Of a stretch of DNA of 64,000 nt, positions 1 to 64,000 are shown one piece after another. The notes below the pieces were generated by a model. That model was not told the origin of the DNA, did not search any database, and saw nothing but the letters and a program-made list of their open reading frames with translations. Each line of letters begins with the position of its first letter. Position 1 is the stretch's first letter. Source of the stretch: Bacillota bacterium (GTDB taxonomy: Bacteria > Bacillota > Sulfobacillia > JAJZYS01 > JAJYTV01); contig JAJYSJ010000005.1 of the NCBI GenBank assembly GCA_021793645.1, forward strand, positions 1 through 64,000, written 5' to 3'. A program made the translations under genes and the position numbers.

Positions 1-206
1 TTGGGCGCGAGGATCCGCAGCTCCTTGTGCAAGAGCTCCACCTCCTCCCTGGCCACCACCTGGTCCGGGATGACGTTCGGCTCGCTCCCGAGCACATCGA
101 TCAGCATAATCTCGTTGCCTTCGCGGTCGTAGCCGATGGGGTCGTAGATCGACACCTCGCTGCGGCGGCGCTTGGTGACTCTTAAGTGCATGAGGATTTC
201 GTTTGC
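1..206 (-). pseudogene. sigK 3'-part copy 1 (partial, runs off window)
   Basis: This is a truncated copy of the sigma-K coding sequence. It matches the intact sigK at about 6008-6215 with only about eight differences by eye over roughly 205 bases. It encodes the stretch from Glu-Asn-Glu-Ile-Leu-Met-His through the linker towards region 4; the rest lies outside the window. Identity stops abruptly at Ile112 of sigK, where an AATGA pentamer (207-211) begins. There is no sigma region 2 upstream, so it cannot make a functional sigma factor. Near-identity even at silent positions suggests recent duplication or gene conversion. It is one of two such copies in tandem with sigK. Confidence 0.85.
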
Positions 207-245
207 AATGACAAGAGGGGTGCGTAAAATTTTCCCAGGCCGCAA
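207..245. repeat. Conserved junction flank next to sigK copy 1
   Basis: Immediately beyond the point where sigK identity ends, this stretch starts with AATGACAA followed by AGGGGTGCG and CCAGGC blocks. It closely resembles 3206-3245, the flank of the second sigK 3'-copy, but not the matching region of intact sigK. A short conserved sequence abutting the break in both copies is what an attachment-site half or recombination junction would look like. That reading is inference. Confidence 0.6.
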
Positions 246-635
246 CCGGCCAACGAGTGGCAGCTCGACATCGTTGTAGGAAAATCCTAGCCAGCAATTG
301 TGTCAGCCCCATGTCAGTCGCCTTGCCCTGAGGTTGTCGCCGAAGCCTGCTTCCGGCTGGGGTGGTAGTCACGGTGCTCCTAGAAAGGGTCGTAGCGGCG
401 TCTGTAGAAGGTGACAATTGCTCTGTCATCACGGGCGCTGGTACCCTAGAGGACTGTCGTGCCGGACGCATCATGCGGACCAGTGCTGCTCAGTTCCTGC
501 CTGTAGCCGTGCAGCCACAGGTTGAGGGAAGATCTCAGCCCGGATAGTTCACTCGGCCGCGGTCAGTACAGAGCCGCTGTGGAGGCTCGAGCAGGCGGTG
601 TCCTCTACTTCTGTCGCCCGCGTCCATGCTGGAGG
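246..635. other. Non-coding or decayed stretch, no gene seen
   Basis: No open frame here has a ribosome binding site, codon pattern or protein motif that I trust. The short frames at 362-547 and 522-1139 look like chance frames opposite the membrane-protein gene. I see no terminator or RNA gene. It is most simply degenerate DNA of the first 3-kb unit downstream of sigK. Confidence 0.5.
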
Positions 636-1130
636 CTACATGCCAAAATACAGACGGATAACCCAAAGGACTGTAGCAATCCCCGAGCAGATCACCCCAA
701 TAATCATTGCGATGCGCATTATGCGGCGACCCGGGTCCGCCGATACCGTGAGTGGTTCCTGACGTTCGGGGAGCGCTCCTGTCTGCCTGAGCCGCCGCTG
801 GCGCATAATCCACTTCCACTGGAGTACCCAGACCACCGCAAACTGTATAACCGCCACACCAATGAGACCCAGAGAGATGGGGAAGCCGATGTTCGCGATC
901 AGGTTAGTCGTCGCAAGGCTGCCTTTGATCACGGTGCTGACTACGGCGCCTGCTGCCACGGTGATGAGAAACGACGCCGCACCTGCGGCCGTCCACCAGA
1001 CCATGGTCCGAAGACCCCGAAGAACGCGAGGATCTGGAGCCTCCACTATAACCGCGCCTCCCAGCCTTCTTCCGGAACCTTGAGCGCCACGGAAGATCGT
1101 CCGTTTCCCTCCCTGCATCTGTGCCATCAT
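636..1130 (-). CDS. Small three-helix membrane protein, unknown function
   Basis: Encodes about 163-164 residues, starting at one of two adjacent ATG codons (1130 or 1127); an AGGG lies a few bases upstream. Three hydrophobic segments are visible, at roughly residues 43-65, 75-105 and 138-160, with basic loops between them, so it is probably a cytoplasmic-membrane protein. The frame overlaps the out-of-frame, Arg/Ser-rich tail of the upstream secreted-protein frame (904-2226), and that tail is clearly not real coding. It may be an independent gene or the membrane-anchoring end of what was once one longer protein, split by a frameshift near 1130-1150. I do not recognise a family. Confidence 0.5.
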   Translation of the reverse strand: MMAQMQGGKRTIFRGAQGSGRRLGGAVIVEAPDPRVLRGLRTMVWWTAAGAASFLITVAAGAVVSTVIKGSLATTNLIANIGFPISLGLIGVAVIQFAVVWVLQWKWIMRQRRLRQTGALPERQEPLTVSADPGRRIMRIAMIIGVICSGIATVLWVIRLYFGM

Positions 1131-2226
1131 CGGCCCTGATTTGCGAACTCATAAGCCCCCCGTGCCATGCCGGCACCATACCGTAGTCGTCCACGTTCTG
1201 CCATACCCATGTGGCTTCAGCCCAGAAGACGGTATTGATTGCGCTGCTTGTCGCGACGATGCTCGGATCGATGGTCACGGGATAAACCGCACTCGCAAGA
1301 AAGGTCGAACTCGGAGTCAGCGTCAAAGTGTCGCCGTTGAGAGTCATCTGCACGTCGTTAGACGTGTGGCCCGCCGCGTCGGTCATGCTGGATGAGGGCA
1401 CCACGAAGACCGTATGTCCGGCGGCGTTCTGCAGTTCGATGTCGTTCGTCCCTAAGACCGGATTCAGCCCATGCAGGGCGATCGTGAAGGCGAAACTCGC
1501 GCTCGCTCCAGGCCGGCCCATGAGTTCGGTACCTTCTTTGAAGCCGCCAGGGACGGCTGCATAGGAGTAATTGACACGCGGGTATATACCCGCGTACTCG
1601 ACGGAGCCGCCCGACGTTAGGTGCGCCGGCTCAGCACCTGCTCGGTATACTCCAGGGCCGGGCGACTGGTAGACCGCCTGGCCAACCGTCTGATACACAG
1701 CTCCATAGACAGACTGGTAGGTGTCCTCGTAAACGGACTGATAGACCGATCCCCCGACCGAAGCAACGCCCGAAAGGGTGAGGCCATCTAGCCCGGTCGT
1801 GCCGTAGACTTGGCCAACGACAGTCTCGCTCACGGGTGCGAGAGACGCGGAGTAGCCACCCATGCTGGCCTCGGCGAGCACGGCCCCACCGGAGCTGGAT
1901 GCGAACTCGCTCTTCACTATGTTTGTCGTGTCGGAGAAGGCGAAACCCAGTACGCTGGAGGGTCTCAACTGCGTGCTGATCGGCAGCCACTGTCCGTTTC
2001 CGTCTTTGTAGTACTTCGGCGTCGCGTATTCATGCGTCGTGAAGGTGCCGTTCGGGTTAAGGAAGGTATCTGAGTACGCTGTGCGGAGGGCCAAAAGCTC
2101 ACGAGAGGCCGACGCACCTGTGGTTGAGCCGGGGAAATTGCTCACGGGTGCCGCGCCGAGAGACGCAGCATGGGCGATCCCCGAAGTCCCAACCAGCACA
2201 GTCAATGCGGCCAGTCCGGAAATCAA
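904..2226 (-). pseudogene. Truncated secreted protein, Tyr-rich repeat, probably frameshifted
   Basis: The frame starts at TTG 2226, directly after an in-frame stop, with a signal-peptide-like start (hydrophobic core, then Ala-His-Ala). About 340 residues of secreted-protein character follow. A run of VYQ/VYE/VYG units around residues 160-195 forms a Tyr-rich repeat. The segment ending YPVTIDPS resembles N-terminal regions of large wall-associated or DNRLRE/Rhs-type exported proteins, but those continue for hundreds of residues and this one does not. After about position 1150 the frame turns into Arg/Ser-rich nonsense that overlaps the membrane-protein frame. There is no good ribosome binding site or basic n-region at the start, so the 5' end may also be damaged. 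I read it as a decayed gene inside the first unit downstream of sigK. Confidence 0.5.
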
Positions 2227-2940
2227 CTTTCACCACGCACGCACGACTGACACCACCTCGCCATGAGTTTGCATACCTGGCAGGGTGAGTCCGCCGTGCA
2301 AAGCCACGGGCATGGCTGCGGCGGGAAGGCCCCCGGCTTAACATCACGGCCAGACCTGCATCCATACGTTACAGAAGATGGCATGGCAGATTTTGCTTGT
2401 TCGTGGTGAGCGCGGATTTTCCGCGCGAGAGAACCACCGGCCAGGCGTCAGACCTGCCGCGGCGAGAACGAGGTTACTCCAGAACTCGGCGAGCGAAGGG
2501 GTCTGTCTCGGCTCCTCCCGCGGGCCCCGCGCCGCGGCGGTAGCAGTAAATGGCCCGGTCAGAAATTGACGAATGGCTGCTCGTGCGACGAGGCGGGATA
2601 GTCCGAACCAATGAAGTCGTTAACGTCTATGGAAATGCGTTTCAACCGGGTGGTTACCTCCTGTTGCCCGTTCGATCTGCTCCGTCCTTAGGCAACACTT
2701 CTGGTGTCAAGACTCGGGCAGGGCGTCGCCGCCGTCAATGGCGGGGGAAGGGCTAAGGGCGACCGCTCCTGGCGGTCGCCCTTAGCCCTTCCCTGTCCTC
2801 CGAGCGCTGTTTCACGCCCGACACCATTCCGCTGCACGTCAGACGACTATGGCCAATGCCTCGTTCCCGCCGCCGGAAAAAGTCTAGGAGAACGCATGGA
2901 GCAGCCAAACAGGGAATGGGGACCATCAGAGACAGGACCC
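2227..2940. other. Long non-coding stretch with strong hairpins
   Basis: No convincing gene. Short plus-strand frames (2378-2569, 2550-2756, 2704-3072) lack ribosome binding sites and recognisable protein. The stretch contains a GCGCGGA-TTT-TCCGCGC hairpin near 2411-2427 and the very stable inverted repeat at 2748-2790. Confidence 0.5.
2748..2790. repeat. Perfect 19-bp inverted repeat (strong hairpin)
   Basis: Arms 2748-2766 and 2772-2790 are perfectly complementary around a 5-base loop (TCCTG). Neither strand has a T-run after the stem, so it is not a classical Rho-independent terminator. It lies about 150 bases from the truncated end of sigK copy 2 and could be a bidirectional terminator or a recombination landmark. 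Confidence 0.7.
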
Positions 2941-3205
2941 GCTGGGTCTTGCGCGGAGCATTTCGCAGGCCGAACCGCAGCTCCAGCACCTTGCGCTCCT
3001 TGGGCGCGAGGATGCGAAGCTCCTTGTGCAGGAGCTCCACCTCCTCCCTGGCCACGACCTGGTCGGGGATGACGTTCGGCTCGCTTCCCAGCACGTCGAT
3101 CAGCATAATCTCGTTGCCTTCGCGGTCGTAGCCGATGGGGTCGTAGATCGACACCTCGCTACGGCGGCGCTTGGTGACTCTTAGGTGCATGAGGATTTCG
3201 TTTTC
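2941..3205 (-). pseudogene. sigK 3'-part copy 2
   Basis: This second partial copy of sigK covers Ile112/Glu113 through the RKTQR sequence just before the region 4.2 helix-turn-helix. Identity to the intact gene is very high. It begins at the same codon as copy 1. At the other end it stops abruptly, and the region 4.2 recognition helix (IARMLGISRSYVSRIEKR in intact sigK) is replaced by unrelated residues. It lacks region 2 and the DNA-reading helix, so it is non-functional. The reading frame stays open on both sides (2753-3454), but the flanking residues look like chance translation. Confidence 0.85.
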
Positions 3206-3245
3206 AATGACAATAGGGGTGCGCCAGATTCTTCCAGGCAGGTGA
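3206..3245. repeat. Conserved junction flank next to sigK copy 2
   Basis: Starts with AATGACAA and shares the AGGGGTGCG, ATT and CCAGGC blocks and a trailing ACCGG with 207-245. The similarity fades after about 40 bases. AATGA positions in the two flanks are 2999 bases apart, and the matching codon in intact sigK is a further 3009 bases on. Confidence 0.6.
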
Positions 3246-3568
3246 CCGGTTATGAGTTTGCTCCCGGTCCTGTAGTCCTGTGTCAGGCGCTGAGAGGAAT
3301 CCAGTCCAGTCCCCCGTCGTACTTCCGTCCCTGCTTGCCCTAGACCGCGACATGCCGGACGCGCCGGGCGATGAGCAGCCTGCGGTCCTCGGGTGGTCAG
3401 CCAGCTCCAGTATCCAACCGACGAATGATCGAACAGAGTGCTGCTTGGGGCCAAGGGGGTGCCGATAGGCCCCTGCTCGCGAGGCCCTCTTCCATTCTAA
3501 GGTACAGGAGGTGACAAGATACATCCGCAGAAGTTCTGGCTGAAAGTCAAGTCCGCGGAGGTGGTAGG
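3246..3568. other. Leader region before the beta-propeller lipoprotein
   Basis: I see no gene. The end of the stretch carries the GGAGGTG ribosome binding site (3557-3563) for the gene starting at 3569. I could not pick out a convincing promoter or terminator. Confidence 0.4.
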
Positions 3569-5512
3569 GTGCGCGGGGCCCTGGGCGTCGGTATGGCCCT
3601 GGTGTGTGGACTGCTCGTCGCCTCCTGCGGCGCGAAGGCGGCCCATCCGGCCGCAGACCACGCGAAGAAGACCGTGCGCCAGACGCATTCGGACGCGGGC
3701 GGCGCGAAGAAACCGAAGCCGCCTGCAGCGCAGACAACACTGATTGGCAAGCCGTCGCCCGTGACCGTGATCGGAACGACCTACGCCAATCTGGTCGGGA
3801 CCCCGCCATCTGCCTACACGGTAACCGACGTGGCGATGGCCACAGGCGAGGTCGGCTGGGCCGCCGGAACGGGACTCGGCATGACCGCATATCCGTACCT
3901 AGCGCTTGAGACGACGGACGGCGGGCACTCATTCACGAAACTCTTTACGGCGCCAAAGCCAATTTTTACGGTCTCGACGCCCGACGCGCAGCACGCCTTC
4001 TATCTGGAGCAATACTGCGTGAACGGGGGGGGGTGTTCAAGCGAGCTGCAGGAGTGGACGGCGGGTAACAAGGTGCCGGTCACGCTGTGGACGAACCCGA
4101 ACGACGCCTCTATCGCCATGAGCTTCCCCACACTCAACGACGGATACGTCGCCGTCGCCGACTCGATGGACATGCAACCGAGCCTCCGCGTGACCCACGA
4201 TGGCGGAGCGTCATGGAGCACGCTCCCTTTGCCGTACGGCGAGTGGGACCCCATAGCACCGGGAGCGATGGACTTCACGAGCGCCGTCACAGGGTGGCTG
4301 CTGTGCCCCGGAACTGCACCACAGGCATCGCAATCTGGTGGGCAGAGCCAGGCAAAGGCGCTCTACACCACAACCGACGGCGGTCAGCACTGGTCACTCG
4401 TGAGCAAGAGCGCCACACAGGCGGGACCAGGGTCGCTGCCGGAAGCGGGGTACATCGGCTCGCTCTACTTCACCAGTGCCCAAACGGGCTACGTCGGTCT
4501 CTCGGGCGCTGGCGTCTATGGAACCCGAGATGGGGGGAAGACGTGGAGCCGCCTGTTTCCGAAGGACACCCCCGACGGCCACACCTCCGAGGTAGGCTTT
4601 CTTCCCGGCGGATTCGGCTGGATGCTCGGCGGGTCTGGCCCGCAGCTCAAGGTCACCGCGGACGGGGGCAAGCAGTGGCACACCGTCTTTGGTCCCCCGC
4701 CGCCTGTTCCGTCCGGTGGGATCTGGCGTTCGTCTGGAGGGCACTTGCTGGCAACGGCCTTGGTGGCTGGTGGTTCAGCGCTAATCCAGAGCAGTGACGA
4801 AGGAGCGCATTGGACAACCGTCGCCGCGCTGTCCAACTCGTGGCCGTTCTCCTTTGACGTGCTTCCGAATGGTGAGCTCGTAAGTAACGGCCGCCCGACG
4901 ATGACATCCGGCTCGGTCAGGGAGTCGATCGACCTTGGCCAACACTGGTCGCATGTAGCGAGTCTCCCGATCACTTGGCAGGTGAGCGAACTCGGCTACC
5001 TGACCCCGAACCAGGGGTGGGTGATCGGGCAGCAGCGGAACTCGACGCTGGGGCTGTTTCAATGCAGCGGAGGCGGGTGCAGCCGCATCCCGACGCCGTT
5101 CATGCCGCAGTCAGCGCAGATGACGGGGGCGACGTCCGGCTACACGATCGGACGCGATACGCAGGGGCGCGAGGAACTCTTCACGACGAAGGACTCCGGG
5201 GCGCACTGGAAAGAGCACCTAGTGCCCGGGACCTACGCGGTCGGCGGAACAGGCAGCCTTCGGTGGCTCTTCTCCACCGATTACTCGCCGCTGTCGTTCG
5301 GTGAGATCAGCATGAATCGGCCGATTACGTTCCTCGTGAGTCGAGATGGCGGCCAGACCTGGCGCAGAATCATCCTGCCCGCGAGCACCCAGTCCGTGAT
5401 GTCGCTTACATTCTTCGATCCGACCCACGCGATCCTGGTCACGCAACAACCCGCGACCGGCGTCTCATGCTGGGAGACGTCCGATGGCGGTGCGACATTC
5501 TACCTGCTCTGA
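3569..5512 (+). CDS. Secreted BNR/YCF48-type beta-propeller lipoprotein
   Basis: 647 residues from GTG 3569, with GGAGGTG five bases upstream. The N-terminus is a lipoprotein signal peptide with lipobox LVASC (Cys20), then a Lys/Ala/Pro-rich linker to about residue 55. The rest is a string of Asp-box (BNR/sortilin-like) repeats: TDGG-H-F, HDGGASW, TDGGQHW, RDGGKTW, ADGGKQW, DEGAHW, DLGQHW, KDSGAHW, RDGGQTW and SDGGATF, about ten in all. This is typical of extracellular propellers of the YCF48/sialidase-like fold. It should sit lipid-anchored on the outside of the membrane; its ligand is unknown. It is the only cargo gene of the second 3-kb unit and looks intact, unlike the gene in the first unit. 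No partner gene is nearby. Confidence 0.8.
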   Translation: MRGALGVGMALVCGLLVASCGAKAAHPAADHAKKTVRQTHSDAGGAKKPKPPAAQTTLIGKPSPVTVIGTTYANLVGTPPSAYTVTDVAMATGEVGWAAGTGLGMTAYPYLALETTDGGHSFTKLFTAPKPIFTVSTPDAQHAFYLEQYCVNGGGCSSELQEWTAGNKVPVTLWTNPNDASIAMSFPTLNDGYVAVADSMDMQPSLRVTHDGGASWSTLPLPYGEWDPIAPGAMDFTSAVTGWLLCPGTAPQASQSGGQSQAKALYTTTDGGQHWSLVSKSATQAGPGSLPEAGYIGSLYFTSAQTGYVGLSGAGVYGTRDGGKTWSRLFPKDTPDGHTSEVGFLPGGFGWMLGGSGPQLKVTADGGKQWHTVFGPPPPVPSGGIWRSSGGHLLATALVAGGSALIQSSDEGAHWTTVAALSNSWPFSFDVLPNGELVSNGRPTMTSGSVRESIDLGQHWSHVASLPITWQVSELGYLTPNQGWVIGQQRNSTLGLFQCSGGGCSRIPTPFMPQSAQMTGATSGYTIGRDTQGREELFTTKDSGAHWKEHLVPGTYAVGGTGSLRWLFSTDYSPLSFGEISMNRPITFLVSRDGGQTWRRIILPASTQSVMSLTFFDPTHAILVTQQPATGVSCWETSDGGATFYLL

Positions 5513-5854
5513 CCCGCCTTCCCGAGCAAGCTCGGCACATGCCCCATAGCAAGCGGACCTTTGTCCGAGGCGTGTGCTACATGGTCGGACGGACTGCGTC
5601 TTTGAGTAAATATGTGCGGGGCGCTGTAACGCAGGTACGTTCTCCCTTTGCAGATCTCTTCCCTATATGTTTACGGACTCGGTGCCTTCGCCTAGTCTTG
5701 CCCCAGCGAAATTGCATCGCTCCGCCTCATCTCACCTCGGCCAAGAAAAAAGTGTAGGACAGCGCAGAGGCCACAGCCAAATGGGAATACGAAAGCTTTT
5801 ACCACAGCGGAAGGCCGCCGCGCTCGTGGCGCGACGGCCTTGGGGGGAGAAGCC
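5513..5854. other. Intergenic between propeller gene and sigK 3' end
   Basis: Apart from the sigK terminator hairpin at 5811-5841 I see nothing I can support. The short plus frames (5467-5757, 5667-5915) look like chance. Confidence 0.45.
5811..5841 (-). terminator. Hairpin downstream of sigK
   Basis: Arms AAGGCCG.CGCGC and its complement pair over 13-14 bases with one G-U around a short loop, 14 bases after the sigK stop codon. There is no clear T-run after the stem on the minus strand. Confidence 0.5.
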
Positions 5855-6550
5855 CTACCGCAGGTCCTCCCTGGCGAGTTTCGTCACAGCCCGCTTCTCG
5901 ATCCGGGAGACGTAGCTTCGGGAGATCCCCAGCATCCGCGCGATCTCCCGTTGGGTCTTGCGCGGCGCGTGACGAAGACCGAACCGCAGCTCCAGCACCT
6001 TGCGTTCCTTGGGCGCGAGGATGCGAAGCTCCTTGTGCAGGAGCTCTACCTCCTCCCTGGCCACGACCTGGTCCGGGATGACGTTCGGCTCGCTCCCGAG
6101 CACATCGATCAGCATAATCTCGTTGCCTTCGCGGTCGTAGCCGATGGGGTCGTAGATCGACACCTCGCTGCGGCGGCGCTTGGTGACCCTTAAGTGCATG
6201 AGGATTTCGTTTTCGATGCAGCGCGCAGCGTACGTCGCCAGGCGGGTGCCGCGCTCCAGGTTGAACGTGTCGATTCCTTTGATGAGCCCGACGGTCCCGA
6301 TAGAGATGAGGTCGTCCGTGTCCTCTCCTGTGTTCTCGAATTTTTTCACGATGTGCGCCACTAATCTGAGATTGCGCTCGATCAGCAGCTGCCGTGCCTT
6401 ACGGTCGCCGCCCTTGAGGTTCTTCAGTGCGTCGGCCTCTTCGGCTTCGGAAAGCGGTTGTGGGAAGGCACTGCCGGAGAGGTAGCCGATCAGTAGCCAC
6501 ACCCCGCGCAGCAGCGGAAGGACGACCAGGGCCACGATGTCAAAGTCCAT
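5855..6550 (-). CDS. sigK: RNA polymerase sporulation sigma factor, sigma-K precursor
   Basis: 231 residues. The protein directs late mother-cell transcription in sporulation. The first ~20 residues are a hydrophobic pro-sequence (DFDIVALVVLPLLRGVWLL), as in pro-sigma-K, which is membrane-tethered until processed. Region 2 follows (LRLVAHIVKKFENTGED, LISIGTVGLIKGI, ATYAARCIENEILMHLR), then region 3-4 with a C-terminal helix-turn-helix (TQREIARMLGISRSYVSRIEKR). Length is slightly below the usual ~235-241. The gene is uninterrupted here, whereas many Bacilli and Clostridia carry a skin element within the IENE codons (residues 112-115). Those same codons are where the two downstream partial copies begin, so I infer past recombination at this site with the intact gene restored. 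It ends in a hairpin. Confidence 0.93.
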   Translation of the reverse strand: MDFDIVALVVLPLLRGVWLLIGYLSGSAFPQPLSEAEEADALKNLKGGDRKARQLLIERNLRLVAHIVKKFENTGEDTDDLISIGTVGLIKGIDTFNLERGTRLATYAARCIENEILMHLRVTKRRRSEVSIYDPIGYDREGNEIMLIDVLGSEPNVIPDQVVAREEVELLHKELRILAPKERKVLELRFGLRHAPRKTQREIARMLGISRSYVSRIEKRAVTKLAREDLR

Positions 6551-7124
6551 TTCTGCACCTCCGCGCCAGCGTGCCCTATCAGTCTATGGGCAGGGCTCGG
6601 AAGGGTGCCTTCGTTTGGTCGATTTTCTTTGGATCGCTCCTGTCCATCCCCGATGACATTGAGACCTTTGGGCCGCTTCGGGTATAACCATGACTACCAT
6701 ATGGTTTGGCCGTGAAAGAACCTAGCCTTGGGCGGGTCTCTCCAACCGCTTTGGGATCGCGAGGCCAACGCGGACGCCAAGCGCGGAAAATCTCTTGATC
6801 GGAGACCGGCGACCATGCGGTCTGCTGCCCTAACTCTGGTTGGCGTGGATGGTCGGCTGTTGGGTTGACCGCTCGCGGGATCAAGGTGGCACCTTGTGTC
6901 GTCATTCAAGATAGGGTCAGCAGGGAGAGATCCGCCGCCCCCTGTAGAGAGCAGTACCGAAGTTCGGATCGGTGCAGGAACAGGCCATTGCGAGTGCTAC
7001 CTGAAATCACCTTTGCTCAGATGGGCAACAGGCGACCAGTTGCGCCTCAGCAGTCAAAGGGCACGGTCCGGAAGGGTGCCTTGCATTCTCCACTCTCTTG
7101 GATCGGGTTGGAGTCTGCGAAGGA
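6551..7124. other. Intergenic upstream of sigK
   Basis: No convincing coding sequence. It should contain the sigK promoter, reading leftwards. A CATAGACT motif about 30 bases upstream of the start resembles a sigma-E type -10, but I cannot find a clear partner -35. A GGAAGGGTGCCTT motif occurs twice (about 6599 and 7071), its meaning unclear. Confidence 0.4.
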
Positions 7125-9266
7125 CTACGTCGGTTTGCCTGCGGCTGTTTCCAGCTGAACCGCAGTAGCTAGCGCGCACCGTGTCTCCTCGAAGTGAGCA
7201 GCTTGATGTGCCACCATATCAGGCACATTGGCGAATCGCGGATCAGCGCGGTGCACCGTTAGTTCAAAGTGACCTCCATGAACGAGTAGATAGTCCCGTT
7301 GGACCATCTGCCGCAAGGCGCGTCGTATGCTCACACGCGGTCTGGAAGCGAGATCCGGGCACAGGAACGCCCCCTTCGGCAGACTTTCGATCGCAGCTAG
7401 CGCCTTAGCCTGGATCTCTTCCTCATCCACGGGTCTCCCGGCGTCCAACAGCACCCTCGCAAGCACCTGACTTACTGTCACTGGCCGAGCAGCGAGCAGG
7501 GCCGGCCGTGGGTCCTGGCTTGGAACCGCAGCGACAAACCGAAGCAGCATACGCATTCGGCCGGAGGTAAACGGGTCGTAGCTCGTAGCGGCCAAGTAGA
7601 CCCGCTCGGCCAGCGGCCACAGAAGATTGTATGAGGCGCGAAAGGGCGAGAGCCTGCCACTGTCCGTATACCGGCCCTCCGGTGTAAGGTAGAGGGTCTC
7701 TCCCTGTCGCAGGACTTCTTCAAGGGTCTCAAGCTGCTGCTCGATGCGGCCCCGCACTCCCTTTCTCACCTCGGAGCGATACGGCTCTTTCAGGGTGGAG
7801 AACGCCAGCATGATTTGAGCAGAGCCCATTAGCCGCGCCCGCCAAACGTCCCGCAGGTGAAGGCCGGCTGCCGCCGCCTTCGCGTGCGGCAGTGCCCAGA
7901 GGGCATCGGTTGTGAAGACATCGCTGAGCGAGAGGTTGCCATGGCGTCGGTAGACTTCATAAGCCAGGCTGACGAAGGGGCGCGTACGCGGCATGTTTTC
8001 GATCGGGCGCACCCCTAACAGCCAGACGATGCGGGCAACACTCGTGGAAGCCAGCATGCGGCCGAAGGGTCCAGGCGTGCGCGTTGCAAGGAACCCCGGC
8101 TCGAAGATACGTTCAGAGCCTGCGGAATACACCGCGCGCCCTACGGGACTGGACCGGAAGAGGACCTGCGGGACCACCATCCCGTCGAGGTCATGACCGT
8201 GATTTGCGACGACAAGGGTCGCGCCGCGTTTGCGAGGCAGCCGTCCCCACACCCGCACTCGGTAGCACGTCCCGACATAGACCCGCAGGATCTGGACGAC
8301 CAACAGGCGCAGGGCAGTGTCCCTAAATGAGTTCCTGTGCCGCGAGCGTACGCCAAGGACGATGAAGGATCCAAAGAGGGTCACGAGGCCCGATGTGAGG
8401 AAAAGCGCGCGATAGCCCGCCGCTGGGTGCTGGTAGTGGAGAATTAGCCACCCCCCCACCGCTGGCGCGAGCACAAGAGGCAGGTTTGAGGCAATCCCCC
8501 AGATGCCAAGGTCCCGCGCCACATTGCGAAGATCCGGGATGGACTCTAGCGCGAGCGCCCAGTCCACTGAGAGGTACGCTCCGTACCCGAGGCCATAAAG
8601 AATGGCGAACAGCAGGATGAGGTTCTGGTCCGGGACGAGCGCGAAGGCGCCAGCGGCAATGGCCATCGGAATGCCCGCAAAAAAGACGATGCCGGGTCGG
8701 TCGGAGCGATCGGAAAGGGCGCCCAGCAGGATGGAGGAGGCGACGGCCCCGACGAGCGCCAGCCCTCCAATCAGCGCAGTGCTTGTGGCCGGACTCGATA
8801 CGTGCATCACGTCCTGGAAGAAGTAGAGGACGAACGTCATCAGCAGCGTCTGGCCGAACATGACGGCGAAGCGCGCGAAGAACACCAAAAGGAAGTCCCG
8901 GCGATTGCGGATCTTCGCCCGTACCGAGGATGACCCCCCGCGTCTGTCGCCGAAAGCCGATGCGCTGTAGACAGCCCCGATCGCTGCGGTCATCGCCATC
9001 GCGAAGTAGGCGGTGCGTCCCGGCGCGATGCCTGCAACCGCAAGGCCGCCGATCGTTCCCAGCAAACTCGCCACACCCATGTAGCCTGATGCCGTGCCCC
9101 ACTGGTCCTGCGGCACCATGTCCGGCATCATCGCCTGGTACGCAGCACCTGCGACATTCTGGCCGAAGACCGCTAGGAGAAACCCGCCAGCCAGCGTATA
9201 GAGACTGCTTGCCCCGCTGATCACCAGCAGGCCGACGATGTTCACTCCCGTACCCCACAAAAGCAT
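7125..9266 (-). CDS. MFS transporter fused to PlsC-type acyltransferase (main part, frameshifted)
   Basis: This frame encodes 713 residues but is only the larger piece of a longer gene. Residues 1-310 are the second to twelfth membrane helices of a major facilitator transporter. A cytoplasmic domain follows with the acyltransferase HX4D motif (NHGHDLD, about residue 350) and an LTPEGRYTDSGRLSPF block (about 545-560), as in lysophospholipid acyltransferases. About 130 further residues are of unknown fold. Just upstream in this frame lies the MFS motif A (STDRTRRRGGQRRP), while the first two helices lie in another frame (9242-9511), so the gene carries a frameshift near 9300-9320. The layout recalls LplT-Aas, where a flippase and an acyltransferase recycle lysophospholipid. 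That role is inference. Either a sequencing error or true decay could explain the shift. Confidence 0.7.
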   Translation of the reverse strand: MLLWGTGVNIVGLLVISGASSLYTLAGGFLLAVFGQNVAGAAYQAMMPDMVPQDQWGTASGYMGVASLLGTIGGLAVAGIAPGRTAYFAMAMTAAIGAVYSASAFGDRRGGSSSVRAKIRNRRDFLLVFFARFAVMFGQTLLMTFVLYFFQDVMHVSSPATSTALIGGLALVGAVASSILLGALSDRSDRPGIVFFAGIPMAIAAGAFALVPDQNLILLFAILYGLGYGAYLSVDWALALESIPDLRNVARDLGIWGIASNLPLVLAPAVGGWLILHYQHPAAGYRALFLTSGLVTLFGSFIVLGVRSRHRNSFRDTALRLLVVQILRVYVGTCYRVRVWGRLPRKRGATLVVANHGHDLDGMVVPQVLFRSSPVGRAVYSAGSERIFEPGFLATRTPGPFGRMLASTSVARIVWLLGVRPIENMPRTRPFVSLAYEVYRRHGNLSLSDVFTTDALWALPHAKAAAAGLHLRDVWRARLMGSAQIMLAFSTLKEPYRSEVRKGVRGRIEQQLETLEEVLRQGETLYLTPEGRYTDSGRLSPFRASYNLLWPLAERVYLAATSYDPFTSGRMRMLLRFVAAVPSQDPRPALLAARPVTVSQVLARVLLDAGRPVDEEEIQAKALAAIESLPKGAFLCPDLASRPRVSIRRALRQMVQRDYLLVHGGHFELTVHRADPRFANVPDMVAHQAAHFEETRCALATAVQLETAAGKPT

Positions 9267-9511
9267 CGGCCGACGCTGACCACCGCGACGGCGAGTGCGA
9301 TCGGTGGAAGCACCATGGCGACGACAGCGCCAAGCACTGCGAGGCGTGCCAGCACGAGCGTGTGACTGCCGTAGGCTAGACGATCCAGTGCCATCGGGAT
9401 GACGATGGTCAGCAGCGCAGCGCCCTGGAAGTTCAGCGAGAACCAGTAGGCGGACAGGGCGATCTGTTGACGCGCAGGAATGCGCTGCGACGCCCCATCA
9501 CGGTTCGCCAT
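9242..9511 (-). pseudogene. N-terminal piece of the frameshifted MFS transporter
   Basis: The true start of the MFS-acyltransferase gene: ATG at 9511 with an AAAGGTG nine bases upstream. It encodes the first two transmembrane helices (SAYWFSLNFQGAALLTIVIP and LVLARLAVLGAVVAMVLPPIA). In family members this leads directly to motif A (G-x-L-S-D-R). Here motif A continues only after a change of frame, into the frame that starts at 9266. A small deletion or insertion near 9300-9320 would join the two. Confidence 0.65.
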
Positions 9512-9611
9512 GCCAAGTCACCTTTGCTGTGCAGCGGATACGAGGTATTAATTGATATTACGGCAACCGTATGGACTTTCCTGTAGGACGTCAACCAAGG
9601 GCTCTTTGCTT

Positions 9612-11465
9612 CTACGCGAGGTCTGGAGTCCGCGCCGTACCCGCGTCGGACTTCGCCGCCATCTGCTCATCGCCAATCTGTCGCGCCAGTCGTTCGATCA
9701 GTTCCTGTGGCCCGAGTGCAGTCAAGTCATCGCCCAACTCAAGCCGCGTAGCACCGCGCGGGACGATGCGCTGCCCAGCCCGCTCAAGGCCGATGATCAG
9801 CAGTTCGCGAGGCAGTGCAAGCTGCGCCAGCGTTCTCCCTGCCGTCTGCGGCGAGTGGACGTGCAGGCTGGCCACCTGGGCGCCTGCGACGCCGCCCGAA
9901 AGCATCTCCAGCACCAAGGGGGCACGTGCCATCGCTTCCAGCACCAGCACCGGCGCACGGTCCGGTGCGAAGCAGCCGATGCCTTCCTGGGCCAGCGACT
10001 CGCTCTCCTCGGGCGGCGCCAGGGCCACGACGCGCGGCACTGCGAAGGCGGTGTGCGCAATGCGGCAGAGGGCGGCGTTCTCTGCTGGGTCTTCGCCCAG
10101 GGCGAGCAGTGCCGCCGCCTGCTCCGCGCCAGCCATGCGCAGCGACCGTTCGAGATTGACCTCGACCTTTGCGCCCTCCACACCCGGCGGTGCCTCAGCA
10201 GGCTCGCCCAGCCAAACTACTCGCTCTCCGCGCTCTCGCAAGTGGGCCGCCGCCAGCGCAGACCAAGCAGAGCCGCCGCGCACGATCACGCCGTGCCGTT
10301 TGGCAGCGGCATGCGGCATGAAGCGCTGCGCGATCGCCGGCCAGACAAGCGACGTCGCGATGCTCATCAAGACGATCGCTGTCATCGTGCCCTGCGAAAT
10401 TGCATGTGCCTGCTCGGCAACTGTCGCTCCCGCGATCGTCACCGTAAGTCGCGTTGTCAGGAGAAAGGCACCGGACGTCGCCGCCCGCCAAGGCATTACG
10501 AAGCGCAGCAATAATCCTGGCAACAGCGAGGCAGCACTTGCAAGGACAAACAGCGCAAGCGCGAGCAGCATCGAGGAGGGCTGTGCGAGGAACAGTCGCA
10601 TGTTCAGTCCTGCGCCGACGAGGATGAAGAATACGGGGATGAAAAATCCGTAGCCGATGCCGTCAAGCGTGGTGCGCAGCTGATCGGACTCCTGTCCGGC
10701 GATGGCGGCGGCGATCACGCCCGCGAGAAAGCTTCCCAGCACGGCTTGTATGCCGATCAACTGCGAGAGGGCGAGAAACAGAACAATCAACGCAAAGGCG
10801 CCGCGCACCCCGACCTGCGCCGCCTCGCTCTCGGCGCGTTGCCAAAGCCGGCGCAGACTGGGTGCAAACCGCAGCAGCACGGCAGCCAGTGCAAAGAGCG
10901 CCAGCCCCAGCATGAGGCGCGGTGCGGTCCCCGAGCGTATGCCGATATCGACCGTCACGAGCAGCATGCTGAGAAAGTCGAGAAGCACCGCAGTTGCCAG
11001 CACCGACTGGCCGAATGCCGTCTGCAGAACTCCGCGTTCCTTCAGAACCGGCACCGTGACCGTTAGTGCGGTCGAGCCGATGATGAAGCCAACGATGGGC
11101 TGAGTATGCATGCCAAGGGCTGAGAGCAACTGCGTCGCACCAAGCGACAGCAGCAGTACCCCAAGGTAGATGCTCAGTGCAACCCAGGCGCGCCTTTTGC
11201 CCACCTTTCCGGCCCCAAGGAAGAGGCCGAGGTCGAGTTCGAGGCCCGAAAGAAACATCAGATAGGAAAGACCGAAGAGCGACAAGAATGCGAGGATTCG
11301 CGTTTCGGGGATGATCCCGAAGCCCGTGCGGCCGAAGATCATGCCAGCGAAGAGTTCGCCGACTACCACAGGGATGCGCCAGCGGCGCACTCGGCTGAGC
11401 AGAAGCGGAACTGCCAGAGCGAGCAGCAGGAGGAGCACCATGGGATACCAGCTGCTGCCTGCCAT
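9612..11465 (-). CDS. KefC/CPA2-type cation:proton antiporter with TrkA-like tail
   Basis: 617 residues. The first ~385 form about twelve membrane helices of the monovalent cation:proton antiporter-2 family (GELFAGMIFGRTGFGIIPET near the N-terminus, FLSGLELDL in helix 3, a GSFLAGVIAA segment). The C-terminal ~220 residues start with HGVIVRGGSAWSALAAAHL, which resembles a degenerate nucleotide-binding RCK_N fold: the usual GxGxxG is not preserved. A RCK_C/TrkA_C-like segment follows (ELLIIGLERAGQRIVPRGATRLELGDDLTALG). It probably exchanges K+ or Na+ for H+ in pH or osmotic control. It stands alone, about 100 bases downstream of the MFS gene's 5' end on the same strand. Confidence 0.85.
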   Translation of the reverse strand: MAGSSWYPMVLLLLLALAVPLLLSRVRRWRIPVVVGELFAGMIFGRTGFGIIPETRILAFLSLFGLSYLMFLSGLELDLGLFLGAGKVGKRRAWVALSIYLGVLLLSLGATQLLSALGMHTQPIVGFIIGSTALTVTVPVLKERGVLQTAFGQSVLATAVLLDFLSMLLVTVDIGIRSGTAPRLMLGLALFALAAVLLRFAPSLRRLWQRAESEAAQVGVRGAFALIVLFLALSQLIGIQAVLGSFLAGVIAAAIAGQESDQLRTTLDGIGYGFFIPVFFILVGAGLNMRLFLAQPSSMLLALALFVLASAASLLPGLLLRFVMPWRAATSGAFLLTTRLTVTIAGATVAEQAHAISQGTMTAIVLMSIATSLVWPAIAQRFMPHAAAKRHGVIVRGGSAWSALAAAHLRERGERVVWLGEPAEAPPGVEGAKVEVNLERSLRMAGAEQAAALLALGEDPAENAALCRIAHTAFAVPRVVALAPPEESESLAQEGIGCFAPDRAPVLVLEAMARAPLVLEMLSGGVAGAQVASLHVHSPQTAGRTLAQLALPRELLIIGLERAGQRIVPRGATRLELGDDLTALGPQELIERLARQIGDEQMAAKSDAGTARTPDLA

Positions 11466-11680
11466 TGCCGCACCTCCCGATCCGTCTTGGGACCCTCAGT
11501 CGCAACATCGCACATTCGACAAGCGCCGCGGACCCCACCTGCTGCTGTGCTCGCCTCAGCCAGAACCGCAGAATGCCCTCGAAGGTCTTGCCGACGCGCA
11601 CTTTCCGGCTCTGCCCTGCCGAGTACTGAATACGCAAGGGGCGGGCGTCCCAGCCGCCCGCCTCCTACTATATCAAGTGG

Positions 11681-12334
11681 TCACGACGGCCAGCGCGCTG
11701 GGTCGTCCACATACACCCCGTCTCGCCAGAGGAGCAAAAATTCCTGCGCTATGCCCTGGATGAATTGCGCACGGGCGATGCTTCGCCCGAGTCTCCCGTC
11801 TCCCCTGTCCCTCATCGTTCGCGAACGCCTGATCAGGCGGCCAAGACTGCCGCCAGCTTGGCGCAGGTACATGGCAAGCGCCGCCTGCGCATCGCCAAGC
11901 GGCTCCGCTCCCAGTACGATCGCTCCCCAGTGCAGTCGCTCGTTCCAGTACACTCCGCAGCACACGCGCGTGATGCGGTGCAGTGCTGCTGCATGCTCCA
12001 ACAGACTCGTCATCTCGAAGCCTCCAGCCCGCACTTCCGGCGCCCCAGGCTGCAACGGGCTCGCCACCATCGCGGATGCCGCCAGATGCCTCTTCACTTC
12101 CTCGACCTCGATGCCGGGAAGATCGACGCGCAATGCGGTATCCCATCCCGTTCCTTCATACATCCGGTAGACATCTCCCTGCACCTCGCGCACAATGAGC
12201 CGCGCAGTGCCGTCAGGATAGCCTTTGCCCCAGAGCGCTCGCGCGTAGAGGGCACGGTGCCCGTCGCTTCCTACGCGTAAACTACGGGCGCAGAGCGCAC
12301 GCCCTTGTTCCGGAGGAAGCGGTAGAAACCACAT
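11681..12334 (-). CDS. Conserved-looking hypothetical protein
   Basis: 217 residues from ATG 12334, with GGGGGTGA just upstream; the frame is open further upstream but that part is low-complexity basic and not believable. The protein is soluble with no signal peptide, has a Val-Asp-Leu-Pro-Gly segment in the middle, and a C-terminal helical stretch (MYLRQAGGSLGRLIRRSRTMRDR). I do not recognise the family. It is divergent from azlC and is followed by a 215-base gap before the antiporter start, in which I see no other feature. Confidence 0.55.
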   Translation of the reverse strand: MWFLPLPPEQGRALCARSLRVGSDGHRALYARALWGKGYPDGTARLIVREVQGDVYRMYEGTGWDTALRVDLPGIEVEEVKRHLAASAMVASPLQPGAPEVRAGGFEMTSLLEHAAALHRITRVCCGVYWNERLHWGAIVLGAEPLGDAQAALAMYLRQAGGSLGRLIRRSRTMRDRGDGRLGRSIARAQFIQGIAQEFLLLWRDGVYVDDPARWPS

Positions 12335-12442
12335 CCCTTCACCCCCAAATGGAACTCTTGAGCCCCGCGGCCCGATCCTGTAGCATGTCCAGCATGACGC
12401 CGTCCGGCGCCCGCCATGCTGACTTCGCGGGAGATGGACCAA

Positions 12443-13117
12443 ATGCCGCCGCGACTCGCCCGGATCGTCGACACCCGTGCCTTGCCGATTGCGCTGGGCT
12501 ACCTGCCGGTGGCCTTTGCGTTCGGCCTTGCCGCTGTCGCCCTGCATGCGCCAGCCTGGTTTCCGATCCTTCTTTCGCTCCTCCTGTACGCTGGCGCCAG
12601 CCAGTTTGCAGCGCTGCATCTGGTGGCGACCGGAGCGCCATTGGTCGCGAGCGTACTAGCCATTTGGCTGATCAACCTGCGCATGGCTCTCGAATCCTTG
12701 TCCTTCTTCCGCCGGGCTGGCTGGTCGCGGCGGCCGCGCGCTCTCGCGCTTTGGCTCACCGACGAGACGTTCGTCGCCGCAAGCCTTGGCCCTGCGCCTC
12801 AGCCCTGGGAATTCCTCCGTCTGGCTTGGCTGCCGTACTCTGCATGGGTAGCCGGGACCGCCCTCGGCGCCCTGCTGGGTGGCATCTTGCCCAGTCTTTT
12901 GCGAGACGCCTTTGGAATTTCGATCGATGCGCTGTTTCTCACCCTGCTGGTCAGCACCCTGCGCCAGGAGCCTAGCGCAGTCTGGTCCGCGCTCTGCGGC
13001 GCTGCCGCCGCTCTGCTCGCTCAGCCGTTGGGGGGGTGGTCGCTGCTGGTGGGCATGGGGACTGGGGCCATCGCGCACCTGCTCATCGCGCCCAAAGTGA
13101 AGGAGACGCGGCCATGA
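12443..13117 (+). CDS. azlC: AzlC family branched-chain amino acid exporter, large subunit
   Basis: 224 residues. It is the large permease subunit of the AzlCD exporter (branched-chain amino acids and analogues). It shows the family's LGYLPVAFAFG first helix, the GASQFAAL motif and the NLRMALESLSFF segment. Six to seven hydrophobic helices follow through the C-terminus. ATG 12443 is chosen because GGGAG lies nine bases upstream; ATG 12434 and 12416 are in frame alternatives without a good ribosome binding site. Its stop overlaps the azlD start (ATGA). Confidence 0.87.
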   Translation: MPPRLARIVDTRALPIALGYLPVAFAFGLAAVALHAPAWFPILLSLLLYAGASQFAALHLVATGAPLVASVLAIWLINLRMALESLSFFRRAGWSRRPRALALWLTDETFVAASLGPAPQPWEFLRLAWLPYSAWVAGTALGALLGGILPSLLRDAFGISIDALFLTLLVSTLRQEPSAVWSALCGAAAALLAQPLGGWSLLVGMGTGAIAHLLIAPKVKETRP

Positions 13118-13431
13118 GCGGCGCGCGTCTTCTACTGCTCGTCTTCGGCGCCGCTCTTGGTACGGCGCTGCTTCGCTATCTTCCCGCGTTCTTCGCAGAC
13201 CGTCCGGCCCACCGACACCTCGAGCGGCTGCTGCAGGGTGTGCCGGCCGCGGCCCTCGGAGCCCTGCTCGTCCAGAGCGCTCCGACGGCATTGCCGCCGG
13301 GACATCTCCTGACAACCATCGCTGCCCTCAGCGTCGCCATCGTGCTCTCCCTGCGGCCAGGCGGGGTGCTCTGGCCGGTCGCCGGAGCCGTGGCAGTCGC
13401 CGCATTCGGCCTCTTCCTGCACCTACCCTAG
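13114..13431 (+). CDS. azlD: AzlD family branched-chain amino acid exporter, small subunit
   Basis: 105 residues, with four hydrophobic segments and the AzlD-like start LGTALLRYLPAFF followed by ERLLQGVPAAALGALLVQS. It overlaps azlC by four bases (ATGA), so the two subunits are translationally coupled. Its 3' end overlaps the end of the convergent aldehyde-dehydrogenase-like gene by four bases. Confidence 0.87.
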   Translation: MSGARLLLLVFGAALGTALLRYLPAFFADRPAHRHLERLLQGVPAAALGALLVQSAPTALPPGHLLTTIAALSVAIVLSLRPGGVLWPVAGAVAVAAFGLFLHLP

Positions 13432-14882
13432 ACACCGCCCAAGTACCAGCCCGTCCCGCTTGGAGGCGCCCGAAAGGCGGTGCGCTGCGTAGTGAAGTCC
13501 TCTTGGCGCCACGTTGTCCAATGCGGGTCGCCGAGCGCCTCAGCGAGGTTCCAGCTGTCCTGCCAGATGTCTCTGCCGGGAAACTCGGAATCCAGGCGGC
13601 TTTGGTGAACGCCCTGCACGCCGAACACGCCGACGGGCCCAGTGCTCGGCACTGCGGCCAGAGCCGCATCAGCGTCCTGCGCTTCGTGCACCAGCAGGAT
13701 AGGTCCCGCAACGTCGCGCCGCCAAGCAGACATTTCAGGGCTCAAACCGACTAGCAGTGCCGGCTGGAGGTAGAAACCACCCGCCAGACGCATATCCTCG
13801 CCCCGTGTGCCCCCATAGACGAGTGTTGCACCCTGTGTGCGCGCTGCGGCGATTTCCGCCTCCACGACCTCGCGCTGACCTTCGGATGCCACGGGGCCGA
13901 GTTCGCAGTCTGGGTCAATCGGGTTCCCTAAGGTGAGGCTGGATGCGCGGGAGATGAGCTCCAGGACGAGGTGGTCGTGCAGCTTGCGCTGGGCAATGAT
14001 GCGCTGGAGACCCCAGGGTAGCGCGCCCTGACCATAGCAGGCGCCGATCATGGCATGGTCCGCTGCGATGGCAGGGTCGGCGCCGTTCAGCACCACGAGG
14101 GTGCCCTTTGCCGAAGGGCCGAAGCGGATCGGCCGTCCGTCGCGTGTAGCGCGCAGCCACCGCTGGTCGTCCATGCCGAGGTCTGCGACTACGAGATCCA
14201 CACCAGCTTCTGCCGCCAGCGCAGCGCCTGCATCCCTTCCACCGGACAGGACCTGCAGGACGCCTTGCGGCAGCCCGGCAGCGCGGGCCAGTTCTCCGAC
14301 GCGCAGCGCACTCAGCGGGGTGCGTACATCCGGGAGCACGATCACGCAGTTCCCAGCAGCCAGCGCGGGGGCGATGGCGCCGATCGCTGTTCGCAGCGGG
14401 GCGTGTGCACCCGCCGCCACAACCACGACCCCCAGCGGCACAGGCGTCGCAACCGCCTCCAGTGTGCGCCCGGCACGCCGCCAGCGGCCCTCGGAAGCTG
14501 CAGGCCGTTGCGCCTCTCGAAGTGCGAGCGCTGCGGCGTAGCGCACATCCCGCTGCGCCTCTCGTAGCGGACGCCCGCTGTCGCGCGCCTCAATCCGCGC
14601 CAGCACCAGGGCGTCCGCTGCAATCTGCTGCGAGAGAGCGACGATCCGCTCTATACGGTCTACGGCAGACATGCGCGTCCAGGGACCGTCATCCGCTGCC
14701 GCACGCGCGGCGCCAAGCGCCTGCAGGGCGTCCAGAGAACCGCATGTCGCAACCGTCGCGAGCGGAGCGCCGGTCGCTGGTTCGATCACTTCCCGGCGGC
14801 CGCCATCGGCGGCGGGCACAAGGCGTCCGTCGATCAGAAGAAGCTTCTCGCCATCTTGCAGCCAGCGGTCTCCGGCTTCCAA
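13428..14882 (-). CDS. Aldehyde-dehydrogenase-like protein without the catalytic Cys
   Basis: 484 residues, full length for the NAD-dependent ALDH superfamily, with family landmarks (EPATGAPLATVA, PLGVVVVAAGAHAPL, IAPALAAGNCVIVLPD, GAPLAG-like C-terminal segments, GNPIDPDCELGPVAS, GGFYLQPALLVG). In active enzymes the nucleophile sits in N-x-G-Q-x-C. The matching place here is CYGQGALPWGLQRI, so the Cys is Ala or Leu. The PWNFP block is AGAHAPL and the LELGGK glutamate block is LVVLNGA. I infer a pseudoenzyme or one with a changed reaction. It is the last gene of the alaS-mltG block, 20 bases after mltG, possibly co-transcribed. Confidence 0.75.
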   Translation of the reverse strand: MEAGDRWLQDGEKLLLIDGRLVPAADGGRREVIEPATGAPLATVATCGSLDALQALGAARAAADDGPWTRMSAVDRIERIVALSQQIAADALVLARIEARDSGRPLREAQRDVRYAAALALREAQRPAASEGRWRRAGRTLEAVATPVPLGVVVVAAGAHAPLRTAIGAIAPALAAGNCVIVLPDVRTPLSALRVGELARAAGLPQGVLQVLSGGRDAGAALAAEAGVDLVVADLGMDDQRWLRATRDGRPIRFGPSAKGTLVVLNGADPAIAADHAMIGACYGQGALPWGLQRIIAQRKLHDHLVLELISRASSLTLGNPIDPDCELGPVASEGQREVVEAEIAAARTQGATLVYGGTRGEDMRLAGGFYLQPALLVGLSPEMSAWRRDVAGPILLVHEAQDADAALAAVPSTGPVGVFGVQGVHQSRLDSEFPGRDIWQDSWNLAEALGDPHWTTWRQEDFTTQRTAFRAPPSGTGWYLGGV

Positions 14883-14902
14883 GAACTCACCTCTCCAAGG
14901 GG

Positions 14903-15928
14903 TTAGGGATGCGCACGTTCGGCAGCCAGCTGCTGCGCGTACGTGTTGCTGAAGATGTGGCTGCCATTAGGCAGGCCATAGAAGTAGAGATAGGTGACGT
15001 CGGCCGGGTGGAGCACGGCGAGGATCGACGGCAGACCCGGGTTGCAGATCGGGCCTGGCGGCAGCCCTTGATTGTAGTACGTGTTGTAGGGCGACGGGTA
15101 CTGTTCGTCCTTCAAGGAGACATACGTCAGGTGCCTGCCCATGGCATACGAGACCGTGGGGTCGGATTGCAGCGGCATGCCCTTATGCAGCCGGTTCAGG
15201 AAGACAGCCGCAATCTTCGGGCGCTCGCTTGCGATCCGTGCCTCTTCCTCTACAAGCGAGGCGATCGTCAGTACCTGGTTTGGCGTAAGGTGCTCCTTCG
15301 CCGCCAGCGCTCGCATCTGAGGCGTGAACTGGCGTTCCCACTCTGCAAACAGGATGTCCGCAACCTGGCTTGCGGACGCACCGTAGGGCAGCTCGTACGT
15401 CGACGGGAACGCATAGCCCTCGAGTCGATAGCGCACAGGGGCTCCTTGCTGCAAGAAGGGATTCGCGAAGTTCTTGGCCGCGGCGACAAAGGCGGACGCC
15501 GAAACAATGTGCTGCGCTTGGAGGCGAAAGGCGATGCCGGAGATCGTAAAGCCCTCTGGCACCGTCAATGTATGCGTTGCAACCGATCCCTCGACGAACT
15601 GGCGGAGAATCGCGGGTGCCGCATCGCGCCCAGTAAGTCGGTACGTCCCCGCCTGGATGTCGCTTGCGCTGTGACCCAGGTCCGCGTATAGCCTGAAGTA
15701 GAGAGCGCTGCGGATCACGCCGCGACGCTGCAGGCGCGCGGCGACGCTGCCCAGGGGTTCGCCTTTGTGAATCTGAAAAAGGACGAGCGGTGCGCGCGCG
15801 GAAACGGGATCTCCTCCCGTCGTCCAGAAGGATGCGACGTACACTCCAGCCACAACCATGAGCAGAACAAGGAGAAGGCCCAGGAGTCTTCCTGGGCCTC
15901 TTCTCCGAAGCATTGCAGACAGTTTCAT
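14903..15928 (-). CDS. mltG: Endolytic murein transglycosylase MltG
   Basis: 341 residues. It cuts nascent peptidoglycan strands at the membrane and so sets glycan length. There is one N-terminal membrane helix (LLGLLLVLLMVVAGVYVASFW, about 14-34). A LysM-like segment and the YceG domain follow: EGFTISGIAFRLQ, LEGYAFPSTYEL, and the catalytic region LTIASLVEEEARIASERPKIAAVFLNRL, with the conserved Glu in VEEEA. The YNTYYNQGLPPGPICNPG signature is near the C-terminus. Its position after DUF1292 matches yrrL in Bacillus. Confidence 0.95.
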   Translation of the reverse strand: MKLSAMLRRRGPGRLLGLLLVLLMVVAGVYVASFWTTGGDPVSARAPLVLFQIHKGEPLGSVAARLQRRGVIRSALYFRLYADLGHSASDIQAGTYRLTGRDAAPAILRQFVEGSVATHTLTVPEGFTISGIAFRLQAQHIVSASAFVAAAKNFANPFLQQGAPVRYRLEGYAFPSTYELPYGASASQVADILFAEWERQFTPQMRALAAKEHLTPNQVLTIASLVEEEARIASERPKIAAVFLNRLHKGMPLQSDPTVSYAMGRHLTYVSLKDEQYPSPYNTYYNQGLPPGPICNPGLPSILAVLHPADVTYLYFYGLPNGSHIFSNTYAQQLAAERAHP

Positions 15929-15984
15929 CGGCCCCCACCGCCCGAAAGCGCTTCGTTTCTACTACGATTCGCTCCGATTCGGCG

Positions 15985-16365
15985 CTATTCCTCGTCCTCT
16001 GCCTCGTCAGTCGCGTCCTCTTCGTCGAGGAGTTCTTCCCAGGCGGTCGCGACGCGCTCGAACTCGGCCTCGTCATCGATGTCGACGAGCACTTCGTTGC
16101 CCTCGGCGTCCTCTTCCATGCGCAGGATGACGGCTTCATCAGCCTCTTCGTCGTCTCCCTCGCCCGCTGGGATCAGGATGGCGTACTCGTTCTCCTCGAC
16201 CTCGATGACGTCGAGGAGCGCGAACTGGTGCTCCTTGCCCTCTTCGTCGACCAGGGTAATGACCTCATCCTCTGCGATGTGGTCATGCTCGTGGTCATGC
16301 TCGTGGTCGTGCTCGTGGTGGTGCGTGTGCTCGTCCTTGTGCTCGCGGTCCGGGTAATCAGCCAT
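15985..16365 (-). CDS. DUF1292 protein with His/Asp/Glu-rich N-terminus
   Basis: 126 residues from ATG 16365, with GAAAGGAAG upstream; a start at 16401 would lie inside ruvX. After ~15 residues a HEHDHEHDHEHDH run is encoded by near-perfect 12-base repeats. The DUF1292 domain follows (EVITLVDEEGKEHQFALLDVIEVEENEYAILIP) and then a very acidic tail ending in DEAEDEE. It is the yrzB equivalent of Bacillus, found between ruvX and mltG. The core function is unknown. The His-rich run is not typical of the family as I know it and could bind divalent metal; that is inference. Confidence 0.88.
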   Translation of the reverse strand: MADYPDREHKDEHTHHHEHDHEHDHEHDHIAEDEVITLVDEEGKEHQFALLDVIEVEENEYAILIPAGEGDDEEADEAVILRMEEDAEGNEVLVDIDDEAEFERVATAWEELLDEEDATDEAEDEE

Positions 16366-16384
16366 GCTAGACTTCCTTTCTCGG

Positions 16385-16813
16385 CTAACTCGCCGGGCCA
16401 CGCCGCTGGTCGAGATAGCTCTGCAAAATCCACTGCGCCGCCTGGCGATCGATGATCCGCCGCCGGTGCTCGCGGGAGAGATCCGCCTCGATCAGAAGGC
16501 GCTCGGCGCCCTTCGTGCTGAGACGCTCATCCCACAGTATCACCGGAAGGCCCGTGACGGAAGCACATCCGGCCGCGAGATTGCGAGCAGCCTGTGCTCC
16601 GTCGCCTTCCCGGCCGTCCATGTGCCGCGGTAGGCCCACCAGGATGCGCTCAATGTCGTACCTTCGCGCAAGCTCTGCGATCTCCTCGTAGAGCTCAGCG
16701 GGATTTTTCCGCGCCGTCAGCGTCTCGATTCCCCGGGCAAACATTCCCAGTTCGTCCGACACCGCAACACCGATCCGCCGCGTTCCAGGATCAAGCCCTA
16801 GCGTGCGTCCCAA
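16385..16813 (-). CDS. ruvX: Putative pre-16S rRNA nuclease / Holliday junction resolvase-like RuvX
   Basis: 142 residues with the RNase H-like fold of the YqgF family: LGLDPGTRRIGVAVSD at the N-terminus supplies the first catalytic Asp, ILVGLPRHMDG in the middle, and WDERLSTKGAERLL followed by IDRQAAQWILQSYLD supplies the later acidic residues. It is known for 5'-end processing of 16S rRNA. It starts one base after ireB ends, within the alaS-ireB-ruvX-DUF1292-mltG row. Confidence 0.93.
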   Translation of the reverse strand: MGRTLGLDPGTRRIGVAVSDELGMFARGIETLTARKNPAELYEEIAELARRYDIERILVGLPRHMDGREGDGAQAARNLAAGCASVTGLPVILWDERLSTKGAERLLIEADLSREHRRRIIDRQAAQWILQSYLDQRRGPAS

Positions 16814-17068
16814 CTACTCTTCCAGGTAGTGGCGCACCAGTTCTTCCATCAGTTCGTCCCGCTCCACCTGACGGACGAGATTGCGCGCGTCGCGGTGTGC
16901 CGTAATGTACGCCGGATCACCGGAAAGGAGATAGCCAACGATCTGCACGACCGGGTTATAACCCTTCTCCTTCAGGGCCCGGTGCACGGCGCGCAGGACG
17001 TCGGCTGCATTGGGTCCCTCGGGCCGAACCTCGAACATCCTGGTCTTGTCGTCCTGCAAACCCGCCAC
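16814..17068 (-). CDS. IreB family regulatory phosphoprotein (DUF965)
   Basis: 84 residues with the family core [57 protein letters not shown]. IreB is a small protein phosphorylated by the PASTA kinase IreK in enterococci, where it tunes cephalosporin resistance; the role here is inferred from family. The position between alaS and ruvX is strongly conserved in Firmicutes (yrzL). Confidence 0.93.
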
Positions 17069-17079
17069 CTCCCGGTGTG

Positions 17080-19716
17080 CTACCCTAGCGCTTCGCGCGC
17101 TGCATCCTTGCCCGCCTGCAGGGCGAGCGGAGCTTTCGCCGGATCCTTTGCGCCGCCTTGCGCCAGGTCAGGTCTCCCGCCGCCTCGTCCACCCGCCGCC
17201 GAAGCCATCTTGCCAAGGATGTCCCCGGCGCGCACGCCCGCCGAGACGAGATCAGGCGTCACGGCGCAAAGCAGGCCAACGCTTCCTTCTAAGCGGGAGG
17301 CTAGGCATAGGATACCGCGTTTCTCCTGCAACCGCCACATATCGGCAACCCGCCGCAAGGCAGCCGCATCGGCACCCTGGATCTCTCCCGCGACGAGGCG
17401 AGCACCACCTGCCTCCTCTGCCGTGGCAAGCAACCGCTTCAGCGCGTCGGCGTGGCTTCCCTGGCGCAGGCGAGCGATTTCGGCTTCGCGTGCGGAGAGC
17501 TCGGATTGCAACTCCTCGACTCGCTGTGAGAGCCCGAATGGCGTCGTTCGTAAGCGGTCAAGCGCTGGCTGCAAGGCCGCGTCGAGCTCCTGCCAGTGCT
17601 CCAGAGCGCCTAAGCCTGTCAGGGCCACGATCCGCCGGATGCCCGACCCGACCGACGTCTCCTCGACGATCTTGAATGGCCCGATCTCGCCTGTGCGACC
17701 GACATGCGTGCCACCGCAGAGTTCACGGCTGAACTCCCCGATCCCGACCATCCGCACAGTGTCTCCGTACTTCTCCTCGAACAGGGCCATCGCCCCGGAT
17801 CGACGAGCCTCGCCAAGGCTCGTCTCCCTCGTCTCAACCGAAGTGTCGCGAAGAATCTGCTCCTGTACGCGCCGCTCGACTGCGCGGATCTCTTCCGGAC
17901 GCATTGCCTCGTGGTGCAGGAAGTCGAAGCGGAGGCGCTCCGGCTCCACAACGGATCCGGCCTGCCGCACATGAGCGCCCAGCACCTCGCGCAGCGCAGC
18001 GTGCAAGAGGTGCGTCGCGGTATGGTTGCGCATCGTGGCGCGGCGGCGCTGCGCATCGACCTCGGCTCCCACTCTCTGTCCTTCGGAGATGCTCCCGTGC
18101 ACGACCTGTCCAAGGTGCAGGATGCGTCCGCCCGGCAGCTTGCGCGCATCGGTGATCTCAACCCGACCTGCGGGTGCCGCAAGCACGCCCCGGTCGCCTA
18201 CCTGGCCACCGCCCTCGCCGTAGAACGGCGTCCGCGAGAGCACGATGCGCACCTCGTCGCCCTCGCCCGCATAGCTTGCCCGAGCGCCTCCGCTGAAGAG
18301 CGCCAGCACCTCACCCTCGTCTTCCATTCGCGAATAGCCCGTAAACTCGGTCGCGCCGAATGAGGCTGTCCCTTCGGCGATGCGCTGCAGCTCATCCTGG
18401 TCCCGTCCACGCGCCGCGCGAGCACGCGCACGTTGTGCGGCGAGCGCCGCCTCGAAACCCTCGCGGTCCAGTCTCAGCCCTTCCTGGACCACGATCTCCT
18501 CGGTGAGGTCGATGGGGAAGCCGTAGGTGTCGTAGAGGAGGAAGGCCGCATGCCCCGAGAAGACGCCGCCCTTGGCTTCACCGAGCTGCTGCTCCAGTAC
18601 GCGGCCGCCCTCCTCGAGGGTCTGGGAGAAGCGCTCTTCCTCTGCCGTCAGTGCGACGCGCACACTATCCATGCGCTCCGCAATCTCCGGGTAGGCCTCA
18701 CCGAGCATCGCGACGAGCGTCGGCAGAAGGCTGGGCAGGAAGGGCGTCGGCAGCCCCAGCCGCTGACCGATGCGCACCGCCCGCCGGGTGATGCGCCGCA
18801 AAACGTAACTGCGGCCCTCGTTGCCCGGCAGCACGCCGTCCGCGATCAGGAATGCCGCGGCGCGCAGGTGGTCAGCGACGACGCGAAAGGCAAAGCCTGC
18901 GTCGCCGCGGTCGTAGGGAATCCCGGAAAGGCGCGCAATCTCCTGGATGAGTGGCTGAAAGAGGTCGGTATCCCAGTTGCTCTCCACTCCCTGCAGGACT
19001 GAAGCGAGGCGCTCCAGGCCCATGCCCGTGTCGATCGAGGGGCGCGGCAGCGGCGTCATCTTGCCCGATGCGTCGCGGTCGTACTGCATAAAGACGAGGT
19101 TCCAGATCTCGAGGTAGCGGTCGCAGGCGCAATGGATGAAGTCGCAGTTCTCCCCGCATGCGTACTCGGCGCCGCGGTCGTAGAAGATCTCGCTGCAAGG
19201 GCCGCAGGGGCCAGTGTCGCCCATTTCCCAGAAGTTGTCCGCCTCATCGAAGCGCGCGACCCGTTCCGGTCCGACGCCTGCGACCTCCTGCCAAAAACGG
19301 AAGGCGTCGTCGTCCTCGCGGAAGACGGAGAAGTACAGCTTCTCCGTCGGAATGCCAAGCCGGCTTGTGAGGAAGTCGTAGGCAAACCGGATGGCGTCTT
19401 CCTTGAAATAGTCCCCGAAGCTGAAGTTCCCGAGCATCTCGAAGAAGGTGTGGTGGCGCAGTGTGCGGCCGACCTGATCGAGGTCGTTGTGCTTGCCGCC
19501 CGCGCGCACGCAACGCTGGGCCGTCGTGGCCCGCCGATAGGGGCGCTGCTCGCGGCCGAGAAAGACGTCCTTAAATTGCACCATGCCCGCGTTCGTAAAT
19601 AGGAGCGTCGCATCGCCGTGCGGGACGAGCGACGCACTCTCCACGACGGTGTGGCCGTGTTCCTTGAAGTAGTCCAAAAACGCCTTGCGGATTTCCGCCG
19701 ACTGCAAGCGCTGCAT
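17080..19716 (-). CDS. alaS: Alanine--tRNA ligase
   Basis: 878 residues from ATG 19716. The GGGAGG touches this ATG directly, so TTG 19707 (nine bases away) is an alternative start; an upstream frame to 19758 is unlikely. The class II aminoacylation core is at the N-terminus ([47 protein letters not shown]). The editing domain carries the zinc motif [11 protein letters not shown] and [13 protein letters not shown]. The C-Ala end has [24 protein letters not shown]. It belongs to the conserved block with ireB and ruvX. There is no room for a T-box leader: the AI-2E gene ends only 51 bases upstream. Confidence 0.96.
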
Positions 19717-19767
19717 CCTCCCGCGGAGCAATTTGCACCAAGTATAGCGCCTTCCCACGTGCAGATG

Positions 19768-20808
19768 TTAGCGCAGTGCCCTCGGCAACAGGAGTCCCCT
19801 GCCGATGATTCTGGCTGTAGCGATCAGTATTCCGGCGACGGGAGCTGCGAGCAGCACCCCTGTCACTCCTCCGAGTTCCCCACCGATGAAAATCGCGAGG
19901 AGCAAGAGTACAGGATGCAGGCCGATCGATTCACCGACCAATAAGGGCGCCAGGAGGTTCCCCTCGGTCTCGTGGATGAGAAAGAACGCGAAGGCGACCC
20001 ATGCCGCCGTCTCCAGCGAACGCCCCGAAGCGATCACGACGGCGGGCAGCGCACCGAGGAACGGGCCGACGAACGGTACCATGTCGGTCGCGCCGGCAAC
20101 GAGCGCGACCATTGCGCCGAAGCCGAGCCCAAAGATCGTCATCACCCCGAACGAGAGCGCGGCCACCACCAACGCGACAAGCGCCTGCCCCCGCAGATAG
20201 CCGGAGAGCACGCGATCGACCTCGGCGATCCACTCCGCCGCGGTAGCCTGCCAGCTCGCAGGCAGCAATGAGAATAGGCCGCGGCGCACTTGCGGAGCGT
20301 CGCGCAGGAGGTAGTAGCCAATCCACGGTGCGACGCCAAGTGCAAACAGGACCGGGGCGGCGGAAAGGAGGCTCTGTGCGAGGCCGCGCAGGCCTCCGAC
20401 GACCCGGGACTCGATACCGGCGAGCAAGGCGTCGCCGGCACGCCGGTAACTTTCAGGCACCGTGCCTCCGCGCATCAGCCGATCGTAGTCGCGTATCAGC
20501 GCATCGAGGCCATGGCCCAGTCGCGGCAGCTGCTGCAAAAGGTGCTGCGACTCCTGCCCGATCGCCGGAACGACCCAACTGGCCAGCATCGCGAGCGCGA
20601 TGACGAACGCCAAATAGACGAGCTGCACTGCGCGAACCCGCTTTGTGCCTCGGGCCTCCAGGTAGCGTACAGGTCCGCTGAGCAGGTACGCGATGATGCC
20701 CGCGATCACGAACGGCAGGAGCACCATGCGCACGGCATAGAGAAGGGCCGCGGCGGTCAGCGCCACCGCGGCCAGGAAGATGAGCCGCTTACCGCCCAGC
20801 ACGCGCAA
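19768..20808 (-). CDS. AI-2E family transporter (YrrI-like permease)
   Basis: 346 residues from TTG 20808. About eight membrane helices flank a central soluble stretch (residues ~75-150), then SGYLRGQALVALVVAALSFGVMTIFGLGF and the family signature GATDMVPFVGPFLGALPAVVIA, ending in the TGVLLAAPVAG segment. The family includes TqsA and many Firmicute members whose substrate is unproven. Its start lies 20 bases inside the end of the 55-residue upstream gene, suggesting translational coupling. In Bacillus the equivalent yrrI also precedes alaS. Confidence 0.9.
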   Translation of the reverse strand: MRVLGGKRLIFLAAVALTAAALLYAVRMVLLPFVIAGIIAYLLSGPVRYLEARGTKRVRAVQLVYLAFVIALAMLASWVVPAIGQESQHLLQQLPRLGHGLDALIRDYDRLMRGGTVPESYRRAGDALLAGIESRVVGGLRGLAQSLLSAAPVLFALGVAPWIGYYLLRDAPQVRRGLFSLLPASWQATAAEWIAEVDRVLSGYLRGQALVALVVAALSFGVMTIFGLGFGAMVALVAGATDMVPFVGPFLGALPAVVIASGRSLETAAWVAFAFFLIHETEGNLLAPLLVGESIGLHPVLLLLAIFIGGELGGVTGVLLAAPVAGILIATARIIGRGLLLPRALR

Positions 20809-20956
20809 GCCAGCGACGACCTCCCTGCGCAGCCTGGGCCACCGAACGTGCGCCCAGGTACATGAAACGCCGCCGACGCCGTCTGCTTTGCAGCCACATG
20901 ACGAGCCCCGCTGCGATGAGTCCGCCGGTCATCAGTCCACGGATGTAGCGGCGCAT
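20789..20956 (-). CDS. Small basic single-helix protein
   Basis: 55 residues from ATG 20956, preceded by an excellent GGAAGGAGG site eight bases upstream. The sequence has one hydrophobic helix (GLMTGGLIAAGLVMWL, about residues 7-22) followed by a run of six Arg and a basic amphipathic tail, so it is probably a membrane protein with a cytoplasmic positive tail. It overlaps the start of the AI-2E gene by 20 bases. It is too short to be found by length cut-offs. I do not recognise a named family. Confidence 0.7.
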   Translation of the reverse strand: MRRYIRGLMTGGLIAAGLVMWLQSRRRRRRFMYLGARSVAQAAQGGRRWLARAGR

Positions 20957-20960
20957 TGCA

Positions 20961-21128
20961 CTAACCTCCTTCCGCGGGTTCCACGGGAATGAGATCGCCT
21001 TCCTCGCCGATCATGAACAGCTGGCTCCCCTGCGGTCCGAGCTGCCACTCGATACAGCAGTCCCAGCAGTAGAACTGCTCCGGCCCGACCTGGCCGGTGG
21101 CACGGCTACCGCAACTGGGGCAGATCAT
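20961..21128 (-). CDS. Small zinc-ribbon protein
   Basis: 55 residues from ATG 21128, with GAGG seven bases upstream. The N-terminus gives CPSCGS and, about 15 residues later, CWDCC: two CxxC knuckles of a zinc ribbon. An acidic tail follows (GEEGDLIPVEPAEGG). The start overlaps the end of the PRC-barrel gene by about 23 bases, and the next gene begins about five bases after its end, so it sits in one operon. The function is unknown. Confidence 0.72.
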   Translation of the reverse strand: MICPSCGSRATGQVGPEQFYCWDCCIEWQLGPQGSQLFMIGEEGDLIPVEPAEGG

Positions 21129-21498
21129 GGCTGTCCTCGCAAACCACGCGGGTGGTCGGCAGCAGTTCTCGGCCGTGCAGCAGATCGTGCATGAGGCCAC
21201 GCGTTACGATACAGAGCGGTGCAGCGAGTCCCCCGCTCAGTACGAAGTCCTGAACGGTGCGCTGCATGTCGCCCTGCAAGCGCGGGTGCGCGCGCAGCCA
21301 GAGCCCTTCACCATTGGCAGGCCGTCCGGCGATCAGACGGTCGCCAGCCCGCGCGTAGATCTCGAAGATGCCGCGATCAGTCCGGCAGTAGCGGAGTTCG
21401 CCCGCCGCGAAACCAATGTCGCGCACGCGGCCAAGCGCTGCGCCGCGCTGGTCTCGCACCGCCTTCCCGATCAGTGACCGCGCGAGCAATGACGTCAC
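21106..21498 (-). CDS. PRC-barrel domain protein (YrrD-like)
   Basis: 130 residues. The N-terminal SLIGKAVRDQRGAALGRVRDIGF and a second half-barrel around ELRYCRTDRGIFEIYARAGDRLI fit the PRC-barrel fold seen in YrrD, which occupies this position in Bacillus. It is probably cytoplasmic, with no signal or membrane helix. The role is unknown. Confidence 0.72.
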   Translation of the reverse strand: MTSLLARSLIGKAVRDQRGAALGRVRDIGFAAGELRYCRTDRGIFEIYARAGDRLIAGRPANGEGLWLRAHPRLQGDMQRTVQDFVLSGGLAAPLCIVTRGLMHDLLHGRELLPTTRVVCEDSHDLPQLR

Positions 21499-21529
21499 CC
21501 CCGTCTGCAGTTTTCCGCAGACGGGGGTG
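21496..21529 (-). terminator. Hairpin after mnmA
   Basis: Perfect 13-bp arms (21496-21508 and 21517-21529) around an 8-base loop, 18 bases after the mnmA stop. On the minus strand no T-run follows. It may attenuate rather than stop transcription into the PRC-barrel gene, whose start codon overlaps its far end. Confidence 0.5.
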
Positions 21530-21546
21530 GGGCGATACAGTTTGTA

Positions 21547-22614
21547 CTAACTTGCGCTTGCGATCGTGCCGCCGCCGAGGCAGTCCTCGCCACGGTAGAA
21601 GACGGCCGCCTGCCCTGGCGCGACTGCCTGCTGCGGCTCATGGAACTTCACCGAAGCGGCCGAACCCCGCGGCGTCACCGTCGCCGGCACCTCCTGCCCG
21701 TGCGCGCGGATGCGCACAGTGCAGTCGAAGGGCGCTTCAGGCGTTCTGCCCGCGACGAACTGCACGTCCTCGAGCGTGCAGCCGTAGCCCAGAAGATCCT
21801 CCTTGTGGCCAAGGACAACGCGGTTTTCACCAGGCCGCAGTTCGAGGACGTAATACGGCCTGTCCGCTGAGATGCCGATTCCGCGGCGCTGCCCTACAGT
21901 GAAGTGGGCAACGCCGGGACTCTCACCGAGGTCGCGGCCCGACCGGTCGACGAAGCGAGCCGGCTGCGCCTCGGCTGCAACGAGCTCCCGGTAGTCGCCC
22001 GCGACGAAGCAGATCTCCTGCGAATCTGGCTTGTCCCAAAGGCTGAAGCCGAGTTCGCGGGCGATCTCGCGGATCGCCGGCTTCTCATGCTCGCCGGCCG
22101 GGAAGAGGACCCGCGAGAGTTCTTCCTGTCCGAGGCCGTAGAGCACGTAGGTCTGGTCCTTGTTCGGGTCCTTGGCGCGCAGCAGGCGGTAGCCGTTCGC
22201 ACCCGCTGCGATGCGCGCGTAGTGCCCTGTCGCAAGATAGTCCGCGGACAGTGCCTCGGCGCGTTCCAAGAGCTCTTGGAACTTCACCGAACGGTTGCAG
22301 GCGATGCACGGATTTGGCGTCCGCCCCGCGAGATACTCGCTGCGGAAGAGGTCGATCACGCCCTTCCGGAAGCGCTCGCGCAGATTCAAAACGTAGTGCG
22401 GGATGCCCAATCGGTCGCAGACGGCACGCGCATCCTCGACTGCCGCAATCGAGCAGCAGCCGCCGTGATGCGCCATTTCTGCCTGGTCCATTTCTGGCCA
22501 GATCTCCATCGTAATGCCGATCACTTCGTATCCCTGCGCCTGAAGAAGCGCCGCGGCGACCGAGGAGTCGACGCCGCCGCTCATCGCGCAGACGACTCGC
22601 TTGCCCATTTCCAT
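21547..22614 (-). CDS. mnmA: tRNA-specific 2-thiouridylase MnmA
   Basis: 355 residues. It thiolates U34 of tRNA-Lys, -Glu and -Gln using persulfide sulfur from a cysteine desulfurase. Visible are the PP-loop [13 protein letters not shown], the first catalytic Cys in [18 protein letters not shown], and the second Cys in SQEICFVAG, followed by the C-terminal barrel ([17 protein letters not shown]). It lies nine bases after iscS, the presumed sulfur donor, in the same order as Bacillus. Confidence 0.96.
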
Positions 22615-22623
22615 CCTCCGACC

Positions 22624-23775
22624 CTAACCGGATCGCGCCGCTGATAGGGCGCGTTGACGTTCCACGATCTCCCGCAAGGTAACGGCCGCCGCGTCCACTT
22701 CGGCTTCGGTCGTCTCGCGACCGAGGGTGAGGCGAATCCCGCCGCGCGCATCGGCATGCGATAGACCCAGTGCCAGCAGGACATGTGATGCCTCAAGCGA
22801 TCCCGAACTGCAAGCGGAACCCATGCTCGCCGCGATGCCGCGCAAGTCGAGGTTCAGCACAGCGGCCTCGCCATCGACGCCGTCGAAGCGCACATTGAGA
22901 TGCCCCGGCAGGCATCGTTCGGGATCCCCGTTGCGATGTGCGCCGGGCACAGCCCGCAGCGCAAGCCATAACCGATCGCGCAGAACCACCATGCGCTCAG
23001 CGCGCAGGCCCATGTCCTCAAGGGCGAGCCGCGCGGCTGCGCCGAGCCCGACGATCGCCGGCACGTTCTCTGTACCTGCCCGGCGGCCGCGTTCGTGGGC
23101 GCCGCCACGCTGGGTGGGGGCGATGCGCGTTCCGCGGCGCAGGTAGAGGGCGCCGGCGCCTTTCGGCCCGTAGAACTTGTGGCCGGTCAAGGTCAAGGCG
23201 TCGACCCCCAGTGCCTGCACGTCGACAGGCACGAGTCCGGCCGCCTGGACGGCATCGGTATGGAAGAGCGCCCCGACATCGTGCGCCGCCTTTGCCATCG
23301 CCGCAACATCCTGCAAGGTACCCGTCTCATTGTTCGCGAGCATCACGCTGCAAAGGGCGGTATCTTGACGCAGGGCCGCCGCGATGGCCCCGGGGTCTAC
23401 GTGCCCGTCCGGACCGGGCGCCACGATTGTCAACTCGTAGCCCAGTTCCGCAAGGTGCGCCATCGCGTGCAGCACCGCGTGGTGCTCGATCGCACTCGTG
23501 ACGACATGGCGGCGGTTGTCCTCGCGTCCGCCTGTCAGGCCGAAGACGGCCAAATTGTCGGCTTCCGTTCCCCCGGACGTAAAGATGATTTCGTCCGCGC
23601 GCGCGCCGATCAGCGCCGCCACGTCGTTGCGTGCCCGGTCGACTGCGCGTCGCGCGTCTTGCCCGACGCGGTGCACCGAGGAGGCGTTTCCGAAGCCTTC
23701 ACGAAGAAAGGGCATCATTGCGTCGAGCGCTCTCGGGTCGAGCGCAGTCGTCGCCGCATGGTCGAGGTAGATCAT
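22624..23775 (-). CDS. iscS: Cysteine desulfurase, IscS/NifS type
   Basis: 383 residues. This PLP enzyme removes sulfur from cysteine. It has the N-terminal YLDHAATTALDPRALDAM, PLP-lysine motif LTGHKFYGPKGAGALY, and the active-site Cys on a short loop in GSACSSGSLEASHVLLALG. It belongs to class I desulfurases; in this operon it most likely feeds MnmA. A separate class II enzyme, SufS, serves the SUF system at 51236-52462. It starts about 19 bases after the Rrf2 gene. Confidence 0.93.
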   Translation of the reverse strand: MIYLDHAATTALDPRALDAMMPFLREGFGNASSVHRVGQDARRAVDRARNDVAALIGARADEIIFTSGGTEADNLAVFGLTGGREDNRRHVVTSAIEHHAVLHAMAHLAELGYELTIVAPGPDGHVDPGAIAAALRQDTALCSVMLANNETGTLQDVAAMAKAAHDVGALFHTDAVQAAGLVPVDVQALGVDALTLTGHKFYGPKGAGALYLRRGTRIAPTQRGGAHERGRRAGTENVPAIVGLGAAARLALEDMGLRAERMVVLRDRLWLALRAVPGAHRNGDPERCLPGHLNVRFDGVDGEAAVLNLDLRGIAASMGSACSSGSLEASHVLLALGLSHADARGGIRLTLGRETTEAEVDAAAVTLREIVERQRALSAARSG

Positions 23776-23793
23776 ATCGGGGATCCCTCCACC

Positions 23794-24237
23794 CTAAATT
23801 TCGTAGATGGGCGCAACCAGCCGTTCGGCGGTCAGCGCCTCGTCGCGGAGGTCTGCCAGGCTGCGCGAATCGAGGTGATCGTCGATCACCTGTTTGAGCT
23901 TGCGCCATACGCCGTGCTCCAAACAGTATCCGAGTGCGTGCTCCGACCCCGGTGGACACCCGCAATCCTCTACTGCCACCGGCCCCTCGAGTGCCTCGAC
24001 GATCGCCCGCAGGCTGATCTGCGCCGCAGGATGCGCCAATACGTAGCCACCCTGCGCTCCCCGGGCGCTCTGCACGAGCCCAGCGCGGCGCAGCGGCGTG
24101 ATCAGTTGCTCAAGGTAGTGCTCTGGCAGCGCGTTGCGTTCCGCGATCTCCTTGACCGACACCGGCACCTGCTGGGGCCGCATCGCAAGCGCGAGCATCG
24201 CCTGCATTCCGTAGCGCACGCGGGTTGAGAAGCGCAC
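23794..24237 (-). CDS. Rrf2 family transcriptional regulator (Cys-containing)
   Basis: 147 residues from GTG 24237, with GGAGGG seven bases upstream; the frame is open to 24261 but those residues precede the usual MRxSTRxRY start. The N-terminal winged helix (STRVRYGMQAMLALAM, SVKEIAERNALPEHYLEQLITPLRRAGLVQSARGAQGGYVLA) is typical. The sensor part has Cys-Gly-Cys and a third Cys ten residues on, compatible with iron-sulfur binding as in IscR; the B. subtilis counterpart CymR lacks such a set. It leads the iscS-mnmA operon and probably controls it. Confidence 0.9.
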   Translation of the reverse strand: MRFSTRVRYGMQAMLALAMRPQQVPVSVKEIAERNALPEHYLEQLITPLRRAGLVQSARGAQGGYVLAHPAAQISLRAIVEALEGPVAVEDCGCPPGSEHALGYCLEHGVWRKLKQVIDDHLDSRSLADLRDEALTAERLVAPIYEI

Positions 24238-24275
24238 CAAAACGCCCTCCAATTCCGACACATTCGGTTGGTTTT

Positions 24276-24305
24276 AAGCTAGCATCCGCCGCGCGAAGCT
24301 GTCAA
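24276..24305 (-). promoter_or_regulatory. Probable promoter of the Rrf2-iscS-mnmA operon
   Basis: On the minus strand TTGACA (24300-24305) is followed after 18 bases by TAGCTT (24276-24281), a good -35 and a weak -10. Between it and the start codon, CCAACCGA and TCGGAATTGG form an imperfect inverted repeat (about 24249-24271) that could be an operator. Confidence 0.4.
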
Positions 24306-24330
24306 ACGAAACAGAGACGGAGGGATTCAT

Positions 24331-25368
24331 CTGATCGAACTGGTCGGTGCGATCCACGGCCACTCCACCTATTCGGACGGTACCGGCACGTTCCCGGAGA
24401 TCGTCGACGCTGCGCAGGCCGCCGGCTTGGACTTCCTCGTCATGACCGACCATGACACGCTCCAGCCGCTCCAGGACGTCGGCGAGGGATTCCACGGACG
24501 GACACTGCTGCTGATCGGTTGCGAGGTGAGCCCGCCGACGAACCACCTGCTCGCTGTCGGCGCTCAGACCTGCCCTTCTCGGGAGCAGCAGCCGCAGGAC
24601 TACATCGACGACCTGCGTGCACAAGGTGCGCTGACCTTCCTGGCCCACCCGCACGACCGCGGCGTGCCGCTCGCCAAGCTCCCCTCCTACCGATGGGATG
24701 CCTGGCCGGTCGGCCGCTACACCGGAATCGAGATCTGGAACCACCTATCCGACTGGTCCGGGAATCTGGGGAGGCTACCCCGCGCCGTGCGAGGCGCTGC
24801 AAAGCCGCACACCTTCCTCACCGGACCCGCCCCCGAAACACTGGCGCTCTGGGACGCAGTCGGGCAGGCGCGCCGGGTGGTCGGCATCGGTGGGCTCGAC
24901 GTCCACGACGTGAAGATCGGCAGGTCGCCCTTGCAGCTGCGAATCTTCCCGTACCCTTACGCCTTTCGGACGATCCTGTGCCACGTGCTGGTGCCGGCAT
25001 GGCCCGAAACTCCGGAGGAAGCGAAGGCGATTCTGCTTTCCTCCATCGCCGCGGGCCGTCTCTTCTTCGCCAACCACGCCATGGGCGACGCCCGGACCCT
25101 TTCCTTCCGCGCGCTGAATGGGAGCGGCGCCGAGATCGCCGCGATGGGCGACGAGTTCGCTGCAGGCAAGAAGCTGCACCTCGCACTCACCTCGCCCAAG
25201 CTCGCCGATCTGCGCCTCGTGCGCGACGGACAGGAAATCGCGCGCACCTTCGGCCGCGATCTCAGCCACGAAGTCCAAGCACCGGGCGTCTACCGCGCGG
25301 AGCTCCGTGTTCGCCGCGGACGTCGGCTCTATCCCTGGGTGTTCACCAACCCGATCTACCTGCGGTAG
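24331..25368 (+). CDS. PHP-domain metallo-phosphoesterase, apparent CTG start
   Basis: 345 residues. The metal-binding motifs of the PHP family are clear: IHGHSTYSDG (residues ~8-17), MTDHDT, then FLAHPHDRG and a GGLDVHD near residue 190. It is related to CehA/McbA-like or trpH-like phosphoesterases; the substrate is unknown. The first ATG (24427) would delete the HGHS motif. From the in-frame stop at 24280 to that motif there is no ATG, GTG or TTG. CTG 24331 lies seven bases after GGAGGG, so I choose it. It is divergent from the Rrf2 gene. Confidence 0.85.
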   Translation: MIELVGAIHGHSTYSDGTGTFPEIVDAAQAAGLDFLVMTDHDTLQPLQDVGEGFHGRTLLLIGCEVSPPTNHLLAVGAQTCPSREQQPQDYIDDLRAQGALTFLAHPHDRGVPLAKLPSYRWDAWPVGRYTGIEIWNHLSDWSGNLGRLPRAVRGAAKPHTFLTGPAPETLALWDAVGQARRVVGIGGLDVHDVKIGRSPLQLRIFPYPYAFRTILCHVLVPAWPETPEEAKAILLSSIAAGRLFFANHAMGDARTLSFRALNGSGAEIAAMGDEFAAGKKLHLALTSPKLADLRLVRDGQEIARTFGRDLSHEVQAPGVYRAELRVRRGRRLYPWVFTNPIYLR

Positions 25369-25471
25369 GCGTCTTCGGCTCCGCAGCCCGGCCCCTCGCA
25401 AGGGACCTCTTCGCACCGCTCTACCACACCGCAGAGCTCGCAAGGGTCTATACGAGTCCACGCTTAAGCTC

Positions 25472-26097
25472 TCACGGAAGGCGGTTCAGGTCATTTTGGA
25501 GGAAGTAGTTCAAAATGAGTGTTGCCAGGGAGTGGTCGCCTTTCGGAAGATAGGCGTTCATCTGTTCGAACGGCAACCCGGACGCATTGTTCACGAGCCC
25601 CGAATAGGCAACGCCGTTGACCTCCAGCCCACCTGCGGTGTTCGGCAGGCGGTAGGCGATTACGTTCGCCGACAGCTGCACCTCTGACACCACGTGTTCG
25701 GGTGGCAGCGGGGGTTGGTCGATGACCCTGAACTGGGACCAGTGCCGACGTACATCGGCGAAGTACCGGGCGGCAGACGCCCCCCCCGCAGCCCAGGCAA
25801 CCGCCAGCTGTCGTGATCGAAATTTGCGGGCCTGCATTGGCACTGCCGCCAGGCGGGTGCAGATTGACGCCGCCGCTGCCGTCCGCCCCTAACATGCCCT
25901 GTCCGGTCCAGCCTGCAGGACCGAGCAAGACGACGCCGGACCAGTAGGCGCCCACCGCATCCCGCCAGGACGCGGGGATGGTCACTGTGACGGATTGCGG
26001 TATCTTCCGGCCGCTGACATCAACGGCGAACATCGTTGGCAACTGCCGCACCGACAGGGAGACTTGCGGGCGATCCATCGGGCACATGTAGGTGGAG
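25472..26097 (-). pseudogene. Hypothetical protein split by a G8-tract frameshift
   Basis: Two frames join into one protein if a run of eight G on the minus strand (about 25782-25789) is read as seven. The N-terminal frame from ATG 26097 gives MCPMDRPQVSLSV and an AGGCLGCGGG end. The C-terminal frame then gives SAARYFADVRRHW through a stop at 25472, about 205 residues in all. There is no signal peptide or good ribosome binding site at the start, so the 5' end may also be lost. The fold recalls small secreted DUF4850-like proteins, but this is a weak impression. The homopolymer could be a phase-variable switch, decay or a sequencing error. Confidence 0.55.
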
Positions 26098-26276
26098 GGC
26101 TTCGGCAAGATTTCACCTATCGTATCAATAGGGGCCCGAAGGCATGGAGTCTTCCTCAGCAACGAACACAGCTGGTGCGCAAACGTGACATCCCCATCGC
26201 GGTTGTCATGCGCCCTGCCGACGGGATAGATTGGTTTCCAGACATTCTGTAGATCGCAACGAGGGAGGATTTGCAC

Positions 26277-27161
26277 TTGCCAGAGCAGCGCAGGCATTTG
26301 GTTCCTCTGCCCGGCGGACGCAGACTCGAGGTCGCGGAAGCAGGCACCCCCGGTGCCCCCGCCGTCATCGTGCATAACGGCACCCCATCCGGGGCGGGTC
26401 TGATCGCAGAGCATATTGCGGACGCGTTCTCGCGCGGCCTGCGGATCATCAGCTACGGACGGCCGGGCTACGGCCAGTCCACGCGCAACCCCGGGCGAAA
26501 CGTCGCATCGGCCGCCCGGGATACCGCCCAGCTCGCCGATGCCCTGGGCATCGAGCGGTTCGCCACTTGGGGCATCTCCGGCGGTGGTCCGCACGCGTTG
26601 GCCTGTGCCGCCCTGCTCGGCGACCGCGTCGTGGCTGCGGCATCGCTCGCGAGCGTCGCACCCTACGACGCCGAAGGCCTCAACTTCCTGCAGGGCATGG
26701 GACAGGACAACCTCGACGAGTTCGGCGCCGCGCAACGCGGGGAGGAGGCGCTCAGCGCCTACCTGAAGCCGCAGGTTCCTACCCTCCTGGGCGCGGATGC
26801 CGGGACGCTGGCGGAGCACATGCGCACCCTGCTGAGCCCCCCCGACCGCGCGGTCTTCACAGGCTCCTTCGGCGAACAGCTCGCCGGCATCATGCAAGAT
26901 GGGCTGAGCATGGGGATCGACGGCTGGGCTGACGACGACCTCGCGTTCTCGCGGCCCTGGGGCTTCTCACCGTCGGAAATCTCGGTGCCGCTGCAGATCT
27001 GGCAGGGCCCGCACGACCTGATGGTCCCCTTCACGCATGGCGAGTGGCTGGCGGAGCACGTGCCGCAGGCCGACGTCCACCTGAGTCCCGACGACGGCCA
27101 CCTGACGCTTTACGTGCGCCGCGTGCCCGAAGTCCACGCCTGGCTCGCGTCCCACTTCTAA
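26277..27161 (+). CDS. Alpha/beta hydrolase
   Basis: 294 residues from TTG 26277, eight bases after GGAGG; TTG 26271 is too close to it. Visible are the oxyanion loop HNGTPSGAG, nucleophile elbow GISGGGPHAL, the acid in GPHDLMVPF and the catalytic His in DDGHLTLYV, all in the usual order. It is cytoplasmic. Substrate unknown; family members include esterases and haloalkane dehalogenase-like enzymes. It is monocistronic, with a hairpin after the stop. Confidence 0.88.
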   Translation: MPEQRRHLVPLPGGRRLEVAEAGTPGAPAVIVHNGTPSGAGLIAEHIADAFSRGLRIISYGRPGYGQSTRNPGRNVASAARDTAQLADALGIERFATWGISGGGPHALACAALLGDRVVAAASLASVAPYDAEGLNFLQGMGQDNLDEFGAAQRGEEALSAYLKPQVPTLLGADAGTLAEHMRTLLSPPDRAVFTGSFGEQLAGIMQDGLSMGIDGWADDDLAFSRPWGFSPSEISVPLQIWQGPHDLMVPFTHGEWLAEHVPQADVHLSPDDGHLTLYVRRVPEVHAWLASHF

Positions 27162-27165
27162 GCCA

Positions 27166-27199
27166 GAGCCCCTCCCCCCAACGTTTTACGGGGTGGCTC
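27166..27199 (+). terminator. Hairpin after the alpha/beta hydrolase
   Basis: GAGCC and CCCC pair with GGGG and GGCTC around an AACGTTTTAC loop, a few bases after the stop codon at 27161. Confidence 0.4.
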
Positions 27200-27734
27200 A
27201 GGTGGACAGGAAGCCGATATTGTCGTGGTGGGGGCCAGGCACAACAGCCTGGCATTCGCTGCGTACTTGCCTGCCACGGCGGACAGTCGGCGGTCACAAT
27301 AGGTGCGCTCGAGTCGACGACCTGCGGGCACTGGGTTGAACCTCCCCGCCCTGAAGGTTGAGATTCCGAAGACCGGGGGTGAACATGCACACCACGAACC
27401 TCAGTCGCAAGGTGCTCATCGCCAAGTTCGTCGAGAGCCCGCTCGACCTCGAACGGCGGAACTCGGACAACTTACACGGCTTGTGACACGCGGGCGGCGG
27501 TCCTACGGGCAGAACCGGCCGATGGCGCGATGAGCGGCTACCCCACTCCGATTGACGGTCTTCTATCTGAGGGACGCGTCCACGCACTCCGGAGGGTCGA
27601 TCTCCGCCTATCCCGGGCGCAACGCCGCATCCGTCCCGCTGGAGGACCTCGGGCTCCGCTTCGGCGATCTCCCGGACGAAGGCGCTAGCTGGCGAAACTG
27701 CGCAGTAATAGTCGGCTGCCGCGGACCGAGCGCG
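27200..27734. other. Intergenic, no convincing gene
   Basis: Several short frames exist. One of 33 residues (27385-27486) has GGGGGTG five bases before its ATG, but it matches nothing I know. Another (27529-27687) gives Arg-rich sequence. I would not annotate either. Confidence 0.4.
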
Positions 27735-27768
27735 AACTGGGGAGGGGCCTTTGGGCCCCTCCCCAGTT
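27735..27768. terminator. Terminator hairpin, 3' of the S9 peptidase
   Basis: Arms 27735-27749 and 27754-27768 are perfect (AACTGGGGAGGGGCC and complement) around a four-base loop. On the plus strand a modest T-rich stretch (TTTGGTCTTGCTCT) overlaps and follows the end of the stem. It lies about 20 bases beyond the peptidase stop. Confidence 0.6.
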
Positions 27769-27787
27769 TGGTCTTGCTCTCCGTTCC

Positions 27788-29980
27788 CTACGTTCCGCGC
27801 TCCGGTCCCTGCGGACCTGGGTAGCCCTCTGCGGAGTCGTCCTCAAGCGGCGGGCCGCCGTAGCGCGCAAACCATTCCCCGATGCGCCGCAGCCGATCGA
27901 TCGCGCGCCGTGGCTTCGTGATGGAGTGATGCTCTCCTTGATAGATCACGAGCTCCGTCGGCACGCCGCGCTTGCGGAGGGTGATGTAGAGCTGCTCCGC
28001 CTGGTCCAGCGGGCAGCGCCAGTCTTCCTGTCCTGCCGTGATCAGGAGTGGCGTGTGGATGCTTGCCGCACCCGAAGCAGGCGACATCTTCCGGTATCCC
28101 TCCGGATTCTGCCAAGGCACGCCAAGGTCGTCCTGCCACCACAGCTGGCAGTCGTCTGTGCCGAAGGAGGAGCTGTATTCCCACATGCCGTGCTCGCTGA
28201 CAGCTGCGCGGAATCGGTCCGTGTGGCCGACGGCCCAGTTCGTCATGATGCCGCCCTGCGAGAATCCGGTGACGTAGAGCCGCTCTGGATCCACGTCGCC
28301 GCGCGAAAGCAGGTGGTCGACGCCGGCCATGACATCCATGTGCTCCAGGGGGCCCCAGCAACCCCGTATCTGCTTGCAGAACGCCTCGCCGAAGGAGATG
28401 GAACCGCGGTAGTTGACCTGCAGCACAACGTAGCCGCGCTGTGCAAAGTAGACGTTCTCGAAATCGAACCGCGGGCTGTCGTATGCCATCGGTCCGCCGT
28501 GGATCTGCACGATCAGGGGCTCTGGGGTCCCGGCCAAGTGGCCTGGTGGAAATAGCGCGATCGCATCCACCGAGGCACCGTCCGGGGCAGTCACCGTAAG
28601 GCGCTCCATCAGGGGGAGGGCGAGATCCTTCACGATCTCCTCCTGGAATGCCGTGAGGCGCACGTCGCCATCCGGATCAATGCGGTAGAGTTCGTGCCCT
28701 CCGTCGGGCAGAGAGAGTGTCGCCACGATCCGGCCCGCCTGTGCATCCATCTCCGCCACGGTGCCCATCGGGCCGCAAGGCGAGAGATAGCTGACCTCTC
28801 CCGCAAGCGAGACGCGCGCAACCTTGGTCTGGGCTTGATCGCCGATCAGGGCTACGAGGGTCTGATCGTCAAGCCAGCGCACTCCACCGCGAACGGGTCG
28901 GTCCAGACGCTCCGTGACCACCGTCGACGGGGTTCGCTCAAGCGGCACCGGGTAGACGCGGCCGTGCTGCGCGGGGTCCTCGGGGATGCCATCCGGAACG
29001 ACTCCCCCGATTGACGAGAAGCCCTGTTCCAGCGCGGAGGCGAGGCCCTCCAACGGGCGGGCATCTGCGATCTTTGCGACCAGAAGGCGCGTGACTAGGT
29101 ACTCGTTCTCGGGCTCCGCAGGCGAGGCGAACGCCACCATGGTCCCGTCTGGCGAGAACGCCGGCGGCTCTTCCAGCACTGCGGCATTCACGTCGCCACG
29201 GGTCAGGCGGTAAGCCTGTCCGCTCTCCCTGTCGATGCAAAAGATGTCCTGCCGGTGGTTCTGGTCCGGCTCGCCCGTACAATTGGCGAAGAACGCGATC
29301 GTGGCTCCGTCCGGGGAGAATGCCGGAAGGCGGCAGCTGAAGGGAGCGCTCGTCAGTTGGCGCACGGTACGCGTTTCAACGCTGGTGAGGAAGATCTGGC
29401 TGGTCACCTCGTCGAGGTAGCCCACACCGTCCTGTTTATGCTGAACACGACGCAGCACGAAGGGCCCGTCGTCCTCACGGATCGCTTTGAGGTATTCCTG
29501 CTCGCCAGGTCTGGGCGCACGCGCTGCGTACGCGATTTCCTTGCCGTCCGGCGACCAGCAGAACGATTCCACGCCATCGCAAGCGTAAGTCAGCTGGCGC
29601 GGCTCTCCACCGAAGGCGAGGTCCAGCACCCAGACCTGCTGCTTGTCCTTGTCCGCCGCCTTCTCCTTTTCGCCGTCTTGCTTCGCCGCATCCCGTAGAG
29701 CCGCTACCTCCGGTTCGTCCGGTCGAGTCGAGAGAAACGCGAGCTGCCGACCGTCCGGCGAGAATGCGGGTGCGCTACCACCGGCCTTGCCACGGGTCAG
29801 TCGATGCACCGGTCCTCCGTCTACGGGCACGAGAAAGAGACTTTGCAGCCGTTCATTGTCCTTTTCGAGGAACGAAATGACCCCGACTGCAGCGAAACGC
29901 CCGTCCGGACTTAGGACGGGCTGGGTAGGGATCTGAAGGCGATAGTAGTCATGCAGAACCAGGTTGCGGGAACTAGACAA
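27788..29980 (-). CDS. S9 family serine peptidase (acylaminoacyl-peptidase-like)
   Basis: 730 residues, apparently from TTG 29980 with AAAGGGA upstream; the long frame to 30244 overlaps the VOC gene and is not plausible. Residues ~1-420 are a WD40-like/TolB-like beta-propeller with repeated FSPDG blades. The rest is the alpha/beta-hydrolase catalytic domain: HGGPMAYDSPRFDFENVYFAQRGYVV, nucleophile in GFSQGGIMTNW, Asp in AGQEDWRCPL, and His in QGEHHSITKP. It probably trims peptides in the cytoplasm. The stop of VOC lies about 25 bases upstream, so it may end the hut-rarA-VOC transcript. Confidence 0.9.
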   Translation of the reverse strand: MSSSRNLVLHDYYRLQIPTQPVLSPDGRFAAVGVISFLEKDNERLQSLFLVPVDGGPVHRLTRGKAGGSAPAFSPDGRQLAFLSTRPDEPEVAALRDAAKQDGEKEKAADKDKQQVWVLDLAFGGEPRQLTYACDGVESFCWSPDGKEIAYAARAPRPGEQEYLKAIREDDGPFVLRRVQHKQDGVGYLDEVTSQIFLTSVETRTVRQLTSAPFSCRLPAFSPDGATIAFFANCTGEPDQNHRQDIFCIDRESGQAYRLTRGDVNAAVLEEPPAFSPDGTMVAFASPAEPENEYLVTRLLVAKIADARPLEGLASALEQGFSSIGGVVPDGIPEDPAQHGRVYPVPLERTPSTVVTERLDRPVRGGVRWLDDQTLVALIGDQAQTKVARVSLAGEVSYLSPCGPMGTVAEMDAQAGRIVATLSLPDGGHELYRIDPDGDVRLTAFQEEIVKDLALPLMERLTVTAPDGASVDAIALFPPGHLAGTPEPLIVQIHGGPMAYDSPRFDFENVYFAQRGYVVLQVNYRGSISFGEAFCKQIRGCWGPLEHMDVMAGVDHLLSRGDVDPERLYVTGFSQGGIMTNWAVGHTDRFRAAVSEHGMWEYSSSFGTDDCQLWWQDDLGVPWQNPEGYRKMSPASGAASIHTPLLITAGQEDWRCPLDQAEQLYITLRKRGVPTELVIYQGEHHSITKPRRAIDRLRRIGEWFARYGGPPLEDDSAEGYPGPQGPERGT

Positions 29981-30005
29981 AGGGGAACATCCCTTTCGTT
30001 GAAGG

Positions 30006-30809
30006 TCAGATCGGCTCGAAGGTGTAGTGCGCCCCGCCGATTGCCACTTCCCCTCCCACACCTTCTCTCCCTGCTTGGAGGTGTACCGCGAACGGGCGCT
30101 CTCCCCGTGTCTCGAGGGCTTGCAATACCACCTGTGGAGCCAAGGGACCGCCGCAAAGGAAGATGTCACCCCCGCGCAGGGCGATGCGCAGCGCCGTCCC
30201 GTACTTCTGCGTCGTCGTCTCTCTCGCTGCGCATCCGAGCGCACGGTGCATCCAGTCCGCTACCGCCTTAGGATCGCGGCACGCCACCGCTACCCCGGCG
30301 ATCAGCGCGCGTGGACTGGTATCGGCAACGCCCCGCGCGATCAGACCGGTGAGCCGAGCGCGGTCCGGTTCATGCCAGTCGATCAGCATGGGCGGCACGA
30401 GGTCCGCGCCCCCCGACATCTCGGGGAAGGCAAGGCTCCAACGCAACATCGAGCCATCCGGCCGCGCCCGGTGCCCAGGCACCGGCCCGGTGCAGCGGAA
30501 GCCTGCATCGCGCACCGCGCTCGCCGTCCGCTCGATGTCGTCCGTGCGCAGTGCAAGGCGCCAGATCCCGGCGCCGCGCGCCTGTTCGGCAAGCACTCCC
30601 CGGCCAAACGCCGTGGTCTGCGCAACCGCAGTGTCCTCGACTGCCAACAGCTCGATGTACGGCAGCCCGACGTGGCACAGCACGTTGTGCGTCCCCCACT
30701 GCACATGCCGTCCGCCTGCCACTGTGCGAAGGCCGATCCCCTCCAGCGCCGCGCGCGCCGCCGTGAGGTCCGGCACAGTCTGTACTACGTGGTCGAGGGC
30801 GAGCTGCAC
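30006..30809 (-). CDS. VOC (glyoxalase-like) domain protein
   Basis: 267 residues from GTG 30809, whose G is the last base of the rarA stop (TAGTG), so the two genes are coupled. The N-terminal half fits a glyoxalase-like fold (LDHVVQTVPDLTAARAALEGIGL, LPYIELLAVED). A second, weaker half follows (IAGVAVACRDPKAVADWMHRALG). Such proteins are often dioxygenases, lyases or resistance proteins; the substrate here is unknown. Confidence 0.8.
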   Translation of the reverse strand: MQLALDHVVQTVPDLTAARAALEGIGLRTVAGGRHVQWGTHNVLCHVGLPYIELLAVEDTAVAQTTAFGRGVLAEQARGAGIWRLALRTDDIERTASAVRDAGFRCTGPVPGHRARPDGSMLRWSLAFPEMSGGADLVPPMLIDWHEPDRARLTGLIARGVADTSPRALIAGVAVACRDPKAVADWMHRALGCAARETTTQKYGTALRIALRGGDIFLCGGPLAPQVVLQALETRGERPFAVHLQAGREGVGGEVAIGGAHYTFEPI

Positions 30810-32173
30810 TACGTCTCCTCCTCCCTCTCCTGCGGTCTGATGCGCCGGCGGATCTCCGTCCAGCGCTGCGAGAACTCCTCCTCGCGGCCACGCGTTGTGG
30901 GATGGTAGTAGCGGGCGGTCCGCAGACCCTGCGGCAGGTGTTCTTGTTGCGCGACGCCGCTGGGATCATCGTGCGCGTACTGGTATCCCTTGCCGTAGCC
31001 CTGTGAGCGCATAAGACTGGTTACGGCGTTGCGCAAGTGCAGCGGCACCGGCTCGCCCGGGCGGCGGCGAACATCCTCCTGTGCCGCGTCGTAGGCCCGC
31101 AGCACCGAGTTGCTCTTCGGCGCCAGTGCAAGGTAGAGCGCAGCCTCGGAGAGCATCAGGCGGGCCTCCGGCAGGCCGACCAGTTGGGTCGCCTGCATCG
31201 CCGCCACCGCGAGCGGCAGCGACTGAGGATCCGCGAGCCCGATGTCCTCCGCGGCGGAAATAACCAGCCGGCGCGCCGCGAAGACGGGGTCGTCCCCCGC
31301 CTCGAGCAGGCGCGCCAGCCAGTAGACCGCGGCGTCGGCATCCGAACCGCGAATGCTTTTGATCATGGCCGATGCGATGTCGTCGTGCAGGTCGCCTTGC
31401 CGGTCGTGGCGCAGCGCCGGATGGAGGTAGGCCTCCCGGACCGCCTCCGCGCTGATCTCTCGTACGCCCTGCGCATCCGGAGCGGCCGCGCTCGCCGCAA
31501 GCTCCAGCGCGTTGAGCGCCGTGCGCGCGTCGCCCCCCGCATGGCTGATCAAGACGGAGCGTGCATCGGGGCTCAGCCGGCAGGAGAGCCTGCCGAGTCC
31601 ACGCTCTGCATCGGCGACCGCCCGTTCCAGCAACTGCCCGATGGATTCGTCGTCGAGAGCGGAGAGCGCGACCACCTGGCAGCGCGAGAGCAGGGCGTTG
31701 TTGACAGAGAAGCTCGGATTCTCGGTGGTCGCTCCGATGAAGCGCACCGTTCCCGCCTCGACGTGCGGCAGGATGGCGTCCTGCTGCGCACGGCTGAAGC
31801 GGTGCAGCTCGTCGACGAACAGCACCGTGCGGCGACCTTCCTGCCGCAGCATCCGCTGAGCCTCGTCAACCTCTTTGCGCAGGTCGGCAACCCCCGCTGT
31901 CACAGCGGAGAGTGGGGAGAAGCGCGCGCCCAGTGCAGCGGCGATCAGGCGCGCGAGCGTCGTCTTGCCCGTTCCGGGCGGCCCCCAGAGGATGAGCGAT
32001 GGCGCATCGCCACGGGAAATCGCCCGCCGCAGCACGCTCTTTTCACCTACGACAGCGGCTTGGCCGACGAACTCCCCGAAGTCGCGCGGCCGCATGCGTG
32101 CCGCAAGCGGCATCGCCGCCTCGACCTGCGCCCGATCGTCAAAGAGGCCTCCCTCGCCGCCTGCAGCCGCCAT
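30809..32173 (-). CDS. rarA: Replication-associated recombination protein A (AAA+ ATPase)
   Basis: 454 residues from ATG 32173 with GGGGGA upstream; longer frames run into fchA. The AAA+ core has LFDDRAQVEAAMPLAARMRPRDFGEFVGQ, Walker A WGPPGTGKTTLAR, Walker B VLFVDELHRFSRAQQDA and sensor 1 IGATTENPSF. The MgsA C-terminal region ends in RYYHPTTRGREEEFSQRW. RarA acts at stalled replication forks. In Bacillus the gene (yrvN) lies near aspS and cymR; here it has moved next to the hut genes, starting 16 bases after fchA. Confidence 0.95.
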   Translation of the reverse strand: MAAAGGEGGLFDDRAQVEAAMPLAARMRPRDFGEFVGQAAVVGEKSVLRRAISRGDAPSLILWGPPGTGKTTLARLIAAALGARFSPLSAVTAGVADLRKEVDEAQRMLRQEGRRTVLFVDELHRFSRAQQDAILPHVEAGTVRFIGATTENPSFSVNNALLSRCQVVALSALDDESIGQLLERAVADAERGLGRLSCRLSPDARSVLISHAGGDARTALNALELAASAAAPDAQGVREISAEAVREAYLHPALRHDRQGDLHDDIASAMIKSIRGSDADAAVYWLARLLEAGDDPVFAARRLVISAAEDIGLADPQSLPLAVAAMQATQLVGLPEARLMLSEAALYLALAPKSNSVLRAYDAAQEDVRRRPGEPVPLHLRNAVTSLMRSQGYGKGYQYAHDDPSGVAQQEHLPQGLRTARYYHPTTRGREEEFSQRWTEIRRRIRPQEREEET

Positions 32174-32189
32174 TTGGCGTTCCCCCGTC

Positions 32190-32735
32190 CTAGACTTTGG
32201 GCAGCCCGCGATCCACCAACTCGAGCTTGGACGCGAGCTGCGCCTCGAGTTCCGCCGCGCCTGCCGCCCCATCGAGGTTGACGCGCACATTGCGCCCGGC
32301 CACGTCTGATGCGGCGCGGGCGAAGACCGCCGCGCTCTCCCAGTCGGATTTGGCCGCAGCGGGCGTGATCTCCTGCGCACGGGTGATCAGGTCCGCAAGC
32401 TCCCGCACCTGGTCGAGGATGTGCAGCGGCGAAAGAGCCGCCGACCGCAGTGCGCTTGCGATGGCATCTGGTCGCTCGGGGCTGTCCTTCGGCATGCGGT
32501 ATGCAGAAAGCACCTGATCGAACGCGGCGCCGTCCAGCTCCGCCTGCCGCAGGAAGTCCTGACGCAGCGCGTGCGCAGCGCCCGCCAGTTCTTCCGCCCC
32601 CTGCTTCCCCTTCTTCGCGCCTAGTCCGGCGCACATCTCGACGATCGCTGCTCCGGTCGCAGCGACGTAGCAGGCTGCAGAGCCGCCTCCAGGAGTCGGC
32701 GTCGCGGACGCGAGTGAATCTAGGAATCCATCCAT
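32190..32735 (-). CDS. fchA: Formimidoyltetrahydrofolate cyclodeaminase
   Basis: 181 residues. It converts 5-formimino-THF to 5,10-methenyl-THF and ammonia. The FTCD_C fold shows LASATPTPGGGSAACYVAATGAAIVEMC at the N-terminus and the helical AGRNVRVNLDGAAGAAELEAQLASKL near the end. It overlaps hutI by 16 bases and completes the formimidoyl branch begun by ftcD. Confidence 0.9.
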   Translation of the reverse strand: MDGFLDSLASATPTPGGGSAACYVAATGAAIVEMCAGLGAKKGKQGAEELAGAAHALRQDFLRQAELDGAAFDQVLSAYRMPKDSPERPDAIASALRSAALSPLHILDQVRELADLITRAQEITPAAAKSDWESAAVFARAASDVAGRNVRVNLDGAAGAAELEAQLASKLELVDRGLPKV

Positions 32736-34003
32736 TGGCGCATCTCCTCTGTAAGTCGTCCATCGTGCGCGATGCTTCGCCCTGCGGCGAACACCTGCGC
32801 AACCGGGTTCATGCCGAAGGCGTAGAAGAGCACGCGGTAGTCGCTGTCGTCAAGCAGCAGAAAGTCGGCCGCGAACCCTTCCGCCAGTTGTCCGTGGGTG
32901 CCCTCGAGACCAAGTGCGCTGGCAGCGTTGCGGGTCGCAGCCAGAAGCGCCTCGGCCGGCCGAAAGCCTGCCATGTGCATCGCAAGGGACAGCACCATCG
33001 GCATGGAAAAGGTGGGCGAGGAGCCCGGGTTCTGATCGGTCGCGAGGGCGGCCCGCAGACCCACCGCGCGCTGACGTTCCGCCTGGAGCGGGTGTTCATG
33101 CAGGAAGAACGCCGTGCCAGGAAGATTCACCCCGACGACCCCCGCTTCCGCCATCGCCCTGAGTCCCTCGTCTGTCGCGGCGAGCAGGTGGTCTGCGGAG
33201 CGTGCTCCAATCTCTGCCGCCAGTTCCGCGCCGCCGCTCGGCCGCAGTTCATCCGCATGTAGACGGATCGCGAGGCCGGCCGCGCGAGCGGCTGCGAGGT
33301 GACTGAGCGTTTCCGCGGGGCTGAAGACGCCTTCCTCGCAGAAGACGTCCACCATCTCCGCAAGATCCTTCGCTGCCACATCGCTGAGGAGCGCGTTCAT
33401 CTCCGCGATGTGCACTGGCCGGTCTTCGGTCCCCAGCGGCCAGGCGTGCAGTCCGAGGAAGGTGCGCAAGATGGTGATCGGCGCGCGTCTTCTGACCTGT
33501 GCGAGCAGGCGCAGAAGGCGCATCTCACGCTCCGGCGTCAAGCCGTAGCCTGTCTTCACTTCCACCGTCGTCGTGCCGCAGGCGACCGCCTGTCCGATGC
33601 GGCGACGCGTATCGCGCACCACGGCCGCGTCGTCCGCCGCGGTTGTCGCGCGCACGGTCTCCTGGATGCCGCCGCCGGCCTGGAGGATCTCCAGGTAGCC
33701 CTTCCCCTCCTGGCGCAGCTGCATCTCAGGGATGCGGCGCCCAGCGTGCAGCGCATGGCTGTGGGGGTCCAAAAACCCCGGAATCAGCGCGCGCCCCTCG
33801 GCGTCCAGGAGTCGGGTGTCGGGTCCGAGGGTCGTCTCCGAGAGCACGCGCTCGCTCTCGCCGACGCGGACGACCTTCCCCGAGCGCACCACAAGGGCAC
33901 CGTCCTCGATCGTCGCCAGTTCCTCGATCCGTCCCATGCGCGTCTCTTCCTCCGCGCAGGGCGTGATGCGGGCATGAAAGACGACAAGGTCCGGAGAGCT
34001 CAT
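32720..34003 (-). CDS. hutI: Imidazolonepropionase
   Basis: 427 residues of the amidohydrolase superfamily, third step of histidine breakdown (4-imidazolone-5-propanoate to N-formimino-glutamate). Metal and substrate ligands are visible: DPHSHALHAGRR, EVKTGYGLTPE, IRLHADEL, ADHLLAATDEG and ATDQNPGSSPTFSM. It overlaps ftcD by four bases and fchA by 16, so the set is one translationally coupled operon. Confidence 0.95.
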   Translation of the reverse strand: MSSPDLVVFHARITPCAEEETRMGRIEELATIEDGALVVRSGKVVRVGESERVLSETTLGPDTRLLDAEGRALIPGFLDPHSHALHAGRRIPEMQLRQEGKGYLEILQAGGGIQETVRATTAADDAAVVRDTRRRIGQAVACGTTTVEVKTGYGLTPEREMRLLRLLAQVRRRAPITILRTFLGLHAWPLGTEDRPVHIAEMNALLSDVAAKDLAEMVDVFCEEGVFSPAETLSHLAAARAAGLAIRLHADELRPSGGAELAAEIGARSADHLLAATDEGLRAMAEAGVVGVNLPGTAFFLHEHPLQAERQRAVGLRAALATDQNPGSSPTFSMPMVLSLAMHMAGFRPAEALLAATRNAASALGLEGTHGQLAEGFAADFLLLDDSDYRVLFYAFGMNPVAQVFAAGRSIAHDGRLTEEMRQWMDS

Positions 34004-34905
34004 GCCCTGCCCTCCCGCGCCAGACGCACCTCAAGCACCTGCTCCGCGTGGAAACCCTTCAGGCGCAGGCTGCGCTCCGCAACCGCCAGCATCCCAGACA
34101 GCGGAACAAGCCCAACGACTTCCGCATGAGACACCGAAACCCCGTAGTGCGCAGCCTCTGCCACGACGAATTCGTAGGCGCGGTAGATGGGCGTCTGGTC
34201 CACGTCGACGAGATTCATCGAAACCTGCACGCTACCCTGGGCAGTCGTGTCGATGGCGATGGCACGGACGTTGCGCAGGCCGCCCGAACTCTCGCGCACC
34301 GCCTTTGCAATCGCTTTGGCGATATCCATGTCCAGGCTGCGGAGGTAGACGTTGAAGGCTACCAGCGGCTTGCGCGCGCCGATCACCGTCGCGCCGAAGG
34401 TCTCGTGCAGGTCAGGCCCACCGACGTCCGGTCGCCGCGAGGCGTCCATCTTGACCGCTTCGCGCAGGCCTTCGAAGTTGCCCTTGCGGATCTCCGGCAG
34501 CAGACGCTTTTGTCCCAGTGAGGCCTCCTCGTAGAAGTACACCGGGATCCTGAGCTCGTCCCACAATCTGTGACCGAGTGCGCGGGCTGCCGCGATGGCG
34601 TCCTCCATCGTCGCGTCCTCGAGTGGGAGAAACGGCAGGACATCAAGCGCACCCATGCGCGGATGTCCGCCCTTGTGATGATTGAGGTCGATTTCTCGCA
34701 GCGCGATGCGGCACGCGGCGAGCGTCGCCTCGATGAGCGCCTCCGCGGTTCCGACGGCGGTGAGCACGCAGCGATTATGATCCGCATCGAACTCGTAGTC
34801 GAGCAGCATTGCATCCGTCTGGTCCTGATAACAGCGGCAGAGCGCATCGATTACGTCCTGACGGCGCCCCTCGCTGAAGTTGGGGACAATCTCAAACCGC
34901 TTCAA
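34000..34905 (-). CDS. ftcD: Glutamate formimidoyltransferase
   Basis: 301 residues. It moves the formimino group of formimino-glutamate to THF, giving glutamate. Landmarks are FEIVPNFSEGRR at the N-terminus, DYEFDADHNRCVLTAVG, LNHHKGGHPRMGALDVLPFLPL and GARKPLVAFNVYLRS. It overlaps hutH and hutI by four bases each. Together with FchA it makes histidine a C1-folate source rather than releasing formamide. Confidence 0.95.
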   Translation of the reverse strand: MKRFEIVPNFSEGRRQDVIDALCRCYQDQTDAMLLDYEFDADHNRCVLTAVGTAEALIEATLAACRIALREIDLNHHKGGHPRMGALDVLPFLPLEDATMEDAIAAARALGHRLWDELRIPVYFYEEASLGQKRLLPEIRKGNFEGLREAVKMDASRRPDVGGPDLHETFGATVIGARKPLVAFNVYLRSLDMDIAKAIAKAVRESSGGLRNVRAIAIDTTAQGSVQVSMNLVDVDQTPIYRAYEFVVAEAAHYGVSVSHAEVVGLVPLSGMLAVAERSLRLKGFHAEQVLEVRLAREGRA

Positions 34906-36413
34906 CTTTCGCTTCCCTCCCGCGATGCCGTAAGGACGTCGCCCGCGCGGCAGAGCGCCGCACCCATGTTGAGGTCCAGGCTGAGTACCGTATCCTCGTA
35001 GTGCGGCAAGCTGTCGCGCACCATCTGGTGCACGCGCCGGGTCGCCGGCGACAGGTGCTCCGGTCCCACGAAGTCGAGCGCTTGACAGGCCGCCACCAGC
35101 TCGATGCCGAGCACCTGCCAGCTCTGGCGCAGGACGTCTCGCAGCTTGAGCGCTCCGATGGAGCCCATCGACACGATGTCCTCCTGGTTGGCGGACGTGG
35201 GGATGGAGTCTACAGAGGCCGGATGGGCGAGCACCTTGTTGTGCGAGACGAGTGCTGCGGCAGTGTACTGCGCGATCATCATACCCGACGAGGTGCCCTG
35301 TGCGTTGGTCAAGAAGGGCGGCAGTCCGCTGAGCGCAGGGTTGACCATCCGTTCGATGCGGCGCTCCGAGATCGAGGCCATCTCCGCCAGTCCGATCGCC
35401 AGGTAGTCGAGGGCGACCGCCAGCGGTTCGCCATGGAAGTTGCCGCCCGAAACTACCGTGCCGTCATCGGGGAAGACGAGCGGGTTGTCCGTCGCGCTGT
35501 TGATCTCGATCTCCAGCACGCCGCGCACATGCGAGGCGACTTGGCGCGCCGCGCCGTGGACCTGTGGTATGCAGCGGATGGAGTAGGCGTCCTGCATCCT
35601 GAGCTGCCCCGGGGAAGTCGTAAGGCGACTTCCCGCGAGGAGCGTTCGCAGGTGCGCGGCTGTCTCAATGGCTCCCGGATGGGGGCGCGCCCGCACAATT
35701 TGTTCGGCGTAGGCATCGGGAATACCGCGCAGGGCCTGAGCGGTGAGGCTTGCGACGACGTCGGCCGTGTCTAGAAGGGTCTGGGACTCCAGAAGTCCGA
35801 GCGATCCGATGGACGCCATCAGCTGCGTACCATTGGTCAGCGCAAGGCCCTCCTTGGCCTGCAGCGTCATGGAACCGAGCCCGATCGCGGCCTGCGCCTG
35901 CGCGGTCGGCATGCGTGTGCCGCGCAGGCGCATCTCCCCGAGGCCTAGGAGCGGCAGTGCGAGGTGCGCAAGCGGCGCGAGGTCCCCGCTCGCTCCCACA
36001 GACCCCTGACTCGGCACCACCGGAAGGCAGTCTTCCCTGAGCCATGTCAGAAGCCGCTCGACGAGTTCGATACGTACGCCCGAGTGCCCCTTTGCGAGCG
36101 CGTTGGCGCGCAGCAGCAGCATCGCGCGGACGACATCGTCCGGCAGGATCTCGCCGACGCCAGCGGCGTGGTTCGTCAGAAGCTTCTCCTGCAGCAGTTC
36201 ACGGTCCTCAGGCGGGATCGCGATGCGGGCGAGATCGCCAAAACCCGTGGTGACTCCGTAGACCGTGCGGCCTTCGCGCAGGGCGAGTTCCACCACCGCA
36301 CGGCTCTCCTTCAATTGACGCGCCGCCTGTGCCGAAAGGCGCACCGGCTGTTCTCCGCGGGATACCGTTCCGATATCTTCCAGGGTGAGATGATGGCCGT
36401 CGATCTCGAGCAT
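34902..36413 (-). CDS. hutH: Histidine ammonia-lyase
   Basis: 503 residues from ATG 36413, six bases after GGGAGG; the open frame to 36542 has no site. First step of histidine degradation (to urocanate). The MIO prosthetic group forms from Ala-Ser-Gly in VGASGDLAPLAHLALPLLG. Other landmarks are GVTTGFG, the NGTQLMASIG segment, QDAYSIRCIPQVHGA and STDNPLVF-like NSATDNPLVFP. It heads the hut operon. The next enzyme, urocanase (hutU), is absent from the window. Confidence 0.96.
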   Translation of the reverse strand: MLEIDGHHLTLEDIGTVSRGEQPVRLSAQAARQLKESRAVVELALREGRTVYGVTTGFGDLARIAIPPEDRELLQEKLLTNHAAGVGEILPDDVVRAMLLLRANALAKGHSGVRIELVERLLTWLREDCLPVVPSQGSVGASGDLAPLAHLALPLLGLGEMRLRGTRMPTAQAQAAIGLGSMTLQAKEGLALTNGTQLMASIGSLGLLESQTLLDTADVVASLTAQALRGIPDAYAEQIVRARPHPGAIETAAHLRTLLAGSRLTTSPGQLRMQDAYSIRCIPQVHGAARQVASHVRGVLEIEINSATDNPLVFPDDGTVVSGGNFHGEPLAVALDYLAIGLAEMASISERRIERMVNPALSGLPPFLTNAQGTSSGMMIAQYTAAALVSHNKVLAHPASVDSIPTSANQEDIVSMGSIGALKLRDVLRQSWQVLGIELVAACQALDFVGPEHLSPATRRVHQMVRDSLPHYEDTVLSLDLNMGAALCRAGDVLTASREGSES

Positions 36414-36579
36414 TGCACGCCTCCCGCGATTCCCAGTGGCAGGCCGCAGCCTGCCATCTGCCTTCGTTATACCCACGCGCCCGCTGCGGTGTCCACGTCG
36501 CCTCGCTAGTCCGGCAGAGAGCCTTCCCCTCAAAAATCGCAATCAGCCCGCGCAGCTTACGTACGGAGGTGCAACGCAA

Positions 36580-36933
36580 ATGTTCATGCGACTGCTCGCG
36601 ACACTCCTTGCGGGGCTGGGCTTGACCTTGGGCGGACTCTCGCTGAACGCACATTCCACACTGCGCACCCGCGTCCAGTCGGGCGCTTCGACCCACCCCA
36701 CGGGATCAAGCGGATCCGCGAGCGCGGCCGTCCAGTCCCAGTCTGCGGCGCTGGCCAACAGCGGTGCCGGGCTCTCCCACCACGGCCAGGCACGCGTGCA
36801 GGGTGGCGTGGTGACCTCTTTGCAGCTCAGGGCAGCTGATCGCGCTGCGTTCTTGCGAGAAGGCACCGCCCCATCGCGGGCGGTGCCTTCTCCGTTGCCT
36901 TTGACAGACTCTTTGGGCCAACCCTACAATTGA
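36580..36933 (+). CDS. Small secreted Ser/Gly/Ala-rich protein
   Basis: 117 residues from ATG 36580, nine bases after GGAGGTG. A signal-peptide-like helix (LLATLLAGLGLTLGGLSL) is followed by a low-complexity Ser/Ala/Gly/His-rich chain. Odd point: the last third of the frame contains a perfect terminator-like hairpin (36857-36892) and the -35/-10 of the hisS promoter, so the true coding part may be shorter or the end decayed. No family recognised. Confidence 0.5.
   Translation: MFMRLLATLLAGLGLTLGGLSLNAHSTLRTRVQSGASTHPTGSSGSASAAVQSQSAALANSGAGLSHHGQARVQGGVVTSLQLRAADRAAFLREGTAPSRAVPSPLPLTDSLGQPYN
36857..36892 (+). terminator. Terminator-like hairpin before hisS
   Basis: Perfect 14-bp arms (36857-36870 and 36879-36892) around an eight-base loop, then CGTTGCCTTTG. 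It lies inside the 3' part of the small secreted gene and just before the hisS promoter. Confidence 0.55.
36901..36930 (+). promoter_or_regulatory. Sigma-A promoter of hisS-aspS
   Basis: TTGACA (36901-36906) and TACAAT (36925-36930) with an 18-base spacer, about 24 bases upstream of the hisS start. The leader would be under 20 bases, too short for a T-box. Confidence 0.7.
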
Positions 36934-36954
36934 GAGAACTTTCGCAAAGGACGG

Positions 36955-38229
36955 GTGGCCACCTTGGAACTGCAGCGACCGCGCGGCACGCAGGATATCC
37001 TGCCCGGCGACAGCCCCAAATGGCAGCGGGTCGAGGCCGTGGCCCATCGCGTCGCACAGTCCTTCGGCTATGCGGAAATCCGTACGCCAACGTTCGAGCA
37101 CGTCGACGTCTTCCGTCGCGGCGTCGGTGATGGGACCGACATTGTAGAAAAGGAAATGTACGAGTTCCAAGACCACGGCGGGCGCGCCCTTGTACTGCGA
37201 CCAGAGAGCACTGCGGCGGTCGCGCGCGCTCTCCTCCAAGCGTCGGCCTTCTCGGAGCTGCCGCTGCGCCTCTATTACCTGCAGCGCCACTTCCGCTACG
37301 AACGCCCCCAGTCCGGGAGACTGCGCGAGCACACGCAGTTCGGAGTAGAAGCCTACGGGGCCGCGGGCCCTCTCGCGGACGCCGAGGTCATCGCCCTGGC
37401 GCAGTCCTTTCTTGGAGCGCTTGGCCTGACGAATCTCTCCGTACGACTCAATTCGATCGGTGACGGGCAGTGCCGCCCGGCTTATCGCGCCGCCCTCCTC
37501 GCCCACCTGGAAGGCCACCGTCAAGATCTCTGCGCGGACTGCCAGCGCCGCATGGAGCGGAATCCCCTGCGCGTCCTCGACTGCAAGAACGAGGGCTGCC
37601 GCCGCGTGATCGCACAGGCGCCGCAGACCCTCGACCATCTGTGCGCAGACTGCCGCGCCCACCTCGAAGGCGTCGAAGCCGCCCTTTCGGCGCTCGGAAT
37701 CTCCTTCTCCAGGGACGCATCGATCGTACGCGGCCTTGATTACTACACGCGTACCGTGTTCGAGGTCCAGTACGAGAACCTGGGCGCACAGTCCACCGTC
37801 TGCGGCGGAGGCCGTTACGATGGCCTCGTAGATGCGCTGGGCGGCGCGCCCCAGCCCGGCGTCGGCTTCGGGCTCGGCGTCGAGCGCCTGCTTCTCACAC
37901 TGGAGGAAGAGGGCCTCCTCGAGGACCGGCCTGCGGGGACCGACGTCTTCGTCGCCTGGCTGGGCGGAGAGCTCGGGCCCGAAGCGATGCGCATCGCCCA
38001 GGCCCTCCGCGCATCGGGACTGCGCGTCGAGGAGGAGATCCTCGGTCGCAGCCTCAAGGCCCAGCTGCGGCGCGCGCAGAAGCTCCGCGCAGCGAAGGTC
38101 GTGATCCTCGGCCCGCAGGAGTTCTTGCGCGGGGTGGCGATCCTACGAGATATGACCTCCTCCCAGCAGGAGGAGGTACCGATCGAGGATTTGCCCGCGC
38201 GGGTCGGCTCCGCTGCCCCCCGGGACTGA
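36955..38229 (+). CDS. hisS: Histidine--tRNA ligase
   Basis: 424 residues from GTG 36955 with AAAGGA just upstream. Class II synthetase: RGTQDILPGDSPKW, motif 2 LRLYYLQRHFRYERPQSGR with EHTQFGVEAYG, the His-specific GLDYYTRTVFEV and motif 3 GFGLGVERLLLTLE, then an anticodon-binding domain. The insert carries four cysteines (CADCQRR, CKNEGC, CADCR) that could bind zinc. First gene of the hisS-aspS operon, as in Bacillus. Confidence 0.96.
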   Translation: MATLELQRPRGTQDILPGDSPKWQRVEAVAHRVAQSFGYAEIRTPTFEHVDVFRRGVGDGTDIVEKEMYEFQDHGGRALVLRPESTAAVARALLQASAFSELPLRLYYLQRHFRYERPQSGRLREHTQFGVEAYGAAGPLADAEVIALAQSFLGALGLTNLSVRLNSIGDGQCRPAYRAALLAHLEGHRQDLCADCQRRMERNPLRVLDCKNEGCRRVIAQAPQTLDHLCADCRAHLEGVEAALSALGISFSRDASIVRGLDYYTRTVFEVQYENLGAQSTVCGGGRYDGLVDALGGAPQPGVGFGLGVERLLLTLEEEGLLEDRPAGTDVFVAWLGGELGPEAMRIAQALRASGLRVEEEILGRSLKAQLRRAQKLRAAKVVILGPQEFLRGVAILRDMTSSQQEEVPIEDLPARVGSAAPRD

Positions 38230-38248
38230 GGAAAGGGGTCCACTACGC

Positions 38249-40009
38249 ATGCAGCGAGAATCTGCGGGATCACTGCGCTCGACCGACATCGGCCGCCGCG
38301 TACGGCTAGCCGGGTGGGTCCATCGCGTCCGCGACCATGGCGGCGTGCTCTTCTTCGACCTGCGCGACCGCTCCGGCATCTGCCAGATCGTCGTTTCTCC
38401 CACGGACGCCGCGTCAGCGGCCGCTTCCCGTCTTCGACCCGAATGGGTAATCGCAGTGGAAGGCACGGTGCGTACCCGCCAAGAGGGTGCAAAGAACGCG
38501 AAGATCGCCACAGGCGAGATCGAGGTCTCGGATGTCGCGCTTGAGGTGCTCTCCGAGTCGGACGTGCCGCCTGTGCTGCCCTCGGCAAACGACGTACCCG
38601 ACGAGGCAGTGCGCCTGCGCTACCGCTTTTTGGACCTGCGTCGCGAGGAGATGCAGAGAAACCTTGCACTGCGCCACCGCGTCCTGCAGGCGACGCGCCG
38701 ATACCTGGATGCTGCAGGCTTCTATGAACTCGAGACGCCGATGCTGACCCGATCAACGCCGGAGGGATCGCGCGACTTCCTCGTGCCAAGCCGCATGCAG
38801 CCGGGCGCCTTCTATGCGCTGCCGCAGTCGCCGCAGCTCTTTAAGCAGCTGCTGATGGTATCCGGCTTCGAGCGCTACTTCCAGATCGTGCGCTGCTTTC
38901 GGGACGAGGATCTACGGGCCGATCGGCAGCCGGAATTCACGCAGATCGATATCGAGATGTCCTTTGCGCAGCAGGAGGATGTGCTCTCGCTCGCAGAGGG
39001 TCTGACGAAGTCGCTTGTCGCCGAGGCCGGTTGGGATCTTTCCCTTCCGCTGAAGCGGCTTACCTACAAGGACGCCATGGCACGCTACGGTTCGGACAAG
39101 CCGGACCTGCGCATTCCTCTCGAAATCATCGACCTAGGGACCCTGGCGGATGCCTTCGACACCCCCTTGATCCAGGGGGCTCTCGCCGCTGGCGGCGTGC
39201 TGCGTGGGCTGCGCGCGCCCGGCGGCGCTGCGCTCTCGCGCAAGCAGTGGGACGAACTGGGGCGGGAGATCGAGCGGTTTGGCGTAAAGAGCGTCCCCTA
39301 TGTCATACGCGACGCAGACGGCTTGCGCGGTTCGCTCGCCAAGGCACTGCAGCCGCAGGCCCAAGATGCGCTGATCGGCGCGCTTGGCCTCGCGGTTGGC
39401 GACGCGGCGGCGATCCTTGCAGGAGAGGACGAGAAGGTCAGCCTTGCCCTCGGGGTCCTGCGGCTCTCGTTCGCGGACCGCTTCGCGCTGCGCAAGCCTG
39501 GCCACCGCTTCCTCTGGGTCACGGACTTCCCTTTGATGGAGTGGAGCGAGGAGGAGGGGCGCGCCGTCTCGCGCCACCACCCATTCACGCACCCGAATCC
39601 TGCGGACCTTGGCCGCCTGGAGGACGAACCCCTCGCGGTACGGGCGCAGGCCTACGACCTCGTCCTCGATGGCGTCGAAGTCGCGGGCGGGAGCATCCGT
39701 ATCCATGAGCGTTTGCTGCAGGAGCGCATCTTCAAGCTGCTCGGCCTCACCGAAGAAGAGACGCGGAACAAATTCGGCTTCCTGCTAGATGCCTTCCGCT
39801 ACGGCGCACCGCCGCATGGTGGCGTCGCCTTCGGCTTCGACCGCCTGATCATGCTGCTCGCGGGCGCGTCGAGCATCCGCGACGTGATCGCCTTCCCCAA
39901 GACCGCAAAGGGCACGGATCTTCTGACCGGAGCGCCAGCTGAAGTCGCCAAGGCGCAGCTCGAGGAGCTGCGCCTGCGCGAGATGCCACCAGAAGAAGCG
40001 AAGCGTTAG
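38249..40009 (+). CDS. aspS: Aspartate--tRNA ligase
   Basis: 586 residues, 19 bases after hisS. Bacterial-type enzyme: OB-fold anticodon domain (VRLAGWVHRVRDHGGVLFFDLRDRSG), class II core (TPMLTRSTPEGSRDFLVPSR, QSPQLFKQLLMVSGFERYFQIVRCFRDEDLRADRQPEFTQID-type motif 2 block, GVAFGFDRLIMLLAGASSIRDVIAFPKT motif 3) and the GAD insertion in the middle. It probably charges tRNA-Asp only or also tRNA-Asn; the sequence does not decide. The end overlaps the convergent holin-like gene by four bases. Confidence 0.96.
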   Translation: MQRESAGSLRSTDIGRRVRLAGWVHRVRDHGGVLFFDLRDRSGICQIVVSPTDAASAAASRLRPEWVIAVEGTVRTRQEGAKNAKIATGEIEVSDVALEVLSESDVPPVLPSANDVPDEAVRLRYRFLDLRREEMQRNLALRHRVLQATRRYLDAAGFYELETPMLTRSTPEGSRDFLVPSRMQPGAFYALPQSPQLFKQLLMVSGFERYFQIVRCFRDEDLRADRQPEFTQIDIEMSFAQQEDVLSLAEGLTKSLVAEAGWDLSLPLKRLTYKDAMARYGSDKPDLRIPLEIIDLGTLADAFDTPLIQGALAAGGVLRGLRAPGGAALSRKQWDELGREIERFGVKSVPYVIRDADGLRGSLAKALQPQAQDALIGALGLAVGDAAAILAGEDEKVSLALGVLRLSFADRFALRKPGHRFLWVTDFPLMEWSEEEGRAVSRHHPFTHPNPADLGRLEDEPLAVRAQAYDLVLDGVEVAGGSIRIHERLLQERIFKLLGLTEEETRNKFGFLLDAFRYGAPPHGGVAFGFDRLIMLLAGASSIRDVIAFPKTAKGTDLLTGAPAEVAKAQLEELRLREMPPEEAKR

Positions 40010-40338
40010 CGAATCGCGGTCGGGATGACGAGGTCGACAACGCCGATTACAAACGCCGCGAGCAGTGCGCCGATCAGCGACACATGCATATTCGGGATGA
40101 CGAACTGCACAAGCCAGATCACGACGGCGGATACCAGGAACCCGACGATTCCGCGACCGTAGGTCGAATTGTGCTTGCCCAGCATCAGTTCGATCAGGTA
40201 GCTGACCGCAGCGATCACCAGCGCTGCCAGCAGAGCTTCGCCGAAGGTGAGCCGACTGAAGCCCGGCACCACGTAGCCGATCAACATCAGTACGATGGCG
40301 GCGACGATGAAGCGCACGACCGTGCCCAAGACGCGCAT
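40006..40338 (-). CDS. Phage holin family / YvlD-like four-helix membrane protein
   Basis: 110 residues from ATG 40338, seven bases after GGAGGTG; the longer frame to 40434 is not needed. Four hydrophobic helices ([73 protein letters not shown]) match the mycobacterial-type 4TM holin superfamily, which in Bacilli is mostly chromosomal and of unknown role. Confidence 0.82.
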
Positions 40339-40489
40339 GCCTAGACACCTCCGATGCCTAGTGTCCGGCGCAACGGCCGCAAGTATGCGTGCGCGAGCGG
40401 ATGGCGGAGCATGCGCCGTCTGGCACGCGGTCATCCCCGTTGCAGCGATTCTTCGCGCCCGGTCGGTGGTGGCTTCGTCCGTCGCCCGG

Positions 40490-40498
40490 TGCTATACT
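40490..40498 (+). promoter_or_regulatory. Extended -10 promoter of the 6S RNA candidate
   Basis: TGCTATACT gives an extended -10 (TGn-TATACT). The -35 position is weak. Transcription would begin near 40505. Confidence 0.55.
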
Positions 40499-40504
40499 CA
40501 CGTC

Positions 40505-40689
40505 GATCACCCGACCATGTGCGACCTCCATCACGCAGTTTTGAGCCAACACCAAGACTGCGGGAGCTTGGTCTCTCGAGGCAGGACTGGCATGCCCCCT
40601 ACGCGGGGGAGCCGCAAAACCTCGAGGCCGGCACCCACCTGCGAGAGCAGGTTCAAAACGCGGCAGGTGCGGCATGGTGGGGCTTTTCG
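40505..40689 (+). ncRNA. Candidate 6S RNA (bsrA/ssrS type)
   Basis: A strong promoter and a UUCG-loop terminator frame about 185 bases with no coding frame. The ends pair: ACCATG and ACCT near 40514-40530 with AGGT and CATGGT near 40665-40679, then GTTTTGA (about 40542) with TCAAAAC (about 40652). Inside are hairpins ACCAAG/CTTGGT, CTCGAGG/CCTCGAG with CCCCC/GGGGG, and CCTGC-GAGA-GCAGG. The 3' strand GCGGCAT and 5' GAGCC echo 6S RNA from E. coli. In B. subtilis 6S-1 lies next to aspS, as here. 6S RNA binds sigma-A RNA polymerase in stationary phase. The internal branching is more than the textbook rod, so another structured RNA is possible. Confidence 0.55.
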
Positions 40690-40713
40690 GAACCTCCGCT
40701 TCGGCGGAGGTTC
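40690..40713 (+). terminator. Terminator with UUCG tetraloop
   Basis: Ten-base perfect stem (GAACCTCCGC/GCGGAGGTTC) closed by TTCG, the very stable tetraloop. It lies between the RNA gene and the threonine aldolase start at 40757. Confidence 0.75.
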
Positions 40714-40756
40714 TTCGCTTGCTTGCAGCGAAGACGATGCTTGGAGGGAATGCTCT

Positions 40757-41776
40757 TTGATCGATCTGCGCAGCGATACGGTGACGAAGCCGACCGACGA
40801 GATGCGCCGCGCGATGGCGCAGGCCGAGGTCGGAGACGATGTGTACGGCGAGGACCCGACCGTGAACCTGCTGGAGGAAGAAGCGGCCGTCTGGCTCGGC
40901 AAGGAGGCTGCGCTCTTAGTCCCGACCGGCACGATGGGCAACCAGGTGGCCGTCATGACGCACTGCCTTCCCGGGGACGAGGTGTTCGTGGAGGCCGAGG
41001 CCCATCTGTACTGGTACGAGAACGGCGGCATCGCCCGCCTCTCGCTCGCGCAGCCGCGCCAGATCCAAACTGCGGACGGACGTTTGACGCCAGAGCTCCT
41101 GGCGGCGGCGCTGCGCCCGGCGAACATCCACTACACGACTGCGCGCCTCGTGTGCGTAGAGAATACGCACAACCGGGCTGGCGGACGCGTGCAGCGGAAG
41201 GCGGACTTTGACGCGCTCGCGAGCTTTGCGCACGCTCAGGGTCTGAAGGTGCACCTCGACGGCGCCCGCCTTGCGAACGCCGCTGTCGCACAGGGTCTTT
41301 CCCTCGCGCAAGCGGCGGAAGGTGCGGACTCCGTGATGTGCTGCCTCTCCAAGGGACTGTGCGCACCAGTTGGATCGGTACTGGCTGGCACCAGGGAATA
41401 CATCGATCGGGCGCGCAAGGGGCGCAAGCTGCTCGGGGGCGGTATGCGGCAGGCAGGCGTCCTGGCGGCCGCCGGACTCATCTCGATCCGCAGCTTGGTG
41501 CCCCGGCTCGCGGAAGATCACCGCCTCGCCAAGGCCATCGCGGAGGAACTGGCGCAGCTTCCCGGAGTGGTCTGCGACCCCGCGAACGTCGAGACCAACA
41601 TGGTCATGGTCGACCTCGACCGCCCCGCCGATCCCGTGGTCCGGACGCTCGCGCACGAAGGGCTTCTTTGCGGGACGGCAGGGCCTCGCCGAATCCGACT
41701 CGTGACGCATCGGGACGTCGCGGGCGTTCACGCCGGCGAGGTTGCGAAGGCCTTCGCCGCAGCACTCAGCCAATGA
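40757..41776 (+). CDS. Low-specificity L-threonine aldolase
   Basis: 339 residues from TTG 40757, eight bases after GGAGGG; the 493-residue frame starting at 40295 runs through the RNA gene and is not credible. This PLP enzyme splits threonine or allo-threonine into glycine and acetaldehyde. Motifs are [58 protein letters not shown] and the PLP-lysine in [15 protein letters not shown]. It lies downstream of the 6S terminator and so probably has its own promoter or depends on read-through. Confidence 0.92.
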
Positions 41777-42138
41777 ACGAGGGACGCGGTCCTGTCCACA
41801 GCGAACGCGTCTTCCCGAGATCAGATGATTTTGAAACTACATCGCCGCCTTCGCCGAAGTCTTTCCTCACTACCGCCGTAGCGCGCGACTTTCTCACCGC
41901 GCTACGCTGAATAACATCGCGCGCAGCCCGCAGGCTCTCCGGGCCCGATCCTGAAACCCGGCCCCTTCCGCGACCTGGCGCCTTGCGCCGGGCCTTCGTC
42001 TATTTCCTGCATAAGCTGGCGAACGGCGTCGAACGAAACCGTTCCTCCGGCCCCCCTAAGTCAGAGGCTGGCTGCGAAGCAAGGAACTAGGAAGATGAGC
42101 AGCGCGTAATGCGCTTGGCTCTGCGGGAGGTTGGAAGG
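41777..42138. other. Leader region of the SLH protein gene
   Basis: I see no gene. The stretch is GC-rich with several short inverted repeats (for example GGCGCC-TT-GCGCC near 41981-41992) and could be a long structured leader, but no known riboswitch consensus is evident. The end carries GGGAGG for the gene at 42139. Confidence 0.4.
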
Positions 42139-44283
42139 ATGCGTTTGAAGGTGTTCATGGTCGCGGCGCTCGCCAGCACCCTCATTGTCGCTGGATCTGG
42201 CAGTGCGCTCGCAAAGGGCGGTCACGGCCACTTCGAGGATCTCGGCAACGCACAGTGGGCAGCTTCGGCAATTGAGACGCTCTCCGCCCAGGGCCTGATC
42301 AACGGTCTCACGCCAACCCAGTTTCTTCCCCAGGACCCCGTCACCATCGGCCAACTCGCCGCGATCCTCCTCCGCTACAAGGGACAGTCGCGGCAGGGCG
42401 AATCGTTTGACGCCGAGGTGTCGCAGGCCCAGCAAGCCGGCATGTTGTCCGGTCTCGGCGGCGCTGTTGGGACCGGCGACGCGACGCGCGCCCAGGCGAT
42501 GACGATGATCATGGATGCACTGGGCGTAACGAGCCAGGGATCGAGCGCGCAGCCACAGATCCTGGGGCAGTTCCATGACGGCACGCTCGTGCCGGGATGG
42601 GCGCGCAACGCGATGGTACTCGCGGTGCAGCTTGGGTTCCTGGCGGGCTCGGGAGGGGATCTTCTTCCCCAAGGCTCCATCACCCGCGCGGAGCTCGCCG
42701 TGATCCTTCAGCGGGTCGAGGCTGACCTTGGCCTGCCCGCGAGTTCCTCGGCTACCGGCAACGCCTCCCCGGGGAGCGTCCATGCCGGCAGCGTCGCGGG
42801 TACGGTCTCGGCGATCGGCAACGGCCAGATCACGATCGCCGCTAGCGGCAACCAGGAAGACGACCAGGGCCAGACGGACAACGGGAACCTGCCGGCGGGA
42901 ACCTACTACCTGAGCCCAGGGGTCAAGGTGGTCGTCCCTGGCGAAGGGGCACACGGATCGGTCTCGCAGGTGCAGGTGGGAAACTTCGTGCGCCTCGTCG
43001 TCAGTCCGGGCGGCCTAGTGCACATGATCATCGTGCTTAGTCAGTCTGTGGGAGGCCCTGGCAATCCCTCGCAGGGTGTCCCGTCCGGCGCGTCAGCCTC
43101 GGAGACGGCGACCGGGATCGCGCTCAGCTGGACAGCGGTGACCGGCGCCGCGCAGTACCAGGTCCTCGAGTCGAGCGGCGGCGCGTACGCAGCGGTCCCG
43201 GCGGCGTACGGCGGGACCCCGACCGCGTCCGGCACGACGATCACGGGGCTCAGCGTCGGCACGGCCTACACCTTCGAGGTCGAGGCGATTCCCGCCCAAG
43301 GCAGCGCCTCCTCGCCCTCGTCTCCGTCGGCCGCGATCGAGTGGGGCGCAAGGCCCGGCACGACCGCGACAGTCACGACGACCACCTCCGGAAGCCTGGA
43401 GTGGCTCTCGATCGGCGTCCCCTACGACAAGGCCCTGAACCCTGCGAGCCTCGATACCGCGCTCGGCGACTACACGCTGATCGACACGGCTACCGGCCAG
43501 GAACTCGGCGTGGCGAACGTCTCCGTCAGCGGCAGCACCCTGACCATCGACACGGGCACCTACCCGATCGGCTACTTCTCGAACCAGGGTCAGGCGATCC
43601 GGGTCACGACCGCAAAGTCCGTCGTGACTGACCTCGCAGGCGCTCCGACGACGCCGGTCGACGCGAGCGGCACGTTCGGCGCCTCGATCCCCGGAAGCGT
43701 CTCGGCCTTGGAGGCGGCGACGGGCGTCAGCCTCGGCTGGACCCCCGTCTCGGGCGCCGCCTACTATCAGGTCCTCGCCTCCAGTGGCGGCAGCTACGGC
43801 CCCGTCGCGTCGACCGAGGGCGGCACGCCGAGTACCGCCGGGACCACGGTCACCGGCCTCAGCGCCGGCACGACCTACATGTTCGAGGTGGAGGCGGTCA
43901 ACGCCGCAGGCCAGGCCTCCGCGCCGTCGGCCCCCTCACCTGCGGTGGAGTGGGGCGCCCGCGCCGGCGCGACCGCAGCGGTCACGGTGAACGCGGCGGG
44001 CAGCGGCATCGAGTCCTTCACGATCACCATCACCTACGACAAGGCGCTGAGCGCCTCGAGCCTCGACACGACGCTCGGCGACTACACCGTGCTCGACGCG
44101 ACGACGCACCAGACCCTGTCCGCCGCGAGCGTCTCGGTGAGCGGCAACACGCTGGTGATCGAGACATCGCTCTACCCGACGATGTCCTTGTCGGACACCC
44201 TGCAGGTCACGACCGCGAAGTCCGTGGTGAGTGACAGCGTCGGCGCCCCGACCGCGCCGATCAGCGCCACGGGCACGCTCTAG
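42139..44283 (+). CDS. S-layer homology protein with duplicated Fn3/Ig-like modules
   Basis: 714 residues from ATG 42139, seven to eight bases after GGGAGG; the in-frame ATG at 42109 has no site. A signal peptide (AALASTLIVAGSGSALA, cut near residue 26) precedes three SLH-type repeats (HFEDLGNAQWAASAIETLSAQGLINGL, SQAQQAGMLSGLGGAVGTGDATRAQA, LAVQLGFLAGSGGDLLPQGSITRAEL), which bind pyruvylated secondary wall polymer. A beta domain follows (GTVSAIGNGQITIAASG). Two tandem modules come last, each a fibronectin-III-like unit plus an Ig-like unit. The protein should be displayed on the cell surface. Two terminators follow. Confidence 0.88.
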   Translation: MRLKVFMVAALASTLIVAGSGSALAKGGHGHFEDLGNAQWAASAIETLSAQGLINGLTPTQFLPQDPVTIGQLAAILLRYKGQSRQGESFDAEVSQAQQAGMLSGLGGAVGTGDATRAQAMTMIMDALGVTSQGSSAQPQILGQFHDGTLVPGWARNAMVLAVQLGFLAGSGGDLLPQGSITRAELAVILQRVEADLGLPASSSATGNASPGSVHAGSVAGTVSAIGNGQITIAASGNQEDDQGQTDNGNLPAGTYYLSPGVKVVVPGEGAHGSVSQVQVGNFVRLVVSPGGLVHMIIVLSQSVGGPGNPSQGVPSGASASETATGIALSWTAVTGAAQYQVLESSGGAYAAVPAAYGGTPTASGTTITGLSVGTAYTFEVEAIPAQGSASSPSSPSAAIEWGARPGTTATVTTTTSGSLEWLSIGVPYDKALNPASLDTALGDYTLIDTATGQELGVANVSVSGSTLTIDTGTYPIGYFSNQGQAIRVTTAKSVVTDLAGAPTTPVDASGTFGASIPGSVSALEAATGVSLGWTPVSGAAYYQVLASSGGSYGPVASTEGGTPSTAGTTVTGLSAGTTYMFEVEAVNAAGQASAPSAPSPAVEWGARAGATAAVTVNAAGSGIESFTITITYDKALSASSLDTTLGDYTVLDATTHQTLSAASVSVSGNTLVIETSLYPTMSLSDTLQVTTAKSVVSDSVGAPTAPISATGTL
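43084..43680 (+). repeat. Tandem module 1 in the SLH protein
   Basis: Fn3-like part: SASETATGIALSWTAVTGAAQYQVLESSGGAY to AIEWGARPG. Ig-like part: YDKALNPASLDTALGDYTLIDTATGQEL to TAKSVVTDLAGAPTTP. It closely repeats at 43690-44283, about 600 bases per unit. Confidence 0.75.
43690..44283 (+). repeat. Tandem module 2 in the SLH protein
   Basis: Same two parts as module 1: GVSLGWTPVSGAAYYQVLASSGGSYG to AVEWGARAG, then YDKALSASSLDTTLGDYTVLDATTHQTL to TAKSVVSDSVGAPTAP. The DNA is similar as well as the protein, so the duplication is fairly recent. Confidence 0.75.
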
Positions 44284-44288
44284 AAGGT

Positions 44289-44320
44289 GCGCCGCCGCCC
44301 ACAGGTCAGGGCGGCGGTGC
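44289..44320 (+). terminator. Terminator of the SLH gene
   Basis: Twelve-base arms (44289-44300 and 44309-44320, one mismatch) around an eight-base loop, directly after the SLH stop. Confidence 0.55.
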
Positions 44321-44334
44321 AGGGCATGAAAGAG

Positions 44335-44376
44335 GAGGGCGCGGGCAGCGGGAGAACTTCCGCTGCCCGCGCCCTC
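44335..44376 (-). terminator. Terminator of the sigma/anti-sigma operon
   Basis: Seventeen-base perfect arms (44335-44351 and 44360-44376), ending seven bases from the anti-sigma stop on the minus strand. With the previous hairpin it separates two convergent transcripts. Confidence 0.6.
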
Positions 44377-44382
44377 TCGCGG

Positions 44383-45678
44383 TCATGGCGCAGTCCGGGC
44401 GGATGCGAGCGGCACCGTCACGCGCCAAGGGCCCTGCACCACGACCTGCGGGTTCGCCATGCCGAGCGATACCCACCAATCGCCCTGCGGGACCGCAAGC
44501 GTCATGGTGCGGATGGCGCCGCCCCGCGAGAGCGTCCAGGTCATCGCGCCGGCCGCCGCCCGATTGATGGACAAGAACCCCGGATCCGCCAGGGCAGCGG
44601 TCCCGGAGTCCCGCAGCGTCAGGCGGATGCGGTTGCCGGAGAGGCGCTGCACCTTCGTGATGTGCGCCGTCGCCGGCCCGACCGCCAGGGACTTCCCGAT
44701 CGCGAGACTGCCGCTCGGCGGCACGGGGATCTTGACGGAGACGCTGCCCTGCAGCTGGATCTCCACCGAAGGCACGACGAGCTGTGCGCTCTTCGCGCTG
44801 GGCGGCAGCACCGGCGCGGAGTAGGCCTGGATCGGCCCGCCGAAGTTGGGAACGGCGTGCAGCGCGAAGCTGCGCCCTGCGCCGACCAGCTTCAGCGGGC
44901 GGTTCCACCCCCCGAAGCCGATGGCCCGGGTGCCCGCCGGCGTGCGCGTCGCGAGCAGCGTGAGCAGCGCCTCCGCCCCGTGGCGCGTCGCCTGGACCGC
45001 GAGCGTGATGCCGTGCGCCCGCGCCGCGGGAAGCTGCGCCGCGGCGGGAAGGTCCGACGCCGCGACGAGCGGCAGCACGACCCGCACCGTCGGCTCCAGC
45101 GGCAGGATGAGCGTCACGGGGCCGGCGGGGTCCCGCAGCGCCGGGAAGTCGAAGCCCCCCGTGCCGATGCTTGGGCTGCCGAGGCCGAAGGCCCAGGAGC
45201 CAGTCGATGCGCGGTAGACGCGCCCCCGTGCGTCCTCGAGCCGCACGCCGCCCGCAGGCATCTGCACGTCGGGTCCGACGATCGAGAAGAGCACCTCGGT
45301 TCCCGAGCGGCTCGCGAGGACGCCGGTCACGTAGATCGTGTCGTACCCCGTCGCGACCCGGACGGTGTGGGCCAACGCGCGCTCGCCAGCGACGGTCGCC
45401 TGCAGGCCGAAGCCCGGCACGAAGCGTAGTAGCCCCCGCATGAAGCCGCTGCCGGCGGGGGTCGCGATCGCGAGCGCGGCGATGGCGGCCGCGGCGACCC
45501 AGGGCCAGGCGCGTCGCCTCCGCACGGTACTGGGTCCCTCTGCGCCAGCGGCGGCCTGCAGCACGCGGGCGCGGATCCGCGCGGCCGCAGCCGCGTCCGG
45601 CGATGGGGCATCCCGCAGCGCGACCTCCGCGAGATCGTCCGGCAGCCCGACCGACTGCAGTCTCCTATCGAGCGCCAC
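44383..45678 (-). CDS. Probable membrane anti-sigma factor with large extracytoplasmic domain
   Basis: 431 residues from GTG 45678, eight bases after GGGAGG. A short cytoplasmic part (~50 residues) precedes one membrane helix (PWVAAAAIAALAIATPAG, about 59-76). About 350 residues follow outside the cell, in beta-rich domains resembling DUF4179-type sensor regions (VRVATGYDTIYVTGVLASRSGTEVLFSIVGPD, VTLILPLEPTVRVVLPLV, VEIQLQGSVSVKIPV). The gene overlaps the ECF sigma gene by 14 bases, the usual layout of a sigma/anti-sigma pair. The assignment rests on topology and context. I see no ZAS zinc motif (HxxxCxxC). Confidence 0.68.
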   Translation of the reverse strand: MALDRRLQSVGLPDDLAEVALRDAPSPDAAAAARIRARVLQAAAGAEGPSTVRRRRAWPWVAAAAIAALAIATPAGSGFMRGLLRFVPGFGLQATVAGERALAHTVRVATGYDTIYVTGVLASRSGTEVLFSIVGPDVQMPAGGVRLEDARGRVYRASTGSWAFGLGSPSIGTGGFDFPALRDPAGPVTLILPLEPTVRVVLPLVAASDLPAAAQLPAARAHGITLAVQATRHGAEALLTLLATRTPAGTRAIGFGGWNRPLKLVGAGRSFALHAVPNFGGPIQAYSAPVLPPSAKSAQLVVPSVEIQLQGSVSVKIPVPPSGSLAIGKSLAVGPATAHITKVQRLSGNRIRLTLRDSGTAALADPGFLSINRAAAGAMTWTLSRGGAIRTMTLAVPQGDWWVSLGMANPQVVVQGPWRVTVPLASARTAP

Positions 45679-46237
45679 GTTCGCCACCTCCCTTCGCGTC
45701 GTCTCTCTGCCCGAGCAGCCTGCGCAGCGTCTGCCACGCCCGCCATAGCCTCGTGTCGACGGCGCGGCGCGTGAGCCCCAAGGCCTGCGCGAGTCCTGTG
45801 ATCTCCTCGCCCAGGAAGTAGCGCCGGTAGATGATCTCCTGGTCGAGCGGCGCGAGCTTCGCGAGCGCATCCTGCACCCGCGCCCGCTCCTCCTTCGCCG
45901 CGAACGCCTCGAAAGGGTCTGGCGGACCAAGGTCCCGCCAGAGCGGCAGCGGCCGCTCCCAGCGCCGGGTCCTGCGCTGGTGCTCGAGCGCCGCGTACTT
46001 CGCGTGCATCAAAAGCCATGTGCGCAGCGGCGCGCGACCCGCATCGTAGCGTCCGACGCCGCGAAAGGCCGCGAGGAAGGCATCGGAAGTCGCCTCCTCG
46101 ATCTCCTCCGCCGCGCTGCCGGGCGGCAGCATGCGTGCGACGACGCCATAGACGTCTCGCATATAGCGCCCCAGGAGCTCCGCTAGCGCGGCGGGATCGC
46201 GGGCCAGAAGCCGCTGCAGGAGCTGCTCGTCGTCCAG
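45665..46237 (-). CDS. ECF-type RNA polymerase sigma factor, apparent CTG start
   Basis: 190 residues. Region 2 spans LLARDPAALAELLGRYMRDVYGVVARML and EIEEATSDAFLAAFRGVGRYDAGRAPLRTWLLMHAKYAALEHQRR. Region 4 is LAPLDQEIIYRRYFLGEEITGLAQALGLTRRAVDTRLWRAWQTLRRLL. ATG 46162 would remove the first region 2 helix. The frame opens after a TGA with GGAGGGG, then CTG at 46237 eight bases on. No ATG, GTG or TTG lies between the stop and Met 46162 at a suitable spot. It is transcribed divergently from a lipoprotein gene, a likely target. Confidence 0.82.
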   Translation of the reverse strand: MDDEQLLQRLLARDPAALAELLGRYMRDVYGVVARMLPPGSAAEEIEEATSDAFLAAFRGVGRYDAGRAPLRTWLLMHAKYAALEHQRRTRRWERPLPLWRDLGPPDPFEAFAAKEERARVQDALAKLAPLDQEIIYRRYFLGEEITGLAQALGLTRRAVDTRLWRAWQTLRRLLGQRDDAKGGGERGAR

Positions 46238-46353
46238 CGCCGGATCCCCTCCTCACCCTGACTACGGAACGGGGCCGCCGTTTCTCTCAAGGATGGCAGA
46301 CTGCCAGGATCTGTATCGACGCGTGGCGAACGCTCGCGCAGGAGGTGTCGGTG

Positions 46354-46941
46354 ATGGAAAGGCGCCGGATGGCGGCTTTGGCTGTCACGACGGCGATGGT
46401 GGTTGCGGGCTGCGGCGCCCTGCAGGGCATACCTCCGCCGCCGCCCGGCGCCCCCGTCATGCGCGCCGGGAACGCGCCGACCGTCTACAAGGTGCCCGGT
46501 TCCAAACCATACAAGGGCAAGCTGCCCTTCCGCATGCTCTGGCCGAAGGCGGAGGGCTACAACTGCAACCTCGCGATCTACTCCCCGGGCTCGGTGCAGC
46601 AGCAGCAGGACACCGCGCAGCAGTCGGGCACCTCGTCGGTGCAGGTGACCCTCACCCGCCCTGCCTCCGTCGAGGTCGTCTGCTTCCCGATCGTGGGCAG
46701 CACCGCGATCGTGTACGTGCATGAGGTACCGGGGGACGTTCCAGGCGTCCTGGCTCCCCCGGCGCCGAGCTTCCACAAGGTGCGCCTTGGCGGAGTGGCG
46801 GCGCAGGAAGGTCAGGTCACCTCGTCTGACGGGCAGGTGTCCCGCATGCTCATGTTCTCGCGCGGGAGCCTTGCGGTCACGGTGGGAGGTTCCGCACCTT
46901 GGGCCCTCTTACGCGAGATCGCCCTCTCGCTGCACCTCTAG
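46354..46941 (+). CDS. Small lipoprotein, unknown function
   Basis: 195 residues from ATG 46354, six bases after GGAGGTG. Lipobox VVAGCGAL (Cys21) follows a short basic start and hydrophobic stretch. A Pro-rich linker (IPPPPPGAP) leads to a beta-rich domain with a few Cys (GYNCNLAIY, VEVVCFPIVG) and a Q-rich loop (SVQQQQDTAQQSG). It should be on the outer face of the membrane. It is divergent from the ECF sigma gene with a 116-base gap, and so may belong to its regulon. Confidence 0.7.
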   Translation: MERRRMAALAVTTAMVVAGCGALQGIPPPPPGAPVMRAGNAPTVYKVPGSKPYKGKLPFRMLWPKAEGYNCNLAIYSPGSVQQQQDTAQQSGTSSVQVTLTRPASVEVVCFPIVGSTAIVYVHEVPGDVPGVLAPPAPSFHKVRLGGVAAQEGQVTSSDGQVSRMLMFSRGSLAVTVGGSAPWALLREIALSLHL

Positions 46942-46946
46942 GTCCC

Positions 46947-47480
46947 TTACCAGACGCGTTGGACTGCAGCGGTACCTTGGCTCTGTGTGATGACGTAGCA
47001 GTCGGGGTTCTCGAGCGTCGCCCACGCGTCAAAGCCAAAGGAGGCGTCGAAGGAGCGCAGGATGAGCGCCATCAGGCCGCCGTGCGTGACGACGGCGGCC
47101 GCGTCACATGCGCCCTCCGAGACCTCGCCCAGCGCCTGTAGGCCACGGGCCGTCGCCGCACGGCTCGTCTCGCCGCCCGCGTAGGAGAGGTCTGGGTCCT
47201 CGAAGGTGCGGCGCAGCGCCGCTTGCCAGTCTGGGAGCGGCCGTTGGCTGAGGACCCGTTCCGCGAGCCTCGGATCGAGCCGCACCTCGAGCCCGAGCCG
47301 CTGGGCGAGCGGGGTTGCGCTGCTTCTCGCACGAAGATACGGGCTCGAGGCGATCGCGCCGATCCCCTTCTCTGCAAGAACGTCCGCCAGCCAGTCCGCT
47401 TGCGCTTCCCCTCCTGGGGTCAACGGCGAGTCCGCTGCCTGCCCCGTTGCCGCGCAGTGCCGCACGACATAGATCTTCAC
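46947..47480 (-). CDS. Histidine phosphatase family protein (SixA/PhoE-like)
   Basis: 177 residues from GTG 47480, with AGGGCGA upstream. The phosphatase motifs are VVRHCAATGQAADSPLTPGG (RHC in place of the usual RHG), an arginine in IASSPYLRARSSATPLA, and the second His in AAVVTHGGLMALILRSF. It overlaps the end of the P1 peptidase gene by four bases (GTGA), suggesting coupling. Substrate unknown: small phosphate ester or phosphohistidine. Confidence 0.83.
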   Translation of the reverse strand: MKIYVVRHCAATGQAADSPLTPGGEAQADWLADVLAEKGIGAIASSPYLRARSSATPLAQRLGLEVRLDPRLAERVLSQRPLPDWQAALRRTFEDPDLSYAGGETSRAATARGLQALGEVSEGACDAAAVVTHGGLMALILRSFDASFGFDAWATLENPDCYVITQSQGTAAVQRVW

Positions 47481-48541
47481 GCGTCGCCCTTTGGCGCAGG
47501 CTCCGGCTGCAGTAGGGCGATCGTCTCCTCGATCGGCAGCGCGAGTACGACGCGTCCCTCGCGCCCGATGGTCGTTTGCGCCTGAAAGAGGGAGTTGAGG
47601 ATCGCCTCCTCGGTCGCCTCTGCGACGGCGTGGAAGGCGTCCGTCGCGAGCCTCCCGCCGTCCGCGTAAGCGGGCCGCGCGCTCTCCGCCGTGGAGAAGG
47701 CGATCGCGATGTCCCCGCTGCCGTGCGATGCGACCGATCCGATGCGGGCGAGGCCGAACGCCGTGCGGGCCGCCAGGCGCCGCAAGGCCAGCGCATCCCA
47801 GGGAAGGTCCGTGGCCACGACGAGGATGATCGACCCGTCCTGCGGCAGGAAGTCGTCGGGACGGAGATGCCGTCCCACCGGCACGCCGAGGACTGTGAGG
47901 TCTTCCGGACCGCCGAAGTTCGAGAGCACCAGGACGCCAACGGTGTAGTCGCTGCGCGGCACATGGCGCGACGCGGTTCCGATGCCGCCTTTCCAGCCGC
48001 AGCAGCGCATGCCCGTGCCTGCCCCGACCGCCCCCTCCGGGACCGGGCCATCGCTCGCGTTCTCGATCGCCGCGATCACGTGGTGCGGGCGCACCGGGAG
48101 GTCCCGCTGCGCATTCAGGTAGCCGTCGTTGCACTCCCCGACGATCACGTTGGGCGTCGGCAGCGTGTCGCCGACGCGCTCGTCGCGCGCTATCAGGTAG
48201 CGCACGCCTCCTTCCAGCGCAGCCCCCACGCCGAAGGTGTTCGTCAAGAGGATCGGCGACTCCAGCTCGCCGAGTTCGTCGAGCTGCACAAGCCCCGCCG
48301 TCTTGCCGAATCCGTTGATCAGGTGACTCGCCGCGCAGAGCTTCTGTTGGAAGAGGTCGCCCCCGTGCGGCAGGATCGCGGTCACGCCGGTGCAGACGGA
48401 ATCCGGGTAGCCGGTGCGTGCGTTCAGCGTGACATGGCCGACCCGCACGCCCGGAACATCGGTGATGGCGTTGCGCCTTCCGGTCTCGATCGTGCCGATC
48501 GGCACACCGAGGTCGCGCAGCCGCGCGCGGTCTAGCGACAC
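47477..48541 (-). CDS. P1 family (DmpA/BapA-like) autoprocessing aminopeptidase
   Basis: 354 residues from GTG 48541, seven bases after GGGAGG; ATG 48547 is also possible but lies one base from the site. Motifs of the S58 family: GRRNAITDVPGVRVGHVTL, GVTAILPHGGDLFQQKLCAASHLINGFGKTAGLVQLDELG, NTFGVGAALEGG, ECNDGYLN and GAVGAGTGMRCCGWKGGIGTASR near the autocleavage site. Members are Ntn-like enzymes that cleave themselves and then act as aminopeptidases, some on D- or beta-amino acids. Confidence 0.88.
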   Translation of the reverse strand: MSLDRARLRDLGVPIGTIETGRRNAITDVPGVRVGHVTLNARTGYPDSVCTGVTAILPHGGDLFQQKLCAASHLINGFGKTAGLVQLDELGELESPILLTNTFGVGAALEGGVRYLIARDERVGDTLPTPNVIVGECNDGYLNAQRDLPVRPHHVIAAIENASDGPVPEGAVGAGTGMRCCGWKGGIGTASRHVPRSDYTVGVLVLSNFGGPEDLTVLGVPVGRHLRPDDFLPQDGSIILVVATDLPWDALALRRLAARTAFGLARIGSVASHGSGDIAIAFSTAESARPAYADGGRLATDAFHAVAEATEEAILNSLFQAQTTIGREGRVVLALPIEETIALLQPEPAPKGDA

Positions 48542-48565
48542 GTTCATTCCTCCCGCAGTGCGACA

Positions 48566-48597
48566 GGGGCTCTGCCGAATCGCTTCGGCAGAGCCCC
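48566..48597 (-). terminator. Terminator after the SUF-Rrf2 operon
   Basis: Perfect 14-bp arms (48566-48579 and 48584-48597) with a four-base loop, 25 bases beyond the Rrf2 stop on the minus strand. Confidence 0.6.
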
Positions 48598-48621
48598 CTG
48601 GGAATTCCTTCGATTTAGTTG

Positions 48622-49047
48622 TTAGTTGGCTACGCTCGGCACCGGAGCTCCGGCTGCCTCGGCGAGGGTCATCCTCCCGAGTGCGTCCTCGATCGAGGAC
48701 TGGACCCTTTGCCACACCAGCCGCGTCTGGCAGCCATCCTCACGCACGCATCCGGGCCCTTCTTCAATCAGGCACTCCATCGGAGCAAGCGAACCCTCGA
48801 GCAGCCGCACGACGTCACCAACGACGATGTCTTGCGGACCCCGCGCGAGGCGATATCCACCCTTCGCCCCCCGCACGCTGCTAACGAAGCCAGCGCGGCG
48901 GAGTTCCACGAAGATCTGCTCAAGGTACTGTTCCGAAATGTTTTCCTCTTCAGCGATGACGCGCAGCGGTACAGGCAGAGCGTTGTCGCGGTGGGCCAAC
49001 GCGACGAGCGCCCTGAGCCCATATTCGCTGCGAGAAGAAAGACGCAT
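48622..49047 (-). CDS. Rrf2 family regulator at the end of the SUF operon
   Basis: 141 residues. The winged helix starts MRLSSRSEYGLRALVALAHRDNALPVPLRVIAEEENISEQYLEQIFVELRRAGFVSSVRGAKGGYRLAR, and the sensor loop has three cysteines in ECLIEEGPGCVREDGCQTR, the number and place expected for a [2Fe-2S]-binding IscR-like protein. Being the last gene of the suf cluster, it probably controls it by feedback. It is only distantly related to the other Rrf2 protein at 23794-24237. Confidence 0.9.
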   Translation of the reverse strand: MRLSSRSEYGLRALVALAHRDNALPVPLRVIAEEENISEQYLEQIFVELRRAGFVSSVRGAKGGYRLARGPQDIVVGDVVRLLEGSLAPMECLIEEGPGCVREDGCQTRLVWQRVQSSIEDALGRMTLAEAAGAPVPSVAN

Positions 49048-49065
49048 GGCGGATCCCCCCCCTCG

Positions 49066-49395
49066 TCAGTAGTCCTCGTCTTCGTCGTCTTCAAGGCCGA
49101 CGAAGACTTGGCCGTCGCGGATCTCGACCGGGTGCACCGCCACCGGCGCAGTCACGGGCAGGCGAACCGGCTTGCCCGTCGGGATGTCGAACTGTCCACC
49201 GTGCAAGGGGCAGGTGACGATGCGCCCATCGACGCTACCCGCTGACAGCGATGCCATCGCGTGGCTGCACGTGTCGTCGATACAGTAGATCTCGTCCCCT
49301 ACCCGGAAGAAGGCGAGACGCTCACCAGCCACTTCGCGAAGCGTTCCGCGCCCTTCAGTAATCTCCTGCTCCAGCGCCACTGCAAAGTACTCCAC
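49066..49395 (-). CDS. Rieske [2Fe-2S] ferredoxin-like protein
   Basis: 109 residues with the two cluster-binding boxes: CSHAMASLS (C-x-H) and CPLHGGQFD (C-x2-H), spaced as in dioxygenase-type Rieske ferredoxins, then a proline-rich strand and an acidic tail (LEDDEDEDY). It lies 11 bases after sufB and 18 before the Rrf2 gene. It may be an electron-transfer partner for cluster assembly; that is inference. Confidence 0.9.
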   Translation of the reverse strand: MEYFAVALEQEITEGRGTLREVAGERLAFFRVGDEIYCIDDTCSHAMASLSAGSVDGRIVTCPLHGGQFDIPTGKPVRLPVTAPVAVHPVEIRDGQVFVGLEDDEDEDY

Positions 49396-49406
49396 CGAGG
49401 ATCCTC

Positions 49407-50807
49407 CTAGCCGACGGAACCGACCATCTCCAGCTTGATCAGCCGGTTCATTTCTACGGCGTACTCCATCGGCAGTTCCTTCGTGAACGGCTCGATGAAG
49501 CCCATCACGATCATGCGGGTTGCTTCCTCCTCGGTGAGGCCACGGCTCTTGAGGTAGAAAAGCTGCTCATCGGAGACCTTCGAGACAGTCGCCTCGTGCT
49601 CCATCGTCACGCGGTTGTCGAGCACTTCGTTGACCGGAATCGTGTCGGCCTTGGAGCCGTCGTCAAAGATCAGCGTGTCGCAGTTGACCTTCGCCTTCGA
49701 TCCCTTGACGTTTTCGCCGAAGTGGACGAGGCCGCGGTAGGTCGTGCGTCCGCCAGCGCGGGAAATGGACTTCGAGATGATCGTCGAGGTGGTGTTCGGT
49801 GCCAGGTGCATCGCCTTTGCGCCGGCGTCCTGGTGCTGGCCCTTGCCCGCAACCGCGATCGAGAGCACGTGGGCGTGTGCGCCCTCCCCGACCATGTAGA
49901 CCGAAGGGTACTTCATCGTCAGCTGAGATCCGATGTTGCCGTCGATCCACTCCATCGTCGCCCGCTCGTGCGCGACGGCGCGCTTCGTGACGAGGTTGAA
50001 TACGTTCGGCGCCCAGTTCTGGATCGTCGTGTAGCGGCAGCGGCCGCCCTTCTTGACCACGATCTCGACGACGGCCGAGTGCAGGCTGGACTCCGAGTAG
50101 ATCGGCGCCGTGCAGCCCTCGACGTAGTGCACCATGGCCTCTTCGTCGACGATGATCAGGGTGCGCTCGAACTGGCCCATCTGCGACGCGTTGATACGGA
50201 AGTAAGCCTGCAGCGGAACCTTCGCCTCGACGCCCTTCGGCACATAGATGAAGCTGCCGCCCGACCAGACCGCGGAGTTGAGCGCCGCGAACTTGTTGTC
50301 CTCCGGCGGAACGATTGTGCCGAAGTATTCGCGGAACAGATCTGGGTACTCGCGCAGCGCCGAGTCCGTGTCGAGGAAGACGATACCCATATCCTCGAGG
50401 TCCTTGCGGAGGTTGTGGTAGACGACCTCCGAGTCGTACTGGGCAGAGACGCCGGCGACGAACTTGCGCTCCGCCTCCGGGATCCCGAGCTTCTCGAAAG
50501 TGTCCTTGATTTCAGACGGGACATCCTCCCAGGTGCGGCCCTTCTGGTCCGAGGGGCGCACATAGTAGGTGATGTCGTCGAAGTTTAGGCTCTTGAGGCT
50601 TCCGCCCCAGTTCGGCATCGGCTTCTGCTGGAAGATCTCGAGGCTGCGCAGGCGGAACTCGCGCATCCAGTCGGGCTCTCCCTTCATCCGGGAGATCTCC
50701 TCGACGACCTCGCGACGCAGTCCCTTGCCAGTATTGAAGACAGAGATGTCCTTGTCGTGGAACCCGTACTGGTACTCCTCAACGCCGGTGATCTCAGGCT
50801 TGGACAT
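49407..50807 (-). CDS. sufB: Fe-S cluster assembly scaffold SufB
   Basis: 466 residues. Core of the SufBCD complex that builds new clusters. Landmarks are [20 protein letters not shown] at the start, [42 protein letters not shown] with the conserved Cys and [23 protein letters not shown], then [17 protein letters not shown] near the end. It overlaps sufU by 14 bases. Confidence 0.97.
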
Positions 50808-51249
50808 TGCCTGACCCGCCCCCTTCTGACATTTTGCGGATCGCCTTCTCGAACGCGTTCATGACGAGGGTTGCACACTTCACGCGCGCCGGGAACTTGG
50901 CGACGCCCTCCAGCGCCTCGAGCTCCCCAAGGATGCTCCGGTCGGACTCGCGCCGCATGAGAAGGTCTTTGAAGGATTCCGCGATGCGGTTTGCCTCCCC
51001 GAGGCTTTTGCCCCGCACCGCTTCGGTAAACATGGACGCCGCGGCCATGCTGATCGAGCAGCCCTGGCCCTCGAACACCGCGTCCTGCACGACGCCGTCG
51101 TCGCTCACCTGGAGGTCGAGCCGAAGCTCGTCGCCGCAGGTCGGGTTGTGCAGCCCGACGCTCAGCGTCGGCTGCTCGAGGTGCCCGTGGTGGCGCGGGT
51201 TCTGGTAGTGGTCCATGATGACTTCGCGGTAGACTTCATCCAGCGACAC
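50794..51249 (-). CDS. sufU: SufU zinc-dependent sulfur transferase
   Basis: 151 residues. It activates SufS and accepts its persulfide in Gram-positive SUF systems. The zinc-ligand cysteines are in [26 protein letters not shown] and [14 protein letters not shown], with the extra loop ([25 protein letters not shown]) that tells SufU from IscU. It overlaps sufS by 14 bases and sufB by 14. Confidence 0.95.
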
Positions 51250-52462
51250 GGTGAAAGAACTCCTTTGCCTTCGCTAGCGCGTCGACGAATTGGTCGACGT
51301 CCTCGCGATTGTTGTACAGGTAGAGCGACGCGCGGGCGGTGGACGCAGCCTGCAACCTCCGCATCAGAGGCTGACAGCAGTGGTGGCCTGCCCGCACGCA
51401 GACTCCCTCGGTATCGAGTGCGGTCGCCACGTCATGCGCGTGGACGCCGTCAAGGTTGAACGTTACAACCCCGCTGTCACGATGGCCTTGGGGACCGTAG
51501 ACCACGACGCCAGCAATGGGCCGGATCCGATCGGCGAGGTAGTTCGCGAGCTCGACCTCATGGTCGTGGATCGCCGTCAGGCCGATGCTCCGCAGGTAGT
51601 CCGCCGCCGCACCGATGCCGACTGCACCGGCGATGTTCGGCGTCCCGCCCTCGAAGCGCCAAGGCGCCTCCTTCCAGGTCGAGCCCTGGAGGGTGACCTC
51701 CTCAATCATCTCCCCACCATAATATACAGGTTCCATGCGCTGCAACAGGTCGGCTCGGCCGTAGAGCGCTCCGATGCCTGTTGGACCGCACATCTTGTGG
51801 CCGGAGAAGCTAAGGAAGTCGATCCCGAGTGCACGGACGTCGACCGGCCGGTGCGGGACCGACTGCGCGCCGTCCACGGCCAGCACGGCCCCGTGCGCAT
51901 GCGCGATCTCCGCTGCGGCAGCGACATCCGTCACCGTGCCCATGACGTTCGAGACGTGGGCGAGAGCGACGATCCGCGTCTGATCATCTACGACCGACCG
52001 CAGTGCATCAGGCGTGATGCGGCCGTCCTCCCCGAGTTCGACGTAGCGCACCTCTGCGCCGCGGTGCCATGCGGCCTGCTGCCACGGAAGAAGGTTTGAG
52101 TGATGCTCCGCCGCCGAGGTGACAACGTTCGTGCCTGGCTCCAGGACCACCTCGCCGTAGCTGCGGGCAACCAGGTTGATCGACTCCGTCGTTCCGCGCG
52201 TGAAGACGATCTCCTCCGGCGCGGACCCTACGAGGTCCGCCAGCTTCTGGCGGGCGTCCTCGTAGTCCTGGGTCGCGCGCGCCGCTAGCTCGTAGACGCC
52301 GCGGTGCACGTTCGCGTTGTCGTGCTCGTAGTATCGCCGCACGGCGTCCAGCACCGCTCTCGGCTTCTGCGACGTGGCCGCAGAGTCCAGGTACGAGAGG
52401 CGCTTGCCGTTCATCTGGATGGCGAGCAGCGGAAAGTCCGCTCGCCGTGCGGCGATGTTCAT
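51236..52462 (-). CDS. sufS: Cysteine desulfurase SufS
   Basis: 408 residues, class II desulfurase. It starts RADFPLLAIQMNGKRLSYLDSAATSQKPRAVLDAV. PLP-binding lysine is in FLSFSGHKMCGPTGIGALYG and the active Cys is in VRAGHHCCQPLMRRL. Partner SufU lies directly downstream, sufD upstream with a four-base overlap. Confidence 0.96.
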   Translation of the reverse strand: MNIAARRADFPLLAIQMNGKRLSYLDSAATSQKPRAVLDAVRRYYEHDNANVHRGVYELAARATQDYEDARQKLADLVGSAPEEIVFTRGTTESINLVARSYGEVVLEPGTNVVTSAAEHHSNLLPWQQAAWHRGAEVRYVELGEDGRITPDALRSVVDDQTRIVALAHVSNVMGTVTDVAAAAEIAHAHGAVLAVDGAQSVPHRPVDVRALGIDFLSFSGHKMCGPTGIGALYGRADLLQRMEPVYYGGEMIEEVTLQGSTWKEAPWRFEGGTPNIAGAVGIGAAADYLRSIGLTAIHDHEVELANYLADRIRPIAGVVVYGPQGHRDSGVVTFNLDGVHAHDVATALDTEGVCVRAGHHCCQPLMRRLQAASTARASLYLYNNREDVDQFVDALAKAKEFFHRVAG

Positions 52463-53640
52463 GCCTCTACCTTCTCGTGGAAGATCTGTGCGATCTGCTC
52501 TCGTACGCTCTCCAGCGGGATGCTATCGAGCAGCGAGGAGAGGAAGCCGAAGACGATCAGCCGGCGCGCCTCGATCTCCGAAATGCCGCGCGCCATCATG
52601 AAGTAGAGCTGCATTGGGTCAACAGGGCCCGCAGAGGCCGCATGACCCGCCTTGACATCCCACTCGTCGATCTCGAGTTCTGGCACAAGGTCCGCTCTTG
52701 CCGTCTCCGAGAGCATCAGCGTGTGCTCGTGCTGCCAACCGCTCGTGCCCGTTGCGTGCGGACGGATGATCGTGTTGGCGTTATAGACGGCGCGCGCCTT
52801 TCCTTGCAGCACGCCGCGCGCCTCGGTGTCGCTCGTCGTGTGCTGGCCGACGTGAACCGCGATGTGGCGGAAGTCGAAGTGCTGGCGGCGGCCTCCAAAG
52901 AAGGTCGCGAACACGCGGGAGTCCGAACCGTCGCCCCGGAGCTCAGTGCGGGTGTCAGCGACCTGCAGCCGGGCGCCGACATCGTTGAGGATCCAGGTCA
53001 ACTTCCCGTCCCGCCCTACCGCAGCCCGGCGCGACCAGTGGCCCTGGGCCTTGCCCGGCAGACGCTGGAACTCGATATACTGCACCTGCGCACCGTCGCT
53101 GACGACAACCTCCACACCGCCGTTGATCGCAGGTGCCCCGCCGTCCACTCCCACGAGTTCGACGATTAGGTCGCAGCGGCTCCTCTCGCCTGCAACCAGC
53201 AGCACGTGCGGGGTGTAGTAACCGTCCTTTGGGAAGTGGAACGTGGCGCGCACCGGCTCCGTGAGCTCCTGGTCCTTGGGCACATAGCAGAAAAAGCCGC
53301 CTTTAGTGAGCGCCGCATGCTGCGCGTGCAGCAGGTTCTGCCGTTCGGCCACTTGTAGGAGGTACGGCTGCAGGAGGTCCGCGTGTTCGCGCACCGCCTG
53401 GTCGAGGTCCATCAGGATCACGCCCTGCGGCGCGCCTTCAAAGGTGACCTGCGGCAACTTCGGCGCATCGGCCTGCACGAATGCGGCCTCACCGATCTTC
53501 GTCTGCTTCGACATAGGCAACTGAAGGCTCGCGCTCTCCTCGAGCGCCGCGATCCGCCGATCCAGCAGCCAGCGCGGCTCGGTCGGTGCGATGGCTTCAA
53601 TCTGCGCACGGGTCGCAAGGGTGAGGGTGTCGCTCGCCAT
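52459..53640 (-). CDS. sufD: Fe-S cluster assembly protein SufD
   Basis: 393 residues from ATG 53640 with GGAGG upstream; the longer frame overlaps sufC and is not real. Beta-helix scaffold related to SufB: FFCYVPKDQELTEPVRATFHFPKDG, LVGVDGGAPAINGGVEVVVSDGAQVQYIEFQRL, a His-containing block QHFDFRHIAVHVGQHTTSD and the end FLSSLLDSIPLESVREQIAQIF. With SufB and SufC it forms the SufBC2D complex. Confidence 0.95.
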   Translation of the reverse strand: MASDTLTLATRAQIEAIAPTEPRWLLDRRIAALEESASLQLPMSKQTKIGEAAFVQADAPKLPQVTFEGAPQGVILMDLDQAVREHADLLQPYLLQVAERQNLLHAQHAALTKGGFFCYVPKDQELTEPVRATFHFPKDGYYTPHVLLVAGERSRCDLIVELVGVDGGAPAINGGVEVVVSDGAQVQYIEFQRLPGKAQGHWSRRAAVGRDGKLTWILNDVGARLQVADTRTELRGDGSDSRVFATFFGGRRQHFDFRHIAVHVGQHTTSDTEARGVLQGKARAVYNANTIIRPHATGTSGWQHEHTLMLSETARADLVPELEIDEWDVKAGHAASAGPVDPMQLYFMMARGISEIEARRLIVFGFLSSLLDSIPLESVREQIAQIFHEKVEA

Positions 53641-53641
53641 G

Positions 53642-54424
53642 TCAGGCCTCCTGCGGGAGTGGTTCCTCGATGCCGAGCTCCTGGCGCAGCCAGTCGTAGC
53701 CGCGCGCCTCGAGCTGCTCTGCGAGTTCCGGACCACTCGAGCGCACAATTCGTCCCTGCATCATCACGTGGACATTGGTTGGGTGAATGTAGTTCAGGAT
53801 CCGCTGGTAGTGCGTGATGATCAGCACGCCGAAGTTTTCGGAAAGCATGTCGTTGACGCCTTGGGCGACGACCTTCACGGCATCGATGTCGAGTCCGGAG
53901 TCGATCTCGTCGAGGATCGCGATGCGCGGCTGGAGGACCGCCATCTGCAGAATCTCGTTGCGCTTCTTCTCTCCGCCCGAGAACCCTTCGTTGACGTAAC
54001 GCTCCGCGAACGTTGGGTCGATCGAAAGGCCTGCCATCTTCTCCTTCAATTCCTTGTGGAACTTCAGGACTGGCACCGGGTCGTTCTCCTCACGCCGCGC
54101 GTTGAGCGCCGTGCGCAGGAAGTTGGCATTCGAGACACCGGATATCTCGGCCGGGTACTGCATCGCCAAGAAGAGCCCGGCGCGCGCACGCTCGTCAACC
54201 GCCATTTCGAGGACGTCCCGACCGTCCAGCGTCACCGTTCCACTGAGCACCTCGTACGCGGGGTGCCCCATCAGCGCCGACGCGAATGTGCTCTTTCCGG
54301 TGCCGTTCGGTCCCATGATTGCGTGCACCTCTCCGCCGCGCACCGTCAGGTCGAGTCCCTTGACGATCTCGCGGCCCTCGATGCCTACCCGAAACCCTCG
54401 GATATCCAGAACAGGCCTCGCCAT
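53642..54424 (-). CDS. sufC: Fe-S cluster assembly ATPase SufC
   Basis: 260 residues, an ABC-type ATPase: Walker A GPNGTGKSTFASALMGHPAY, signature SGGEKKRNEILQMAVLQPRIAILDEIDSGLDIDAV with Walker B, and the H-loop in LIITHYQRIL. It powers the SufBD scaffold. First gene of the operon, behind a TTGACA promoter; GGGAGG lies 11 bases before ATG 54424. Confidence 0.97.
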   Translation of the reverse strand: MARPVLDIRGFRVGIEGREIVKGLDLTVRGGEVHAIMGPNGTGKSTFASALMGHPAYEVLSGTVTLDGRDVLEMAVDERARAGLFLAMQYPAEISGVSNANFLRTALNARREENDPVPVLKFHKELKEKMAGLSIDPTFAERYVNEGFSGGEKKRNEILQMAVLQPRIAILDEIDSGLDIDAVKVVAQGVNDMLSENFGVLIITHYQRILNYIHPTNVHVMMQGRIVRSSGPELAEQLEARGYDWLRQELGIEEPLPQEA

Positions 54425-54481
54425 GCCTTGTGTTGCCTCCCTCGAACTAAATCCTTACTGAAACAGTCATCTTTCAACGAC

Positions 54482-54511
54482 ATTCTGGCACAGGCCTTGA
54501 ACCGGTGTCAA
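54482..54511 (-). promoter_or_regulatory. Promoter of the suf operon
   Basis: Minus-strand TTGACA (54506-54511), an 18-base spacer and CAGAAT (54482-54487). It lies about 58 bases before the sufC start. The leader could hold the operator of the Rrf2 protein encoded at the end of the operon. Confidence 0.6.
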
Positions 54512-54525
54512 ACGATTAGCTAACA

Positions 54526-55440
54526 TTATTCCGCCACGGATTCGTCTCCACGCCGGGGGCTACTGGTGATGCTCCCGGCGCGCGCTAGATACACGCCGAG
54601 CAGCGAGATGATTCCACCACCGATTACCGCGGCGCCGAGCGGAGAACCGAAGACGAAATACGCTGCGGCAGCGGCAATTGCCGGCTCTGCGCTGAGGTGC
54701 GCGAGCAGCCGCGTCGGGCCGAGTCGGGCCGTCGCCCCCTGCCAGAAGGAGAGACCGAAAACCGTCACCGGGAGCGCCGAGTAGAGAAGTGCGAACGCGT
54801 TTGCCGAGAAATGGGCTTCGTGCCAGTATACCGGCACAAAAGGCAAGAGTGCTATGCCGCCAAATGCAGATTGCCATGCCGTGACTGTGAGGGGTGGAAG
54901 TCGCCGCACAAGGGGCAGCGACAAAAAACCGTAGGCGGCCCATGTTATAGCGGCTAATAGCGCCTCAACATCGCCGAGCAGAGGAGCTGGAGCGTTCCGC
55001 GAGGGACTGCTTGAGCCTCCAAGCACGACGAGTGCCGCGCCGATGACGCCAAGCCCCACGCCGACGAAGTTGCCTGCCCGCAAGGACTCCTTGCGCGTCG
55101 CAGCACCCCAGATCGCGGCGAAGACGGGTGAAAGCGCGAGCAGGATGGCGGACGATGCGACGTCCGTGAGCTGGACTGCCGACGTGAAGAGCATTTGATA
55201 TACGGAAATGCCGAGCAGTCCCGTGCCCACGAGGGGTAGGATTTCGCGGCGCGGCACCCTGATGCCGCCGGATCGCTGGGCGAGCAGAAGCAGAAGCGGT
55301 GCGGACACGAGGAAGCGGAGCGCGGTGAAGAGCGCCGGCGGGAAGGCCCGCACGCCGATCTTCACCGCAAGGAAGTTAAGGGCCCAGAGGACAATCGTGA
55401 GCCAAAGACCCACTTCCAGCCAGATCGCCCGGCGTTGCAC
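54526..55440 (-). CDS. EamA/DMT family exporter
   Basis: 304 residues from GTG 55440, which directly follows the kbl stop. Ten hydrophobic helices in two EamA halves (VLWALNFLAVKIGVRAFPPALFTALRFL; AITWAAYGFLSLPLVRRLPPLTVTAWQSAFGG), typical of metabolite or amino-acid exporters. Coupled to kbl-tdh, it may move a product of threonine or glycine metabolism; that is only context. Confidence 0.87.
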   Translation of the reverse strand: MQRRAIWLEVGLWLTIVLWALNFLAVKIGVRAFPPALFTALRFLVSAPLLLLLAQRSGGIRVPRREILPLVGTGLLGISVYQMLFTSAVQLTDVASSAILLALSPVFAAIWGAATRKESLRAGNFVGVGLGVIGAALVVLGGSSSPSRNAPAPLLGDVEALLAAITWAAYGFLSLPLVRRLPPLTVTAWQSAFGGIALLPFVPVYWHEAHFSANAFALLYSALPVTVFGLSFWQGATARLGPTRLLAHLSAEPAIAAAAAYFVFGSPLGAAVIGGGIISLLGVYLARAGSITSSPRRGDESVAE

Positions 55441-56622
<1,182 letters not shown>

Positions 56623-56647
56623 CCTCTCCTTTCAACGCCTGCTGATA

Positions 56648-57688
56648 TCAGAGGCCTTTGGGCAAAAGCACGATCTTGCCGCACTTCCCCTCGTGCAGGA
56701 CGCGCATCGCCTCGGCATAGTCCGAAAGCGCGAAGCGGTGCGTGATCAGGGGCGCAATGTCGAGCCGCCCGGAAGCGAGCAGCGCACGCGTCTTATACCA
56801 GGTGTCGAACATCCGCCGCCCGGTAATACCCTGCAAAGTGATGCCGCGCATGATCACCTGCTCCGCGAGGTCCAGCGTGACCTCCTGGGACGGCAGTCCC
56901 AGGAGCGAGACGCGCGCCCCCATGCGGCAGGCCCGGATCGCGTCGCGGATGGCCTGCGGGTGGCCGGACATTTCCAGAACCACTTCGACGCCTCCATCCG
57001 TCGCATCGCGGACGGCCTGGACCACGTCGTCTCTGGTCGGGTCGAGCACAAGATCCGCACCCATCTGAACCCCGAGTTCGCGACGGTACGGGCTCACCTC
57101 GGTCGCAATGATCTGCCCCGCTCCCGCCGCCCGCGCCACGCCGATCGAAAACAGCCCGATCGCACCGAGCCCGGTGATGAGGACGCTCTTGCCTGCGATT
57201 TCGCCGGCAAACACCGTGTGCACCGCGTTCCCCAAGGGCTCCTGCGCCGCCGCGACGTCGAAGGGCATCTCCTTTGGGTTCTTCCAGAGGTTTTGCGCCG
57301 GCATCAGGAGGTAATCCGCGAACGATCCGTCATGGTCGACCCCGAGGATCTCGACGTGCTCGCAGATATGTCCTTGACCGGTGCGGCACGAATGGCAGTG
57401 GCCGCACGTGATATGGGTCTCCACGGACACGTGGTCTCCGACCGCGATGCCTTGTACCTCGGGTCCTACCTCAACGACGACGCCCGCCGTCTCGTGTCCC
57501 ATCACGCGTGGCGGATGCACTCGCTGCGCCGCCCAATCGTCCCAACTGTATACGTGATAGTCCGTACCGCACACGGATGCCGCGTGCACCTCGATCAGCG
57601 CCTCTCCGGGACCCGGGTGCTTCACGGGAATGCGCACGAGCTCCGCTCCCGGTGCCGCAGTTGCCTTCAAGACCGCCTGCATTTCCAA
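56648..57688 (-). CDS. tdh: L-threonine 3-dehydrogenase
   Basis: 346 residues, a zinc-dependent medium-chain dehydrogenase. Catalytic zinc site CGTDYHVYSWDDWA with GHETAGVV, structural zinc site CGHCHSCRTGQGHICE, and NAD fold GLGAIGLFSIGVARAAGA. The CGTDxHxYxWD pattern is the Tdh hallmark. With Kbl it turns threonine into glycine and acetyl-CoA. Confidence 0.95.
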   Translation of the reverse strand: MEMQAVLKATAAPGAELVRIPVKHPGPGEALIEVHAASVCGTDYHVYSWDDWAAQRVHPPRVMGHETAGVVVEVGPEVQGIAVGDHVSVETHITCGHCHSCRTGQGHICEHVEILGVDHDGSFADYLLMPAQNLWKNPKEMPFDVAAAQEPLGNAVHTVFAGEIAGKSVLITGLGAIGLFSIGVARAAGAGQIIATEVSPYRRELGVQMGADLVLDPTRDDVVQAVRDATDGGVEVVLEMSGHPQAIRDAIRACRMGARVSLLGLPSQEVTLDLAEQVIMRGITLQGITGRRMFDTWYKTRALLASGRLDIAPLITHRFALSDYAEAMRVLHEGKCGKIVLLPKGL

Positions 57689-57723
57689 CTCCGACTACGC
57701 CTCCTGCAGATAGCCGCGCCCGC

Positions 57724-58497
57724 TTAGATGGCGAGATAGCGGCGCAGATCCCCCGCTTCGATTCGCAATCCAACGAAGAACGCTCCGAATAGCGCGTAGC
57801 GGGCGCTGACTTCGTCGAAGCGCATCTCGTACACGATCTTCTTGAACTGCAAAGGATCCTCTGCGAACAGGTCGACGCCCCATTCCCAGTCGTCGAGTCC
57901 CATGGAACCTGTGATGATCTGCTGCACCTTTCCCGCATACTCCCGCCCGATCAGGCCATGGCTGCGCATGAGTTCCTGACGCTCTGCGGCCGAGAGCATG
58001 TACCAGTTGCGATCCTCGCCGCGCAGCTTGCTCATCGGGTAAAAGCAGATGTAGCGCGTGTGCGGCAGATTCGGTTCGAGGCGAGCGCGCAGCGCGCCCT
58101 CTAAGGCCTCTTGCGCCTCTTGCGTCCGGCCCCCGCTGCCATGTGTGCTGAGCTCGACGACGGAGAGGTAGGAGTAGGAAGGCGTAAGACAGTCGCCGAG
58201 TGACCCCTTGGCGAAGTCATTCTCCAGTGCTGCAAGTGCGTCGAGCGTCGGGCGCAGGTGGACCGCCATGAGATCGCCCTTATGCCCGAGCAGCCAATAG
58301 AAGCCGCTCGAACCCCGATGCGTCTCTTCCGCGCCTAGGGCCTCCGCCATGCGCTTCTCCGCGTCTGCGATCCCTTCCTCGCGCTCCCCTGGCTGCAGCG
58401 CGCGAAGGCGCGCCCAGTCCACGCGGTAGAGCATATGCAGGGCATACCAGCCATCGATGGTCCCTGGAGCATTCGCCACCTTCATCACCTCGTTCAT
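57724..58497 (-). CDS. hemQ: Coproheme decarboxylase HemQ (chlorite-dismutase family)
   Basis: 257 residues from ATG 58497; GTG 58479 with GAGGTGATGAAG before it is an alternative. Last step of the coproporphyrin-dependent heme route of Gram-positives. Landmarks match Bacillus HemQ closely: IDGWYALHMLYRVDW, PSYSYLSVVELS, RYICFYPMSK, DRNWYMLSAAERQELMRSHGLIGREYAGKVQQIITGSMGLDDWEWGVDLFAEDPLQFKKIVYEMRFDEVSARYALFG-type end (quoted in pieces: catalytic Tyr in NWYMLS). It lies about 35 bases after tdh ends on the same strand in the opposite sense of order, so the two may share a transcript. Confidence 0.94.
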   Translation of the reverse strand: MNEVMKVANAPGTIDGWYALHMLYRVDWARLRALQPGEREEGIADAEKRMAEALGAEETHRGSSGFYWLLGHKGDLMAVHLRPTLDALAALENDFAKGSLGDCLTPSYSYLSVVELSTHGSGGRTQEAQEALEGALRARLEPNLPHTRYICFYPMSKLRGEDRNWYMLSAAERQELMRSHGLIGREYAGKVQQIITGSMGLDDWEWGVDLFAEDPLQFKKIVYEMRFDEVSARYALFGAFFVGLRIEAGDLRRYLAI

Positions 58498-58538
58498 TGT
58501 ACCTGAGCCAGCAAGCAGGGAAACGGCCTCTTGGCCGT

Positions 58539-59384
58539 CTATCGCGTTTCCCGAAAGAACCTCTGTACGGCCGCATCGAACGCGATGGGCTCCTCCAGGA
58601 ACGGGTAATGATTGCTCTCTTCGAACAGGGCAAGCCGCGCGCGCGGCATCAGATCTGCGATTTCCCTTGAGAATGGGAGCGGACACTGCACGTCGTGACG
58701 CCCGCACGCGATCAGCGCCTGCACCTTGCAGTTCTCAAGGCGCCCACGCAGGTCGAAGCGGGGGAAATCCTCCCGCGCGTAGTAGTCAAGGCGCGGCGCA
58801 CAGATCCGCTTCGTCACGTGCGGCGGGAAGTATTCCGCGTAGCGCGTTGGCTGGTGCAGCGAAAGCTTCGTGCGTTCCTGCGCGAGACGCCTGCGCTCCG
58901 CCACATCAAGGTCGTCCGACTTGAGGGCCTCGATCAGGTCCTGCATGTTCTGGAACGCGGGATGCTCGGGGTGGTAGATGCACTGCGGCGTATCCGCGTA
59001 ATGCCTGGAGGCCGCTGCGCCCACGGCGACCAGCGAGCGTAGGGCGCCGCCCCGCGTCTCGGCATAGAGAAGCCCCAGCATGCCGCCCGTCGAGTGGCCG
59101 GCGAAGTCCCACTGCGCGTATCCGAGGGCTGCACGGATGGCTTCGAGATCCTCGGCGGCGACGTCCATCGAGAGGTCGTGCGGCTCCCCGGGTGCCTGAG
59201 ACCCTCCCGCGCCGCGCAGGTTGATCAGGTAGACCGTGCGGTGCGTCGTGAAACAGTCCGCGAACAGGTCACCCGACGCGTCGAACGCAGAGTAGAGGTG
59301 CGTGACGCAGAGCGGCGGCCCTGCCCCGCGCTTGAATACCTCGAATCGGCCCCTGGCCGTCTCGATGCAGTGTGTCTGCCACAT
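58539..59384 (-). CDS. Alpha/beta hydrolase (proline iminopeptidase-like)
   Basis: 281 residues from ATG 59384 with GGGGGA upstream; the longer frame is a read-through of the divergent SDR. Oxyanion and nucleophile: NLRGAGGSQ and FAGHSTGGMLGLLYA, acid in CGRHDVQCPLPF, His in EESNHYPFLEEP. The lid region is rich in Arg and Tyr. Substrate unknown. It precedes hemQ on the minus strand by 41 bases. Confidence 0.87.
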   Translation of the reverse strand: MWQTHCIETARGRFEVFKRGAGPPLCVTHLYSAFDASGDLFADCFTTHRTVYLINLRGAGGSQAPGEPHDLSMDVAAEDLEAIRAALGYAQWDFAGHSTGGMLGLLYAETRGGALRSLVAVGAAASRHYADTPQCIYHPEHPAFQNMQDLIEALKSDDLDVAERRRLAQERTKLSLHQPTRYAEYFPPHVTKRICAPRLDYYAREDFPRFDLRGRLENCKVQALIACGRHDVQCPLPFSREIADLMPRARLALFEESNHYPFLEEPIAFDAAVQRFFRETR

Positions 59385-59484
59385 TCGGCTTCCCCCATGA
59401 CTCCGAATGGTATGAAGGCGTAGCTCTTTGCGGCGTGGATGGCGGTATAGTCTTCCTGAAGGTCCCAAAGGAGGCGAGCCCCGC

Positions 59485-60270
59485 ATGACGGGTTCTAAAA
59501 CGGCGCTTGTCACCGGTGCTACGAGCGGTCTCGGCCGGGCGATGGCGCAGGCGCTGCTCGCGTCCGGCATGCAAGTCGCGATCGCCGCGCGTCCCACGCC
59601 CCGCCTCGCCGAGGCCGTCGCGGGATGGCAGGCGCAAGGGCTTCTTGCACAGGCATTCCCGGTCGACGTCCGCGACGAGGCGTCGGTCGCGGCCATGGCC
59701 CGGGCCATCCAAGAGCGCATGGGCGGCCTCGACTTCGCCGTCAACAACGCAGGTATCGGCATGCGGACCGTGAACCCGCGCTTCTTCGAAGATCCGCGTC
59801 CCTTCTACGAAGTGCCCTCCACCAGCTTCGACGACGTGGTACGCACGAACCTCACCGGCTACTTTCTCGTCGCGAAGGCACTAAGCGCCATCTTCCTGAA
59901 GCAAGGCCGCGGCAGGCTCGTGAACGTCACGATGAATCTGTCCACCATGCAGCGCCGCGGGTTCGTCCCCTATGGTCCTGCGCGGGCTGGGGCCGAGGCG
60001 CTGAGCCGAATCATGACGGAGGACCTGCGTCCTGCAGGCATCTGGGTGAACCAGCTCCTGCCCGGCGGCGCAACCCTTACCGGTATGATCCCAGAGGATG
60101 CGCCGCACGCAGGTCTCCTGCCTGCAGAGATCATGGGACCCCCGATCGTCTTCCTCGCGTCTGCAAAGGCCGATGGCCTCACCGGTGCGCGTATCGTGGC
60201 AAGTGAGTTCCCGGCTTGGCTCGCGGCCTACCGCGCCGGGCGCACCTCGCAGCCTCCCGATATCTTCTAG
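59485..60270 (+). CDS. Short-chain dehydrogenase/reductase-like, active-site Lys replaced
   Basis: 261 residues from ATG 59485 with AAAGGAGG 11 bases upstream. Rossmann motif TGATSGLGRAMAQALLASG, DFAVNNAGIGMR, and the region VNVTMNLSTMQRRGFVPYGPARAGAEAL. The SDR catalytic YxxxK reads Y-G-P-A-R, so Lys is Arg. The rest follows the family, with a PGG turn near residue 195. It may still bind NAD(P) but catalysis may be altered. It ends four bases into the convergent MBL gene. Confidence 0.85.
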   Translation: MTGSKTALVTGATSGLGRAMAQALLASGMQVAIAARPTPRLAEAVAGWQAQGLLAQAFPVDVRDEASVAAMARAIQERMGGLDFAVNNAGIGMRTVNPRFFEDPRPFYEVPSTSFDDVVRTNLTGYFLVAKALSAIFLKQGRGRLVNVTMNLSTMQRRGFVPYGPARAGAEALSRIMTEDLRPAGIWVNQLLPGGATLTGMIPEDAPHAGLLPAEIMGPPIVFLASAKADGLTGARIVASEFPAWLAAYRAGRTSQPPDIF

Positions 60271-60866
60271 GCCTGCAGGAACGGATTCTCCCGGCGTTCC
60301 GCGCCGATCGTCGTCGCTGGGCCGTGTCCGGGGTACACCCGCACACCGTCCCCCAGCGCGAGGAGGCGCTGCAACGAAACGTAGAGTTGAGCCTCGTCGC
60401 TTCCCTCCAGGTCGAAGCGCCCGATCGAGTCGTGAAAGAGGCAATCCCCGGAGAAGAGATCGTCGCCGATGCGGTAGGCGATATGGCCGGGCGAGTGCCC
60501 GGGGACCGACAATACGCCGATCTCCATCCCCCCGAGCGTCAGGTGCTCGCCGCCGTGCAGAAGGTGTGTCGGCCGTGGAACCTCGTATGCCTCGCCGTAA
60601 AATTCGCCGGTCGCGAGGAACAGATCGCCCTCCGGATAGTAGAGAGGGCAATCGAACGCCAGGCGCAGCGCCTTCGCCCCGACGATGTGGTCGCCGTGGC
60701 CGTGGGTGATGAGGATCGCCGCAACCCGCAGCGACAGCTGCTTCGCCTTCTTCTCGATGGCGCCGGGCGCGAAGCCCGCGTCGATCAGCAGGGCATCCGC
60801 AGGGTCCTCCCAGATGAAGTAGCAATTGGTCGCAAACGGCCCGAAGACCGCTGGGTGAATATGCAG
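60267..60866 (-). CDS. MBL-fold metallohydrolase, apparent CTG start
   Basis: 199 residues. The frame gives PFATNCYFIW, ILITHGHGDHIVGAK (HxHxDH metal motif), SVPGHSPGHIAYRIGDDLFSGDCLF and VYPGHGPATTIGAERRENPFL, as in the glyoxalase II-like YqgX family. From the in-frame TGA inside dtd to the metal motif there is no ATG, GTG or TTG. CTG 60866 lies about nine bases after GAAGGGG and aligns with usual starts (M-x-I). ATG 60527 would lose the active site. It follows dtd by four bases. Confidence 0.82.
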   Translation of the reverse strand: MHIHPAVFGPFATNCYFIWEDPADALLIDAGFAPGAIEKKAKQLSLRVAAILITHGHGDHIVGAKALRLAFDCPLYYPEGDLFLATGEFYGEAYEVPRPTHLLHGGEHLTLGGMEIGVLSVPGHSPGHIAYRIGDDLFSGDCLFHDSIGRFDLEGSDEAQLYVSLQRLLALGDGVRVYPGHGPATTIGAERRENPFLQA

Positions 60867-60870
60867 TGCG

Positions 60871-61299
60871 TCACACCCCTTCGCCGCGTCGCGAATCGAT
60901 GATAATCGTCACAGGGCCGTCGTTCTCCAGCGAAACGAGCATATCCGCTCCAAAGACGCCGGCTTGTGCGGGACCGAACTGTGCGAGGAATTCCAGCCAA
61001 CGCGCGCGGGCTTCCTCGGGAGGCATGGCCGGTCCGAAGTCCGGCCGGTTGCCACGCTGGACATCCCCATACAGCGTGAACTGCGGCACGAGCAGATGCC
61101 CGAGCGAACGTTCGTCCGCACTGTAGGAAAGTCTGCCGCGTTCGTCCTCGAAGATGCGCAGTGCGTGGAGTCGACGCGCCATCCATTGGAGGTCTGCGGC
61201 GCTGTCGCCACGGCCGAAGCCGATCAGGCATGCCTGGCCGGGACCGATCTGGGCGACGGCCTCGCCCTGCACCGAGACTTCCGCGCGCCGAACCCTCAT
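60871..61299 (-). CDS. dtd: D-aminoacyl-tRNA deacylase
   Basis: 142 residues from ATG 61299; the frame is open to 61377 but the family begins MRxxxQR. Proofreads D-aminoacyl-tRNA. MRVRRAEVSVQGEAVAQIGPG, GDSAADLQWMARRLHALRIFED, the cross-subunit motifs LLVPQFTLYGDVQRGNRPDFGPA and NDGPVTIIIDS. Usual SQFTL is PQFTL. Forms an operon with the MBL gene. Confidence 0.93.
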   Translation of the reverse strand: MRVRRAEVSVQGEAVAQIGPGQACLIGFGRGDSAADLQWMARRLHALRIFEDERGRLSYSADERSLGHLLVPQFTLYGDVQRGNRPDFGPAMPPEEARARWLEFLAQFGPAQAGVFGADMLVSLENDGPVTIIIDSRRGEGV

Positions 61300-61539
61300 C
61301 GCCACAGCCCTCAACCCTGTTCCTCGCTTTCTCGTTCGGCGCCGCCGCCCGCCCACCGCTTTGGTGACGCGGGCCACCGATACAGGGCGCGCAGAGCGTT
61401 ATGCTGTAGTGAGTCGCCAGCAGCAGACGATGCGCCTTGAGTATAAACGAGCGCACCCTTTTGCGCGGTGCGATTGCACCTGCGCGCCGACAGCGCCTGC
61501 AGATGCGAGAAGACCTATTTGGAAGGAGAACGATGTGAA

Positions 61540-62007
61540 GTGGAGCCAAGGATCGCCTATGCTCGCGTCGCCCCAGGAGCCTACAAGGCCATGCGCGGTC
61601 TCGAGGACTATGTGCATGAGAGCACACTCGAACCCGCGCTGCTCGAGCTCGTGCGCACCCGCGCCTCCCAGGTCAACGGTTGCGCCTTCTGTCTGGACAT
61701 GCATACGAAGGATGCACTGGCGGCGGGTGAGGACGCGCAGCGCCTGTTTGCCCTCAGCGCTTGGCGGGAGACCCCCTTCTATACAGTGAAAGAGCGCACC
61801 GCCCTCGCCTACGCGGAGGCGGTGACCCAGATCGCCGGTGGCGTCGACGACGCTCTCTTTGCAAAGCTGCGCGAACAGTTCTCCGAGCGGGAAATTGTCG
61901 ACCTTACGCTCGCGATCGTCGCCATCAACGGATGGAATCGCCTTGCCATCAGCATGCGCACAGTCCCCGGCAGCTACCAGGTACGGACCACCAAGACAGC
62001 AGATTAG
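61540..62007 (+). CDS. Carboxymuconolactone decarboxylase / AhpD-like protein
   Basis: 155 residues from GTG 61540, ten bases after AAGGAGA; residues before are not conserved-looking. CxxC-x3-H redox motif in NGCAFCLDMHTKDALAAGE, then LSAWRETPFYTVKERTALAYAEAVTQI, typical of small AhpD-like alkylhydroperoxidases. It is 17 bases before an OsmC-family gene, so both may protect against peroxides. Confidence 0.9.
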   Translation: MEPRIAYARVAPGAYKAMRGLEDYVHESTLEPALLELVRTRASQVNGCAFCLDMHTKDALAAGEDAQRLFALSAWRETPFYTVKERTALAYAEAVTQIAGGVDDALFAKLREQFSEREIVDLTLAIVAINGWNRLAISMRTVPGSYQVRTTKTAD

Positions 62008-62024
62008 CATTGGGAGGCTCGCAT

Positions 62025-62483
62025 ATGGCAGATCTCACGTACGATGCGCACATCGCCTGGAGCGGCCTTGCGCGTGAAGGAGAGGGCATCGTCGCACTCG
62101 GCGTCGCCGAAGTTCCCTACTCCGCACCGGCAGACATGGGCGGCAAGGGCGAGGGCACAAGCCCCGAGCAGCTCCTGCTCGCTGCGGTCGGATCCTGTTA
62201 CAGCGCGACGCTCTACCGCTCCTTGCAGCGCGCGGGGCTGCCCGTCAGCCGGGTCGCGACGCGAGTCGTGGGTACGGTCGCAGACTTCCCGCGCATGGCC
62301 CACGTCAGCCGAGTCGTCGTCCATCCGGTGGTGGTTGGCGCAGACGCCACACGCCTCGAAGACTACCGTGACCAGGCGCTCGCCTCCCGCGACCAGTGCC
62401 TCATCGGCAAGGCCATCCGCGGCAGCGTCGACTACGAGGTCGGCGAGGTGCAGGTAGAGGTTGGCATCAGCGCTTCACTTTGA
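62025..62483 (+). CDS. OsmC/Ohr family protein
   Basis: 152 residues from ATG 62025 with GGGAGG upstream. N-terminal ADLTYDAHIAWSG, GGKGEGTSPEQLLLAAVGSCYSATL with the first redox Cys, and the second in SRDQCLIGKAI, giving the two-Cys peroxidase centre of organic hydroperoxide resistance proteins. A strong hairpin follows. Confidence 0.92.
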   Translation: MADLTYDAHIAWSGLAREGEGIVALGVAEVPYSAPADMGGKGEGTSPEQLLLAAVGSCYSATLYRSLQRAGLPVSRVATRVVGTVADFPRMAHVSRVVVHPVVVGADATRLEDYRDQALASRDQCLIGKAIRGSVDYEVGEVQVEVGISASL

Positions 62484-62490
62484 GCGGCAT

Positions 62491-62533
62491 GCAGGAGGGC
62501 CCGTCCTGGCGCTGCCAGGGCGGGCCCTCCTGC
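62491..62533. terminator. Bidirectional terminator
   Basis: Twenty-base arms (62491-62510 and 62514-62533, one mismatch) with a three-base loop between two convergent genes. Confidence 0.7.
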
Positions 62534-62551
62534 GCTTGCTAAGGAAGCATT

Positions 62552-63646
62552 CTACCCGGGGGGCAGTCGCACCCAACGCACTCCCTGGGGTGTGATGTAG
62601 GTCAGCAGGTCCCCAAACAGCTGAGGTAACACGCCCGGCACCCGGTACACGCGATCGCTGCCGATGTCGAAGACGAAGGGAGACTGGCTCCACCAGGTGA
62701 CGTATCCCGCGCCGAAGCTCGGATGGGACGGGAACTGACTCGGCGCCGTAAGGCGCGAGAGCCCTCCTTGGCGCAGGAAGTAGAGCGCTTCGTCGGTACC
62801 GTAGTCGGCGGTGAAGAGCAGTCCCGCCTGCGCAGCGACAACGGACGTGATCACTCCCGCACCGCGCCAGAGCACGCGCCTCGGTCCGCCGTTCTGCGGC
62901 AGCGCAAGGAGTGCACTGAAGGCGCTGTCGCCTGGATCAGCGGGCTTCAGCGCCACATAGACCCAGCCGGCATCGGCCGTGAGGGCAATCACGTCAGTCT
63001 GCGACAAACCGCTATTCTCGAACATGAGATTTTTGCACGGACCATTCGGCAGCCTGCAGGCGACAGCGCCCGTCAGGTCGTTGTCGCCTGACTCGCGTGT
63101 GGTGAGAAAGTCCAGGTATCCGCCCTGGATCGTCATCAGGGTGTGAATTCCGCCGCGATCTCGCTTGGGCAGCGTGATGGCATGCGGCGCGCCGCCGGGC
63201 ACCGCTTGCAGTTCGACCGGTGCGGTGCGCGGCCCGGACTCCGGACCGATCTGGTAGGCGATGTATCCGTCGCCAACCGCCGAGGAGGTCGCAACGTCCC
63301 GCGAAGGACCGGGGGCGATCCTCTCGACGCGCGTCAGCGTTCCCGTAGCCGTGCTGTAGAGGTAGAGTCCGTCCGCAGGGCCGCCCTTCGAGGGCGGGAC
63401 GGGTATCAGCAGTCCTTCGCCTGCTGCATAGCTCGTGGGCGGCGTAAAGACGCCCTTCAGGAGTCCGCCAGGGAGACCGTGCGGCAAGGGCACTGGATGG
63501 AAAGAAGCGTAAACCGCCAGGGCAGCCGGCGGCGGCGCCGGTTCCGTGGGACCGAAGCCGGGCCCCGGGTATGTTTTGCAGCCAGTCAGCAGAATGGCAG
63601 CTGCCGCCACGGCACCTGCCATTCTGCCCATGCGCCGACGCATCAT
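62552..63646 (-). CDS. Beta-propeller-like lipoprotein, unknown function
   Basis: 364 residues from ATG 63646 with GGAGG eight bases upstream. Lipobox LLTGCKTYP (Cys near residue 23), a Pro-rich stretch, then repeated beta-strand blades with GG and YL/YF patterns (DGYIAYQIG, GGYLDFLTTRESG, AGWVYVALKP, AGLLFTADYGTDEALYFLRQGG, AGYVTWWSQS). No catalytic motif seen. Lipid-anchored outside the membrane. Confidence 0.72.
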   Translation of the reverse strand: MMRRRMGRMAGAVAAAAILLTGCKTYPGPGFGPTEPAPPPAALAVYASFHPVPLPHGLPGGLLKGVFTPPTSYAAGEGLLIPVPPSKGGPADGLYLYSTATGTLTRVERIAPGPSRDVATSSAVGDGYIAYQIGPESGPRTAPVELQAVPGGAPHAITLPKRDRGGIHTLMTIQGGYLDFLTTRESGDNDLTGAVACRLPNGPCKNLMFENSGLSQTDVIALTADAGWVYVALKPADPGDSAFSALLALPQNGGPRRVLWRGAGVITSVVAAQAGLLFTADYGTDEALYFLRQGGLSRLTAPSQFPSHPSFGAGYVTWWSQSPFVFDIGSDRVYRVPGVLPQLFGDLLTYITPQGVRWVRLPPG

Positions 63647-63917
63647 GAGGCTCGCCTCCAGGCGGCCCTGCGCTTCGGAGGGCCGGCAATCACTCCGCGG
63701 TTTTCTCCGTGGACAGTTCACAATAGCTGTGTGCAGGCGTACGTCGCGGCATCATGCATCACGTCGGGGAGGGTCTACGCGGGCCGGGGCGGCCGAAGCC
63801 GTTCCCAGTGCGAAAATGCATCGATATGCGATCTTTCGATGGCGCACATGCGGACTTGGATCGCTCCCCCCAGAGCACCTGCGCCTATGCTGAGTTGCCA
63901 GATGGGAGATGTTTTCA

Positions 63918-64000
63918 ATGACAACTGGCAGTGCATCCGTCCGGATCGGGACCAAGGTACAAGGACTGGCCGCGTTCGCCGTAGGCGCGCGCTGGGAAGA
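63918..64000 (+). CDS. Start of an unidentified gene, possibly MmgE/PrpD family (partial)
   Basis: ATG 63918, nine bases after GGGAG, opens a frame of 27 residues that runs off the window. The segment VQGLAAFAVGARWED loosely recalls the start of MmgE/PrpD proteins. Too short to be sure. Confidence 0.35.
   Translation, partial: MTTGSASVRIGTKVQGLAAFAVGARWE

Follow-up and report, generated by a model that had tools for sequence, protein, structure and literature searches.

A 6S RNA gene behind aspS in a Sulfobacillia genome and a covarying hairpin predicted in its 5' bubble strand

The stretch of DNA that follows aspS in the window analyzed here (the whole 64,000 nucleotides studied, from a Bacillota bacterium of the class Sulfobacillia) is almost certainly an ordinary 6S RNA gene, whose one unusual trait is a hairpin predicted in the 5' strand of its central bubble (Table 1). 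6S RNA is a small RNA that mimics a promoter and restrains RNA polymerase. The first-pass annotation had proposed a likely 6S RNA gene at this site, to be checked with the Rfam 6S covariance model, and the proposal was supported both by the place behind aspS and by a full-length match to RF00013 with 71.8 bits, which exceeds the curated gathering score of 46.4 by 25.4 bits. The accompanying hedge that the locus might encode a diverged 6S RNA or a different RNA can be dropped. The whole RF00013 consensus structure could be aligned, with the closing and terminal stems present in the minimum-energy fold (a rod layout with a central bubble), and the fold energy of the RNA is -86.6 kcal/mol versus -68.0 +/- 4.2 kcal/mol for shuffled sequences (z -4.4). 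The covariance score, the structure and the neighbourhood place it securely in the 6S family, the function presumably being that of the family, and the gene is a new member of a known RNA family.

Table 1. Features of the 6S RNA locus and its surroundings in the window
Feature	Position	Strand	Basis and remarks
aspS, aspartyl-tRNA synthetase	38249-40009	+	PF00152, 4.2e-119; PF02938 GAD domain; ORF
Small membrane protein, PF04020 (Phage_holin_4_2)	40006-40338	-	PF04020, 4.6e-15; between aspS and 6S
Extended -10, TG-C-TATACT (TGCTATACT)	40490-40498	+	Sequence; family conservation
6S RNA	40506-40687	+	RF00013, 71.8 bits, model 1-187 of 187
5' bubble hairpin (predicted)	40534-40562	+	Arms 40535-40542 and 40554-40561; -12.3 kcal/mol, z -5.4
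Putative template of 14-nt product RNA (AGUUUUGAGCCAAC)	40537-40550	+	Comparison with B. subtilis product RNA
P2, 5' strand (GUUUUGAGCC)	40538-40547	+	Pairs with 40650-40659 along Rfam consensus structure
3' central-bubble hairpin, ACCUGC-GAGA-GCAGGU (predicted)	40637-40652	+	Minimum-energy and centroid structures
P2, 3' strand (GGUUCAAAAC)	40650-40659	+	Rfam consensus alignment
UUCG-capped hairpin, terminator-like, weak U-tract	40689-40714	+	11 bp; -20.9 kcal/mol, z -5.1
Threonine-aldolase-like gene (Beta_elim_lyase)	40757-41776	+	PF01212, 2.5e-103, match from residue 3

The product RNA of B. subtilis is 5'-GUUCGGUCAAAACUA (PMC12005410). By comparison, the product RNA of the window would be 5'-GUUGGCUCAAAACU, starting opposite C40550 and therefore beginning GUUGGCUC; the two are identical at 12 of 14 positions. 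Helix P2 was placed along the Rfam consensus, in which a further outer position, 40537, has no standard pair in the window.

The predicted 5' bubble hairpin occurs in both the minimum-energy and the centroid structures of the window RNA. It covers the product-RNA template and excludes P2, because both helices use the GUUUU of the P2 5' strand. When P2 is forced, the ensemble is 4.9 kcal/mol worse than the hairpin ensemble, leaving the 3' bubble hairpin with 3 bp instead of 6. In place of a single-stranded 5' bubble strand a hairpin is predicted for the free RNA, such fold energies ignoring the polymerase. The distal arm of the hairpin, CCAAGACUGC in the window and CCAAAACUGC in its relatives, resembles both the 3' part of the product RNA and the P2 3' strand. 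The earlier remark that internal branching is richer than in the classical rod is borne out by the predicted fold, since the 5' bubble strand is predicted to form a strong hairpin. According to the Figure 1 legend of PMC8876501, a weak 5' bubble hairpin is predicted in B. subtilis and was not confirmed by probing, and in the consensus of 14 Firmicutes 6S RNAs the 5' bubble strand is open. A temperature switch was also considered and rejected, the hairpin form of the window RNA staying favoured from 20 to 70 C.

Another candidate cause of the extra branching, the central bubble collapse helix (distal 5' bubble with P2 3' strand), was tentatively set aside. Its strands do not covary across 38 families of the class (z -0.44 to +0.45), which is weak evidence, since 41 RNAs from beyond the class lack such covariation as well (z -0.9). 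As neither group shows a signal, this test does not separate the class from the rest. The pairing energy of the collapse helix is -1.9 kcal/mol in the window versus -3.6 kcal/mol in B. velezensis, and its replacement by the 5' bubble hairpin is offered here as a proposal.

Covariation of the hairpin was assessed by comparing the pairing energy of own arms with that of arms swapped between families, using the 5' bubbles of 132 RNAs from the class. With one RNA per family (45 families), own arms pair at -3.81 kcal/mol and swapped arms at -2.47 kcal/mol (z -6.49). In three draws of 38 families, seven of the 45 having fallen out of this test, the hairpin gave z values of -4.6 to -4.9 and the known helix P2 values of -4.0 to -4.8, the P2 3' strand being located, here and in the test outside the class, by pattern matching, which may hit a wrong site towards the 3' end. 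The covariation of the hairpin is about as strong as that of P2 in these draws. Reversed-arm controls in the same draws remained between z -1.1 and +0.2 and the reverse-complement control at -1.7, -0.6 and -1.1, and the outer nine left-arm bases alone gave a weak signal (z -1.9, -1.3 and -1.3). One genome (G026) contributes two of the 132 RNAs, and another two belong to G034 and G009, which come from the searches of relatives and order only; G051, G075, G085, G142 and the second G043 copy are not part of the set, and the partial 28.5-bit match of G029 was excluded from the structure tests. Sixteen of the RNAs have variant anchors instead of the standard CCAACA and were cut at these; at least one right arm was mis-cut (G081) and one RNA was cut in another register (G131), both being kept.

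A gapless alignment of 80 sequences points in the same direction. These are the distinct sequences with a 9-base core and a 10-base right arm, the other 17 of 97 distinct ones being left out. Hairpin cells are paired in 61.3% of cases versus 53.4% after shuffling, with a covariation of 0.236 versus 0.154 that was reached by none of 500 shuffles, and both quantities are lower at every slide of the register; the relatedness of the sequences can inflate such covariation values. For the three outer pairs of the hairpin, pairing is 53.8% versus 36.5% and covariation 0.353 versus 0.157. The innermost of these three shares its position with the outer end of P2 in the Rfam consensus; the two outermost pairs, which lie outside P2, still give 53.8% versus 37.7% and 0.347 versus 0.162 (0 of 500 shuffles). 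Two of the five pair measures (further pair types and both-side changes) were not above shuffles in any of the three counts. Also, the arms stay complementary through sequence changes, as in the pairs GCAGUUUU/AAAACUGC, UAUGUUUU/AAAACAUA and UUUGUUUU/AAAACAAA. On these comparisons, the 5' bubble hairpin is probably a selected structure in the class.

The reach of the hairpin is uneven. Its probability exceeds 0.5 in 54 of the 132 class RNAs and, by median, in 14 of 45 families, neither the hairpin nor P2 reaching this value in 21 of the 132. In the window's own family it is above 0.5 in eight of eight RNAs (range 0.53 to 1.0), and in none of eight named Bacilli and Clostridia. Outside the class, 44 RNAs were tested, 12 of the 56 fetched having been dropped upon failure of the anchor or right-edge pattern and one with an overlong right arm (L264) having been kept. 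In these the hairpin reached z -1.6, not above its reversed-arm controls (z -2.4 and -2.2), P2 reached z -3.3, and the hairpin is predicted to form in 9 of the 44. A phylum-wide hairpin is therefore not supported, there being no signal above controls outside the class. As it is predicted in part of the class and shows no signal above controls beyond it, the hairpin is a patchy, lineage-level feature, and the sequence comparisons suggest that it is a real alternative fold at that level.

Intermediate situations were also observed. In one class family (f10, for example L125) hairpin and P2 are nearly balanced in 19 of 30 RNAs, with hairpin probabilities of 0.48 to 0.65. In families f9 and f34 the 5' bubble can pair in an alternative register, CACGG or ACGG with CCGUG or CCGU, which is not counted in the main-register probabilities.

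Our preferred reading of the 5' hairpin is that of an alternative state in competition with P2 and with the product-RNA duplex. In the mechanism that we propose, an extended -10 promoter of its own would drive transcription of the 6S RNA, which would end at the UUCG hairpin. By analogy with B. subtilis and E. coli, it would imitate an open promoter and occupy the housekeeping RNA polymerase holoenzyme, from which synthesis of a short product RNA by the polymerase, with its start at C40550, would release it. The free RNA would be mostly in the hairpin form, polymerase binding or P2 formation would open the 5' bubble hairpin, and its distal arm may help to displace the product RNA after release or may keep the RNA inert, a role for the hairpin that we regard as rather doubtful. 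For the 6S RNAs of the class, it is quite possible, if short of probable, that the hairpin is a selected second switch, in which P2, hairpin and product-RNA duplex are three mutually exclusive states and which sets how readily RNA polymerase is bound and left.

Two other explanations accept the 6S identity and differ on the hairpin. It could be a folding artefact of G+C-rich sequence in a plain 6S RNA, whose working form would have P2 and the classical open bubble, like that of B. subtilis; we see this as a serious possibility, though not the expected one. P2 is the helix of the Rfam consensus and has a probability above 0.5 in eight of eight named Bacilli and Clostridia, in 57 of 132 class RNAs and in 32 of 44 RNAs outside the class, where, as described above, the hairpin does not rise above its controls. 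Against an artefact stand the covariation of the arms within the class, relative to swapped, reversed and slid arms and including the two pairs outside P2, and the complementarity that the arms keep as their sequences change. The hairpin could instead serve only during transcription, guiding folding and protecting the 5' strand until P2 replaces it, which we consider unlikely. The timing would permit it, as the hairpin is local and its distal arm is complete at 40561, some 90 nt ahead of the P2 3' strand at 40650, but the full-length window RNA is still 4.9 kcal/mol better as hairpin than as P2.

Among known systems, B. subtilis 6S-1 (bsrA) shares with the window RNA the RF00013 architecture, a 3' bubble hairpin and P2; it too lies behind aspS, and its product-RNA template agrees with the putative one of the window at 12 of 14 positions (PMC11077062, PMC12005410). 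The window RNA differs from it in the stable predicted 5' bubble hairpin that competes with P2, and in a distal 5' bubble that resembles the P2 3' strand, the pairing of these two, as in the collapse helix of B. subtilis (PMC8876501), being computed as weaker than in B. velezensis. E. coli 6S RNA (SsrS) belongs to the same Rfam family and has the same promoter-mimic layout, the difference being the 6-bp 3' hairpin predicted in the free RNA of the window. The 6S RNAs of lactic acid bacteria are canonical in layout, a hairpin facing the 5' bulge, but are usually flanked by rarA and uspA, unlike the window RNA with its place behind aspS (PMC8414754). The Ms1 RNA of Actinobacteria likewise binds RNA polymerase and is structurally related to 6S RNA; unlike the latter, it is about 300 nt long and binds the core enzyme without the primary sigma factor (PMC9130861), and it is not the family matched here.

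Release of 6S RNA from RNA polymerase has been described as differing between E. coli and B. subtilis (PMC8876501). A covariation analysis of Rfam alignments gave no evidence for the alternative helix that it sought in 6S RNA (PMC7657543), so that alignments at class level may reveal what a broad seed hides. In the 6S literature consulted, including PMC8876501, PMC12005410, PMC8414754, PMC11077062, PMC7657543, PMC8250186 and PMC9130861, no covarying 5' bubble hairpin was found. As a gene, the locus adds one more 6S RNA and closes the question of identity raised at first pass. What makes it useful is the covarying 5' bubble hairpin: this alternative helix shows compensatory changes across many families and offers a concrete target for mutation.

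At the level of the gene itself, it is extremely improbable that the stretch is some other structured RNA or a long leader belonging to the threonine-aldolase-like gene downstream: the weak U-tract after the UUCG hairpin could allow some read-through into the gene at 40757, but a scan of the whole window found no Rfam family other than RF00013 at gathering score, the other local matches at the locus reach at most 18.8 bits against cut-offs of at least 45, and the gene follows the RNA in 72 of the 122 class loci with at least 1500 bases of downstream flank, so that the RNA is independent of it. A coding reading was likewise rejected; several long ORFs cross the RNA, but its length varies by non-multiples of three among eight family members (182, 179, 181, 185, 183, 182, 183 and 182 bases). 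The original description of about 185 non-coding bases with paired ends was confirmed by these lengths, by the extent of the RF00013 match and by the fold energy.

The extended -10 named in the first-pass annotation was recovered as such, and its TATACT is kept 7-10 bases 5' of the 6S model start in all eight family members fetched. More widely, -10-like sites (score of at least 5) occur in 112 of 132 class upstream regions versus 18 of 132 mononucleotide-shuffled controls. Transcription would start at about 40505-40506. The assignment of the promoter rests on the extended -10, because a generic -35/-10 scan of positions 40300-40900 called no pair. The proposed UUCG terminator fared less evenly. 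The hairpin is there, and its core stem is kept in eight of eight family members with UUCG (three), GCAA (three) or GCGA (two) loops, UUCG and GNRA loops both being stable tetraloops. However, the tail behind it, UUCGCUUG, has no U run, and a terminator scan at the locus called none, so with this weak U-tract an own terminator is only partly secured.

The place after aspS, which had been likened to that of B. subtilis 6S-1 and is on the same strand as aspS, agrees with the flanking of bsrA by aspS and yrvM (PMC11077062). In the window, hisS also lies upstream, and the threonine-aldolase-like gene would start at a TTG, judging from the GGAGG at 40743-40747. Upstream flank of 1500 bases or more was available for 121 class loci, of which 84 have aspS upstream on the same strand, and 36 of 43 class families have it in at least one locus; these synteny counts mostly cover 1500-2000 bases of flank and would miss a more distant aspS. 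Approached from the other side, in 10 of 12 aspS loci scanned with Rfam (of 80 fetched) aspS is closely followed by a 6S RNA on the same strand. Two of these 10 are from MAGs taken to belong to the window's own family, DX1.bin88 as a congener and HSP1.bin35 as a family member, with aspS identities of 79% and 76%. A tblastn search of 133 class loci placed relatives of the PF04020 protein upstream of the 6S RNA, on the minus strand, in 48 genomes. A 6S RNA is also present in families f9 (11 loci) and f34 (3 loci), for which the upstream flank fetched showed no aspS.

RF00013 is single-copy in the source genome (3.40 Mb, 94 contigs), where no second match was found. A 6S match is present in 39 of 41 relatives and in 13 of 15 genomes of the order. 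In the class survey, made up of genomes at least 80% complete, it occurs in 134 of 145 genomes (131 over the cut-off), and in the phylum sample in 61 of 61 (60 over the cut-off).

Two or more 6S matches per genome were observed in G026 (L006 and L126), G043, G148, G156, G159, G170, G177, G191, G198 and G211. In G026 one copy lies behind aspS and the other has no aspS within 3388 bases upstream. Two congeners of G029, namely G064 and G065, gave no 6S match in the class survey. In G029 itself (L127, family f19) the partial 28.5-bit match, at 3211-3312, is located between aspS and a threonine-aldolase-like gene, and this site may hold a strongly diverged 6S RNA.
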